Of a DNA stretch of 47,860 nt, positions 1 through 47,860 are shown piece by piece. Under the pieces are notes generated by a model. It was given only the letters and a program-made list of their open reading frames with translations, was not told the origin of the DNA and did no database searches. The stretch is from Oscillospiraceae bacterium. GTDB taxonomy: Bacteria > Bacillota > Clostridia > Oscillospirales > Oscillospiraceae. Position 1 is the first letter of the stretch, and every line of letters begins with the position of its first letter. The stretch lies in assembly GCA_902761055.1 (NCBI GenBank), contig CACWIS010000013.1, forward strand, positions 1 through 47,860, in the 5' to 3' direction. The position numbers were made by a program, and so were the translations under genes.

Positions 1-336
1 ACGCTCAAGGAAGCTGCCGACCGGCAGGAGATCTCCGAAAAATATTTGGAGAGCATCGTAAAGGATCTGGTGAAAGGGCAGTTCATAGAAGGCGTGCGCG
101 GGAAAGGCGGCGGCTATCGGCTTTCCAGACCGGCTGAAGAGATCAGCGTTTTGGATGTCCTGCAATCGGCAGACGGTACGATCGCTCCCGTAGCCTGCCT
201 CGAGGAGGGCAGCGCGCCCTGCTCCCGTGCGGCGGTCTGCAAGACGCTCCCGCTCTGGAAAGGGCTGGACAGAGTTGTCAGCGAATATCTCAGCGGCTTT
301 ACCGTGCGGGATCTGGCAGAAGACAAAGTACAATAA
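1..336 (+). CDS. Rrf2 family transcriptional regulator (5' end outside window)
   Basis: The 3' part (111 codons) of an Rrf2-type winged-helix regulator; the start lies before base 1. Seen: the recognition-helix/wing segment ISEKYLESIVKDL followed by GVRGKGGGYRLSRP, which is the Rrf2 signature, and then a C-x7-C-x5-C cysteine triad (VACLEEGSAPC, then SRAAVC) like the Fe-S ligands of IscR-type members. Known of the family: members sense Fe-S status or cysteine (IscR, CymR) and usually repress. It converges on cysE/cysK and shares a terminator with them, so cysteine or Fe-S control of the neighbouring cysteine genes is a reasonable inference. Family call is secure; ligand and targets are not. 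Confidence 0.88.
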   Translation, partial: TLKEAADRQEISEKYLESIVKDLVKGQFIEGVRGKGGGYRLSRPAEEISVLDVLQSADGTIAPVACLEEGSAPCSRAAVCKTLPLWKGLDRVVSEYLSGFTVRDLAEDKVQ

Positions 337-344
337 CGAAAGCA

Positions 345-391
345 GCTTAAAAGAGCTTCCGGGATCAGGCAGATCCCGGAAGCTCTTTTTA
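345..391. terminator. Bidirectional intrinsic terminator between rrf2 and cysE
   Basis: A 16-bp perfect inverted repeat (351-366 and 372-387, loop aggca) is flanked by A-rich sequence on the left and a T run on the right, so it can end both the plus-strand regulator and the minus-strand cysK-cysE transcript. Confidence 0.85.
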
Positions 392-1267
392 CAGCATGGA
401 GCAGTCCAGCACAGGGTTTGTCACAAGCTCTTTTGTCAGCGGCGCGTCCGTCACGGCTGCGCGGGCCAGAACCATTTTCCCGGCAGGGACCGAATGCGTC
501 AGCCACACGCTGCCGCCGATGATGCAGTCGTTCCCGATCTGCGTCTCTCCGCCCAGAATCGTGGCGCCAGAATAGATGATGACGCGATCGCCGATATCCG
601 GATGCCGCTTGATCCCTTTGACGAGCGTCCCGTCCTCCCCGACCTCAAAGCTCTTGGCGCCGAGCGTGACGTGCTGATACAGCTTGACGCTGCAGCCGAT
701 GGTCGTCGTCTCCCCGATCACCACGCCGGTGCCGTGGTCGATGAAGAAGGAATCGCCGATGACCGCACCGGGATGGATGTCGATCCCCGTCAGGCGGTGG
801 GCGTACTCCGTCATCATGCGCGGCAGGAGCGGCACGTTCTCCCGATACAGGATATGGGCCAGACGGTAGGTGCTGATGGCCGTGAAGGCCGGATAGCAGA
901 GGATGACCTCGTCGAGGCTTTTCGCCGCTGGGTCCCCCTGATAGGCGGCGATCAGGTCGGTCTGCAGCTGCCGCCTGACTTCCGGCAGGCTTTGCAGCAG
1001 GACGGCGAAGACCGCCTCCAGAGGCGGCGAGTCCGGAATGTGTGCAAGGCAGTCCTCCAGCACCCCGGCCGCCTGCAGCAGACGCGATTCCCGTGAGGTG
1101 CGGTCAAACGAGAAGCGCGGAAAAAGCGCGTCGATCATCAGATCGGTAAAGCGCTCCGCCTGCAGGCGAAGTCCGGCTGCGGAACGCGCTTCGCCATCCA
1201 GCGAGGCATCCAGGCGCTCAAGGGTGCGGGCGGTCTGACGCGTCAGGATCGGCAGTGTCTGATCCAT
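389..1267 (-). CDS. cysE: Serine O-acetyltransferase
   Basis: Transfers acetyl from acetyl-CoA to L-serine, giving the O-acetylserine used by CysK next door. About 292 aa: an alpha-helical N-terminal half, then the left-handed beta-helix hexapeptide domain with the conserved stretch GIDIHPGAVIGDSFFIDHGT and VVIGETTTIG, typical of SATases of the EpsC/long type. I chose ATG at 1267, one base after the cysK stop; a TTG at 1279 would overlap cysK by 11 nt and add four residues. It is translationally coupled to cysK and is the last gene of the unit. No strong Shine-Dalgarno sequence is visible, which fits coupling. Confidence 0.93.
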   Translation of the reverse strand: MDQTLPILTRQTARTLERLDASLDGEARSAAGLRLQAERFTDLMIDALFPRFSFDRTSRESRLLQAAGVLEDCLAHIPDSPPLEAVFAVLLQSLPEVRRQLQTDLIAAYQGDPAAKSLDEVILCYPAFTAISTYRLAHILYRENVPLLPRMMTEYAHRLTGIDIHPGAVIGDSFFIDHGTGVVIGETTTIGCSVKLYQHVTLGAKSFEVGEDGTLVKGIKRHPDIGDRVIIYSGATILGGETQIGNDCIIGGSVWLTHSVPAGKMVLARAAVTDAPLTKELVTNPVLDCSML

Positions 1268-1268
1268 A

Positions 1269-2201
1269 TTATTCGGCAAAGAGCGGGGTGGAGAGATAGC
1301 GGTCGCCTGTGTCGGGCAGGAGCGCCACGATGGTCTTGCCCTTGTTCTCCGGGCGCTTGGCCAGCTGGATCGCGGCCCAGACCGCCGCGCCGGAGGAGAT
1401 GCCTACCAGCACGCCCTCCTTCCGTCCGACCAGCCTGCCGGCGGCAAAGGCGTCCTCGTTCTCCACGGCGATGACCTCGTCATACACGGCGGTATTCAGC
1501 ACGTCAGGGACAAAGCCCGCGCCGATGCCTTGGATCTTGTGTGAACCGGCCGTGCCCTTTGAGAGCACCGGAGAGCCCGCGGGCTCGACGGCCACGACCT
1601 GCACGGCGGGGTTCTGTTCCTTGAGATATTCGCCCACGCCGGTGATTGTGCCGCCCGTGCCGACGCCCGCGACAAAGATGTCCACCTTGCCGTCGGAGTC
1701 CGCCCAGATCTCCGGCCCGGTCGTCGCCTTGTGGATCGCGGGGTTCGCAGGGTTGACGAACTGTCCTGGGATAAAGGCATTGGGGATTTCTTTTGCCAGC
1801 TCGTCGGCCTTGGCGATGGCGCCCTTCATGCCCTTGGAACCCTCGGTGAGCACCAGCTCCGCGCCATAGGCTTTCATGAGCTGACGGCGTTCCACGCTCA
1901 TGGTCTCGGGCATAACGATGATGATGCGGTAGCCGCGCGCAGCAGCCACGGAGGCAAGCCCGATGCCGGTGTTGCCGGAGGTAGGCTCGATGAGCACAGA
2001 GCCCGGCTTGAGCAGGCCTTTCGCCTCTGCGTCGTCGATCATGGCCTTGGCGATGCGGTCCTTGACGGAGCCTGCGGGGTTAAAGTATTCCAGCTTGGCA
2101 AGGAGCTTCGCTTCCAATCCCTCTTCCTTCTCGATATTGGTGAGCTCCAGCAGCGGGGTCTTCCCGATCAGCTGATCGGCGGATGTATAGATGTTAGACA
2201 T
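1269..2201 (-). CDS. cysK: Cysteine synthase A (O-acetylserine sulfhydrylase)
   Basis: PLP enzyme making L-cysteine from O-acetylserine and sulfide. 310 aa, the usual length. Seen: the PLP lysine in [11 protein letters not shown] near residue 45, the substrate loop [12 protein letters not shown] near 71-82, the glycine-rich phosphate loop [12 protein letters not shown] near 176, and GISSGAA near the C-terminus. Start ATG at 2201 has a good Shine-Dalgarno (aggagga) five bases upstream. It sits between the B3/4 gene and cysE; the 106-bp gap upstream contains an inverted repeat reaching the ribosome site. CysE and CysK normally form the cysteine synthase complex, and their adjacency supports this. 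Confidence 0.96.
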
Positions 2202-2211
2202 GATAGTTCCT

Positions 2212-2262
2212 CCTGTTTCATTAGTTTTTAATTAAATGTGAGTTTACCGATAGTGAAACAGG
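2212..2262 (-). promoter_or_regulatory. Inverted repeat ending at the cysK ribosome binding site
   Basis: Nine-base perfect arms (2212-2220 and 2254-2262, CCTGTTTCA / TGAAACAGG) are separated by 33 A/T-rich bases. In the minus-strand RNA the 3' arm ends in the first bases of the cysK Shine-Dalgarno, so a hairpin could hinder cysK translation. It could instead be a DNA operator. No convincing separate cysK promoter is seen. Confidence 0.4.
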
Positions 2263-2307
2263 GGCAACATCGCTCTCTCAACAGGGACATGGCGGCGATT
2301 CCTTCTT

Positions 2308-3000
2308 TCATATGACAGCGGATTCTTTTATGCCCGGCTTGATGATGATTCCGGTTCCTCCGCAGTATTTTGTTGTCAGGTCAATGATCGTCTGCGCGGT
2401 CTCATGCAGCAGCTCATCCGGCGTGGCCTCGTTGCCCTGGATGATGTAAAAGATATTGCGGGCGGATTCTTCGACCTTGGTCTTCTCCACCTGGCGGACC
2501 TCCAGACGGCAGAGCACCTCATTGGCGTCGTCACAGTAACAGTATTCGTGCGGTGCGACAGGTACAGGCTCTGTCTGGCCGATGGGCACAAAGCGCTCGC
2601 TGCCGTCGGTGAAGCGCAGGGTGACGTTTCCGTCCACCCGGTCGATGTTATGTGCGCCGAGGGCCAGCTTACTCTCCAGAGAGATCAGGTTATAGATATC
2701 CACCGCCTGGTTGATGTAGAACATACCGTGATTCTTCTTGAGCAGCTTGATGAGGTTCTCGCTGGCCGGGATATTCTTGCGGCGCTTGACCCCGGTCTTG
2801 TCATGCAGGATGTTAAAGCCCTCCAGAATTGGGTCGGCGTGGACGTCCAGCTCCGCATACGCCTCAAACAGCTCTTCCAGGCGCTTGTCACGGTATGCGG
2901 CCCATTCCGGATCCTCGCCGTGATTGTCGAGACCGCAGACCTTTGCGAACACAATCTTGACCCCCGCGTCCAGCACGGCCTGTTCTACAAAAAATTCCAT
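2308..3000 (-). CDS. Solo B3/4 domain protein (PheRS-beta editing-domain-like)
   Basis: 230 aa, matching my recollection of the stand-alone B3/4 family (the domain that edits Tyr-tRNA(Phe) in phenylalanyl-tRNA synthetase beta). Seen: a helical N-terminal region, then LEGFNILHDKTGVKRRKNIP, ENLIKLLKKNHG, INQAVDIYNLISLESKLALG and AHNIDRVDGNVTLRFTDG, in the order usual for these proteins. ATG at 3000 follows a gaaagg Shine-Dalgarno; a longer frame to 3057 would run through the terminator hairpin and is rejected. It is the first structural gene after a Cys-rich leader peptide and terminator and precedes cysK-cysE. Substrate unknown; the context suggests a link to cysteine or serine mischarging, which is inference. 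Confidence 0.8.
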   Translation of the reverse strand: MEFFVEQAVLDAGVKIVFAKVCGLDNHGEDPEWAAYRDKRLEELFEAYAELDVHADPILEGFNILHDKTGVKRRKNIPASENLIKLLKKNHGMFYINQAVDIYNLISLESKLALGAHNIDRVDGNVTLRFTDGSERFVPIGQTEPVPVAPHEYCYCDDANEVLCRLEVRQVEKTKVEESARNIFYIIQGNEATPDELLHETAQTIIDLTTKYCGGTGIIIKPGIKESAVI

Positions 3001-3021
3001 GGCAAAACCTTTCTTTTCAAT

Positions 3022-3053
3022 AAAAAAACCGGAGAACCCATAAGGCTCTCCGG
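3022..3053 (-). terminator. Leader terminator (attenuator) ahead of the B3/4-cysK-cysE unit
   Basis: In minus-strand RNA a ten-pair GC-rich hairpin (3029-3053) is followed by seven U (3028-3022). It lies 26 nt after the leader peptide stop codon and 22 nt before the B3/4 start codon, the geometry of a transcription attenuator. Confidence 0.8.
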
Positions 3054-3079
3054 TCAAGTCGACACAGGCTCACAGAGGT

Positions 3080-3160
3080 CTAAATGGGCAAGGCAAAGCA
3101 CACGCGCATCTCACAGCGCATGTCACAACACATCATGCAGTTGAAGCTCGCCCTACGCAT
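3080..3160 (-). CDS. Cysteine/methionine-rich leader peptide (26 aa)
   Basis: A 26-codon ORF between a sigma-A promoter and an intrinsic terminator. It starts ATG at 3160 with an excellent Shine-Dalgarno (GGAGG, five-base spacer). The product reads MRRASFNCMMCCDM, then RCEMRVCFALPI: five Cys and five Met in 26 residues, including a tandem Cys pair. Known: operons for amino acid synthesis are often attenuated by leader peptides rich in the end product, and Cys-codon leaders have been described upstream of sulfur genes. Inference: slow translation of Cys codons when Cys-tRNA is scarce prevents formation of the terminator at 3022-3053. I could not work out a definite antiterminator pairing. A secreted or catalytic role is less likely. 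Confidence 0.78.
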   Translation of the reverse strand: MRRASFNCMMCCDMRCEMRVCFALPI

Positions 3161-3197
3161 ACTGGCCTCCGAAGAAAAAACCTATTAAGATGATATG

Positions 3198-3226
3198 TTT
3201 ATAGCACACAAGAATTCTCTTGTCAA
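3198..3226 (-). promoter_or_regulatory. Sigma-A promoter of the cysteine leader operon, with palindrome in the spacer
   Basis: TTGACA (3226-3221), 17-bp spacer, TATAAA (3203-3198). The spacer holds a perfect inverted repeat ACAAGA-ATTC-TCTTGT (3208-3223), a candidate operator placed where a bound repressor would block RNA polymerase. Confidence 0.85.
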
Positions 3227-3330
3227 TCCTTTTTTTATCCGCCGAAGCCCTTGCAGGGATTTTTGCCGTAGCCGGTCTGCAGATAGTGCAGGATATTCTC
3301 GATCCTATGGCAGCAGGCGGCTGTCAATAG

Positions 3331-3370
3331 AAAAACGGGGCGGAGGCGACCGGACCCCCGTCCCGTTTTT
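3331..3370 (-). terminator. Intrinsic terminator of the threonine aldolase gene
   Basis: GC-rich imperfect hairpin (one A-C mismatch, one G-U) flanked by A5 on the left and T6 on the right, directly after the aldolase stop codon. Bases 3241-3330 between this and the cysteine promoter hold only a 30-codon TTG ORF with no ribosome site. Confidence 0.75.
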
Positions 3371-4395
3371 TATTGGAGCGCGGCGAGCGCCGCGCCGATA
3401 TCGGCGAGCGTCGTGCGCCAGGAGGTGCACAGCCGCACTACGGCGCCGCCGTCCGGCAGACGCTGCCAGACCTCATAGCCGATCTTCCCGTCCAGCTTCG
3501 CAAGCTGCGCCGCCGAGAGGATCGGGAACTGCTGGTTGGTGCCGCTCTCCGGAGAGAAGGCGACGCCCAGCGCCTCAAGACCCTCGCGCAGCGCCGCCGC
3601 GCAGTCGACGGCCTGCTTTCCGAGCCGCAGATACAATCCGTCGGTGAAGAGCGTGTCGAACTGCAGACCGAGCAGATAGCCCTTGGCCAGCAGCGCGCCG
3701 CGCTGCTTGTGCGCGGGAAAGAAATGCGGCTGTTTTTCGCGGAACACGACGGCCTCGCCGCAAAGCGCGCCGCACTTGGTCCCGCCGATGTAAAACGCGT
3801 CGCAGCACGCGCCGAGCAGGGGCAGGGTCACGTCCGTGCCGGGCGCGGCGAGCGCATAGGCCAGCCTGGCCCCGTCGACGTAGAGCCGCAGACCGTAACG
3901 GTCGCACAGCGCGCGGATCGCGCGCAGCTGCGCGGCGGTGTAGAGCCCGCCGTACTCCGTCGGCTGGGAGAGGTAGACCGCGCCGGGCTGCACCATGTGC
4001 GGACAGGTCTCGTCGGCATAGAAGGCCGTGAGATACGCCTCCAGCGTCTCGGGCGCGAGCCGGCCGAAGCGGTCGGCCTCGAGCGTCAGCACCTTGTGGC
4101 CCGTGGCCTCCACGGCGCCGGACTCGTGCACGGCGATGTGCCCGCTCGCGGCGCCGATCACGCCCTCCCAGGGCGCGAGCAGGGCGGCGAGCACCGTGGC
4201 GTTGGTCTGGGTCCCGCCGACAAGGAGGTAGACGTCGGCCTCCGGATTGCCCACGGCGGCGCGGATCTTCTCCTTCGCCGAGAGAGAGAAGCGGTCAAAG
4301 CCGTAGGTCGCATGCTGGCCGTCGTTGGCAAGCGTCAGCGCCGCGAGGATCTCCGGCGCGCAGCCGCAGTTGTAGTCACAGGAAAGATCGATCAT
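3370..4395 (-). CDS. ltaE: Low-specificity L-threonine aldolase family PLP enzyme
   Basis: Aldolase of the beta-eliminating lyase family, cleaving L-threonine/allo-threonine to glycine and acetaldehyde (or acting on serine-like substrates). 341 aa, full length. Seen: N-terminal MIDLSCDYNCGCAPEIL, GGTQTNATVLAALL (cofactor phosphate loop), LYVDGARLAYAL (Asp that contacts the PLP pyridine), and FYIGGTKCGALCG with the Schiff-base lysine near residue 208. It is a single-gene unit with its own promoter and terminator, transcribed away from the XRE gene. Exact substrate preference cannot be read from sequence. Confidence 0.9.
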   Translation of the reverse strand: MIDLSCDYNCGCAPEILAALTLANDGQHATYGFDRFSLSAKEKIRAAVGNPEADVYLLVGGTQTNATVLAALLAPWEGVIGAASGHIAVHESGAVEATGHKVLTLEADRFGRLAPETLEAYLTAFYADETCPHMVQPGAVYLSQPTEYGGLYTAAQLRAIRALCDRYGLRLYVDGARLAYALAAPGTDVTLPLLGACCDAFYIGGTKCGALCGEAVVFREKQPHFFPAHKQRGALLAKGYLLGLQFDTLFTDGLYLRLGKQAVDCAAALREGLEALGVAFSPESGTNQQFPILSAAQLAKLDGKIGYEVWQRLPDGGAVVRLCTSWRTTLADIGAALAALQ

Positions 4396-4424
4396 CCCAT
4401 CGCCGCCTTTTTCAGGATGGTCTC

Positions 4425-4453
4425 ATCATATTATCCCGCGGGGAAAAAGTCAA
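4425..4453 (-). promoter_or_regulatory. Sigma-A promoter of the threonine aldolase gene
   Basis: TTGACT (4453-4448), 17-bp spacer, TATGAT (4430-4425). Lies back to back with the promoter of the XRE gene. Confidence 0.75.
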
Positions 4454-4456
4454 ATA

Positions 4457-4485
4457 TTGCGTACGGCGGGATTCTGTGCTATGCT
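4457..4485 (+). promoter_or_regulatory. Sigma-A promoter of the XRE gene
   Basis: TTGCGT (4457-4462), 17-bp spacer, TATGCT (4480-4485). Its -35 is three bases from the aldolase -35 on the other strand. Confidence 0.6.
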
Positions 4486-4531
4486 TCATTTCAGAAACAA
4501 GGGCGAAATCAATACGAAAGGATATGAGATC

Positions 4532-5098
4532 ATGGCAAATAAAGTCGGAACGCTGATCAAGGAAGCGCGCACCGGCGCGGGCCTCACGCAGGAGCAGCTT
4601 GCGAGGAAGATCAAGGGCCTGTCCGCGGCGGAGCTGGGTAAGGCCGAGCGCGGCGAAACGGAGCTGACGCAGGCGATCCTCAAGGAGATCGCAAAGACCA
4701 CGGGCGTGACGCAGTCCTCGCTGCTGACCGCCGCGAAGGGGAGCGCGCCCGCCGCGAAGAAGACGACGGCCGCCGCGAAGACGACCGCCGCCAAGAGCAC
4801 GGCGTCGAAGAAGTCCGCGACGACGGCAAAGAAGGCGAGCAGCGCCAAGACGACGGCGGCGAAAAAGACCGCGGCCAAGAAGACCGACGATCTGACGGCG
4901 GCGGAGAAAAAGCTGCTGGAGGCCTACCGCGAGGCAACGGCCGACAACAAAAAGCTCGCGCTCAAGATCCTCAAGGGCGAGGGACTGGATCTCGGCGACA
5001 TGATGGGCATGCTCAAGCTCGACGGCAAGGACGGCGGCGGCGATCTGCTCTCCGGGCTCAAGGACGGCCTGCTCGGCGGCCTGCTCGGGAAAAAGTAA
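4532..5098 (+). CDS. XRE-type HTH protein with histone-H1-like Lys/Ala tail
   Basis: 188 aa in three parts. Residues 1-66 are a Cro/C1-type helix-turn-helix (VGTLIKEARTGAGLTQEQLA, then a second helix AAELGKAERGE). Residues 68-118 are low-complexity, almost only K, A, T, S, as in histone H1 or bacterial HU/Hc1-like tails. Residues 119-188 are a helical segment (TAAEKKLLEAYREATADNK) ending in a glycine/leucine-rich tail (LLSGLKDGLLGGLLGKK). ATG at 4532 follows gaaagga; the longer frame to 4457 has no ribosome site. Inference: a nucleoid-associated or DNA-compacting protein rather than a classic repressor. No known gene name. Confidence 0.82.
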   Translation: MANKVGTLIKEARTGAGLTQEQLARKIKGLSAAELGKAERGETELTQAILKEIAKTTGVTQSSLLTAAKGSAPAAKKTTAAAKTTAAKSTASKKSATTAKKASSAKTTAAKKTAAKKTDDLTAAEKKLLEAYREATADNKKLALKILKGEGLDLGDMMGMLKLDGKDGGGDLLSGLKDGLLGGLLGKK

Positions 5099-5105
5099 AA
5101 AAACA

Positions 5106-5140
5106 AAAAGCGTCTTTCCGGGATCGGAAAGACGCTTTTT
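5106..5140. terminator. Bidirectional terminator
   Basis: AAAAAGCGTCTTTCCG / CGGAAAGACGCTTTTT hairpin with a 4-nt loop, between the convergent XRE gene and the tandem ATPase gene. Confidence 0.88.
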
Positions 5141-5143
5141 CTT

Positions 5144-6184
5144 TCAGCAGAATACCCGCGCGATCTCCCGCGCCGTGAAGGCGTCGAGCGAGGGGAAGTC
5201 CATATAGGGGCGGTAGACGGCCTCGAGCTCGTCGTGCAGCGCCTTGGCTTCGGCGAGCATGGCGCAGGCCGCGGCGACGCAGCGCTCCCGCTCCCGCCGC
5301 GCCGCCCGGATCTGCCGCCGCAGCGCCTTGACCTCCTCCAGCGTGCCGCACAGACGGTCGAGCCCGACGCGCCGCGCCCGGCGTTCGCCCGACGTGCCGC
5401 GCACGAAGGCCGTCGAGAGCTCCGGCAGCAGCAGCGCGTCGAGCGTCTGCGCGTCGAAAGGGGAGAGACAGACGACCGCATGCAGCCCGCGCGAGCGCGC
5501 CAGATCCCGCGCGGCCGCCAGCGCCCCGGAGGCGAGCGCACAGCCGTCCTCGCAGGCGTAGACGAGACGGCAGCCTTCGATCCCGCTGCGGTCCTCGATC
5601 GGCCCGAGACAGCTGACGGCGCCGCCGAAACGCTCGGAGAGAGCCCCGCTGCCGTCTCGCGCCTCAAGTCGGGCGACGAGCGCGCACAGCGCGGCCTCCG
5701 CCCGCTGCTGTGCCTCGGCGTTCGGCGCGGGACGCAGCGCCTCCTCCACGTTCTTTGCCGCGGCGAGAAGGGCATAGGCGCGCGCATAGCGGACGCGGTA
5801 TTCCTCCGTCAGCACCCCGGCTCTCGCCGCATCGGACGGCATGAGCGGCGTGCGGCAGAATTGACCGAGGTTTACATAATCACTATCCGCGCCGAAGACG
5901 CCGGGCTCGGCGGCGTGGGGCGCGGTGCCGTCGCACCAGCCGAGCCGCAGCGCGGGGATGTACACGCCGTCGAGCGAGTCCGGGTCGCCCGAGCAGCGCA
6001 CGAGCTCGACGTCGAAGCCCCTGCGCGCGGCTTCGCGTGCAATCGCGCGCATGAAGCCGGACTTTCCGGTCCCCGGCCCGCCCTTGACGATGCGCAGGTA
6101 ATCGCCCGCGCCGCGGCAGAAGCCGCCGTAGAGCGAGACGAAGCCCGCGGCGGTGTTCGCTCCGAGAAAATAGGACTGTTCCAT
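5144..6184 (-). CDS. PRK06851-family tandem ATPase, second P-loop degenerate
   Basis: 346 aa. The N-terminal half has FLGANTAAGFVSLYGG and a clear Walker A, KGGPGTGKSGFM (near residues 34-45), then VELVRCSGDPDSLDGVYIP and CDGTAPHAAEPG, the order I associate with PRK06851 proteins of Clostridia and Bacilli. The family normally repeats this module with a second Walker A. Here the second half keeps the downstream part (VVCLSPFDAQTLDALLLPEL) but the expected P-loop position reads VYACEDGCALASGALAAA, with no GKS/T. C-terminal part is Arg/Glu-rich helix. Start ATG follows GGAGG. Biochemical function is unknown. Confidence 0.72.
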   Translation of the reverse strand: MEQSYFLGANTAAGFVSLYGGFCRGAGDYLRIVKGGPGTGKSGFMRAIAREAARRGFDVELVRCSGDPDSLDGVYIPALRLGWCDGTAPHAAEPGVFGADSDYVNLGQFCRTPLMPSDAARAGVLTEEYRVRYARAYALLAAAKNVEEALRPAPNAEAQQRAEAALCALVARLEARDGSGALSERFGGAVSCLGPIEDRSGIEGCRLVYACEDGCALASGALAAARDLARSRGLHAVVCLSPFDAQTLDALLLPELSTAFVRGTSGERRARRVGLDRLCGTLEEVKALRRQIRAARRERERCVAAACAMLAEAKALHDELEAVYRPYMDFPSLDAFTAREIARVFC

Positions 6185-6236
6185 ACTGACCTCCGAATAG
6201 AATCTCTCTACAGTTTATTCAAGCCCTCAGGCGTGA

Positions 6237-6265
6237 TTGACAGAAAAAGGGCCGTCCTGTATAAT
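6237..6265 (+). promoter_or_regulatory. Consensus sigma-A promoter of the HAD gene
   Basis: Perfect TTGACA (6237-6242), 17-bp spacer, perfect TATAAT (6260-6265). Start codon is 26 bp downstream. Confidence 0.9.
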
Positions 6266-6290
6266 ACCCAAAAAAACGAGGGAGCAGCAC

Positions 6291-6947
6291 ATGATCCGCT
6301 ATCTTTTGTTTGATTTTGACGGCACACTTTACGACACGGTGGAGGGCATCGCCAGGAGCGCGCAGTATGCGCTCGAAAAGCTCGGCGTTCACGCGGAGCT
6401 GGCCGATCTGCGCTGCTTTGCCGGGCCGCCGCTCGTGGACAAGTTCATGGAGGAATACGGCTTTTCCTACGAAAAAGCCTTCGAGGCGCGCGGGCTGTTC
6501 CAGGAGCGCTACCGCCCCGTGGGCGTGTACGAGAGCCGCGCCTTCCCCGGCATGACCGCGTTCCTTACCCACATGCGCGCTCGCGGCTACACGCTCGCCG
6601 TGGCGACCTCCAAGCCCCTGCTCCTGGCCGAGGAGCTGCTCGAGCGCAGCGGCATGCGCGGCTTCTTTGAGGTGGTCGTCGGCAGCACGATGGGCGGGAA
6701 CAACAACACCAAGCAGGAGATCGTCGAGCGCGTGATCGCCGCCCTCGGCGCGGAGAAGGACGAGTGCCTGCTCATCGGCGACACGAAATACGACGTCGCG
6801 GGCGCGCACGCGGCCGGGATCGGCTGCATCGGCGTGCGCTACGGCTACGCCGCGCCCGGAGAGCTGGAAGAGGCGGGGGCGGACGCGATCGCCGACGATC
6901 TCGACGAGCTTGAAAACATGTTGACATACGACGAAAAAACGGTATAA
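6291..6947 (+). CDS. HAD-superfamily phosphatase (phosphoglycolate phosphatase/5'-nucleotidase-like)
   Basis: 218 aa haloacid-dehalogenase hydrolase with cap type 1. Seen: motif [12 protein letters not shown] (nucleophile Asp8), motif II AVATSKP, motif III lysine in [10 protein letters not shown], motif [15 protein letters not shown], and [17 protein letters not shown] near the end, the usual PGPase/YfnB-like signature. ATG at 6291 follows gaggga; the upstream frame extension overlaps the promoter. The 3' end carries the guaB promoter, so the two genes are adjacent but guaB is separately started. Substrate could be phosphoglycolate or a nucleotide; the neighbouring guaB makes the latter attractive but unproven. 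Confidence 0.88.
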
Positions 6948-6948
6948 T
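6921..6948 (+). promoter_or_regulatory. Sigma-A promoter of guaB inside the HAD gene
   Basis: Perfect TTGACA (6921-6926), 16-bp spacer, perfect TATAAT (6943-6948), overlapping the last HAD codons and stop. Confidence 0.88.
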
Positions 6949-6965
6949 TTACAGTATAAAACACT

Positions 6966-7014
6966 ACTGCGGTTGAGCCCTCCTCTCCGCAGTAAAATCA
7001 TATTTACGGAGGAG
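6966..7014 (+). promoter_or_regulatory. guaB leader hairpin whose loop complements the Shine-Dalgarno
   Basis: ACTGCGG (6966-6972) and CCGCAGT (6987-6993) form a 7-bp stem. The 14-nt loop contains CTCCTC (6980-6985), complementary to GAGGAG (7009-7014) in the guaB ribosome site. This may allow loop-to-SD pairing; function is inferred. Confidence 0.35.
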
Positions 7015-7020
7015 ATTCTC

Positions 7021-8488
<1,468 letters not shown>

Positions 8489-8494
8489 TCAAAT

Positions 8495-8535
8495 GACCCG
8501 AAAGGGCGTCCGGCGGACGCCCTTTCGGGTCTTGT
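8495..8535 (+). terminator. Strong hairpin after guaB
   Basis: Eighteen-base perfect inverted repeat (8495-8512 / 8514-8531), followed by only a short, interrupted T run (cttgtgcc), so termination before cyuA may be partial. Confidence 0.7.
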
Positions 8536-8563
8536 GCCATTTCCGGAAAGAGAGGCATGAACC

Positions 8564-9841
8564 ATGAAAAAAAGCGATCTCTGCTACCAGCAGTACGTGC
8601 AGATCCTCCGAGAGGAGCTGCTGCCCGCGATGGGCTGTACCGAGCCCATCGCCGTGGCCTACGCCGCCGCAAAGGCGCGCGAGACGCTCGGCGCGGCGCC
8701 GGAGCGCATGCTCGTGGAGGCCAGCGGCAATATCATCAAAAACGTCAAGAGCGTCGTCGTGCCGAACACCGGCGGGCTCAAGGGCATCGCCGCCGCCGCG
8801 GCCGCGGGCGTCGCGGCCGGTGACGCCGGCGCCGAGCTGCAGGTGCTCGCCGCGATCACGCCGGACGGGATCGCGGCGATCGGAGACTGCCTCGCGAAAA
8901 CGCCCATCGAGGTCAGACACGCCGACACGCCGCACATCTTCGACATCGCCGTGAGCGTCTTCCGCGGCGAGCAGAGCGCCTACGTGCGCATCACGGACTT
9001 CCACACCAACATCGTCTGCATCCGCCGCAACGGCGAAACGCTGCTGGAAAAAGCGGAGGACGGCGGCGAGAAGGCCGCGCTGACCGACCGCGGCTGCCTG
9101 AGCGTGGAGAAGATCGTCGAGTTCGCCGACACGGTGGAGCTCGACGACGTGCGCGAGCTTCTCGAGCGGCAGATCGCCTACAACATGGCCATCGCCGAGG
9201 AGGGCCTGAAGAACGACTACGGCGCGAACATCGGCAAGACGCTCCTCAAGGGGCATGAGGACGACATGGGCTACAAGCTGCGCGCCTGGGCCGCCGCGGG
9301 CAGCGACGCGCGCATGAACGGCTGCGAAATGCCGGTCGTCATCAACTCCGGCAGCGGCAACCAGGGCATCACGACCTCCGTCCCGGTCATCGTCTACGCG
9401 CGCGAGACGGGCGCGAGCGAGGAGCAGCTGCTGCGCGCGCTGTGCGCGGCGAACCTCGTGACGATCCATATCAAGACCGGCATCGGCCGGCTCTCGGCCT
9501 ATTGCGGCGCGGTCAGCGCGGGCGCGGGCGCGGCCTCCGGCGTGGCCTATCTGCAGGGCGGCCGTTTCGAGGTGATCGCCCACACGATCGTCAACACCGT
9601 GGCCGTGACCTCCGGCATCGTCTGCGACGGCGCCAAGGCCAGCTGCGCGGCCAAGATCTCCGCGGCCGTGGACGCGGGACTGCTGGGCCTGTCCATGTAT
9701 CGCGGCGGCAACCAGTTCTACGGCGGCGACGGCATCGTCAAGAAGGGCGTCGAGCGCACGATCGAGATCGTCGGCAAGCTCGCCAGCCGCGGCATGGTCG
9801 AGACCGACAAGGAGATCATCCGCCTGATGATGGAGAACTGA
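8564..9841 (+). CDS. cyuA: L-cysteine desulfidase / UPF0597-type serine dehydratase-like Fe-S enzyme
   Basis: 425 aa, full family length. The family is a PLP-independent [4Fe-4S] lyase that breaks L-cysteine to pyruvate, ammonia and sulfide. Seen: Cys25 in PAMGCTEPIA (the position reported for the M. jannaschii enzyme), NTGGLKGIAAA, NSGSGNQGITTSVPV, and the C-terminal pair GIVCDGAKASCAAK giving the other cluster ligands. ATG at 8564 follows agagg. It sits between two terminators, downstream of guaB. With cysE/cysK and a desulfurase in the same window it suggests active cysteine turnover. A serine or other amino-acid substrate cannot be excluded. Confidence 0.87.
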   Translation: MKKSDLCYQQYVQILREELLPAMGCTEPIAVAYAAAKARETLGAAPERMLVEASGNIIKNVKSVVVPNTGGLKGIAAAAAAGVAAGDAGAELQVLAAITPDGIAAIGDCLAKTPIEVRHADTPHIFDIAVSVFRGEQSAYVRITDFHTNIVCIRRNGETLLEKAEDGGEKAALTDRGCLSVEKIVEFADTVELDDVRELLERQIAYNMAIAEEGLKNDYGANIGKTLLKGHEDDMGYKLRAWAAAGSDARMNGCEMPVVINSGSGNQGITTSVPVIVYARETGASEEQLLRALCAANLVTIHIKTGIGRLSAYCGAVSAGAGAASGVAYLQGGRFEVIAHTIVNTVAVTSGIVCDGAKASCAAKISAAVDAGLLGLSMYRGGNQFYGGDGIVKKGVERTIEIVGKLASRGMVETDKEIIRLMMEN

Positions 9842-9849
9842 GAGAAAGC

Positions 9850-9883
9850 GTGAAAAAAGCCCCCTCCCGGGGGCTTTTTTCAC
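9850..9883 (+). terminator. Terminator after cyuA
   Basis: GTGAAAAAAGCCCCC / GGGGGCTTTTTTCAC inverted repeat with T6 in the descending arm. Confidence 0.85.
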
Positions 9884-9899
9884 GCCCGCGCACCGGCGA

Positions 9900-9928
9900 T
9901 TGACGCGGCGCGCGGGGGCGGATATAAT
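9900..9928 (+). promoter_or_regulatory. Sigma-A promoter of the carboxylesterase gene
   Basis: TTGACG (9900-9905), 17-bp spacer, TATAAT (9923-9928). Confidence 0.82.
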
Positions 9929-9961
9929 GAAGAAAACGGTTTTTGAAACGGAGATCACGCT

Positions 9962-11722
9962 ATGAGAAAACGCTCCCCGGGCTTCTTCGTCGGCTTCTCG
10001 GCGCTGCTGCTGGTCATGCTGGCGGTGCTGGAGCTGAACAAGAACATGATCGCGGGCTGGCTGCTCTGCCTCGCCGCGGCCTGCGTCTATGTCCTGCTGT
10101 GCGGCCGGACGGAGCGCAGGGCGCTGCGCGCGCTGCTGCTCGTCGGCTGGATCGCGGCCTTTGCGCTCATCCTGTTCCTGACCCGGCCGCCGGTGAAGTA
10201 CGTCCCGGCCGTCGAGGGGAAGGAGCCCGCGCGCTCGGAGACCGTGCTGACGCGCAAGGGCAAGGTGCAGGGCGTCGTCACGGCCGACGGCGCGGTGGAG
10301 GTCTTCGCGGGCATCCCCTACGCCAAGGCTCCGACGGGCGAGCTGCGCTGGCGCGCGCCGCAGCCGGCCTCGAGCTGGCCCGGCACGCTGATCTGCGATC
10401 ACTTTCAGGCCATGAGCATGCAGCCGACCAATCTGCCGATCTATGATTCCCTCGCGCGGATCATCGGCTATCACGACTACCGGATCTCGCTGACGGACAA
10501 CTACGTCCCGCCGGTCAGCGAGGATTCGCTCTACATCAATCTCTGGCGTCCGAAGGGGGCGGAGGGGCCGCTGCCGGTGCTCGTCTTCATCCACGGCGGC
10601 TCGCTGCAGACCGGTCAGCCCTGGTACGCCGACTACAGCGGCGAGGGCCTCGCGCGCGAGGGCGTGATCGCCCTCAACATGGGTTACCGACTCGGCGTGT
10701 TCGGCTACCTCGCCGACGAGGAGCTGCTCGCGGAGAGCGGCACGACCGGCAACTACGGCATGCTCGACCAGATCGCGGCGCTCGAGTGGGTGCGGGACAA
10801 CATCGCGGCCTTCGGCGGCGACCCGGACAACGTCACGCTCGCCGGCGAGTCGGCCGGGGCGGCCGCGGTCAGCGCGCTGTGCGCCTCGCCGCTGGCGGAG
10901 GGCCTGTTCCGGCGCGTGATCCTCGAGAGCTCGACCGTCGCTTCCGTCGAGCCGCCGCACTCCTTCCGCCTGCTCGACGAGGCGCTGCAGAGCGGGCGCG
11001 GGCTCAAAGCGCGTTACGGCGCGGCGAGCGTCGCCGAGCTGCGGGCCCTGCCGGCCGAAAAGCTGGTCGGCGAGGCGGAGACGCAGCACCACATGACCGT
11101 GGACGGTTACGCCCTGACCGAGACGCCGTACGAGTCCTACCGCCGCGGCGCGTTCAACGAGACGGCGATCCTCCACGGCTACAACAGCGAGGAGAGCGCC
11201 CCCTTCGTGATGTTCTCGCAGGCGAAGCTGAAGGATTACGAGGAACGCATCCGCCGCTATTTCGGCGAGCGCACCGACGAGGTGCTCGCGATCTATCCGG
11301 CCGCGACGGACGACGAGGCGAAGGCGTACTGGGCAGAGATCTACGGCGCGGTCTTCTTCGACTATCCGCACTACTGCCTCAACCGCCTGGCCGCAGACAA
11401 CGGCATCCCGGTCTGGGAGTATTATTTCTCCAAGAGCAACGGCCGTCTCGGCGCCTGGCACAGCGGCGAGGAGGTCTACTGCTACGGCAATATCCCCGAG
11501 GGCTCGAAGCTCTACGACGCGCGGGACCGCGAGCTGAGCGCGCAGATGCTCTCTTACTGGGCGAACTTCGCGCGCGGCGGGAACCCCAACGGCGCGGGGC
11601 TGCCGCAGTGGGAGCTCAACCGCGATTCGTCGCGGCTGATGGAGTTCGGCGACGAGACAGGGATGATCGACGAGCGCGAGCACGCGCTGTTCGCGGTGCT
11701 GGACAAAATGCAGGGCTGGTGA
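9962..11722 (+). CDS. Type-B carboxylesterase with N-terminal membrane anchor
   Basis: 586 aa alpha/beta hydrolase of the carboxylesterase/cholinesterase family. Residues 1-75 hold about three hydrophobic segments (GFSALLLVMLAVLEL, GWLLCLAAACVYVLLCG, ALLLVGWIAAFALILFL), then the catalytic domain: VFAGIPYAKAPTGELRWRAP, VLVFIHGGSL (oxyanion hole), nucleophile Ser297 in AGESAGAAAV, the acid in YNSEESAPF, and the His in AWHSGEEVYCYG. Topology would place the enzyme outside the membrane. Single gene with its own promoter and terminator. Substrate unknown; xenobiotic or acyl esters are typical of the family. Confidence 0.88.
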   Translation: MRKRSPGFFVGFSALLLVMLAVLELNKNMIAGWLLCLAAACVYVLLCGRTERRALRALLLVGWIAAFALILFLTRPPVKYVPAVEGKEPARSETVLTRKGKVQGVVTADGAVEVFAGIPYAKAPTGELRWRAPQPASSWPGTLICDHFQAMSMQPTNLPIYDSLARIIGYHDYRISLTDNYVPPVSEDSLYINLWRPKGAEGPLPVLVFIHGGSLQTGQPWYADYSGEGLAREGVIALNMGYRLGVFGYLADEELLAESGTTGNYGMLDQIAALEWVRDNIAAFGGDPDNVTLAGESAGAAAVSALCASPLAEGLFRRVILESSTVASVEPPHSFRLLDEALQSGRGLKARYGAASVAELRALPAEKLVGEAETQHHMTVDGYALTETPYESYRRGAFNETAILHGYNSEESAPFVMFSQAKLKDYEERIRRYFGERTDEVLAIYPAATDDEAKAYWAEIYGAVFFDYPHYCLNRLAADNGIPVWEYYFSKSNGRLGAWHSGEEVYCYGNIPEGSKLYDARDRELSAQMLSYWANFARGGNPNGAGLPQWELNRDSSRLMEFGDETGMIDEREHALFAVLDKMQGW

Positions 11723-11741
11723 CGACCCGGCCCAAAACGGC

Positions 11742-11778
11742 AAAAAAAGAAGTGAGCGATCGCTCACTTCTTTTTTTT
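11742..11778. terminator. Bidirectional terminator
   Basis: Perfect 22-bp palindrome (11749-11770) flanked by A7 and T8, between the convergent esterase and PAP2 genes. Confidence 0.92.
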
Positions 11779-11790
11779 ATCCGATTCGGA

Positions 11791-12711
11791 TCACGCCTCT
11801 TTCTTTTTCCCGATCCTGTCGAAGAGCATCGGGTAGATCGCGATGTCGACGAAGAGGATAATCGCGTAGCGCAGCGTGCGCACGAGATAGGCCGCGAGGG
11901 TGCCGGAGTCGAGGAAGGCGGAGGAGAAGGGCAGCTTGAGCACGATGTTGAGCCCGAAATAGACCGCCACGCCGCCGGCGAGGCGCAGGAGGATCTTCCA
12001 CCACACGCGGGTGCTTCGGAATTTCACGTAACGCTCCTCAAAGAGGTTGCCCGCGAAGAAGCCGACCATCATGCCGAAGGAGCTGAAATAGTCGTTCGTC
12101 CGGCAGTAGAAGAAGCCGGGGAGAGCCGTGAGGGTCAGCAGCAGGTAAAAGACCCATTTGTGCCGGAACTTCCGCCCGACGACGGACACGAGGAAGATCG
12201 CAAGCACGCCGAGCAGCCAGCCGCAGAGCACGTCCGTGGGGTAGTGCGCGCCGACGCAGAAGCGCGAAACGCCGACGAGCAGCGGGATCACGACCGCGAT
12301 CGCCCGGGCCCAGCCCTTTTTCACGAACGCGCCGATCGAGCCGTAGGTCGCGACGGCGCCTGCGGAATGGCCGCTGGGGAAGGAGAAGCCCTGCGCGGCG
12401 ATGTCGTACATGTCCGCGCTCGGATCGACGATCTTGAGACATTTCACCGGCGTGTCGAAATAGGGGCGGCGGCGCAGCGCGATGTTCTTGGCCATCGGAT
12501 TCCACACGTTGGTCATGCAGAAGTTGGCGCCGATGAACACGCCCAGCTCCTTGTTCCAGCACCAGTAGCAAAAGCCCATGACGAGGATCAGGATCATCTC
12601 CTCGCCAAAGGCCGAGCAGAGCGAGGCGAGCTTGACGCCGAAGGACCCCAGATGCGCCTGGAGCCACAGCATCAGAGCGACTTCCCAGTCAAAATAAAAA
12701 ACGTTTCCCAT
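11791..12711 (-). CDS. PAP2-superfamily membrane phosphatase
   Basis: 306 aa, multi-pass (at least six hydrophobic helices). Acid phosphatase motifs: KNIALRRRPYF (motif 1 region), FSFPSGHSAGAVA (motif 2) and SRFCVGAHYPTDVLCG (motif 3). Family members dephosphorylate lipid pyrophosphates, for example undecaprenyl pyrophosphate to recycle the cell-wall carrier. It is the last gene of the envelope operon, 18 bp after the YdcF-like gene, and ATG at 12711 follows gagagg. The cell-wall context (SEDS, PBP) favours undecaprenyl-PP recycling; phosphatidic acid is an alternative. Confidence 0.88.
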   Translation of the reverse strand: MGNVFYFDWEVALMLWLQAHLGSFGVKLASLCSAFGEEMILILVMGFCYWCWNKELGVFIGANFCMTNVWNPMAKNIALRRRPYFDTPVKCLKIVDPSADMYDIAAQGFSFPSGHSAGAVATYGSIGAFVKKGWARAIAVVIPLLVGVSRFCVGAHYPTDVLCGWLLGVLAIFLVSVVGRKFRHKWVFYLLLTLTALPGFFYCRTNDYFSSFGMMVGFFAGNLFEERYVKFRSTRVWWKILLRLAGGVAVYFGLNIVLKLPFSSAFLDSGTLAAYLVRTLRYAIILFVDIAIYPMLFDRIGKKKEA

Positions 12712-12729
12712 CTTGTTACCTCTCTATGT

Positions 12730-13611
12730 TCAGTTTCCGAATACCCAGAAATGCGTCACGCCGAAGGCCTCGCGGATGAAGTAGTTGAGCATGACGAAGA
12801 AGTAGCCCCAGGGCGCGGCGACGCCCGCGGCGTCCGTCACGCCGAGCTTTTGCGCGAAGAGCTTGGCGCGGTAGAGGTGGTACGCGCTCGAGACGATCGC
12901 GACCTTGCCCTGCGGCTCGTCGCCGCGCGCGCGGATGATCGCAAAGGAGTTTTTGAGGTTCTCCTCCGTGGAGGTCGCCTCCGTCTCGACGAGGATGCGC
13001 GCGGGATCGACCCCGTGCGCCGTCATCCAGTCGTACATGGCCTGCCCCTCGGTCACGGTCTCGCCCGGACCCATGCCGCCCGAGACGACGGCGACGGAAT
13101 CCGGGTATCGCGCGAGGTAATCCATCGCGCCCTCCATCCGGCGGATCAGCGTCAGCGAGGGCTGATCGCCGTAGACCGCCGCGCCGAGAACGATGAGATA
13201 ATCGCGCTCCGGCTCCGGGTCGGTGCGCGCGTTTTTGATGACGAAGCTCTCGACGAAGCAGAAGTAGGCGAGCCCGAGGCACACCAGCGCCACGACGAGC
13301 TTCCACAGCGCGGCGGGCAGAAAGCGGTGCAGCACGACGAGCGCCGCGACGAACAGCAGCGCGTAGCCCCACCAGGCGTAGCCGCGCACGGCGAAGCGCA
13401 GGACCAGCGCCGCGGCCGTGAGCGCGCCGGCGACCGCGACCCAGTTCTTCCGGATCTTCCAGAGCGCGACGCACCCGGCGCACACGCCCGCGGCGCCGAT
13501 CACGTAGGCGGGCGTATAGACGAGCGCGCCGAAACGCAGCGCGAGCGCCGATATGACCAGCGCCGCGGCGAGGGCGAGCCAGACGAGCGCATCCTTTTTT
13601 ACATCCTTCAT
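12730..13611 (-). CDS. YdcF-like protein (DUF218, ElyC/SanA family)
   Basis: 293 aa: about four N-terminal membrane helices (residues 8-125), then a DUF218 domain with DYLIVLGAAVYGDQPSL, VAVVSGGMGPGETVTEG, ILVETEATSTEENLKNS and IVSSAYHLYRAK, all in family order. Known relatives (ElyC, SanA) affect peptidoglycan or envelope lipid-carrier metabolism. ATG at 13611 overlaps the ABC-F stop codon (ATGA) and is preceded by gggagg, so I prefer it to the longer frame at 13629. Exact enzymatic role is not established. Confidence 0.85.
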   Translation of the reverse strand: MKDVKKDALVWLALAAALVISALALRFGALVYTPAYVIGAAGVCAGCVALWKIRKNWVAVAGALTAAALVLRFAVRGYAWWGYALLFVAALVVLHRFLPAALWKLVVALVCLGLAYFCFVESFVIKNARTDPEPERDYLIVLGAAVYGDQPSLTLIRRMEGAMDYLARYPDSVAVVSGGMGPGETVTEGQAMYDWMTAHGVDPARILVETEATSTEENLKNSFAIIRARGDEPQGKVAIVSSAYHLYRAKLFAQKLGVTDAAGVAAPWGYFFVMLNYFIREAFGVTHFWVFGN

Positions 13612-15479
13612 GCGTTCAGCTCCTCCCATTTTTCATACAGCGCCATCAGGCGCCGGTCGAGTTCTTCCTTTTTTGCTCCGAGCTCGAGCAGCTTTTCGTA
13701 ATCGCTGCCGTACTCCTCGGCCTCGCGGTCGAGCGCGGCGATCTTCTCCTCGAGCGCGGCGATCTCCCGCTCCGTTTTTGCGATCAGTCGCTCGGCGTTG
13801 GCCGGGCGCGGCGGGCGCGTGTCGCGGTTTTCCTTCTTTTCGGCCTTCGCCGCGCTGCGGCTGAAGACCGCCTGGCGCTCGCGCCATTGGCGGAATTCCT
13901 CCCAGCCGCCGCGAAAGTCGGTGAGGCTGCCGTTTTCCAGCGACCAGATGCGCGTGGCGAACTTCTCGATGAAATAGCGGTCGTGCGAGACGAAGAGCAG
14001 CGTCTGCTCATAGTCCTCCAGCGCGTCCTCCATCCATTCGCGGCTGGCGATGTCGAGATGGTTGGTCGGCTCGTCGAGGACGAGCAGGTTGATCTCGCCG
14101 CCCATGAGCATGCACAGCCGCAACCGGCTCTTCTCGCCGCCGGAGAGCGAGCCGACGGTCTTGAACACGTCCTCGCCGCGGAAGCCGAAGGCCGCGAGCC
14201 GGTCGCGCGCCTCCTGCGGCTGGACGCGGCAGTCCCAGAGCATCGTGTCGAGCATCGTGCGGCGCTCGTCCGTGAAGCGGACGATCTGCGGCAGATAGGC
14301 CGCGCGGATCGCCGGACCGCGGTAGATGTAGCCGGCGTCCGGTTCTTCCTCGCCCATGAGCAGCCGGAGGAAGGTCGTCTTGCCCGCGCCGTTGTCGCCG
14401 ACGAGGGCGATGCGCTCGCCGCCCGTGACCTCCAGCGAGACGCCGGAGAAGAGCACGCGCCCGGCGAAGCCCTTTTCGAGCCCCTCCGCGACGATCGCCT
14501 CGTCGCCGGAGAACTCGCGCTCCCGGAACTTGACCGAGAGCCTGCGCGCCTCCGCGGGCTTCTCGCTCTGCGAGAGACGCTCGATGCGCTTTTCCATCGA
14601 GAAGGCGCGCTTGTGCAGCTTGTCCGCGCCCATGAAGGCCCAGAGGTGCAGCTTGTCCGCCGCACGCTGCAGCTGCTCGATCTTCGCCTGATCCTTCTCG
14701 TACTGCCGGAGCTTCTCCTCAAAGCGGCGCTGCCGCTCGACGACGTAGAAGCTGTAATTGCCGCTGTAAAACTCGGCCCTGCCGTCCACGATCTCGATGC
14801 AGCGCTGCGCCGCGACGTCGAGAAAATAGCGGTCGTGGCTGATCGAGAGCACCGTGCCCTTGAAGCGGCGGATGTACTCCTCCAGCCACTCCGCGGCGTG
14901 GAGGTCGAGATGGTTGGTCGGCTCGTCGAGCAGGAGGATGTCGGTGTCCTCAAGGAGCAGCCGCGCGAGGTTCACGCGCGTCCGCTCGCCGCCGGAGAGC
15001 GTGTCAAAGGGCTGGGAGCGCATGGCGGGCGTGATGTCGAGACCGTTCGCGACGCGGCTGCGCTCGCTGTCCATCTCCCAGCCGCCGAGACGGCGGAAGT
15101 CGTCCGAGAGCGTGTCGTATTCCCGCAGCAGGGCGGGGGAGGCGTCGTGCGCCATCAGCGCGCCGAGCTCCTCGAGCCGCCGGGAGATGCCGTAGAGCCG
15201 CCGCTGCGCGTCGCGCAGCACATCCTCGGTCGTCCAGCCCTCCGGAAAGACCGGGATCTGGGAGATCAGCCCGATCCGCCGTCCGGGCGCGACCCTGGCC
15301 TCGCCCGCGTCCGGCTCGAGCTCGCCGCAGAGGATGCGCAGGAGCGTCGTCTTGCCGCAGCCGTTCGGGCCGAGGATGCCGATATGCTCGCCGGAGTTGA
15401 CCGTGAAGGACAGCCCGTCGAGGATCTTTTTGCCGACCTCGAAGGACTTTTCGAGGCCGCTGACCGTAATGTCTATCAT
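13608..15479 (-). CDS. ABC-F family ATPase
   Basis: 623 aa soluble protein with two ATPase domains and no membrane segment. Seen: Walker A GILGPNGCGKTTLLR and ALVGDNGAGKTTFLR, signatures TLSGGERTRVNLA and SLSGGEKSRLRL, Walker B LLLDEPTNHLDLHA and LVLDEPTNHLDIAS, an Arg/Lys/Glu-rich inter-domain linker (EKDQAKIEQLQRAADK and on), and a C-terminal coiled coil (KTEREIAALEEKIAALDR and on). ABC-F proteins act on ribosomes (translation factors or antibiotic protection). The C-terminal coil resembles Uup/YdiF types. It follows the PBP gene by 6 bp and overlaps the YdcF-like gene. Confidence 0.93.
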   Translation of the reverse strand: MIDITVSGLEKSFEVGKKILDGLSFTVNSGEHIGILGPNGCGKTTLLRILCGELEPDAGEARVAPGRRIGLISQIPVFPEGWTTEDVLRDAQRRLYGISRRLEELGALMAHDASPALLREYDTLSDDFRRLGGWEMDSERSRVANGLDITPAMRSQPFDTLSGGERTRVNLARLLLEDTDILLLDEPTNHLDLHAAEWLEEYIRRFKGTVLSISHDRYFLDVAAQRCIEIVDGRAEFYSGNYSFYVVERQRRFEEKLRQYEKDQAKIEQLQRAADKLHLWAFMGADKLHKRAFSMEKRIERLSQSEKPAEARRLSVKFREREFSGDEAIVAEGLEKGFAGRVLFSGVSLEVTGGERIALVGDNGAGKTTFLRLLMGEEEPDAGYIYRGPAIRAAYLPQIVRFTDERRTMLDTMLWDCRVQPQEARDRLAAFGFRGEDVFKTVGSLSGGEKSRLRLCMLMGGEINLLVLDEPTNHLDIASREWMEDALEDYEQTLLFVSHDRYFIEKFATRIWSLENGSLTDFRGGWEEFRQWRERQAVFSRSAAKAEKKENRDTRPPRPANAERLIAKTEREIAALEEKIAALDREAEEYGSDYEKLLELGAKKEELDRRLMALYEKWEELNA

Positions 15480-15485
15480 AATCTG

Positions 15486-16805
15486 TCAACCTTGTCCGTT
15501 TCCGTCGCTTGCGATCGCCGCCTGCAGCATCCGGTTTGCGACCGGGGCCGCGGCCTGCAGCCCGCCGCCGCCGCGCTCGATGACGACCACGAAGGCGTAG
15601 GGATGCCGCGGATCGTCGAGAAAGCCCGTGAACCAGGCGTGCGAGCTGCCGTCGCCGGTCTCGGCCGTGCCGGTCTTGGCGCAGAGATGCGAGATGCCGG
15701 GGAAGCTGTGCGCGGGATCATAGTGCGTCACGACGTTGTAGCTCATCATTTCTTTCAGCTTCGACGCCGTCGAGGCCTCCAGAAGCCGCGTCTCCGCGGG
15801 GGGCTCGTCCGTGAGGATCAGCCGCGGCTCGGCCAGCACGCCGCCGTTGGCGATCGCCGCGACGTAGCGCAGCATCGCAAAAGGACAGACGAGGTCGGTG
15901 GACTGGCCGATGCCCGACCAGGCCAGCTCGGGATCGCCCGCGTACTGCGTGCGGTAGCTGCCCGCAACGGAGGGGATGCCGTCAAGCTCGTGGCCGTCGA
16001 GAAAGCCGTAGGCCTTCACATGCTCATAGAGGCTGTTGTAGCCGGCCGCCACCGCGATCTGCGCAAAGGCGCAGTTGCAGGAGTTGGCCATCGCCTCCTC
16101 GACGCTCTGCTCGCCGTGCACGCCGCTGCAGCGGATGTCCACGCTGCCGATCGTGTATTCGCCCTCGCAGAGGAAGCGGCGGCTGTACAGATCCGGCACG
16201 TCCTCGATCGCGGCGGCCGCGGTCACCAGCTTGAACACCGAGCCGGGGGCGAAGCTCGCAGAGAGACAGCGGTTGATGAAGGCGCTCTCGGCCACGGGGA
16301 CCTCGCCGTTGATCGGGTCGACCGAGGGCGCGCTGACCATGGCCAGCACCTCGCCCGTGCGGTAGTTCATCAGCATGGCCGCGCCGCGGCGGTTGTAGCC
16401 CACGGCGAAATAGGCCGTGCGGCAGAGAGAGGAGTCCACCGTCAGCGTGAACTGTTTGGGCTCCTTCTTCGTCGTTCCGGAGAGCAGATCGTATTCCTGC
16501 ATGCGGTCCCAGTAGGCGCTCAGCGCGCCGGTGCCGCTGCGGTCCCAGTAGTCGCCGGTGATGTGATAGCAGGCCACGCGGATCTCGGGATCGGCGGAAA
16601 AGGCGTTCTTCGTCGCGTCGAAGGAGGCCAGCAGCACGCCGTTGCGGTCGCGCAGCTCGCCGCCCGCGCCGGAGTTGGCGTTCGCAAAGTACAGCGCCCA
16701 GCTCCGTCCCTCGTCGACGTAGCGCAGCACGAAAACCGTCATGCCGAAAACGATCGCGAGGGCGAGCAGCAGCACGGAGAAGGCGCGCCGTGTGATCTTG
16801 GTCAT
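15486..16805 (-). CDS. Penicillin-binding transpeptidase (class B-like, PbpA/FtsI type)
   Basis: 439 aa with one N-terminal membrane helix (FSVLLLALAIVFGMTVFVL), a short linker domain and a transpeptidase domain. Seen: GGELRDRNGVLLASF, the SxxK box in FAPGSVFKLVTAAAA, SxN as SCN in ANSCNCAFAQ, and CAKTGTAETGDGS (KTG). It lacks the large dimerisation module of FtsI, as in actinobacterial PbpA. ATG at 16805 overlaps the SEDS gene stop (ATGA), so it is coupled with its likely SEDS glycosyltransferase partner. Role: peptide cross-linking outside the membrane during elongation, division or sporulation; which of these is not clear. Confidence 0.92.
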   Translation of the reverse strand: MTKITRRAFSVLLLALAIVFGMTVFVLRYVDEGRSWALYFANANSGAGGELRDRNGVLLASFDATKNAFSADPEIRVACYHITGDYWDRSGTGALSAYWDRMQEYDLLSGTTKKEPKQFTLTVDSSLCRTAYFAVGYNRRGAAMLMNYRTGEVLAMVSAPSVDPINGEVPVAESAFINRCLSASFAPGSVFKLVTAAAAIEDVPDLYSRRFLCEGEYTIGSVDIRCSGVHGEQSVEEAMANSCNCAFAQIAVAAGYNSLYEHVKAYGFLDGHELDGIPSVAGSYRTQYAGDPELAWSGIGQSTDLVCPFAMLRYVAAIANGGVLAEPRLILTDEPPAETRLLEASTASKLKEMMSYNVVTHYDPAHSFPGISHLCAKTGTAETGDGSSHAWFTGFLDDPRHPYAFVVVIERGGGGLQAAAPVANRMLQAAIASDGNGQG

Positions 16806-18529
16806 GCGCCGCCTCCTTTCCGCTCCCCGTCCTTCTTCCCGCCGCGGAACAGCGCCGCGGCCGGGGGTACGGCGAAGCTGCCGCCGCGCCGGGTGTCGGA
16901 GCCCTTGATGAAGGCCATCATCATCCAGCAGGCCAGCAGCGAGCTGCCGCCGCGCGAGACGAAGGGGAAGGTCACGCCCGTGAAGGGGAGCAGGTCGAGC
17001 GTCCCGAAGACGTTGAGCGCCATCTGCGCCATGAGCATGCTCACGGCCGCGCAGGCCGCGATCGAAAAGTAGGCCGAGCGTCCGCGCCGCGCGGTGCGCA
17101 CGGCAAAGAAGCTCAGCGTCAGCACGGCCAGCACCATGCACAGCGCGACGATGAGACCCTGCTCCTCGCAGATCACGGCAAAGACCATGTCGGTGTCCGC
17201 CGCGACGACGTCTGTCAGCCAGCCGCCGCCCGCGCCCTTGCCGAAGAGACCGCCGGCCGCCGCCGCGCCGAGCGCGCGCGTCTGCTGGTAGCCCGCGCCG
17301 TAGACGTCGTCCCAGACGTGGCCCCAGGTCGCGAAGCGCCGCGCGATATAGGGCTTGATGCTCACGGCGAGGAAGCCCGCCATGCCCGCGCCGGAGAGCG
17401 CGAGGAACACGGTCGCGATCGAGCCGGAGCGCAGGAAGGAGATCACAAGAAAGCAGATGAAGAACACCAGCGCCGTGCCGAAATCGCCGATCAGGGCCAG
17501 CGCGCCGACACAGACGGCGGAGAAAACGATGAAGCCCAGCAGGTTGCGCCTGCGGTACAGTTTTTCGAGCGTCGCCGCGCCGACGTAGATGTAGGCGACC
17601 TTCACCAGCTCCGAGGGCTGGAAGGAGAATCCGCCGATCTGCAGCCAGCTCTTCGCACCGTTGAGCGAATCGCTCGTAAAGACGTTCAGCGCCAGCAGCC
17701 CCAGCGCCAGCGCCGCGGCGGGGATGCGCGTCCGCTCGGCGCGCCGCACGCTGCGCAGCCAGAGACCGAGCAGAACGAAGAGCACGAAGGCCGCAAGGAT
17801 CAGTACGGTCTGCTTGAACATATCCTGCGGCGCGGAGGAGGCGGTCACGGACAGACCGAGGGCCGTGAGATAAAAGGCGATGGTCTCCACCTCGAAGCCG
17901 CTGCGCCCGATGAGCCGCATCGCGTAATAGCCGAGCCATTCGAGCAGGATCAGCACCGCAAAGCCCAGCGTGATCTGCAGCGGGGCGCGGCCCGGGACGG
18001 TCGTGAGCTGCTGGAGCAGGAGCAGAAGCTCAAGGGCCGTCAGCTCGAAGAGCGTCAGCGCGGGGGAGACGCTCTTGCCCGCTGCGGTGCGTTTCGCATC
18101 GAGCTTGTCGCGCTTCTCCTCGCTCATGTCATAAAGATGCACGGGCGTTTTGCCCAGCCGGATCGCGTCGCCGGCCGCGAGAGGCGCGCCGTCGGCCGGC
18201 ACCGCCTCGCCGTTGACCCAAACGCCGCCGCGGCCGAACACGTCGTAGAGCGTCCAGCTGCCGTCGACGCCGCGCTTGAGGACCGCTTGCACGCGCTCGA
18301 CGTCCTCGCGGTCGACGCGGATATCCGCCGAGCGGGCGCGGCCGATCAGGTTCTCCCAGTGCGTGACGCTTATGCCCTCGCGCCCGAAGCGCAGCGTCGC
18401 CCAGGTCTCGGACTCATAGCCGGAGGAGAGCATCGAACGGAGACAGCGCAGAAGGATCGCGAGCGAGAGCGGGATCGTCAGCAGACGCGCGGCAAAAAGC
18501 AGCGTCGGAAAAAGCGCGTCCGTATTCAA
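16802..18529 (-). CDS. FHA domain-SEDS (FtsW/RodA/SpoVE) fusion protein
   Basis: 575 aa. One N-terminal helix (residues 7-30), an FHA-like domain (about 55-130: VTHWENLIGRARSADIRV, DVFGRGGVWVNGEAV), then a ten-helix SEDS polymerase with GAKSWLQIGGFSFQPSELVK, ALIGDFGTALVFF and TGVTFPFVSRGGSSLLAC. SEDS proteins polymerise lipid II. The FHA core replaces the phosphothreonine-contacting Ser-Arg-x-His by DVERVQAVL, so phosphopeptide binding is doubtful. The frame starts at TTG 18529; the strong AAAGGAGG at 18551-18558 is 21 nt away, unusually far, and no ATG/GTG exists in frame between them, so the start is uncertain. Confidence 0.9.
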   Translation of the reverse strand: MNTDALFPTLLFAARLLTIPLSLAILLRCLRSMLSSGYESETWATLRFGREGISVTHWENLIGRARSADIRVDREDVERVQAVLKRGVDGSWTLYDVFGRGGVWVNGEAVPADGAPLAAGDAIRLGKTPVHLYDMSEEKRDKLDAKRTAAGKSVSPALTLFELTALELLLLLQQLTTVPGRAPLQITLGFAVLILLEWLGYYAMRLIGRSGFEVETIAFYLTALGLSVTASSAPQDMFKQTVLILAAFVLFVLLGLWLRSVRRAERTRIPAAALALGLLALNVFTSDSLNGAKSWLQIGGFSFQPSELVKVAYIYVGAATLEKLYRRRNLLGFIVFSAVCVGALALIGDFGTALVFFICFLVISFLRSGSIATVFLALSGAGMAGFLAVSIKPYIARRFATWGHVWDDVYGAGYQQTRALGAAAAGGLFGKGAGGGWLTDVVAADTDMVFAVICEEQGLIVALCMVLAVLTLSFFAVRTARRGRSAYFSIAACAAVSMLMAQMALNVFGTLDLLPFTGVTFPFVSRGGSSLLACWMMMAFIKGSDTRRGGSFAVPPAAALFRGGKKDGERKGGGA

Positions 18530-18576
18530 AAGCCGTTCCGTAGGACCTCACCTCCTTTTGACAGTGATAATATATT

Positions 18577-18605
18577 ATTATACCACGAAAAACGCGTCTT
18601 GACAA
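18577..18605 (-). promoter_or_regulatory. Sigma-A promoter of the SEDS-PBP envelope operon
   Basis: TTGTCA (18605-18600), 17-bp spacer, TATAAT (18582-18577), upstream of the AAAGGAGG ribosome site. Confidence 0.82.
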
Positions 18606-18613
18606 CGCGTGCG

Positions 18614-18649
18614 AAAAGGGCGGCGGATCCGTGCGGATCCGCCGCCCTT
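18614..18649 (-). terminator. Terminator of the aro operon
   Basis: Fifteen-bp perfect GC-rich hairpin (18616-18630 / 18635-18649), followed in minus-strand RNA by U4. It ends 9 bp before the -35 of the next operon. Confidence 0.82.
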
Positions 18650-18652
18650 GCG

Positions 18653-19876
18653 CTATCGTTTCAGTATTTCGAGGATCCGCCGCAGCGCGTCCTCCGGCGC
18701 GCCGTCGTTGGAGACGGCGAAATCGGCAAAGCGCTCGTAGAGCGGACGACGCTGTTCATAGAGCTGCGCGAGGTCGCTCCCGAGCGAGATCGGACGGCCC
18801 TCCTTCGGCAGACTGTCGAGCCGTCTCTGCAGCCAGACGATCACGCCGTTCCGGTGCAGCGGAGGATAGTTCTCCGCGCGCGTGACGCAGCCGCCGCCGG
18901 TGGCGATCACCGCGCCGGAGCGCTTGCCCAGCGCCGCGAGCACCCGCGTTTCGAGCGCGCGGAAGGCCTCCTCGCCGTCCTCCGCGAAGATCGCGGGGAT
19001 ACTCTTTCCCGCGGCGCGCTCGACCTCCGCGTCCGACTCGAGACAGTCGCGGCCGAGCGCTTCGGCGAGCATGTGCGCGAGCGTGCTCTTGCCGCAGCCA
19101 GGCATGCCGACGAGCACGACGTTTTGCATCTCGAAGGACAGCGCGCGCTCGATATCGTCGATCACGCCGTCGTCGATCGCGCGTCCGGTGAACAGTTCGG
19201 CGGAGCGCTTCGCCTGCGCGACGAGCATCGAAAGCCCGTTCGCATGCGGGACGCCGCGCGCTTCGGCCTCCATCAGCAGCGCCGTACGGGCGGGGTTGTA
19301 GATGAGGTCGGCCACCGCCTCGCAGCGCGGGAAGTCCGCGAGCGAGCAGAGCGCCTCGCCGCTGCGCGGGTACATGCCCACGGGCGTGGCGTTGACGATC
19401 AGCTGCGCGTCGGCGTGACGGGTTAAATTGCCGTAGTTGTCCTCGCCGCTGCGCGAGACGACCGTGACGCTCTCCGCGCCGAGCTCTTCAAGCACGGCGC
19501 AGACCGCGGCCGAGGCGCCGCCGCTGCCGAAAACAAGAGCCTTCCTTCCGCCGGGATCGATCCCGATGCGGCGCAGCAGCAGCCGGAAGCCGTAAGCGTC
19601 GGTGTTGTCGCCGTATATGCCGCCGCCGGGCAGACGCAGCAGCGTGTTGACGCTGCCGATGCGCCGCGCCGTGTCGGACAGAGCGGTGCAGAAGGACGGC
19701 ACGGTTTTTTTGTAGGGGATCGTGACGTTCAGGCCGTCCCAGGGGCCGGAGCGCAGAAAAGCATCCAGCTCCTCCGGCGTTTTTTCATACAGCCTGTACG
19801 CATAGTCGCCCAGACGGGCGTGAATGGCGGGGGAGTAGCTGTGGCCCAGCTTTTCGCCCAGGAGACCGCAGTTCAT
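18653..19876 (-). CDS. aroE-aroK: Shikimate dehydrogenase-shikimate kinase fusion
   Basis: 407 aa bifunctional protein. Residues 1-245 are AroE (3-dehydroshikimate to shikimate, NADPH): GEKLGHSYSPAIH, catalytic Lys in LNVTIPYKKTV, IYGDNTDAYGF and the Rossmann loop VFGSGGASAAV, followed by NATPVGMYP. Residues 250-407 are shikimate kinase: P-loop VLVGMPGCGKSTLAH, DAEVERAAGKSIPAIF, ATGGGCVTR and RRPLYERFA. The two steps are consecutive in the pathway. ATG at 19876 overlaps the preceding stop (ATGA). It is the last gene of the aro operon. All key motifs look intact. Confidence 0.95.
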   Translation of the reverse strand: MNCGLLGEKLGHSYSPAIHARLGDYAYRLYEKTPEELDAFLRSGPWDGLNVTIPYKKTVPSFCTALSDTARRIGSVNTLLRLPGGGIYGDNTDAYGFRLLLRRIGIDPGGRKALVFGSGGASAAVCAVLEELGAESVTVVSRSGEDNYGNLTRHADAQLIVNATPVGMYPRSGEALCSLADFPRCEAVADLIYNPARTALLMEAEARGVPHANGLSMLVAQAKRSAELFTGRAIDDGVIDDIERALSFEMQNVVLVGMPGCGKSTLAHMLAEALGRDCLESDAEVERAAGKSIPAIFAEDGEEAFRALETRVLAALGKRSGAVIATGGGCVTRAENYPPLHRNGVIVWLQRRLDSLPKEGRPISLGSDLAQLYEQRRPLYERFADFAVSNDGAPEDALRRILEILKR

Positions 19877-21228
19877 GGCTCGTCCTCCTGCCCCAAAAAG
19901 CGCTCCTCTGTCTCAAGCAGCTCTTCCTGATACATGCGGGAAAGAGCCATGAGCCGGGAAAAGAGCGCGCGGTCGTATTCCCGCAGGGACGGGAGGCTGC
20001 GCTTTTCGACAGCGGACAGCTTTTCCCGCTCCCGCTTCTCGTCGAGGATCGGAAGAGCGAGGTCCTTTTTGCATGCTGCGATCCGCTCGCAAAGAAGCAT
20101 GCGCCGCTCGAAGAGCGCCTGAAGGTCTGCGTCGACGCGGTCGATGCGCGCGCGGAGCGCCGGGAGATCGTCTCCGGCAGCTTCGGCGGAGAGCAGCGCG
20201 TCAAAGAGCGCGAGCGCGGCGGCCGCTTCCACGCAGGGCACGGCGCGCGGCACCACGCAGGGGTCGTGGCGGCCGGCGACGGAGAGCGTCGTCTCCGTCA
20301 TCGTGTCGAGATCGACGCTCTTCTGCTCCTTCGCGATCGAGGGCGTTGGCTTGAAGGCGGCGCGCAGAACGAGCGGCATGCCGTCGCTGATCCCGCCGAG
20401 GATGCCGCCGCAGCGGTTCGTCTCGGTGACGACGCGGCCGTTCACGATCCGAAAAGCGTCGTTGTTCTCGCTGCCGCGCAGACGCGCGGAGCCGAAGCCC
20501 AGTCCGAACTCCACGCCCTTGACGGCGGGGACGGCGAAGAGCAGCGCGGCGATGCGGCCTTCCAGCCCGTCAAAAAGAGGACCGCCCAGACCGCCCGGGA
20601 GACCGAAGACCGCGCACTCCACAACGCCGCCGAGCGAGTCGCCGTCGGCTTTCGCCGCGGCGATCGCGGCCTTCATCGCCTCGCCGCGCGCTTCGCTGAG
20701 CGTCGGGAAGCCGCCGCTCTGCGCTTTTTCTGTCAGCTCGCCCTCGTCGCAAACGCCGCCGAGCTCGGCGATGCGGGAGACGATGCGCACGCCGCGGCGC
20801 GCAAGCGCCTGCAGGCAGAGACCGCCCGCGAGACACAGCGGCGCGGTCATGCGCCCGGAAAAGGCGCCGCCTCCCGGAGGGATCGCGCCGTATTTCAGCC
20901 GGGCGGCGTAGTCCGCGTGGCCGGGACGCGGGACGGAAGCGGTTTTTTCATAGTCTTCCGGCCGGGCGTCGGCGTTGGCGATCACGGCGGTGATGGGCGA
21001 GCCGTCGCTCATCCCGTCCGTCAGACCGGAGCGGAAAAGAGGCTCGTCTGTTTCGGATCTGGCGCTGCTCCACGCGTTGCGCCCCGGGGCGCGGCGCGCA
21101 AGAAAGGACGCAAGCGCCTCCGTGTCGACCGCCTCGCCCGCGGGGAAGCCGCGCAGCGTCATGCCGAGCTCCGGCCCGTGCGAGCCGCCGAAGATCTCCA
21201 GCCGCAGGTTTTCACCGATATAGTTCAT
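19873..21228 (-). CDS. aroC: Chorismate synthase-chorismate mutase fusion
   Basis: 451 aa. Residues 1-345 are AroC, converting EPSP to chorismate with reduced FMN: GENLRLEIFGGSHGPELG, RRAPGRNAWSSARSETDE, SVPRPGHADYAARLKYG and AGRHDPCVVPRAVP. Residues 354-451 are an AroQ-type chorismate mutase with its active-site residues in place: LRARIDRVDADL, LFERRMLLCERI, KKDLALPILDEKRE and SRMYQEEL. So one protein makes chorismate and turns it to prephenate, favouring Phe/Tyr over Trp or folate. ATG at 21228 overlaps the aroA stop by one base after gggagg; the frame to 21288 would intrude into aroA and is rejected. Confidence 0.93.
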   Translation of the reverse strand: MNYIGENLRLEIFGGSHGPELGMTLRGFPAGEAVDTEALASFLARRAPGRNAWSSARSETDEPLFRSGLTDGMSDGSPITAVIANADARPEDYEKTASVPRPGHADYAARLKYGAIPPGGGAFSGRMTAPLCLAGGLCLQALARRGVRIVSRIAELGGVCDEGELTEKAQSGGFPTLSEARGEAMKAAIAAAKADGDSLGGVVECAVFGLPGGLGGPLFDGLEGRIAALLFAVPAVKGVEFGLGFGSARLRGSENNDAFRIVNGRVVTETNRCGGILGGISDGMPLVLRAAFKPTPSIAKEQKSVDLDTMTETTLSVAGRHDPCVVPRAVPCVEAAAALALFDALLSAEAAGDDLPALRARIDRVDADLQALFERRMLLCERIAACKKDLALPILDEKREREKLSAVEKRSLPSLREYDRALFSRLMALSRMYQEELLETEERFLGQEDEP

Positions 21229-22478
21229 CACAGACCTCCCAGAGATCCGAAGTCGTCCCAGAAACGGGGATAGGATTTTTCGACGCATTCCGCGCCGCGC
21301 AGCGTCAGGCCGCTTTCACAGCCGCAGGCCGCGACGGCGGCCGCCATCGCGACGCGGTGGTCGGAAAAGCCGTCGGTCACGCTGCCTGAAAGAAAAGGCT
21401 TTCCCCGGATGACGAGGCCGTCGGGCAGCTCGGTCACGTCCGCACCGAGAGAGGCGAGCATGGCCGCGGTCGTGTGCAGGCGGTCGCTCTCCTTGAAGCG
21501 CAGACGCGCGGCGTTCACGATGCGCGTCTCGCCCTCGGCGAGCGCGCCGAGCGCGGCGACGACGGGCGCGAGGTCGGGCGTCTGCGAGGCGTCGAAGCGA
21601 AGGCCGCGCAGGTCTTTTTTGCGGACGCGGACGCAGCCGCCCTCGACGGAGACCTCCGCGCCGAAGGCGCGCAGGAGCCCGCAGACCGCGCGGTCGCCCT
21701 GCGCGGAATCCGCGTCCAGGCCCTCGACGGCGACGCCGTCGGGCGAGAGCGCGCCCATGGCGAGGAAGGCGGCGGCGGCGGACCAGTCGCCCTCGACCGC
21801 GACAGAGGCGGGAAGCGCGGGACGCTGCCCTCCGGGGATCGTATAGGCGTCAAAGGACTTTTCAACGCGGACCCCGGCGCGCCGCAGCGTCTGTTCGGTC
21901 AGCGCGGCGTAGGGCGCGGACTGAAGCGGCGTGCTGAGGAAAAGACGGCTCTCTTCTTCCAGAAGAGGCAGCGCCATGAGCAGCGCGGAGACGAACTGCG
22001 AGGAAACGTCGCCCGGCAGGGCCCAGTCTCCGCCGAAAAGGCGGCCGGAGACGCGCAGCGCGGAGCCGTCCGTCTCGATGGCCATGCCGTGCCGCCGCAG
22101 CTCGTCGTCAAAGGGCGCGAGCGGACGCCGGGGCAGTCCGCCCTCGCGCAAAAAAACGGCCGGCAAGCCGAGCGCGCCGACCACGGGCAGCAGGAAACGC
22201 AGCGCCGCGCCGCTCTCGCCGCAGGGGAGCGCGAGCGTCCCACCCGGGACGGCGCGGATCGGCGCGATCCGGATATGCTCTCCCTCAAGCCGGACCGCGG
22301 CGCCGAGGACGCGCAGGCAGCCGAGCAGCGCGGCGAGATCCCGGGAGATCCCGTCGCACGAGAGAGAAACTTCGTTTTGCCCGAGCGCGGCGAGAAGAGC
22401 CAGACGCTGGGCCGCGGATTTGGAGGCGGGCGCGCGGACCGAGCCGCAGCGCGCGCCGGGCTGAAGCGTGACGGTCAT
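21228..22478 (-). CDS. aroA: 3-phosphoshikimate 1-carboxyvinyltransferase (EPSP synthase)
   Basis: Condenses shikimate-3-phosphate with PEP. 416 aa, normal length. Seen: [14 protein letters not shown] (substrate Lys), [13 protein letters not shown] (PEP loop, the ESG variant of some Firmicutes rather than NAGTAMR), [46 protein letters not shown] and [12 protein letters not shown] at 22478 overlaps the aroB stop (ATGA). Third gene of the operon. Confidence 0.95.
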
Positions 22479-23533
22479 CTCGCCCCTCCGTCCCGCAGCC
22501 AGCCGGCCGCCTCCGCAAGGGGGACGGAGAGCAGCTCGCAGCGCCCGACCGCGCGGGGCACGACGAGCGTGAGCGTATCGCCTTCGCGTTTTTTATCTTT
22601 TTCAAGCGCAGCGAGCAGCTCGTCGGCGGAATAGTCCGTCTCGGTCGGCAGGGAGAGCGCGGCGAGCAGGGCGAGGATCGCGTCGAGCTCCCCGTCTGCG
22701 CAGAGGCCGCGCGCGGCCGCGGCGCGCGCGATCATGGCCATGCCGGCCGCGACGGCCTCGCCGTGCGGGATCTGCCAGCGGGAGGCCTGCTCGAGCGCGT
22801 GGCCGAAGCTGTGGCCGAGGTTCAGAAGCCGCCGCTCGCCGCGGTCGAACTCGTCCTTCTCCACGAGATCCCGCTTGTACGCAACGCAGCGGGCGACGAT
22901 CTCCTCATAGCGCCGCTCCCGCGCCAGAGCGGGCAGTGCGAAAAAGAAATCGCGGTCGAAGAGCAGGCCGATCTTCGCGCATTCGGCCAGACCGCAGCGC
23001 AGCTCGCGCGCGTCGAGGGTCGAAAAGGCGTCGGTGTCGCAGAGCACGGCGAGGGGCTGGCAGAAGCAGCCGATCTGGTTTTTCCCTTCGGGCAGGTCGA
23101 CCGCCGTCTTGCCGCCGACCGAGGCGTCCACGGCCGCGAGCAGCGTGGTGGGGACCTGCACAAGGCCGCAGCCGCGCTGATAGACGGCCGCGGCAAAGCC
23201 CGCGAGATCGCCCGTCACGCCGCCGCCGAGCGCAACGACGAGGTCGCCGCGCGTAAAGGCGTTCCGGGAGAGGAAAGCGAGGATCTCCCCGCAGGTCTCG
23301 AGCGTCTTGTACGCCTCGCCGTGGGGGATGACTTTGAGAGAAACGGCAAAGCCGCTCTGCTCCAGCGCGCCTTGCAGCGTGCCGGCATAGAGCGGCCCGA
23401 CCCGATCGCCGCAGACGAGCGCGGCGCGCTTTGCCTGCGTCAGCGGACGCAGCAGCGCGCCCGCGCGGCCGAGCAGACCGGGGGCGATCGTCACGTCATA
23501 GGCCCGCGAGGCCTCGATCCGGACCGTGGTCAT
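22475..23533 (-). CDS. aroB: 3-dehydroquinate synthase
   Basis: Cyclises DAHP to 3-dehydroquinate using NAD and a divalent metal. 352 aa. Seen: [58 protein letters not shown] (metal Glu), [13 protein letters not shown] (His metal ligand) and [14 protein letters not shown] at 23533 overlaps the aroF stop (ATGA). Second gene of the operon. Confidence 0.96.
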
Positions 23534-24534
23534 GCCTTCGCAGCCTCCCGGACCGCGCGCAGCTTCGCCGCGAGGGCGGCGAACTCCTTGTCCGTGATGG
23601 CCTGGGCGCCGTCGGAGAGTGCTTTGAAGGGCTCGTTGTGCACCTCGATCATCAGACCGTCCGCCCCGCAGGCTGCGGCGGCAAGCGCCATGGGCGGCAC
23701 CAGACGGCGGCGGCCCACGGCATGGCTGGGATCGACGATCACGGGCAGCTGCGTCAGCTCGTGCAGCTCCGGCACGGCGGAGAGATCGAGCGTGCTGCGC
23801 GTGAACTCGCTGAAGGTGCGGATGCCGCGCTCGCAGAGGATCACGCGCTCGTTGCCGCCGGCCATGACGTACTCGGCGGCAAGCAGCAGCTCGCGCAGCG
23901 TGGCGGCGAGACCGCGCTTGAGCAGAACGGGCTTGCCGCAGCGGCCGAGCTCGCGCAGCAGATCGTAGTTCTGCATGCTGCGCGCGCCGACCTGCAGCAG
24001 GTCCACGTCCTCAAACAGCGGCAGCTGCGCCGCGCTCATGATTTCCGAGACGATCGGCAGTCCCGTCTCGGCGCGGGCGAGCTTCAACAGCGCGAGGCCT
24101 TTCTCGCCGAGACCGGAGAAATCATAGGGAGAGGTGCGCGGCTTGAAGGCGCCGCCGCGCAGCATGTCCGCGCCCGCGGCCTTCACCGCGCGCGCGATCG
24201 AAACGATCTGCTCCTCGCTCTCGACCGAGCAGGGCCCGGCGATGAGCGCAAAATGCCCGCCGCCGATCTTCACCGGGCCGATCTCCGCGACGGCGTCGTC
24301 CGGATGCAGACTGCGGCCGCAGAGACGGTAGGGCTCGCTCACGCGCCGGACGGATTCGACGAAGGGCAGGGAGGCGATCAGCTCCGCGTCAAGCGCCGCG
24401 GGGTCGCCGATGAGGCCGAGCACGCTCTGCCGCTCGCCCTCGGAGAGGTCGACGCGCAGGCCGCGGCTCTCAAAGGCGGCGATCAGCTCCCGCTTTTCCG
24501 CCTCCGAGGCGCTGGATTTGAGCACAACGATCAT
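23530..24534 (-). CDS. aroF: 3-deoxy-7-phosphoheptulonate synthase (DAHP synthase, type I-beta)
   Basis: First step of the shikimate pathway (PEP plus erythrose-4-phosphate). 334 aa with an N-terminal ferredoxin-like regulatory domain (residues 1-70, [20 protein letters not shown]) as in the Thermotoga-type enzyme, then the barrel: [61 protein letters not shown] and [14 protein letters not shown] at 24534 follows aaggag; the longer frame to 24561 runs through the leader hairpin. The N-terminal domain suggests feedback control by aromatic amino acids. A gene for 3-dehydroquinate dehydratase is missing from the operon. Confidence 0.94.
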
Positions 24535-24550
24535 GGGACAGCTCCTTACG

Positions 24551-24578
24551 AAAAACTGCACAGATCCGGTCTGTGCAG
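24551..24578 (-). terminator. Promoter-proximal terminator hairpin in the aro operon leader
   Basis: CTGCACAG / CTGTGCAG (8 bp, 7-nt loop) followed by five U in the minus-strand leader. It starts about 14 nt after the predicted transcription start and sits just before the aroF ribosome site, so it could attenuate the operon. Confidence 0.65.
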
Positions 24579-24598
24579 CATGTTATTCCTACGCTTCA

Positions 24599-24627
24599 AC
24601 TATATGCGTCTTTCCCTGCGCTGTCAA
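24599..24627 (-). promoter_or_regulatory. Sigma-A promoter of the aro operon
   Basis: Perfect TTGACA (24627-24622), 17-bp spacer, TATAGT (24604-24599). Confidence 0.85.
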
Positions 24628-24628
24628 G

Positions 24629-24666
24629 AAAAACAAAGAACCGCACGCTCTTTTGAGGACGTGCGG
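24629..24666 (-). terminator. Terminator of the htrA gene
   Basis: Hairpin CCGCACG...CGTGCGG (24641-24666) followed in minus-strand RNA by TTCTTTGTTTTT; it directly abuts the aro -35. Confidence 0.75.
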
Positions 24667-24742
24667 CCCTTCGTTTTTCGGGTTTTGCGGTTTTGGGAGA
24701 AAAGAGAGGATAAGGAGTAGAAAAGCAGCGGATCGGCAGGGA

Positions 24743-26095
24743 TCAGCCCGTCGCCTCGTCGAAGGTGATGGGGAAGCTGATCTCCTGGTCGCCGCGGTAG
24801 ACCGTGATCTCTGTCGTGTCGCCGGCGGAGAAGTCATGCAGCACCGCGGTCAGATCGGTGTAGCCGGAGATGGGCTTGTCGCCGAGCTTCGTGATGATGT
24901 CCCGGGCCTGGATGCCCGCCTTGTCGGCGGAGCTGCCCTCCTCGACGGAGGCGACGTAGGCGCCGAGCGGAGTGCCGAAATACTGGCTGTAGAGGGAATT
25001 GTACTTCTGGTCGATCGAAACGCCCATGTAGGCCTTTCCGGTGACGTAGCCCTTGGTGATGAGATCGCTGACGATGCCGACGGCGTCGTTGACCGGGATC
25101 GCAAAGCCCAGACCCTCCACGCCGGAGCTGGCGTATTTGGCCGTCACGATGCCGACGACCTCGCCCGCGGCGTTGTAGACGGGCCCGCCGGAGTTGCCGG
25201 AGTTGACGGCCGCGTCGATCTGGAACATGTTGATCGCCACGCCGCTCTCATCGGAGGTGATGGCGCGGTCGAGCGCGCTGACATGGCCGGTGGACATCGA
25301 AAAGTCCAGCTCGCCGAGCGGGTTGCCGACGGCGTAGACCAGGTCGCCGACCTGGAGGGCGTCGCTGCTGCCGAAGGAGGCGGCGTTGAGACCGCTCGCG
25401 TCGATCTTGAGCACGGCGAGATCGTTGAATTTCTCATAGCCGACGATCTCGGCGGTGTAGCGCGTGCCGTCGTGCAGGATGACGTTGACGTCCTTGTCGT
25501 TCTGCGCGGCCAGCTCGATCACATGGTAATTGGTGACGATATATCCGTCGGGCGAGGCGATGAAGCCGGAGCCGGAGACGGCGGAGGAGCTGTTCATGCC
25601 GAAGAAATTGGTATAGGTGATCTCGGTCGTGATGCCGACGACCTGCTCGCAGGCGCGGCGGTAGATCTCCGGAGCGGGGAGGGCGCCGCCGTCCCTGCCG
25701 GCATACGCGACCGCGGCCGCGGAGGGAGCCGGCTCGCTGACCGACTCGACGGCCTGGGTGATGGCCAGCGCGGTCCGCTCCTGCTCGAGGGCTTCGACGC
25801 GCTCGGTCAGAGCGCCGCCCATGAAGCCGGCGCCGACGAGACCGCCGATGAGAGCACAGACGAGACAGAGCGCGACCAGGCCGAGGACACGGACGCCCTT
25901 GCCGCTCTTTTCCCGCTTCACGCTTTTCTTCGGCTCGGGCGGGGTGTAGTAGCGCGGCGGGACGGCGCTCTCCCCCTCGGGGGTGTAGTGAGCGTCGGAG
26001 TAGATGCTCTCCGGCTCAAAGCCGCCGTAACGGTATTCGCTTTCCGTTTCGTTCTTCTGTGCGGAGGAAACGGTTTCGTTTTCCGGCTCGTACAT
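24743..26095 (-). CDS. HtrA/DegP-type trypsin-like serine protease with PDZ domain
   Basis: 450 aa membrane-anchored protease for envelope protein quality control. Cytosolic N-terminus about 70 residues, one membrane helix (VRVLGLVALCLVCALIGGL), extracellular protease with triad His in IVTNYHVIE, Asp in EKFNDLAVLKI and Ser in VNSGNSGGPVYN, then one PDZ domain (AYMGVSIDQKYNS through DIITKLGDKPISGY). ATG at 26095. The long charged, Tyr/Pro-rich cytosolic head (YYTPPEPKKSVKREKS) is common in clostridial HtrA. Monocistronic; no clear promoter found in 26096-26216. Confidence 0.93.
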   Translation of the reverse strand: MYEPENETVSSAQKNETESEYRYGGFEPESIYSDAHYTPEGESAVPPRYYTPPEPKKSVKREKSGKGVRVLGLVALCLVCALIGGLVGAGFMGGALTERVEALEQERTALAITQAVESVSEPAPSAAAVAYAGRDGGALPAPEIYRRACEQVVGITTEITYTNFFGMNSSSAVSGSGFIASPDGYIVTNYHVIELAAQNDKDVNVILHDGTRYTAEIVGYEKFNDLAVLKIDASGLNAASFGSSDALQVGDLVYAVGNPLGELDFSMSTGHVSALDRAITSDESGVAINMFQIDAAVNSGNSGGPVYNAAGEVVGIVTAKYASSGVEGLGFAIPVNDAVGIVSDLITKGYVTGKAYMGVSIDQKYNSLYSQYFGTPLGAYVASVEEGSSADKAGIQARDIITKLGDKPISGYTDLTAVLHDFSAGDTTEITVYRGDQEISFPITFDEATG

Positions 26096-26217
26096 GTCAG
26101 ATGGCCTCTTTTACGATGGAGTTGAGAGATCGCCTCTCTCATGTTGTCGGCCTTATCATAAAAGACAAATATGACCATGGCATGAACAAAGCCGCAATAT
26201 TTTATAAACAAGCTGTG

Positions 26218-26250
26218 AAAAAACTCCGGACGGGCAGTCCGGAGTTTTTC
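26218..26250. terminator. Terminator of gltX
   Basis: AAAAAACTCCGGAC / GTCCGGAGTTTTT hairpin with a 5-nt loop, symmetrical so active on either strand; it follows the minus-strand gltX. Confidence 0.88.
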
Positions 26251-26295
26251 GTCGTCACAGGGTCCGTTCCGGCTTCCGAAGCCGGGGATCCGGGA

Positions 26296-27771
26296 TCAGG
26301 AGAGTTTCTCGAGACCGATGCGCAGACGGCGCAGCGTCTCGTCCCGGCCGAGGATGCGGCAGATCTCCACCGCGCCGCCGGGCGTGACGGCCCTGCCGGC
26401 CGCGGCGATGCGCACCGGCCACATGACCTTCGCGTTCTTGGCCTCCATCTTCTCGGCCAGAGAGACCATCGCGTTCAGGATCGCCTCGTCGTTCCAGTCC
26501 CCGAGCGCCTCGAAGAGCGGGATCACGGCCGCGAGCGCCTCGCGGGCGCTCTGCTCGTCGGACTTGGACTTCTTGTGCACGAACAGCTCGGTCGGGTAGT
26601 CGGGGAGCTCGTCGAAGAAATCGAGCTTTTCGGGGATCTCGCCGAGCACCTCGGTCCGCTGCTGCAGCAGCGCGGCGATCGCGGCGGCGTCGTAGCGCTC
26701 GTCCTTCACGGCCATGCGGATCCAGGGCGCGGCAACGGCGGCGAAGGTCTCGGGGCTCATGGCGCGGATGTAGGCGCTGTTGAAGTAGCGCAGCTTCTCA
26801 ATGTCGAAGATCGCCGGGGACCTGGAGACGCCGGAGAGGTCAAAGCAGGCCTTGAGCTCGTCCATCGTGAAGAACTCCTGCTCGCCCTTCGGACTCCAGC
26901 CCAGGAGCGCGACGTAGTTGAGCACCGCGTCCGTAAGGAAGCCCTGCGCGATGAGATCCTCATAGCTCGGATCGCCGCGGCGCTTGGACATCTTGTTGTG
27001 CGCGTCGCGCATGACGGGGGAGCAGTGCACGTATTTCGGCACCTCCCAGCCGAAGCCGCGGTAGAGCAGGTCGTACTTCGGGGCGCTGGAGAGATACTCG
27101 CTGCCGCGCACGACGTGCGTGATGCCCATGAGATGGTCGTCCACGACGTTGGCAAAGTTGTAGGTGGGCAGGCCGTCGCGCTTGATGAGCACCTGATCGT
27201 CGAGCGAGACGTTCTCCACCGTGATGTCGCCGAAGATCTCGTCATGGAAGGTCGTCGTGCCCTCGTGCGGGATGCGCTGGCGGATGACGTAGGGCTCGCC
27301 GGCGGCGGCGCGCGCGTCGGCCTCCTCGCGGCTCAGGGAGCGGCAGGGATCGTCGCCGCGGTCGAACTCGCCGGAGTCCTCCTCGCTCTCCGCCTTTTCG
27401 CAGAAGCAGCGGTAGGCATGGCCGCGCGCGATGAGCAGTTCGGCGTACTCCTTATAGAGCGGCCGCCGCTCGGTCTGCACATAGGGGCCGACCGGACCGC
27501 CGAGGTCCGGACCCTCGTCGTGCTCGAGATGGCACTCGCGCAGCGTCTTGTAGATCACGTCCACCGCGCCCTCGACGAGACGGCCCTGATCGGTGTCCTC
27601 GATGCGCAGCAGGAACTTGCCGCCCTCGTGGCGGGCGATGAGATAGGTATAGAGCGCCGTGCGCAGATTGCCGACGTGCATGTAGCCCGTGGGAGAGGGA
27701 GCAAAACGCGTGCGCACCTCGCCGTGCGGGATGCGCGCCTCCATGGCGTCGAACCAGGCTTGATCTTTCAT
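26296..27771 (-). CDS. gltX: Glutamyl-tRNA synthetase
   Basis: Charges tRNA(Glu) (and possibly tRNA(Gln), if an amidotransferase exists). 491 aa class I synthetase. Seen: HIGH-type motif RFAPSPTGYMHVGNLRTA, LRIEDTDQGR, and KMSKS-type HNKMSKRRGDPS near residue 245, followed by the anticodon-binding helical domain. ATG at 27771 follows GGAGG at 5-6 bp; an earlier start at 27804 lies upstream of this site. Divergent from trpS with overlapping promoters. Confidence 0.95.
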   Translation of the reverse strand: MKDQAWFDAMEARIPHGEVRTRFAPSPTGYMHVGNLRTALYTYLIARHEGGKFLLRIEDTDQGRLVEGAVDVIYKTLRECHLEHDEGPDLGGPVGPYVQTERRPLYKEYAELLIARGHAYRCFCEKAESEEDSGEFDRGDDPCRSLSREEADARAAAGEPYVIRQRIPHEGTTTFHDEIFGDITVENVSLDDQVLIKRDGLPTYNFANVVDDHLMGITHVVRGSEYLSSAPKYDLLYRGFGWEVPKYVHCSPVMRDAHNKMSKRRGDPSYEDLIAQGFLTDAVLNYVALLGWSPKGEQEFFTMDELKACFDLSGVSRSPAIFDIEKLRYFNSAYIRAMSPETFAAVAAPWIRMAVKDERYDAAAIAALLQQRTEVLGEIPEKLDFFDELPDYPTELFVHKKSKSDEQSAREALAAVIPLFEALGDWNDEAILNAMVSLAEKMEAKNAKVMWPVRIAAAGRAVTPGGAVEICRILGRDETLRRLRIGLEKLS

Positions 27772-27806
27772 GCTTGCCTCCGTAAAAACCGTATTCACAG
27801 GCATCT

Positions 27807-27835
27807 ATCATATTTTAGAAATCGGCGCTTGTCAA
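27807..27835 (-). promoter_or_regulatory. Sigma-A promoter of gltX, -35 shared with trpS
   Basis: Perfect TTGACA (27835-27830), 17-bp spacer, TATGAT (27812-27807). The hexamer overlaps the trpS -35 on the other strand by five bases. Confidence 0.82.
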
Positions 27836-27857
27836 GCCGAAAGCTTTTTGCTAAAAT
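27829..27857 (+). promoter_or_regulatory. Sigma-A promoter of trpS, -35 shared with gltX
   Basis: TTGTCA (27829-27834), 17-bp spacer, TAAAAT (27852-27857). Confidence 0.78.
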
Positions 27858-27902
27858 ACTGGCTTGTAGAGTCCCGTGCGTATGTATAAACGAGGTGGCA
27901 TT

Positions 27903-28928
27903 ATGGATACAATCTCTGCGGAAAAGAAAAAAGTCATGCTCTCGGGCATCAAGCCGACCGGCGATCTGACGCTGGGCTCCTATCTCGGCGCGATCAAGAA
28001 CTGGGCGGAGCGGGCCGAGCAGTATGACTGCTATTATTTCATGGCGGACCTGCACGCCCTCACGACGCGCAACGACCCCGCGCTGCTGCGCCGCCGCACG
28101 CTCGAGCAGCTGGCCCAGTACGTGGCCTGCGGCCTCGACCCGGAGAAGAACACCCTCTTCCTGCAGAGCAGCGTGCACGAGCACGCCGAGCTCGGCTGGG
28201 TGCTCAACTGCTATACGATGTTCGGCGAGCTGAGCCGTATGACCCAGTTCAAGGACAAGAGCGCGAAGAACGCCGAGAACATCAACGGCGGCCTGTTCAC
28301 CTATCCCGCGCTGATGGCCGCGGACATCCTGCTCTACCAGGCGGACTACGTCCCCGTGGGCGAGGATCAGAAGCAGCACTGCGAGTTGGCGCGCGACGTC
28401 GCGATCCGCTTCAACAATCTCTACGGCGAGACCTTCAAGGTCCCCGAGCCCTATGTGCCCAAGGTGGGCGCGCGCATCATGGACCTGCTCAACCCGACGA
28501 GCAAGATGTCCAAGTCCGACGAGATCGGCAACGGCCGCGTGTGCATCATGGACGCGCCCGAGGAGATCGCCCGCAAGTTCAAGCGCGCCGTGACCGACTC
28601 CGACACCGAGCGCTGCGTGCGCTACGATCCCGTGAACAAGCCGGGCGTGGCGAACCTGATGAGCATCTACGCCGCCGTGACCGGCGAGAGCTTCGAGGAG
28701 ATCGAGCGGGAGTTCGACGGCAAGGGCTACGGCGTGTTCAAGCCGGCGGTCGGCGACGCGGTCATCGAGATGCTGCGCCCGATCCGCGAGGAGGCGAGCC
28801 GCATCATCGCCGACAAGGCCTATCTGCGCGAGATCTACACCGACGGCGCCCACCGCGCCCAGCACATCGCCTCGCGGACCCTGCGCAAGGTCTACAAGAA
28901 GGTCGGCCTGGTCGAAAAGCCTTTCTGA
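27903..28928 (+). CDS. trpS: Tryptophanyl-tRNA synthetase
   Basis: 341 aa class I synthetase. Seen: LSGIKPTGDLTLGSYLGAI (HIGH-type), FMADLHALTT, PALMAADILLYQADYVPVG and KMSKS as LNPTSKMSKSDEIG. ATG at 27903 follows cgaggtgg; earlier in-frame starts lack this. Single gene followed by its own terminator. Confidence 0.96.
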   Translation: MDTISAEKKKVMLSGIKPTGDLTLGSYLGAIKNWAERAEQYDCYYFMADLHALTTRNDPALLRRRTLEQLAQYVACGLDPEKNTLFLQSSVHEHAELGWVLNCYTMFGELSRMTQFKDKSAKNAENINGGLFTYPALMAADILLYQADYVPVGEDQKQHCELARDVAIRFNNLYGETFKVPEPYVPKVGARIMDLLNPTSKMSKSDEIGNGRVCIMDAPEEIARKFKRAVTDSDTERCVRYDPVNKPGVANLMSIYAAVTGESFEEIEREFDGKGYGVFKPAVGDAVIEMLRPIREEASRIIADKAYLREIYTDGAHRAQHIASRTLRKVYKKVGLVEKPF

Positions 28929-28938
28929 AATAAAACAT

Positions 28939-28964
28939 AAAACGGCGGGTCACCCGCCGTTTTT
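28939..28964 (+). terminator. Terminator of trpS
   Basis: ACGGCGGGT / ACCCGCCGT hairpin (28942-28950 / 28952-28960) followed by a T run. Confidence 0.85.
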
Positions 28965-28997
28965 GCTATTCTGTTCAACGGAGCTGATCCCTGTCCC

Positions 28998-30059
28998 ATG
29001 CTGACCGACTCGCCCCTGCCGCTGCGCCTCGCGCTCGCCCTGCTGTGCGCCGCGCTGTGGAGCTTCCTGCTCACGCCCTCGGCCTCGGCGCTCGCCGCGC
29101 GCCTGGGCGCGATCGACCGCCCCGGAGAGGAGCGGCGCGTCCACCGCGGCGCCGTGCCGCGGCTGGGCGGCATGGCGATCTTTCTCGGCGTGGCGCTGGC
29201 GCTGCTCTGCTTTTCACGCGGCGGCGCGGCGCTCGAGGGCGTGCTGCGCGGCGCGCTGCTGATCGCGCTGATGGGCGCGCTCGACGACTGCCTGGGACTG
29301 CGCGCGCCGCTGAAGCTGGCGGCGCAGCTGCTCGCGGCCGGCCTTGCCTGGCGCGCGGGGGCGCGTATCGAGGTGCTGACCGTTCCCTTCGCCGGGAGCG
29401 GGCGCTTCGTCGCCGTCGGCGCGCTCTCGCTGCCGCTGACGCTGCTGTGGCTGACGCTCTGCGCCAACGCGATGAACCTCATCGACGGCCTCGACGGCCT
29501 GGCGGCCGGAGTGGCCGCCATCGCCTCGGGGAGCATGCTGCTTGTCGCGGCGCTCGTCTCCGAGGGCGAGGTCGCGCTGCTGCTCGCCGCCGTGACCGGG
29601 GGCTGCCTCGGCTTTCTGCCGTACAACCGCAATCCCGCGCGCGTGTTCATGGGAGACGTCGGCTCGCAGCTGCTGGGCTATCTGCTCGGCGCAGCCTCGC
29701 TGCTGGGCATGTTCAAGGCGCACGCACTGCTGGGCTTCCTCGCGCCGCTCGCGCTGGGACTGCCGCTTGCGGACACGGCCTGGGCCTTCGTCCGCCGCGC
29801 GCTTCACGGCCGCAACCCGCTGCGCGCCGACCGGGGACATATCCACCACCGTCTGCTCGATCTGGGCTGCTCGCAGCGCGAGGCCGTGGGGCTGCTCTAC
29901 GCCGTCTCCGCGCTGCTCGGGCTGCTCGCCGTCGCGCTCGCCGCGCACGGCGCGCTCGCAAAAGCGATCGGCGCGGCGCTCTTTTGCGCGTCTTCCGCCG
30001 CAGCCCTCGCCCTCGTGCGCAGACGGCTGCTCATAAGAGCAGCAGCGCGCCGAGGATGA
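28998..30059 (+). CDS. MraY/WecA/TagO-family glycosyl-1-phosphate transferase
   Basis: 353 aa, about ten membrane helices. Transfers a sugar-1-phosphate (GlcNAc-1-P in TagO/WecA) to undecaprenyl phosphate, starting teichoic acid or polysaccharide synthesis. Seen: VHRGAVPRLGGMAIF, ALMGALDDCLGL (Asp pair), ANAMNLIDGLDGLAAG, RVFMGDVGSQLLGYLLG, and the cytosolic His loop RADRGHIHHRLLDLG, which marks the WecA/TagO rather than the MraY branch. ATG at 28998 follows cggag at about 12 bp. Its 3' end overlaps the convergent small gene by 29 bp and no terminator is seen there. Confidence 0.9.
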   Translation: MLTDSPLPLRLALALLCAALWSFLLTPSASALAARLGAIDRPGEERRVHRGAVPRLGGMAIFLGVALALLCFSRGGAALEGVLRGALLIALMGALDDCLGLRAPLKLAAQLLAAGLAWRAGARIEVLTVPFAGSGRFVAVGALSLPLTLLWLTLCANAMNLIDGLDGLAAGVAAIASGSMLLVAALVSEGEVALLLAAVTGGCLGFLPYNRNPARVFMGDVGSQLLGYLLGAASLLGMFKAHALLGFLAPLALGLPLADTAWAFVRRALHGRNPLRADRGHIHHRLLDLGCSQREAVGLLYAVSALLGLLAVALAAHGALAKAIGAALFCASSAAALALVRRRLLIRAAARRG

Positions 30060-30297
30060 CGAGCAGCTCCTCCTCGCCGCTCTCACGGTAGAGGAGGTAA
30101 ACGATCAGCAGGAGGATCAGATCCTCGGTCTCCAGCTCCGCCGTCACACGCTGCAGCAGCGCCTCGAAGGGCGCGCGCAGCGCATCGCCCGGGAGACCGT
30201 GCGGCGGGGCGGACGGGGGCGGAGCGTGCGGGACATGGCGGTCCGGACGCTCCTCGACGCGGCGCTCCGGCCCGACGCCGCGGTAGACCTTATACAT
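30031..30297 (-). CDS. Small conserved protein with hydrophobic C-terminus (88 aa)
   Basis: Not named. The first half is basic and Pro/His-rich (MYKVYRGVGPERR, HAPPPSAPPHG); the end is LETEDLILLLIVYLLYRE then a Leu-rich tail, probably a short membrane-associated helix pair. ATG at 30297 has GGAGGAG and overlaps the upstream gene by 8 nt, showing an operon of three small genes. Converges with the TagO-like gene. I recall similar small ORFs in Clostridia but cannot assign a role. Confidence 0.72.
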   Translation of the reverse strand: MYKVYRGVGPERRVEERPDRHVPHAPPPSAPPHGLPGDALRAPFEALLQRVTAELETEDLILLLIVYLLYRESGEEELLVILGALLLL

Positions 30298-30619
30298 GGC
30301 TCTCCTCCGCGGCGCCGAGCCCAGCGCGGGCCGCGCGCAGCATCCGCGCGGCGGCGATCGCCCGCTTCAGCTTCGCGCCGCGCCGCTCGTCAAGACAGGG
30401 CGCGAGCGCCTCAAGCGCCTGCAGCGCGCGGCTCTTGGGACCGAGACCGCCGCGGAGCAGCGCGCCGAGATCGAGCGCCGGCGCCTCGCCGCCCGGCGGG
30501 GGAGGAGGTTCGCTCTGCGCGCTTTCGCCGCCCATGAGCGAGCGCGCCATCGCGCTGATGCGCGCAAGCTGCTCGGGGTCGTTCAGTACGCTGTTGATCC
30601 TGTCCTCCAGCTCGCTCAC
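30290..30619 (-). CDS. Small conserved helical protein (109 aa)
   Basis: Not named. Helical N-terminus MSELEDRINSVLNDPEQLAR followed by ISAMARSLMGG, a Pro-rich linker, then CLDERRGAKLKRAIAAARML, an arrangement I recall from conserved clostridial proteins of unknown function. Start is GTG at 30619 with gggagg upstream. Middle gene of the three-gene unit, 29 bp after the 79-aa gene. Confidence 0.78.
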   Translation of the reverse strand: MSELEDRINSVLNDPEQLARISAMARSLMGGESAQSEPPPPPGGEAPALDLGALLRGGLGPKSRALQALEALAPCLDERRGAKLKRAIAAARMLRAARAGLGAAEESHV

Positions 30620-30648
30620 GCGCCCGCCTCCCTTCGCTTACATAGACC

Positions 30649-30888
30649 TCAGTTTTCCATGATCCTGCCCACGTCCTGCGCCAGCCTGCGCCCCTCGGGG
30701 GTCGCGAGCAGCGACGCGAGCATCTCCTTGAGCGCCGCGGCGTCGCCGCGCGAAACGGCGCGCTCCAGCGCCTCACCGTCCACCATGCCCTCCAGCGCCC
30801 GTCCCTCCGCCGAGGAGGCGAGCGCCTCCAGCTCGCCGCGCCGTCCGCTCTGCGCGAGCGCACGCGCGACGGAATCCAGATCCTTCAT
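30649..30888 (-). CDS. Small conserved helical protein (79 aa)
   Basis: Not named. All-helical and Ala/Leu/Arg-rich: MKDLDSVARALAQSG, LEALASSAEGRALEGMV, LKEMLASLLATPEGRRLAQD. ATG at 30888 gives a complete domain; the longer frame to 31011 runs over the divergent gene's ribosome site. It heads the three-gene unit and is divergent from the phosphodiesterase gene. Function unknown. Confidence 0.72.
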   Translation of the reverse strand: MKDLDSVARALAQSGRRGELEALASSAEGRALEGMVDGEALERAVSRGDAAALKEMLASLLATPEGRRLAQDVGRIMEN

Positions 30889-30964
30889 CTCGACACACCC
30901 CGCTTTCCAATCGCTCCATCTTATGCCGGCGCGGCGGAAAGGATGATAAAAAAGGAGAAAAACC

Positions 30965-31435
30965 ATGAGGATCGCCGTTTTTTCCGATACCCACGGCAGC
31001 GCCGGACGCATGATCGAGACCGTGCGGGCGATCCGGCCCGACGCGCTCGTGCATCTCGGCGACGGGGAGCGCGACGCGGAGAAGCTCCGGCAGGCCTTCC
31101 CCGGGATCCCGCTGTATCAGGTCTGCGGCAACTGCGACCTCTCGGCCGCGCTGCCGCTCGACGAGGTCGTCGCATTCGGACCGGTGCGGGCGCTGCTGAC
31201 GCACGGCCACCGCTACGCCGTGGACTGGGGGCGGCTGGACTCGCTCGTCTATGCCGCGCAGGAGCGGGGATGCACGCTCGCGCTCTTCGGGCACACGCAT
31301 CTGCCGGAGAACACGGAGATGGGCGGCGTGCGGCTGGTCAACCCCGGCTCGGCCGGCCGGGGGCGCCGCCTCACCTGGGCGTTGGTCGAGATCTTCGAAA
31401 ACGGCGGCGTCGCGGCCGAGATCCGGGACTTGTAA
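30965..31435 (+). CDS. YfcE/MJ0936-type metallophosphodiesterase
   Basis: 156 aa calcineurin-like phosphoesterase, normal for this minimal family. Metal-site motifs in order: FSDTHGSAGRM (DxH), VHLGDGERD (GD), VCGNCDLS (GNxD), LLTHGHRYAVDWG and LFGHTHLPENTE (GHTH). ATG at 30965 follows aaggag. Family members hydrolyse phosphodiesters such as cyclic nucleotides in vitro; the natural substrate is unknown. Ends on the promoter of the next gene. Confidence 0.92.
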   Translation: MRIAVFSDTHGSAGRMIETVRAIRPDALVHLGDGERDAEKLRQAFPGIPLYQVCGNCDLSAALPLDEVVAFGPVRALLTHGHRYAVDWGRLDSLVYAAQERGCTLALFGHTHLPENTEMGGVRLVNPGSAGRGRRLTWALVEIFENGGVAAEIRDL

Positions 31436-31458
31436 TGCGAAAGACGACATGGTAAAAT
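31430..31458 (+). promoter_or_regulatory. Sigma-A promoter of the P-loop/CYTH gene
   Basis: TTGTAA (31430-31435), 17-bp spacer, TAAAAT (31453-31458); the -35 contains the stop codon of the gene before. Confidence 0.7.
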
Positions 31459-31500
31459 CAACGTAAGCCTCGCGACAAAGACAGAAGAGGAGTAGCTATC

Positions 31501-32607
31501 ATGGCCAAGAAGATCACGCGCATCGTCCTCACCGGCGGCCCCGCCGCCGGCAAAACGACGCTCATCAGCCGCATCCTCAAGGAATTCAACCAGGAGGAGG
31601 GCTGGAAGGTCATCATCATCCCCGAGACGGCGACGGAGCTGATCTCCGGCTTCGGGATCGGTCCCTTCCCGGGCTGCATGAGCATGCTGGAGTTCCAGTA
31701 TTTCGTGATCGACGACCAGCTGCACAAGGAACGCCTCGCGCTGCGCGCCGCGGAGACGGTGCCCGAGGAAAAGGTGCTGATCGTCTATGACCGCGCGCTC
31801 TTCGACGACAAGGCCTATATCTCGGACGAGGAGTTCCGCACGGTGCTCGCGCATTTCGGCAAAACCGAGGAGGAAATGCTCGCCGGCTACGACGCGGTGC
31901 TGCATCTCGTGTCCTGCGCCAAGGGGGCGGAATTTGCCTACAACTACGGCAACGCCGCGCGCTATGAGACCGTGGAGCAGGCCCGCGCGATCGACGACAG
32001 GACGATCCGCGCCTGGAGCGCGCACCCCTCGCTGCACATCATCGACAACTCCGTGGATTTCGAGGACAAGATCAACCGCGCCATCGCCGCGATCTACCGC
32101 GTCCTCGGCCAGGAGGTGCCGGAGGCGGGGAAGAGCAAATACCTCATCGCCATGCCCTCGATCGAGACGCTCGCGGAGAAGTACGGCGCGATCCCGACCG
32201 AGATGATGCAGACCTACCTCACGTCGGTCAATCCCCTGGCCGAGCGGCGCGTCCGCCAGCAGCGCAACGGCAGGGGATACCTGTACTTCTACACCGAAAA
32301 GCGCATCGGCGAGGACGGAAAGCGCTGGGTCACCGAGCGGCCGATCTCCGAGAAGGAGTATATCGGCTATCTGATGGAGAGCGACCTGACGCTTCGCGCC
32401 GTGCGCAAGACCAAGTACCGCTTCCACTGCGCCGGACGCGCGATGGAGATCGACGTCTATCCCTTCTCCGCCGAGCGGGCGATCCTGTTCGTCTACGGAG
32501 GCGGACACGACGGCGCCGCGCTGCCGGAGGAGCTGACCGTGCTGCGCGACGTGACCGGCGACCCCGATTATAAAAACCGCCGCCTCGCGGCGACGCAGGT
32601 ACTGTAA
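31501..32607 (+). CDS. P-loop ATPase with CYTH-like domain (Ttd14-like)
   Basis: 368 aa. N-terminal kinase-like P-loop domain: IVLTGGPAAGKTTLISRIL, IIPETATELISGFG, LIVYDRALFDDKAYI. C-terminal half (about 205-368) has an ExExK-like beta-barrel pattern typical of CYTH triphosphate-binding proteins (ERRVRQQRNGRGYLYFYTEK, RKTKYRFHCAGRAMEIDVYP). The combination matches the TRPL-translocation-defect-14-like family known in both bacteria and insects. Bacterial role unknown; a nucleotide or phosphoinositide-like ligand is plausible. ATG at 31501 follows agaggag at 6-8 bp; a separate promoter lies just upstream. Confidence 0.82.
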   Translation: MAKKITRIVLTGGPAAGKTTLISRILKEFNQEEGWKVIIIPETATELISGFGIGPFPGCMSMLEFQYFVIDDQLHKERLALRAAETVPEEKVLIVYDRALFDDKAYISDEEFRTVLAHFGKTEEEMLAGYDAVLHLVSCAKGAEFAYNYGNAARYETVEQARAIDDRTIRAWSAHPSLHIIDNSVDFEDKINRAIAAIYRVLGQEVPEAGKSKYLIAMPSIETLAEKYGAIPTEMMQTYLTSVNPLAERRVRQQRNGRGYLYFYTEKRIGEDGKRWVTERPISEKEYIGYLMESDLTLRAVRKTKYRFHCAGRAMEIDVYPFSAERAILFVYGGGHDGAALPEELTVLRDVTGDPDYKNRRLAATQVL

Positions 32608-32640
32608 GACACGCCACAGACACAGAAAGGAGACTGCCCC

Positions 32641-33183
32641 ATGAACTGCCCCTATTGCGGAAGAGAGATCAGAGAAGGAGAAAAATTCTGTCAGAACTGC
32701 GGCGCGCCGCTTACAGACGGAGCTCCGAACACCGCCGCCGCTCCGGCGATCGCTCCCGAGCCCGCCGTGCCCGCCGTCGAACAGCCCCCGGTCGAGCAGG
32801 CAAACGCCGGCCCCGCGCCGTCCAGCCTGAAGGAGTTTATCCACAGCCCCTTCTGCCCGGAGAAGATCAGCAAAAGCATCCGGACCAGCTGGATCCTGCT
32901 GTTCGTCTGCGCCGGTCTCACGCTTGTTTTCGAGCTGATCGGAGGGATCTTCCCGATCGACGCGATCCTGCTGGTGATCTGCGCCGTCTGGCTGAAGAGC
33001 AAATACTCGCCGGCGCCCGCGATCGCCGCGCTGGCGCTCGGCGTGCTGAGCATGGTCGTCGGCCTGATCCAGAACGGCACGCCCAGCGGCATCCTGATCG
33101 TGCTGGCCGGCAGCTCCGCGTTCAGCAGCATCTTCAAGGCCAAAAAGCTCTATGAGAGCACCTTCCCCGGCGCACAGCGCTGA
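32641..33183 (+). CDS. Zinc-ribbon membrane protein
   Basis: 180 aa. N-terminal zinc ribbon MNCPYCGREIREGEKFCQNC (two CxxC knuckles), a Pro/Ala-rich linker (about 25-60), then three or four hydrophobic segments (SWILLFVCAGLTLVFELIGG, IDAILLVICAVWLKS, AIAALALGVLSMVVGLI). Strong ribosome site aaaggag. Such proteins are common in Firmicutes with no defined role. Probably co-transcribed with the P-loop/CYTH gene 33 bp upstream. Confidence 0.85.
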   Translation: MNCPYCGREIREGEKFCQNCGAPLTDGAPNTAAAPAIAPEPAVPAVEQPPVEQANAGPAPSSLKEFIHSPFCPEKISKSIRTSWILLFVCAGLTLVFELIGGIFPIDAILLVICAVWLKSKYSPAPAIAALALGVLSMVVGLIQNGTPSGILIVLAGSSAFSSIFKAKKLYESTFPGAQR

Positions 33184-33192
33184 ACGGAACGC

Positions 33193-33237
33193 AAAAAGCG
33201 AAAGGCGGGACCGCAGGGGTCCCGCCTTTCGCTTTTT
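33193..33237. terminator. Bidirectional terminator
   Basis: Nineteen-bp hairpin (33193-33211 / 33219-33237) with A5 and T5 flanks, between convergent zinc-ribbon and yihY genes. Confidence 0.92.
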
Positions 33238-33246
33238 CGGAGGCAG

Positions 33247-34110
33247 TTATTCGTCGATCGTTTCGGACACGCCCGGCCGTCTCGCAGCGGCGCGCCCTTC
33301 GATGTAGGCGTTGATGCAGCCGCCGATGAGCAGGAACATCAGACAGTAGTAGATCCACATCATCGACACGAGGATCGTGCCGAGATAGCCGTAGGCGCCG
33401 AACTTGTCGGACACCGTGACGTAGAGGGAAAACACCCAGGAGAAGACGACCCAGGCGAGCGCGCTGAACAGCGCGCCGGGCCATTGGTGGACGGAGTGGT
33501 GCTCGCCCGCGGGCACCCAGCGGTAGAGCAGAATGAACGAGAGCGTCAGGATCGCGAGGACAAGCAGATAGCGCATGCCGCTCTGCAGCGAAAAGAGCCT
33601 TTCGACAAAGGCGTTCTGCGGCAGCTTCGCGTGCAGCGCCTCGACGATGACCTCGCCGTAGACCATGACCAGGAGGCTCAAAAGGATGATGAGAACGAGG
33701 ATGAGCATATAGGCGACGGCACGCAGGAAAAAGACGATCACGTTCTCGCGGCGCTCGACCCCGTAGACCGCGTCGAGCCCTTTCATGATCGAACGCATCG
33801 CGCTCGAGGCGGAGAAGAGCGTCAGCAGGATCGAGACCGTGACGACGCCGCTGCCGCTGCGGTAGATGCTCTCGACAATGGAACGGATCACGTTGTAGAC
33901 CGACTCCGGCACCGTGCCGGAAAAGATACGCATGACGTCCGCCGCCTCGAAGGGCAGATAGCGCACGAGACTGACGAGCAGCATCAGGATCGGGACCAGG
34001 GACATGAAAAGGAAATAGTCGGAGGCCGCCGCATACACGGCGACCTTCTTTTTTCCGATCATGTCGGCAATGGAGCGTACCGCGCCGACGCCGTTTTTTA
34101 TTCCGGACAT
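33247..34110 (-). CDS. YihY/BrkB-family inner membrane protein
   Basis: 287 aa, six or seven membrane helices. Seen: VYAAASDYFLFMSLVPILML, TLFSASSAMRSIMKGLDAVY, the family motif LLYRWVPAGEHHSVHQWPGA and LGTILVSMMWIYYCLMFLL. The family was once misannotated as ribonuclease BN; function is not settled. ATG at 34110 lies 8 bp after the pgi stop; the much longer frame to 34590 is a pgi shadow. Co-transcribed with pgi. Confidence 0.9.
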   Translation of the reverse strand: MSGIKNGVGAVRSIADMIGKKKVAVYAAASDYFLFMSLVPILMLLVSLVRYLPFEAADVMRIFSGTVPESVYNVIRSIVESIYRSGSGVVTVSILLTLFSASSAMRSIMKGLDAVYGVERRENVIVFFLRAVAYMLILVLIILLSLLVMVYGEVIVEALHAKLPQNAFVERLFSLQSGMRYLLVLAILTLSFILLYRWVPAGEHHSVHQWPGALFSALAWVVFSWVFSLYVTVSDKFGAYGYLGTILVSMMWIYYCLMFLLIGGCINAYIEGRAAARRPGVSETIDE

Positions 34111-34118
34111 GGAAACGA

Positions 34119-35396
34119 TCAGACCGCGCCCGGCTTGCCGAGCATGCGGAACATGTTTTTCTTGTAGGCCTCCACGCCCGGCTGGTTGAAGGGATTGACG
34201 CCGGACATGTAGCCGGAGAGGGCGCAGGCGAACTCGAAGAAGCAGACCAGCGCGGCGAAGCCCTCCTCGTCGCGGCGCGCGCAGCGGATCACGATATTCG
34301 GCACGCCGCCGGAGATGTGCGCCTCCTTCACGGCGTCGGCCGCGACGGCGCAGACCTCGGCGAGGTCGCGTCCGGCGATGTAGTTCAGCCCGTCGCCGTC
34401 GGCCGCGTCGAAGGGCACGGCGTAGGAGCACAGGGAGCTGTCGAAGCGGACGATGCTCTCCATGAGCATGCGCGGACCCTCCTGGACGTACTGGCCCATG
34501 GAATGCAGGTCGGCGGTGTACTCGACGCTCGCGGGGAAAATGCCCTTGCCGTCCTTGCCCTCGCTCTCGCCGTAGAGCTGCTTCCACCACTCGGCCATGA
34601 AGCGGAAGCTCGGCTCGTAGCAGCCGAGGATCTCGACCGAGAAGCCCTTGCCGTACAGGTTCTGCCGCGCGGCGGCGTACTGCCAGGCGGGGTTGTCGCT
34701 GCCCGGGACGCGGAGCGCGTCCATCTCGGCGACGGCGGCGTCGACGACGCGGCGCACGTCGATGCCCGCGACGGCCATCGGCAGCAGGCCAACGGCGGAG
34801 AGCACGCTGAAACGGCCGCCCACGTCGTCGGGAACGACGAAGCTCTCCCAGCCCTCGGCGTCGGCCAGAGATTTGAGCGCGCCGCGGCGCGCGTCGGTCG
34901 TGGCGAAGATGTGCTCGCCGGCCATATCGCCGTACTTCTTCGCCAGCAGCTCGCGGAAGATGCGGAAGGAGACGGCGGGCTCGAGCGTGGTGCCGGACTT
35001 GGAGATGACGTTCACGTCAAAGTCGGCGTCGCCGAGCTGGCGCAGCACGTCGCAGAGATAGTCGGCGCTCAGGCCGTTGCCGACGAAAAAGACCTTCGGA
35101 TCGCCCTCGCCGGGCACGGGGCGCAGCAGCTCGATCGCACCGCGCGCGCCGAGATAGGAGCCGCCGATGCCGACGACGACGAGCGCGCGGGAGCGCGCGC
35201 GGATCTTCTCCGCGGCGGCGACGATGCGGTCAAGCTCGGTGTCGCGGATCCTGCGGGGAAGGCCGAGCCAGCCGGTGAAATCGCTGCCGAGGCCGCTGCC
35301 CGAGAGCAGCGTCTCATGCGCGAGGGCGGCGTGCGCGTAATCGGGGCCGGCGCCGGTGAAAAAGGCGGAAGCGCCGGAGAGATCGACTTTCAGCAT
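34119..35396 (-). CDS. pgi: Glucose-6-phosphate isomerase
   Basis: Interconverts glucose-6-P and fructose-6-P. 425 aa, the short form common in Firmicutes. Seen: VVGIGGSYLGARGAIELL, NVISKSGTTLEPAVSFRIF, VPDDVGGRFSVLSAVGLLP, MGQYVQEGPRML and NPFNQPGVEAYKKNMF near the C-terminus. ATG at 35396 follows AAGGAGG at 11 bp. Confidence 0.96.
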   Translation of the reverse strand: MLKVDLSGASAFFTGAGPDYAHAALAHETLLSGSGLGSDFTGWLGLPRRIRDTELDRIVAAAEKIRARSRALVVVGIGGSYLGARGAIELLRPVPGEGDPKVFFVGNGLSADYLCDVLRQLGDADFDVNVISKSGTTLEPAVSFRIFRELLAKKYGDMAGEHIFATTDARRGALKSLADAEGWESFVVPDDVGGRFSVLSAVGLLPMAVAGIDVRRVVDAAVAEMDALRVPGSDNPAWQYAAARQNLYGKGFSVEILGCYEPSFRFMAEWWKQLYGESEGKDGKGIFPASVEYTADLHSMGQYVQEGPRMLMESIVRFDSSLCSYAVPFDAADGDGLNYIAGRDLAEVCAVAADAVKEAHISGGVPNIVIRCARRDEEGFAALVCFFEFACALSGYMSGVNPFNQPGVEAYKKNMFRMLGKPGAV

Positions 35397-35453
35397 GATG
35401 GGATTGCCTCCTTATATTTGATCGGGCGTATGATTCAGGGTCATAACAAAACT

Positions 35454-35481
35454 ATTATACATCATTCCGCCGGAAATACAA
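35454..35481 (-). promoter_or_regulatory. Probable sigma-A promoter of pgi
   Basis: TTGTAT (35481-35476), 16-bp spacer, TATAAT (35459-35454); the -35 lies in the end of the carboxypeptidase gene. Confidence 0.55.
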
Positions 35482-36637
35482 GGGAAAAACAGCCGCTCTG
35501 CAGGCCGACGAGCGAGGCGGCGAGCCGCCCGAGGATGCCCGTGAAGCCGATGCGCTCCACCGTGGCGGCCGCCTCAAGCGGGAGACGGGCGAGCTCCTCG
35601 CCGCCGCGCCTGACGACGAGCGTGCCGAGCCGCTGACCCTCGCAGACGGGCGCGGCGGCCTCGCTGAGCTCGCAGGAGAAGGAGCAGCTCTCCCCGCCCT
35701 TTGGGACGAGGATCGCACGCGCCCCGTCCGCCGGACGCAGCGGCACCGCCGCGTCCGTCCCGCAGCGCAGCTCCGCGGCGGGCAGCTCCGCCTCCGTGGG
35801 CAGGGGACAGAGCGCAAAGTTGGCGAAGGCGTAGTTCAAAAGAGCCTTGGCGTCGGCGTTGCGCGAGTCGATGCTCTGCGCGCGCATGATCACGGCGACG
35901 TATTCCGTGCCGTCGCGCTCCGCCGTCGCGGCGAGACAGTACAGGGCCTGGGAGGTGTAGCCCGTCTTGAGCCCCGTGCAGCCGGGATACCAGTAGACGA
36001 GCTTGTTGGTGTTGTTCAGCCCGAAGGCGCCGCCGCGGATCGAGTCCATCCAGATCGTCGTGTAGCGCTTGACGAGCTCGTGGCGGATCAGCGCGCGGGA
36101 CATCAGCGCCACGTCCCAGGCCGAGGTGTAGTGATCCTCGTCCTCGAAAAGCCCCGTGCAGTTCGTGAAATGGGTCTCGCCCATGCCCAGCTCCTCCGCG
36201 CGGCGGTTCATGCGCTCGACAAAAAGCTCCTCGCTGCCGCACAGATGCTCGGCCATCGCCACGGCGCAGTCATTGGCCGAGACGACCGCGATGCATTTGA
36301 GCATCTCGTCGACGCTCATCCGCTCGCCCTCCTCGAGATAGACGCAGCTGCCGCCGAAGGAGGCGGCCCGGGCGCTGGCCGTGACGGTGTCCTCGAGGGA
36401 AAGCCGGCCGCTCTCGATCGCCTCGACGATCAGCAGCAGCGTCATGACCTTCGTGACGCTCGCGGGATATGCGCGCTCGTGCGCGCCCTTCTCGTAAAGC
36501 AGCTCGCCGGTCTCCTTTTCCAGCAGCACGGCGCACGGCGCCGCGATCTTCAGCGCGTCGTCCCGCAGCGGCTCGGCGCTCGCCGCGCCGCGGGGGAGGA
36601 GCGCGAGGAGGAGCAGAAAAAGCAGCGTACGTTTCAT
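35462..36637 (-). CDS. D-alanyl-D-alanine carboxypeptidase (PBP5/DacF type)
   Basis: 391 aa secreted low-molecular-weight PBP trimming peptidoglycan pentapeptides. Signal peptide MKRTLLFLLLLALLPRGAAS with a cleavage site near residue 20; catalytic boxes SxxK in YPASVTKVMTLLL, SxN in VVSANDCAVAMAEH and KTG in CTGLKTGYTSQAL; then a PBP5-type C-terminal beta domain and a short hydrophobic tail that may anchor it. ATG at 36637 follows gaggtg. DacF itself is sporulation-linked in Bacillus; whether this one is cannot be told. Confidence 0.93.
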   Translation of the reverse strand: MKRTLLFLLLLALLPRGAASAEPLRDDALKIAAPCAVLLEKETGELLYEKGAHERAYPASVTKVMTLLLIVEAIESGRLSLEDTVTASARAASFGGSCVYLEEGERMSVDEMLKCIAVVSANDCAVAMAEHLCGSEELFVERMNRRAEELGMGETHFTNCTGLFEDEDHYTSAWDVALMSRALIRHELVKRYTTIWMDSIRGGAFGLNNTNKLVYWYPGCTGLKTGYTSQALYCLAATAERDGTEYVAVIMRAQSIDSRNADAKALLNYAFANFALCPLPTEAELPAAELRCGTDAAVPLRPADGARAILVPKGGESCSFSCELSEAAAPVCEGQRLGTLVVRRGGEELARLPLEAAATVERIGFTGILGRLAASLVGLQSGCFSLVFPAE

Positions 36638-36986
36638 GGTCCATCACCTCGCTTGATGGTATGAAAGAGCGCACGGCGGCATGCGAGGTTGACAGGATTA
36701 TGCATATTTCGACAAAGCGGAGCGGGGAATATTCATCCGCGGGAAAGATGAACGGACTGTGAACACAGCCTTTTTCAACATTTCCAACAGACTTTTCCAC
36801 AAAGTAAAAAAACTGAATATCCATTTCCGATCCGCCCGATGAGTTTCCATAACGACTTTATGCGGCGCGGCGCGGGCCGGACGGAATAATTCACAATTTG
36901 TTGTTGACGCTGCCCGGGGGCAATAGTAAAATGTATTGGTAAACAACAAAGGGCGGGCTTTGCGTCGGCCGAAAGGGTGTGCTGCC
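36638..36986. other. 349-bp non-coding divergent region
   Basis: Lies between the divergent carboxypeptidase and AI-2E genes. Holds the AI-2E promoter (36904-36932) and, at 36793-36801, one TTTTCCACA, a single-mismatch DnaA-box-like nonamer. I see no ORF with a ribosome site, no RNA gene and no convincing carboxypeptidase promoter. It is more A/T-rich than its surroundings. Confidence 0.6.
36904..36932 (+). promoter_or_regulatory. Sigma-A promoter of the AI-2E transporter gene
   Basis: TTGACG (36904-36909), 17-bp spacer, TAAAAT (36927-36932). Confidence 0.78.
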
Positions 36987-38288
36987 GTGAGAAGAGTATT
37001 CAACTGGGATAAAAAGTACCTGTACTGGGGCGTGACCGCCTTCTGCGTCGTCGCCTGTTCGATCCTGTTCTACATGGCGCTGGCCTATCTGCCCAAGGTC
37101 GGCGGCGTTCTGGGGAGCCTTGCCAGGATCCTCAGCCCCTTCATCTGGGGCCTGGTGATCGCGTATCTGCTCAACCCGCTGAACAAGGTGCTGTATAAGA
37201 ACGTCTTTCTGCCGCTGACCGTGAAGCTCTCCGGCAAAAGGAAGACCGGCGCGCCCGGCCTGGCCAAGGGCCTGTCCGTGCTGTTGTCCATCCTGGTCTT
37301 TCTCGCGGCGATCACCGCCCTGGTGTATCTCATCATCCCGCAGCTGTATGCCAGCGTCGAGACGATCGTCAACAACAGCTCGCTCTATATCGGCAAGATC
37401 AGCGCCTGGTCGCAGAAGATGCTCACCAACTATCCCGACCTGCGCGACTTTGTCACCGAAAAGTTCGAGGAGATCAACACCAACCTCTTCGCCTGGATCC
37501 GCGATACGATCCTCCCGCGGCTCGGCAGCTTCGTGACGAACGTCACCGCCGGCGTGTACTACTTCGTCCGCGGCATCTACAACCTGGTCATCGGCATCAT
37601 CGTCTCGGTGTATCTGCTGGGCAACTCGGAGAGCGCGTCCGCCAGGGCGATGCGTCTGTGCTACTGCGTCTTCGGCATGGAGAAGGCGGAGAAGGTGCGC
37701 GAGGCGGTCCGCTTCACCGACAAGACCTTCATGGGCTTCATCAACGGCAAGCTGCTCGATTCGGCCATCATCGGCCTGATCTGCTACATCGTCTGCGCGC
37801 TGCTCAACATGCCCTACACCCTGCTGGTGAGCGTGATCATCGGCGTGACGAACATCATCCCCTTCTTCGGCCCGCTGATCGGCGCGATCCCGAGCGCCTT
37901 CATCATCCTGCTGGTCGATCCGGTCAAGAGCCTGATCTTCATCGTCTTCATCATCATCCTCCAGCAGATCGACGGCAACATCATCGGCCCGAAGATCCTC
38001 GGCAGCTCGATCGGCATCAACGGCTTCTGGGTCATGTTCTCGATCATCCTCGGCGCCGGGCTCTTCAGCTTCTGGGGCATGCTGCTGGGCGTGCCGGTCT
38101 TCGTCGTGATCTACACGGGCATCACGAATCTGGTCGAAAAGCGCCTCGCCAGGCGGGACCTGCCCGTCGAGCCGGAGGCTTACGCCGATCTGGATCATAT
38201 CGATCCGGTCACGCGCATGCCCGTCAAAAAGGCCGCTTACGAAGAGGACGAGAAGATCGCGGAAGAAAAAAAGACCCCGGCGGAATGA
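36987..38288 (+). CDS. AI-2E family transporter (YtvI/PerM-like)
   Basis: 433 aa with about eight membrane helices in the AI-2E pattern: a helix cluster at the start (FCVVACSILFYMALAYLPKV, LSPFIWGLVIAYLLNPLN), a large hydrophilic middle (about 95-205), and VSVIIGVTNIIPFFGPLIGA followed by LQQIDGNIIGPKILGSSIG near the end. Proposed exporters of signals or Na+/H+ antiporters; the substrate here is unknown. Start GTG at 36987 with aaaggg upstream is preferred to the upstream frame at 36936, which lies at the promoter. Confidence 0.92.
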   Translation: MRRVFNWDKKYLYWGVTAFCVVACSILFYMALAYLPKVGGVLGSLARILSPFIWGLVIAYLLNPLNKVLYKNVFLPLTVKLSGKRKTGAPGLAKGLSVLLSILVFLAAITALVYLIIPQLYASVETIVNNSSLYIGKISAWSQKMLTNYPDLRDFVTEKFEEINTNLFAWIRDTILPRLGSFVTNVTAGVYYFVRGIYNLVIGIIVSVYLLGNSESASARAMRLCYCVFGMEKAEKVREAVRFTDKTFMGFINGKLLDSAIIGLICYIVCALLNMPYTLLVSVIIGVTNIIPFFGPLIGAIPSAFIILLVDPVKSLIFIVFIIILQQIDGNIIGPKILGSSIGINGFWVMFSIILGAGLFSFWGMLLGVPVFVVIYTGITNLVEKRLARRDLPVEPEAYADLDHIDPVTRMPVKKAAYEEDEKIAEEKKTPAE

Positions 38289-38297
38289 GCCGGAGTC
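38262..38297 (-). terminator. Terminator of the cysteine desulfurase gene
   Basis: Stem 38273-38281 / 38289-38297 (one G-U pair) followed in minus-strand RNA by TTTTTTTCTTC. It overlaps the end of the convergent AI-2E gene, including its stop codon. Confidence 0.7.
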
Positions 38298-38314
38298 CCC
38301 TGGCAGGCCGTATC

Positions 38315-39445
38315 CTATCTGTGCGCCAGCGTGTCGTGCGCTTCCGTGAGCGCGGCACAGAGCGCCTCGACATCCTCCCGCGTCGTGAAGCGCGAAAAAC
38401 CGATCCGCAGCGCCCCGTCGATGACGCGGGACTGCAGGCCCATCGCCTCAAGCACATGGCTCCGCCCGCCCTTTTTGCAGGCGGAGCTTTTTGATACGTA
38501 GATCTCCCTCGCCTCGAGGAAGTTCATCAGCACCTCGCTGCGCCAGCCGGGAAGCGAGACGTTCAGGATATGGGGCGCGGCGCTCTCGATCCACTGCAGC
38601 TCGGGGATGGCCGCGCGCAGCCGCGCGAGCGTTTCGGCCTTGAAGGCCGCCATGCGCGCGCAGTTCGCCGCCATGTCCCTCTTCGCGAGCTCGGCCGCGG
38701 CGCCGAAGGCCGCGATCTGGGGCAGCGCCTCGGTCCCGGCGCGGCGTCCGTCCTCCTGCGAGCCGCCGACCACGAAGGGCCGCAGGCGCAGACCGGAGCG
38801 GACGTACAGCGCGCCGACGCCCTTGGGCGCGTGGATCTTGTGGCCGCTGACGCTGATGAGGTCCGCCCCGAGGCTCGAGGCGGAGAAGGGGACCTTCAGG
38901 AAGCCCTGCACCGCGTCGGTGTGCAGCAGGGCGCGCGAGCCGCGCTCGCGCAGCAGCTTCGCCACGCCCGCGATATCCGTCACGCCGCCGGTCTCGTTGT
39001 TGACGAGCATCAGCGAGACGAGTGCCGTATCCTCGCGCAGCGCCGCCGCCACGTCCCCGACGCGGATCGCGCCGCCCGCGTCCGGCATCAGGCGCGTGAT
39101 CTCGAAGCCGCGCTGCTCGAGAAGATCGAGACTTTTGCGCACGGCGTCGTGCTCGACCGCGGAGCTGACGATGTGCCGCCCCGCGCGGCGCGCCGCCTCC
39201 GCCCCCGCGAGCAGCGCCCAGTTGTCGCTCTCGCTGCCGCAGGAGGTAAAGACGACTTCCGTCGGCCGGCAGCCCAGCGCGCCGGCAAGCTGCTCCCGCG
39301 CGCGGCCGAGCAGCTTCGCCGCCTCGCGGCCCTTGCGGTGGGTCGAGCTGGGATTGCCGTAGCCTTCCGTCATCGCATATACCGCGGCCTCGGCCGCCTC
39401 GGGGCAGACCCGGGTCGTCGCGGCGTTGTCAAGATAGTGTTCCAT
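38315..39445 (-). CDS. Cysteine desulfurase (NifS/IscS family)
   Basis: PLP enzyme that removes sulfur from cysteine as a persulfide for Fe-S clusters or thio-tRNA. 376 aa. Seen: YLDNAATTRVCPEA, VFTSCGSESDNWALL, SLMLVNNETGGVTDI, LLHTDAVQGFLKV, the PLP lysine in ISVSGHKIHAPKGVGALY, and the persulfide Cys in VSKSSACKKGG. ATG at 39445 follows aaaagggtgg; a GTG at 39454 would sit inside that site. Divergent from mtaB, a sulfur-inserting tRNA enzyme, for which it may supply sulfur (inference). Confidence 0.94.
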   Translation of the reverse strand: MEHYLDNAATTRVCPEAAEAAVYAMTEGYGNPSSTHRKGREAAKLLGRAREQLAGALGCRPTEVVFTSCGSESDNWALLAGAEAARRAGRHIVSSAVEHDAVRKSLDLLEQRGFEITRLMPDAGGAIRVGDVAAALREDTALVSLMLVNNETGGVTDIAGVAKLLRERGSRALLHTDAVQGFLKVPFSASSLGADLISVSGHKIHAPKGVGALYVRSGLRLRPFVVGGSQEDGRRAGTEALPQIAAFGAAAELAKRDMAANCARMAAFKAETLARLRAAIPELQWIESAAPHILNVSLPGWRSEVLMNFLEAREIYVSKSSACKKGGRSHVLEAMGLQSRVIDGALRIGFSRFTTREDVEALCAALTEAHDTLAHR

Positions 39446-39471
39446 TCCATCCACCCTTTTGGAGAGCTTTT

Positions 39472-40758
39472 ATGAAGTACATTATAGCCACTCTCGGCTG
39501 CAAGGTCAACCAGTACGAAACCCAGGCCATGGAGGCGCTGCTGAACGCGCGCGGCCATACGGCGGCACGTCCGGGCGAGAGCGCGGACGCCGTGATCGTC
39601 AACTCCTGCGCCGTCACGGCCGAGAGCGGACGCAAGACGCGCCAGACGATCCGCCGCCTCTGCGAGGAGCAGCCCGGCGCGGTGCTTGCGGTCTCCGGCT
39701 GCTATGCCCAGCTCGAGCCGGAGGCGGTGCGCGCGCTCGGCGCGAGGGTCGTCTTCGGCACGGGGGACCGCCGCGGCTTCGTCGAGGCCGTGGAAAAAGC
39801 CGCCGCGGAGAACGCCGAAGCGCTCTTCATCGACAAGCCCTTCGAGCGCCGCGTCTTCGAGGAGCTGCGCGCCGGCGCCTTCGAGGGCCGGACGCGGGCC
39901 ATGCTCAAGATCCAGGACGGCTGCCAGAACTTCTGCAGCTACTGCATCATCCCCTATACGCGCGGCCGCCTGCGCAGTCTGCCGCTCGCGCGCGCGGCGG
40001 AGGAGAGCGCGCGTCTCGCCGCCGAGGGCTACCGCGAGCTCGTGCTCACGGGCATCGAGATCGCGTCCTACGGCGTCGACCTGCCCGGCAGACCGGGCCT
40101 GGCGGAGCTCGTCGAGACCGTCGCGGCGGGTGCGGGGGCGATGCGCATCCGGCTCGGCTCGCTCGAGCCGACCGTCGTGACGGAGGAATTTTGCGAAAGG
40201 CTCGCGGCGACGGGCAAGGTCTGCCGCCATTTTCACCTCTCGCTGCAGTCCGGCTGCGACCGGACGCTGCGCGCCATGCGGCGCAAATACGACACGGCGG
40301 CCTTCTTCGAGGTCACGGAGCGGCTGCGCCGCTCCTTCCCCGGCTGCGCGCTGACGGCCGACCTCATCACCGGCTTCCCCGGCGAGACCGAGGCCGACCA
40401 GGCCGAAACGCTCGCCTTCATCCGCCGCTGCGGCTTCGCCGATATGCACGTCTTTCCCTATTCCCGCCGCCCGGGCACGCCGGCCGACAAAATGCCGGAG
40501 CAGCTTTCGGCCGCGGTCAAGAGCCGCCGCGCGGCCGAGGCGGCCGCGGCCGCGGAGGAGATGCGCGCGGATTACCTCGCGCGGCAGATCGGCCAGACGC
40601 TGGAGGTCCTCTTTGAGAGCGCGGCGGGCGAGGGCTCGGTGGGACACAGCGACAACTATCTGCGCGTGCGCGTGCCCGGGCCGGGACTGCACGGACAGGT
40701 CAAAAACGTCAAAATCACCGGCGTTTCGAGCGGCGAGCTTGTGGGAAATGTCGTTTGA
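39472..40758 (+). CDS. mtaB: tRNA t6A37 methylthiotransferase MtaB
   Basis: Radical-SAM enzyme adding a methylthio group to t6A at position 37 of ANN-decoding tRNAs. 428 aa. Seen: N-terminal UPF0004 domain with three cluster Cys (ATLGCKVNQYET, IVNSCAVTAES, VSGCYAQLEPEA), radical-SAM triad IQDGCQNFCSYCIIPYTRG, LITGFPGETEADQ, and a C-terminal TRAM-like domain from about residue 370 (HSDNYLRVRVPGPG). KVNQYE at the start distinguishes MtaB from MiaB/RimO. ATG at 39472 follows ggagag. Confidence 0.94.
   Translation: MKYIIATLGCKVNQYETQAMEALLNARGHTAARPGESADAVIVNSCAVTAESGRKTRQTIRRLCEEQPGAVLAVSGCYAQLEPEAVRALGARVVFGTGDRRGFVEAVEKAAAENAEALFIDKPFERRVFEELRAGAFEGRTRAMLKIQDGCQNFCSYCIIPYTRGRLRSLPLARAAEESARLAAEGYRELVLTGIEIASYGVDLPGRPGLAELVETVAAGAGAMRIRLGSLEPTVVTEEFCERLAATGKVCRHFHLSLQSGCDRTLRAMRRKYDTAAFFEVTERLRRSFPGCALTADLITGFPGETEADQAETLAFIRRCGFADMHVFPYSRRPGTPADKMPEQLSAAVKSRRAAEAAAAAEEMRADYLARQIGQTLEVLFESAAGEGSVGHSDNYLRVRVPGPGLHGQVKNVKITGVSSGELVGNVV
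39481..39509 (-). promoter_or_regulatory. Sigma-A promoter of the cysteine desulfurase, inside mtaB codons
   Basis: TTGACC (39509-39504), 17-bp spacer, TATAAT (39486-39481), located within mtaB codons 4-13 on the opposite strand. Confidence 0.78.
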
Positions 40759-40776
40759 CCGCAGCGCAAGGGGATG

Positions 40777-40814
40777 ATATAATAACGGCAAAATGCCGTT
40801 ATTATATGTTTTTT
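40777..40814 (+). terminator. Terminator of mtaB
   Basis: Fourteen-bp perfect hairpin (40777-40790 / 40794-40807, loop AAA) followed by gtttttt. Confidence 0.88.
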
Positions 40815-40864
40815 CATTTCGTTTTCCCCGCCGCTGCCGCGGCAGCCGGAAAACAGGACGAATG

Positions 40865-40896
40865 ATACCATAGCCGCGCTGCGTCTATGGTATAAT
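40865..40896 (+). promoter_or_regulatory. serC promoter -10 overlapped by an inverted repeat
   Basis: TATAAT at 40891-40896 is preceded by a weak -35 (ccatag). A perfect 9-bp inverted repeat ATACCATAG / CTATGGTAT (40865-40873 / 40885-40893, centres 20 bp apart) covers the -35 and -10, the shape of a dimeric repressor or activator site. It lies upstream of the likely transcription start, so it acts as DNA. Confidence 0.6.
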
Positions 40897-40929
40897 CTCT
40901 CCGAAAAGCACTACCGGGAGGTGAGGGAC

Positions 40930-42012
40930 GTGAACAGGGAAGAGGTCTTCAATTTCTCCGCGGGACCCTCGGTCCTGCCGCAGAGCGTGCTCGAGCGCGC
41001 CGCGGCGGAGATGCTCAATTACAAGGGCACGGGCATGTCCGTCATGGAGATGAGCCACCGCTCCGCCCCCTTCCAGGAGATCTTCGACACCGCGAAGGCT
41101 TCGCTCAAAGAGCTGCTCGCGGTGCCCGACAGCCACGAGATCCTGCTGCTGCAGGGCGGCGCGACGCTGCAGTTCGCCGCGATCCCGATGAATCTGCTCG
41201 CGGGCGGGACGGCGGATTACGCCGTCACGGGCCGCTTCTCCGCAAAGGCCGCGGCGGAGGCGAAAAAGTACGGCACGGTCCGCATCGCCTACGACGGCGC
41301 GGCAAGCGGCTTCGACCGCATCCCGAAGCAGGACGAGCTCGCCCTGAGCGACGATGCAGAATACTTCTACTATTGCGCGAACAACACGATCTACGGAACC
41401 GAGTGGCACTACGTGCCCGAGACGGCCTGCCCGCTCGTGTGCGATATGTCCTCCGATATCCTGACGCGGCGCGTGGACTTCTCAAAATACGCGCTCGTCT
41501 ACGCCGGCGCGCAGAAGAACATGGCGCCCGCGGGGCTCACGGTCGTGATCGTCGAGAGGTCCCTCGCGGGGCACGCGCTGCCGTGTACGCCGGAGATCAT
41601 GGACTACGCGACGATGATCCGCACGGATTCCATGCTCAACACCCCGCCCTGCTGGTGCATCTACATGCTCTCGCTGGTGCTGGACTGGGTGCGGGAGAAC
41701 GGCGGCGTTGAGGCGATGGGCGAGCGGGCGCGCGAGCGCGCGGCGCTGCTCTATGAGGTGCTCGACGAGAGCCGGCTCTTCCGCGGCCGGGCGCGCGCGG
41801 AGGACCGCAGCTTCATGAACGTCACCTTTTCCACGGGAGATCCGGAGACGGACGCGCGCTTCGCCGCGGGCGCGGCGGCGCGGGGCTTCGTTTCCGTCAA
41901 GGGCCACAAGACCGCGGGCGGCATGCGCGCCTCGCTGTACAACGCCATGCCCCTCGCGGGCGCGGCGAAGCTGGCCGAATACATGAGGGAGTTTGAGAGA
42001 GAACATGTTTGA
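40930..42012 (+). CDS. serC: Phosphoserine aminotransferase
   Basis: PLP enzyme converting 3-phosphohydroxypyruvate to phosphoserine, second step of serine synthesis. 360 aa. Seen: FNFSAGPSVLPQSVLERA, GMSVMEMSHRSAPFQEIF, LLLQGGATLQFAAIPMNL, the PLP lysine in YAGAQKNMAPAGLT, and GHKTAGGMRASLYNAMP near the end. Start GTG at 40930 is 8 bp from GGGAGG; the frame start at 40921 overlaps that site. Overlaps serA by 8 nt. A phosphoserine phosphatase gene is not in the window. Confidence 0.96.
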   Translation: MNREEVFNFSAGPSVLPQSVLERAAAEMLNYKGTGMSVMEMSHRSAPFQEIFDTAKASLKELLAVPDSHEILLLQGGATLQFAAIPMNLLAGGTADYAVTGRFSAKAAAEAKKYGTVRIAYDGAASGFDRIPKQDELALSDDAEYFYYCANNTIYGTEWHYVPETACPLVCDMSSDILTRRVDFSKYALVYAGAQKNMAPAGLTVVIVERSLAGHALPCTPEIMDYATMIRTDSMLNTPPCWCIYMLSLVLDWVRENGGVEAMGERARERAALLYEVLDESRLFRGRARAEDRSFMNVTFSTGDPETDARFAAGAAARGFVSVKGHKTAGGMRASLYNAMPLAGAAKLAEYMREFEREHV

Positions 42013-43168
42013 GATCAAGACGATGAACAGCATCTCCCCGCTGGGGATCGAGGTGCTGGAAAAGCGCGGCTGCCGCGTGCGGAGCGATATCGAAAGGCCG
42101 CAGGCCATCCTCTGCCGCAGCGCCGAGCTGCACGGTTATCCCTTCAACGAGGAGCTGCTGTGCATCGCGCGCGCCGGCGCCGGCTACAACAACATCCCCG
42201 TCGAGGACTGCGCGGAAAAGGGCATCGTCGTCTTCAACAGCCCCGGCGCGAACGCCGAGGGCGTCAAGGAGCTGGAGATGTGCTCGCTGGTCATGGCCTC
42301 GCGCGACGTGCTGGGCAGCATCGAGTGGGTCAGATCCATCGCCGGCGAGGGCGAGAGGATCCCCGCGCTGGTCGAAAAGGGAAAGAACGCCTTTGGCGGG
42401 CCGGAGCTCATGGGCAAGACCATGGGCGTGATCGGCCTGGGCGCGACGGGCGCGCTGGTGGCCAATCTGGCCGAGTCGCTGGATATGACCGTCTACGGCT
42501 TCGACCCCTTCATGTCGGTCGACGCGGCCTGGCGCCTGTCCCGCAACGTCCTGCGGGCCGAGTCGATGGACGAGCTCCTCGCGCGCAGCGACTATATCAG
42601 CCTCAACGTCCCCTATACCGAGCAGACGCACCACATGATCTGCGCCGGGACGCTCGCGAAAATGAAGGACGGCGTGCGTATCGTCAACGAGTCCCGCGCC
42701 GAGGTCGTCTGCGACGAGGATATGCTCGCGGCGCTCGCCTCCGGCAAGGTGGCGAAGTACGTCACGGATTTCCCCAACGAGAAGCTGATCGGACAGCCGG
42801 GCGTCATCGCCATGCCGCACCTCGGCGCCTGTACGCCCGAGAGCGAGGACCGCTGCGCGGTCATGGGCGCCAACCAGATCTACGACTATCTCGCCAACGG
42901 CAACATCAAGAACTCCGTCAACCTGCCGGACATCTCGCTCAGCCGCATGGGCGTGTGCCGCCTGTGCGTCATCCACCGCAACGTCCCGCGCATGATCACG
43001 CGCATCCTGGATTCCATCAGCGCGCGCGACATCAACGTCGAGCACATGATCAACAAGCCGCGCGGCGGTTACGCCGTCACGATCGTCGACCTGGGCGATC
43101 AGATCGGCGAGGACGTCGCCGACAGCATCCGGGCGATGCCGGAGGTCCTGCGCGTGCGCGTGATATAA
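42005..43168 (+). CDS. serA: D-3-phosphoglycerate dehydrogenase
   Basis: First step of serine synthesis, NAD-dependent. 387 aa: substrate domain, NAD domain with GVIGLGATGALVANLAE (residues near 141-157), catalytic Arg in VNESRAEVV and His in AMPHLGACTPESE, and a C-terminal ACT domain (CRLCVIHRNVPRMITRIL and on) that suggests serine feedback. It lacks the extra ASB domain of long forms. ATG at 42005 within the serC 3' end gives translational coupling. The gene order serC-serA puts step two before step one. Confidence 0.94.
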   Translation: MFEIKTMNSISPLGIEVLEKRGCRVRSDIERPQAILCRSAELHGYPFNEELLCIARAGAGYNNIPVEDCAEKGIVVFNSPGANAEGVKELEMCSLVMASRDVLGSIEWVRSIAGEGERIPALVEKGKNAFGGPELMGKTMGVIGLGATGALVANLAESLDMTVYGFDPFMSVDAAWRLSRNVLRAESMDELLARSDYISLNVPYTEQTHHMICAGTLAKMKDGVRIVNESRAEVVCDEDMLAALASGKVAKYVTDFPNEKLIGQPGVIAMPHLGACTPESEDRCAVMGANQIYDYLANGNIKNSVNLPDISLSRMGVCRLCVIHRNVPRMITRILDSISARDINVEHMINKPRGGYAVTIVDLGDQIGEDVADSIRAMPEVLRVRVI

Positions 43169-43184
43169 ACCGAAAAACCCCAAA

Positions 43185-43212
43185 GGCCGAGATCCGATCT
43201 CGGTCTTTTTTA
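43185..43212 (+). terminator. Terminator of serCA
   Basis: CCGAGATC / GATCTCGG hairpin (43187-43194 / 43196-43203) followed by T6. Confidence 0.75.
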
Positions 43213-43223
43213 AGGAGACCGCC

Positions 43224-44381
43224 ATGACCGAAAAACTGTATTATCTCGACAGCCATCTTTTCTCGTTCGAAGCCGAGGTGCTCGAAACGCGCCGGAGCGC
43301 GCGCGGCGTCGAGGCGCGGCTCGACCGCACGGCCTTTTTCCCGGAGGGCGGCGGGCAGCCGGCGGACACCGGCACGATCGGCGGCGTGCGCGTGCTCGAC
43401 GTGCACGAGCGGGAAGGGGAGATCTGGCACCTCTGCGAGAGCGCGCCCGCGCCGGGCGCGCATGCCTGCGCCGTGGACGCGGAGCAGCGTCTGCGCCGGA
43501 TGCAGAACCACAGCGGCGAGCACGTCTTCTCCGGCCTGACGCACCGGAAATACGGCGCGGAGAACGTCGGCTTCCACATGGCCGCGGACTGCATGACCAT
43601 CGACTTCGACAAGGAGCTGAGCTTCGAGCAGCTCAGCGGCATCGAATACGAGGCCAACCTGGCCGTGCGCGCGAACATCCCCGTGCGGAGCTTTTTCCCC
43701 TCGGCGGAAGAGCTGGCCGCGCTCGAGTACCGCAGCAAAAAGGAGCTCGACGGCGCGGTGCGCATCGTGGAGATCGAAGGCGTCGACCGCTGCGCCTGCT
43801 GCGCGCCGCACGTCAGAGCGACGGGAGAGATCGGCGTGATCAAGCTGCTCACGGCCGAGCGGCACCGCGGCGGCGTGCGCCTCACGCTCGTGTGCGGGAT
43901 GGACGCGCTCGACGATTACCGACGCCGCCAGAACAGCGTCGCGCGGATTTCCGCGGCGCTGAGCGCGAAGCGCGGCGAGGTGGCCGAGGCCGTGGAGAGA
44001 GTGCTGGAGGCGGAGGAAAAGCTCAAGGAGCGCGCCTCGCGCCTGGGCATGGCCTACGCGGCGCTGCGCGCCGCCAACGTCGAGCCGACGGAGGGGCACA
44101 TCTGCCTCTTCGACGAGGGATTGAGCGAGGCGGCCGCGCGCGAGCTGGTCAACCGGCTCACGGAAAAGACCGCGGGCGCGGCGGCGCTCTTCCTCGGCAG
44201 CGACGAGAGCGGCTGGCGCTATATCATCGGAAGCCGGCAGGTCGATCTGCGCGCCGCGGCAAAGGAGATCAACGCCGCGATCGGCGGACGCGGCGGCGGA
44301 AAGAGCGAGATGATCCAGGGCAGCGCCGCCGCCCCCGCGGCGGAGATCGAGCGCTTCTTCCGAAACTGGCGCAGGCTCTGA
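43224..44381 (+). CDS. Alanyl-tRNA editing protein AlaX with DHHA1 domain
   Basis: 385 aa stand-alone editing factor that deacylates mischarged Ser- or Gly-tRNA(Ala). Seen: AlaRS second-additional-like N-terminus (TAFFPEGGGQPADTGTI), the zinc His pair in QNHSGEHVFSGL, the second pair in GVDRCACCAPHVRATGEIG, a helical linker (about 240-275), and a C-terminal DHHA1 domain ending with IGGRGGGKSEMIQGS. ATG at 43224 follows aaggaga. It sits just after serCA, the genes making serine, the amino acid it guards against. The DHHA1 tail marks the long AlaX form. Confidence 0.92.
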   Translation: MTEKLYYLDSHLFSFEAEVLETRRSARGVEARLDRTAFFPEGGGQPADTGTIGGVRVLDVHEREGEIWHLCESAPAPGAHACAVDAEQRLRRMQNHSGEHVFSGLTHRKYGAENVGFHMAADCMTIDFDKELSFEQLSGIEYEANLAVRANIPVRSFFPSAEELAALEYRSKKELDGAVRIVEIEGVDRCACCAPHVRATGEIGVIKLLTAERHRGGVRLTLVCGMDALDDYRRRQNSVARISAALSAKRGEVAEAVERVLEAEEKLKERASRLGMAYAALRAANVEPTEGHICLFDEGLSEAAARELVNRLTEKTAGAAALFLGSDESGWRYIIGSRQVDLRAAAKEINAAIGGRGGGKSEMIQGSAAAPAAEIERFFRNWRRL

Positions 44382-44485
44382 CTTTTAGACAAACACAGTC
44401 GAATTGTATAACAAAAGCCCTGTGATTTCAGACATTTTTAACAAGAAACGATGCGGAATTTTGACAGCCGGAAGCGGAAATCCGA

Positions 44486-44514
44486 TTGACAGTGATGTAA
44501 CATTTTGTTAAAAT
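44486..44514 (+). promoter_or_regulatory. Sigma-A promoter of the hydroxyacyl-CoA dehydratase operon
   Basis: Perfect TTGACA (44486-44491), 17-bp spacer, TAAAAT (44509-44514). The spacer ends in a small palindrome TAACA-TTT-TGTTA (44498-44510), a possible operator. Confidence 0.82.
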
Positions 44515-44576
44515 TATAAGTACGAATGGCATGCTCTGCCGTTAACAGAAATCGAAAGTTTTTGGGGGGTTATCTG

Positions 44577-45788
44577 TTGAAAGATCTTAAGCATCTCATC
44601 TATTTCGAGAATCTCCTTCAGGAAGCGAACAACGAGCTTGTCAAGCAGGCGAAGGCCGAGGGGAAGAGGGCCATCGGCTATACCTGCTATTTCATGCCTG
44701 AAGTGCTTCTCGACCTGCCCGGCTGCTTCTCGGTCCGTCTGAGAGCGCCCGGCTGCACTTCTCCGGACATTGCGACCTACTACCTGTCCGGACGCGTCTG
44801 CCACTACGCCCGCTCCCTGCTGGAGCGCGCGCTCGAGGGCGGCTACAACTTCCTCGACGCCCAGATGGGCACCGAGACCTGCACCGCCACCTGCCGCTTC
44901 CAGGAGCACATCCAGCAGAAGCACCTCGATTCCGTCGAGGATATGCGCATCATCGACAACGACGATTTCTTCTGCACCTTCACCGACGTTCCGTTCAAGA
45001 ACAGCGAGAACAGCTACCAGCACTTCGAGACCCAGCTGCGCGCCCATGTGCTTGAGCCGCTGCACGAGCATTTCGGCATCGACATCTCCGACGAGACGCT
45101 CGTCAAGGCCGTCGAGGACCACAACGAGGTCTGCCGCCTGATCAACGAGATCGGCGAGTACCGCAAACTGGACAACCCCACGATCACCGGCTATGAGTTC
45201 CATGTGATCCAGCTCGTCTCCCTCTGCTGCCCGAAGTACCTGATCCTGCCGTACCTGCGCGAGACGGCCGAGGAGATGAAGACCCGCGAGCCCAACCTGA
45301 AGAAGGAGTTCCGCTGCAAGGTCGTGCTGGCCGGCTCCGAGAACGACGACCCCGACTTCACCAAGCTCGTCGAAGGCTGCGGCGCGCTCGTCGTGTGCGA
45401 CCGCTTCTGCTACGGCGCCGTCGAGAGCCGCCAGCCCATCGTGCTCGAGGAGGGCAAGAGCCCGCTCCGCTGCATCGCCGAGCACTACCTCAAGACCTCC
45501 AACTGCCCGCGCTTCATGCCGCAGGACGAGATGCGCGCCAGAAAGAAGAGACTGGCCGACCTGGCGAAGGAATACCACGCCGACGGCGTCATCGTCGCCT
45601 CCAACAAGTTCTGCGAGTACTGGAGCTACGAGCGCGTGATCGACACCTTCATCCTCAAGCGCGACTACGGCATCCCCGTTTGCTCGATCGAAAAGGAATA
45701 CATCAACTCCGCTTCCGGCCAGCTGCGCACGCGCTTCCAGGCCTTTGTGGAGAGTATTGAAATCAAGCAGATCCAGGAGGACAAGTGA
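44577..45788 (+). CDS. 2-hydroxyacyl-CoA dehydratase family subunit (403 aa)
   Basis: Belongs to the HgdB/FldC/BcrC-type family, whose [4Fe-4S] heterodimers dehydrate 2-hydroxyacyl-CoAs or reduce benzoyl-CoA after one-electron activation. Seen: AIGYTCYFMPEVLLDLPG, APGCTSPDIATYYLSG, many Cys suitable for a cluster (ETCTATCRFQEH, VSLCCPKYL), and the C-terminal segment FCEYWSYERVIDTFILKRDY then VCSIEKEYINSASGQL. I chose TTG at 44577 behind GGGGGG; an in-frame ATG at 44526 would leave almost no leader after the promoter. Substrate unknown; no CoA-transferase is in view. First gene of a four-gene operon. Confidence 0.85.
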   Translation: MKDLKHLIYFENLLQEANNELVKQAKAEGKRAIGYTCYFMPEVLLDLPGCFSVRLRAPGCTSPDIATYYLSGRVCHYARSLLERALEGGYNFLDAQMGTETCTATCRFQEHIQQKHLDSVEDMRIIDNDDFFCTFTDVPFKNSENSYQHFETQLRAHVLEPLHEHFGIDISDETLVKAVEDHNEVCRLINEIGEYRKLDNPTITGYEFHVIQLVSLCCPKYLILPYLRETAEEMKTREPNLKKEFRCKVVLAGSENDDPDFTKLVEGCGALVVCDRFCYGAVESRQPIVLEEGKSPLRCIAEHYLKTSNCPRFMPQDEMRARKKRLADLAKEYHADGVIVASNKFCEYWSYERVIDTFILKRDYGIPVCSIEKEYINSASGQLRTRFQAFVESIEIKQIQEDK

Positions 45789-45790
45789 TC

Positions 45791-47362
45791 ATGGCTAAAA
45801 AGAATCCCATCAAAGCCGTAAAGGACTTCTGGTACGGCAAGCCCCATACCGCCGAAGAGGGCGGCCGCCGTCTCGGCGAGCTGTACGAGGACAAGACCGG
45901 CCTTCTCAAGCACAGAGAGTGGCGCGGCGTCAAGGACACCTTCTACTACATGTACAATATCTGGGGCTACAACTATGTGCATATGGTCCTGGATATCCTG
46001 AAGTACTCCAACAATCCCATCGACTTTGTCAAGGGCACCTGGCGCTATCGCTGGATGGGCCAGACCTATCTGCCCGTTATCCACTGGTTCGAGCGCGGCC
46101 TGCAGGGCATGCGCGGCGAAGCGCTGGAAGCCTCCGCGTGGCACTACCGCGCGATGGTCAGCGCCTCGATCCACCAGATCTGCAACTTCTTCAACGCCGA
46201 CACCCGTCTGCACGGCGGCAAGCAGAACGAAGCCTACAAGCACACGATCTATGCCAACGAGACGACCTGCGGCACGCTGTTCTACCCCTGGAAGGACGCC
46301 GGCTATCAGTACCTCCCGATGGAGATGATCCCCTACTTCGTCACCTGCCACGTCAACAGCCACACGGTTCTGAACTATATCGACGCGGTGCAGTCCATCG
46401 GTCTGCCGGGCGACCCCTGCCCGATGTGCCAGGCCGAATCCGGCCTGTTCGTGCTCGACGACGTGCCCGATTCCGCTCCGATTATCATCACCTGCAACGA
46501 GGCCTGCGACGCTTCCGTTTCCACGCACACGCTGCAGGACTGGTTTGCCAACAAGCCGCTCTTCGCCCTTCCGATCCCCATGCAGTTCGACGATCCGCTG
46601 GTCAAGAAGTACTGCATGAACGAGATCGAAGAGATGTGGAAGTTCGTCGAGGAGCAGACCGGCGTTCCCTTCAGCTGGGAATCCATGAAGAAGTACCTCG
46701 AGCGCCAAAACAAGCTGCAGCGTGACGAGTGGGAGAAGTGGGACGTCGCCTCCAAGACCGACTACTACCCGATCAACGGCGTTGCGCAGGCTCTGTTCCG
46801 CATCTATTCCACGCAGTACGGCATTCAGACCAGCTGCTGGGAAGAAGCCAGCGAGAAGGTCAAGAAGATCATGTACAAGTGCGTCGAGAAGAAGATCAAT
46901 CCCTTCCCGCAGACGCGCCACCGCGTGATCGCCTGGTCCTGCATGGACTCGCTGATGTTCGACATGGAGATCCGCACCGACTCCTACGAGAACATGCTCG
47001 AGGACATGGCCACCTACCACATGTGGGCGCCGATGCGCCGCATGGCCGTCGGCGGAATGCACCACATCTTCGAGCTGTGGGATTACATGAAGCGCTTCAA
47101 CTGCGACATGGTCGCGATGTACGACCAGCTCCAGTGCAAGGGCATGCAGGGCGTGCACGGCCTGTTCGAGGACGAGTTCCGCAAGAGAAACATCAACGCT
47201 TTCTGGATCCCGCACGCGCTGCCTGACTGCCGCACGGTTTCCCGCGCGGAGATCTCCCGCGCGGAGATCCGCCGTCAGATCAACGACTACATGACCACGG
47301 TCATGCACGAAGAGCCGCTCGACCCCTCGCTGCTTGACTTTGACGACTCCATGACCTGGTAA
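45791..47362 (+). CDS. 2-hydroxyacyl-CoA dehydratase family large subunit (523 aa)
   Basis: Partner of the preceding subunit and clearly longer than typical D-component subunits (about 370-480 aa). Seen: YMYNIWGYNYVHMVLDILKY, ETTCGTLFYPWKDAGY, HVNSHTVLNYIDAVQSIGLP, DPCPMCQAESGLF, CMDSLMFDMEIRTDSYENML and MYDQLQCKGMQGVHGL; several Cys could bind a cluster. ATG at 45791 lies about 10 bp from AGGAGG; a GTG at 45785 overlaps the previous stop and is possible. Family assignment rests on context plus partial motif likeness, so I am less sure than for its neighbour. Confidence 0.72.
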   Translation: MAKKNPIKAVKDFWYGKPHTAEEGGRRLGELYEDKTGLLKHREWRGVKDTFYYMYNIWGYNYVHMVLDILKYSNNPIDFVKGTWRYRWMGQTYLPVIHWFERGLQGMRGEALEASAWHYRAMVSASIHQICNFFNADTRLHGGKQNEAYKHTIYANETTCGTLFYPWKDAGYQYLPMEMIPYFVTCHVNSHTVLNYIDAVQSIGLPGDPCPMCQAESGLFVLDDVPDSAPIIITCNEACDASVSTHTLQDWFANKPLFALPIPMQFDDPLVKKYCMNEIEEMWKFVEEQTGVPFSWESMKKYLERQNKLQRDEWEKWDVASKTDYYPINGVAQALFRIYSTQYGIQTSCWEEASEKVKKIMYKCVEKKINPFPQTRHRVIAWSCMDSLMFDMEIRTDSYENMLEDMATYHMWAPMRRMAVGGMHHIFELWDYMKRFNCDMVAMYDQLQCKGMQGVHGLFEDEFRKRNINAFWIPHALPDCRTVSRAEISRAEIRRQINDYMTTVMHEEPLDPSLLDFDDSMTW

Positions 47363-47379
47363 TAGGAGGATATGTTGGA

Positions 47380-47595
47380 ATGAAAAAACTCAAGAAAGCG
47401 CTTCTCAAGTTCTGCCTGATCTTTGTGCTGCTCAACGTCGGACTGTTCGTGATCTTCTTCTTCGACCTCGACGGCAAGCTGCTGTTCAACGTGGTCGAGC
47501 CCTTCCTGAAGAAGCACTATGACAACATGGAGCGCAAGGACACGCTTGCCGAGCCCTATGACCTCGACAAATTCCCCAAGTACAAGTACGATTGA
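47380..47595 (+). CDS. Small single-pass membrane protein (71 aa) within the dehydratase operon
   Basis: Not recognised. Basic start MKKLKKALLK, one membrane helix FCLIFVLLNVGLFVIFFF, then a charged tail ending YDLDKFPKYKYD. Strong AGGAGG 8-13 bp upstream. Located between the large subunit (17 bp) and the activase (22 bp), so it is part of the operon. It could tether the complex to the membrane; that is inference only. Confidence 0.82.
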   Translation: MKKLKKALLKFCLIFVLLNVGLFVIFFFDLDGKLLFNVVEPFLKKHYDNMERKDTLAEPYDLDKFPKYKYD

Positions 47596-47617
47596 TAGAA
47601 AGGGTAGGAACGAACAC

Positions 47618-47860
47618 ATGAAATACTTTGGCGGCTGCGACGTTGGCTCGACCTTCACGAAGGCGGTCATTCTGGACGAGAACGGCAAAATGATCGCGGA
47701 TACGACGATCCGGAGCAAGATCAATTCGGAGCTGAGCGCGATCGCGGCGATGGAAGACGTCTGCAAGCAGGCGGGACTGAAGGACTCGAAGGAGCTTGAG
47801 TACCTGATCGGCACGGGCTACGGCCGCAACAAGGTCCCGTTCGCGGACGAGAACATTTCG
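47618..47860 (+). CDS. 2-hydroxyacyl-CoA dehydratase activase (ASKHA ATPase), 3' truncated
   Basis: First 81 residues of an HgdC/BadF-type activator, cut by the window end. Seen: GGCDVGSTFTKAVILDENGK (phosphate-1 motif of ASKHA ATPases), SELSAIAAMEDVCKQAG and LIGTGYGRNKVPFADE. Known: a homodimer with one bridging [4Fe-4S] cluster that uses ATP to inject an electron into the dehydratase. ATG at 47618 follows agggtagga. Its presence supports the dehydratase call for the two genes upstream. Confidence 0.93.
   Translation, partial: MKYFGGCDVGSTFTKAVILDENGKMIADTTIRSKINSELSAIAAMEDVCKQAGLKDSKELEYLIGTGYGRNKVPFADENIS

Follow-up and report, generated by a model that had tools for sequence, protein, structure and literature searches.

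Transcription attenuators of the trp, his and leu type consist of a short open reading frame (ORF) rich in codons for the end product, an intrinsic terminator, a competing antiterminator and biosynthetic genes downstream. In Firmicutes, T-boxes are the control mostly known for amino-acid genes. For the aminoacyl-tRNA synthetase genes of Firmicutes, the accessible text of a paper from 2005 likewise gives mostly T-boxes and none with classical attenuation (PMC1262725), and a paper from 2010, in its accessible part, describes His leader peptides that replace T-boxes before hisZ and hisS* in bacilli (PMC2965389). Poly-Cys leader ORFs have been described for mycobacteria, for cys of P. acnes and for cbs of B. 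longum; according to the available portion of that source they have no conserved terminator, and in the mycobacterial and actinobacterial leaders the Cys runs are located near the stop (PMC1262725). In M. smegmatis the ORFs are leaderless, a response to cysteine has been reported and the mechanism is described, in the available extracts, as translation attenuation (PMC9031893, PMC13236596). A further type, uORFC-8-2 of the Rhodobacterales (alphaproteobacteria), counts 145 examples which lie exclusively before cysS and carry tandem Cys usually at codons 14-15 (PMC8632094). Among the open-access literature matches listed, with most subscription papers outside the scope of the search, there was neither a cysteine leader-peptide attenuator in Clostridia nor a short ORF before metY.

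The window analysed here is a stretch of 47,860 nucleotides from an Oscillospiraceae bacterium (contig CACWIS010000013.1 of assembly GCA_902761055.1). A first-pass annotation, made from the letters alone, had proposed a cysteine-codon leader peptide with an attenuator ahead of a B3/4-cysK-cysE unit, and all elements of this putative attenuator are on the minus strand. The promoter claimed there as consensus was found by direct reading at 3198-3226(-), with TTGACA (3226-3221) and TATAAA (3203-3198) separated by 17 nt; a strict scan missed it because its -10 ends in A. The leader ORF MRRASFNCMMCCDMRCEMRVCFALPI (3080-3160(-); ORF list, peptide and profile searches, codon table) is indeed 26 codons long, with five Cys (codons 8, 11, 12, 16 and 21), five Met including the start and a Shine-Dalgarno sequence GGAGG at 3170-3166(-). 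The latter, read directly as CGGAGG, is segment A (3166-3171(-)) and is paired with segment B in the minimum free energy (MFE) fold. The tandem Cys codons 11-12 (TGT TGT, 3125-3130(-)) are the proposed main stall site and Cys codon 16 (TGT, 3113-3115(-)) lies in the loop of an internal hairpin, unpaired in the fold. With a Cys frequency of 0.98%, taken from 30 mechanical long ORFs of the window, the chance of at least five Cys in 25 codons is P = 4e-6; of the 676 stretches in the window that run from start to stop over 15-40 codons, 4 have at least five Cys, and among these four the leader ORF alone has a preceding GGAGG (by eye). That it is not a chance product follows from its conservation in relatives.

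Just past the stop codon lies segment B (ACCTCTG, 3073-3079(-)), which according to the pairing and folding tests could have A or the 5' arm of the terminator as its partner. The intrinsic terminator (3022-3055(-); direct reading and fold) has 13 pairs (3055-3027), with arm C at 3055-3043, arm D at 3039-3027 and T7 at 3028-3022. The GC hairpin and U7 of the first-pass annotation are thus present, whereas their placement just after the stop was loose, since the hairpin begins 24 nt past the stop codon. The genes after the terminator follow in line on the minus strand, as had been claimed: a B3/4-domain protein as first gene (2308-3000(-); Pfam PF03483, E 7e-20; no NCBIfam match at 1e-10), cysK for cysteine synthase A (1269-2201(-); NCBIfam TIGR01139, 462.9 bits, cut-off 351) and a cysE-like serine O-acetyltransferase gene (389-1279(-)). 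The last of these reaches 157.7 bits with TIGR01172, below the cut-off of 210.65, and matches Pfam Hexapep and SATase_N above their cut-offs. An Rrf2-family gene, whose start lies before the window, is convergent with cysE and is a candidate repressor of the same operon. The Rfam scan of the window gave 0 matches at gathering score, T-box RF00230 included, and the short peptides given to NCBIfam and Pfam (six, then four) had no match.

To what extent the leader is conserved was addressed by searches of related genomes. With the single peptide, 35 of 101 congeneric genomes match at E<=10 and 28 at E<=0.001. A profile built from 28 peptides among these matches found 38 sites in 30 of 102 congeneric genomes at E<=1.6e-5, a result that is partly circular for those 28 because the profile was built from them; the next match was at 0.0085. 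In the other 72 of the 102 genomes, many of them incomplete, the profile did not find the leader. Among 300 family genomes (completeness at least 70) three match at E<=0.01, namely the genome that holds the window, a congener and a species from a different genus, in which the leader site (L125, outside the set described below) precedes metY. Judged from these searches, the leader is rare outside the genus. Scanning named genomes with a DNA pattern yielded 33 loci. Twenty-two of them have a profile match, are labelled Oscillospiraceae, Ruminococcaceae, Clostridia, Clostridiales, Eubacteriales or Eubacteriaceae, and carry isolate names that point mostly to ruminant guts; the other 11, from unrelated groups, had no profile match at 18 bits. 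A family-wide DNA pattern with three mismatches hit 140 of 300 genomes, mostly noise, and was set aside.

Altogether, 42 distinct leader sites were collected, 38 in the genomes of the genus and four from public records, where distinct means non-identical over the leader plus 60 bases on each side and matches below 18 bits were discarded; some are near-identical (L019, L084 and L112; L023 and L096). The first recognised downstream gene is cysK at 19 sites, metY at 13, B3/4-cysK at two, an amino-acid ABC permease at four and an ABC substrate-binding protein at one, with none at three; 39 of the 42 leaders thus precede genes for cysteine or methionine synthesis or amino-acid ABC genes, as expected for targets within one pathway. 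For the ABC permease and binding protein, models for cystine and other amino acids stay below cut-off and only the general permease model is above. The leader of L118 precedes a symporter of the sodium:dicarboxylate family, the locus of L028 is cut by the contig end, and L121, without promoter and without terminator, looks degenerate. After the leader of L029, the binding protein combines a family-3 amino-acid domain and an NlpA/MetQ-type domain in one frame, which stays open to the end of the locus.

Among B3/4 loci with enough upstream sequence, a leader directly before B3/4 was seen, besides the window, only in L002, which is 99% identical and the same site as L017. Other genes preceding B3/4 are metY-like in L003 and L004 and cysK-like in L005 (by eye). 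In L096 and L099, B3/4 lies between metY and cysK, and in L099 the starts of metY and B3/4 are only about 250 nt apart and metY looks cut down. The row in L037 reads leader, metY-type short ORF, metY 3' remnant, cysK-type short ORF, cysK (by eye). Since B3/4 is otherwise preceded by other genes and L037 retains a metY remnant, the gene arrangement of the window may have arisen by loss of metY.

The check that had been proposed, conservation in relatives, was carried out, and the ORF frame, the Cys codons and the terminator are kept. The leader is a conserved ORF in which end-product codons follow a Shine-Dalgarno, as is typical for attenuators, and a GC-rich terminator follows the leader stop in 41 of 42. 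TTGACA and a TATA-like -10 at a distance of 15-19 nt were found at 39 of 41 sites (L112 dropped), the two misses being L096, at a contig end, and L121. An inverted repeat between -35 and -10, ACAAGA-GAAT-TCTTGT (6-4-6), was considered as an operator and rejected, since sites such as L016 and L019 do not retain it. The peptides contain two to six Cys (mean 3.8, 41 sites). Codon by codon, the comparison rests on the 34 sites of exactly 26 codons, omitting six sites of other length, L112 and L121. Cys is found at codon 11 in 32, at codon 12 in 32, at codon 16 in 31 and at codon 8 in 18 of the 34 sites, and five of the seven non-Cys cases at codons 11, 12 and 16 are Trp. Codon 16 is TGT in 31 of 34 and TGG in the other three; because it sits in the hairpin loop, base pairing does not explain its conservation. 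Pooled over codons 11, 12 and 16 there are 84 TGT and 11 TGC, over the entire leaders 104 TGT and 53 TGC, and in the mechanical long ORFs of the window, a rough yardstick, 26 TGT and 103 TGC. Other constant residues are M9 (32/34), D13 (28/34), R15 (29/34, the codon being CGC in 29 of 29 Arg cases), E17 (31/34) and P25 (34/34).

Folding of 3180-3018(-) gave z = -4.5, with 0 of 200 shuffles as good; without the 3' arm of the terminator z is only -1.2 and 25 of 200 shuffles are as good. The signal is thus mostly that of the terminator, and folding of the single sequence makes no case. The MFE fold pairs codons 1-5 with 21-26, 6-9 with 10-12 and 13-15 with 18-21; the Shine-Dalgarno has the post-stop bases as its partner. 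When the internal helices and the terminator were followed in an alignment of 33 of the 42 sites, 83.3% of cells were paired (72.7, 84.0, 89.9 and 90.4% for helices 1 to 4), compared to at most 53% in slid control structures, a comparison which by itself favours the counted structure, as this is the MFE fold of the window's leader. Cells changed on both sides numbered 65 versus 32.5 in shuffles (reached by 0 of 500), and 19 pairs had a both-side change (reached by 6 of 500 shuffles); both measures are inflated by the relatedness of the sequences. In the terminator, 8 of 13 pairs have changes on both sides. The internal hairpin ACAUGCGC-N8-GCGCGUGU (3100-3123(-), codons 13-21; fold and alignment of 33) is paired in 89.9% of cells in the 33 sequences, with both-side changes in 4 of 8 pairs; of the 31 sequences that have letters at the outermost pair, 22 cannot form it.

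The pairing of A with B was tested by comparing own with cross combinations, because the Shine-Dalgarno is out of register on alignment A2. These tests and the folding model used 28 of 39 usable sites, leaving out L112 (contig end), L121 and L028. For the 28 non-redundant sites, A:B was more stable within its own leader (-11.35 kcal/mol) than across leaders (-9.77 kcal/mol; P = 0.0008), and other degrees of thinning gave P = 0.0006, 0.016 and 0.006 for 30, 16 and 12 sites. Examples are GGAGAAC/GUUCUCC (L030), GGAGAC/GUCUCC (L039, L119) and GAGGAGACAUC/GAUGUUUCCUUC (L118).

An antiterminator could not be drawn by the first-pass annotation. We now propose B:C, the pairing of B with the terminator arm C, for which the mean energy is -10.8 kcal/mol; the proposal comes without site-by-site covariation (own versus cross, P about 0.7), and the complementarity is strong but generic. 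The folding model considers the RNA ahead of the ribosome only, before arm D exists, in the 28 sites. The expected number of B:C pairs was 2.1 without ribosome, 7.7 with the A-site at codon 12, 6.6 at codon 16 and 0.25 at the stop; the corresponding values were 1.4, 2.7, 2.2 and 0.43 in spacer-shuffled controls and 3.0, 6.3, 6.2 and 0.39 with spacers swapped between sites. Five of the 28 sites (L035, L036, L044, L116, L119) are expected to form more than 5 B:C pairs even when no ribosome is present. When upstream RNA was allowed to pair, one stalled ribosome gave only 2.1-3.1 B:C pairs versus 2.1 without, because A:B recloses, and addition of a second ribosome on the start codon gave 6.1-7.1. 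If a ribosome is assumed to cover -15 to +16, one that holds codon 11 or 12 in the A-site reaches back to +12 or +15, which roughly coincides with the front of an initiating ribosome. According to the model, either A:B would be blocked sterically by one ribosome, or a queue would be needed. The window's own copy is predicted to form B:C weakly, with 0.1 pairs without ribosome, 3.5 pairs with codon 11, 5.2 with codon 12 and 1.7 with codon 16 in the A-site, and 1.2 at the stop; with a queue, the values for these three codons are 1.2, 3.3 and 1.7. Even without a ribosome, a large part of its arm C is engaged with other upstream bases (fraction 0.91).

Most leader sites have a further short ORF between the terminator and the main gene, and in the window such an ORF lies directly before cysK (2228-2290(-); ORF list and comparison). 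The approximate sequence of this ORF is LLRxN[FY]RxGRM ahead of metY or ABC genes; the versions ahead of cysK contain x-R-C-R or R-C-C, and CGATGT is present in 18 of 19 leader-cysK sites (by eye). At E<=0.1 the metY form was found in 64 of 200 family genomes (completeness at least 85), which represent 39 of 82 genera; at E<=0.001 it was found in 43 of the 200 genomes. In 25 metY-form loci (L127-L151) the next gene, assigned by eye, is metY in 19, an ABC permease in three, binding-protein-like in one (L142) and unassigned in two (L136, L137); the last Arg-Met codons are CGA ATG in 25 of 25, and other Arg codons vary. Palindromic CCTAC(n)GTAGG-like stretches, possibly an operator, are located near the -10 upstream of metY in L127, L131 and L149, and seemingly also before cysK in some congeners (by eye).

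From 28 congeners picked by hand for having no or only weak leader matches, 26 cysK loci in 24 genomes were read. About 9 of these 26 have a CGATGT-type short ORF without the main leader (by eye). In L179, a congener that lacks the main leader, a poly-Cys leader of dissimilar sequence (MMKKVCCCECCCRCCCRRML, nine Cys) stands directly upstream of cysK, with its own hairpin and T7 a few bases after the stop; this leader was unmatched in 300 family genomes, an absence that carries no weight. T-box matches at E<=0.001 were present in 36 of 36 relatives searched (31 above the family cut-off), with seven in the own genome.

The reading as an attenuator gains support from the comparison of 42 sites, in which frame, Cys codons, promoter, terminator and the link to sulfur genes recur, and we put the probability that the locus is a ribosome-mediated transcription attenuator sensing charged tRNA-Cys at roughly 80%. 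From this arrangement we infer that ribosomes stall upon Cys starvation and thereby alter read-through. RNA polymerase would start at the conserved promoter and a ribosome would initiate on the 26-codon leader. With ample Cys-tRNA the ribosome would reach the stop and cover B, the C:D terminator would form and transcription would end before B3/4-cysK-cysE. With scarce Cys-tRNA it would stall at Cys codons 11-12 (or 16) and leave B free to pair with arm C while arm D is still to be transcribed, and the polymerase would continue into the genes. If the leader is not translated, B would pair with A, the leader's own Shine-Dalgarno, and C would be free to terminate. Since a single stalled ribosome need not keep A and B apart, full antitermination would require that A is blocked; the natural candidate, as a prediction, is another ribosome waiting in a queue at the start codon, for which a stall at codons 11-12 would leave just about enough room.

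What runs contrary to a plain Cys sensor is the near conservation of Met, Arg and Pro codons, of which the RNA helices explain part. The leader might sense methionine besides or instead of cysteine, with Met codons 9, 10, 14 and 18 stalling the ribosome. This would fit metY, which leads to homocysteine and Met, as target at 13 of 42 sites, and internal Met residues that are as many as Cys (mean 3.7 per peptide, 41 sites), M9 being as constant as the Cys pair. We consider it unlikely, as the Cys codons are also kept at the 19 sites with cysK as first gene, Met 10, 14 and 18 are retained in only 26, 26 and 28 of 34 sites versus 32, 32 and 31 for Cys 11, 12 and 16, and several Met codons are also inside RNA helices. 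Slightly less doubtful, and still speculative, is an extension in which two ribosomes act as a coincidence sensor and an older, family-wide layer of short ORFs is added, so that Cys and Met would be read in series: only a stall at codons 11-12 together with a queued ribosome on the start codon would free the antiterminator, and Arg(CGA)-Met before metY or Arg(CGA)-Cys before cysK would constitute the second layer.

The strongly kept non-Cys residues M9, D13, R15, E17 and P25 could also be taken to mean that the peptide itself matters, MMCCDMRCEMR arresting the ribosome in response to a metabolite, with Cys required as a residue. That seems quite improbable: conservation also tracks RNA pairing, as is evident from the invariant CGC of R15 and the covarying helices within the ORF, a role of the residue alone predicts no preference for TGT over TGC at codons 11, 12 and 16, and a congener has the dissimilar poly-Cys leader before cysK. 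We regard it as very unlikely that the operon is controlled mainly at the promoter, by an Rrf2 repressor, with the leader only tuning expression or being a passive terminator. The Rrf2-domain gene at 46-336(+) (PF02082, E 5e-21), which may be CymR-like, does lie on the opposite strand with some 50 bases between its end and that of cysE, and the sequence following the -10 (about CATATCAAnnTnATAGG) is similar at many sites; Rrf2 control would nevertheless leave the Cys codons, the A:B covariation and the terminator unexplained, and Rrf2 repression and attenuation by the leader can coexist. Attenuation governed by charged tRNA-Cys is the reading we retain.

If it is correct, one genus whose members also carry T-boxes uses a cysteine leader plus terminator at several sulfur operons, and the alignment makes the switch testable base by base. 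To judge from the pairing of the Shine-Dalgarno with the post-stop bases, a leader peptide could respond to queued ribosomes as well as to single stalls.

The sequence comparisons thus support a probable cysteine leader-peptide attenuator in Clostridia, unusual in that the ribosome binding site of the leader itself takes part in the pairing. With uORFC-8-2, as far as the available text describes it, the leader shares a conserved tandem-Cys ORF, a U-run terminator and the proposed sensing of tRNA-Cys; it differs from that type by tandem codons at 11-12, by cysK, metY and transporter genes as targets and by its occurrence under Oscillospiraceae and other Clostridia labels (PMC8632094). Like the poly-Cys leaders of mycobacteria and others in the accessible account, it places Cys-codon ORFs before cysteine synthesis genes (PMC1262725). 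Unlike the mycobacterial leaderless class, it has a Shine-Dalgarno GGAGG, a 5' stretch ahead of the start codon, as judged by where the promoter lies, and Cys codons in the middle of the ORF, and a terminator is present, with transcription attenuation proposed. The His leaders of bacilli are likewise leader-peptide attenuators in Firmicutes in place of T-boxes, with another amino acid, gene and sequence (PMC2965389). With the trp, his and leu attenuators, finally, the locus has in common the ORF of end-product codons, the terminator and the biosynthetic genes, and the proposed B:C would be the counterpart of the competing antiterminator; what sets it apart is cysteine as the amino acid and a protector made from the leader's own Shine-Dalgarno and the post-stop bases, which would close the whole ORF.
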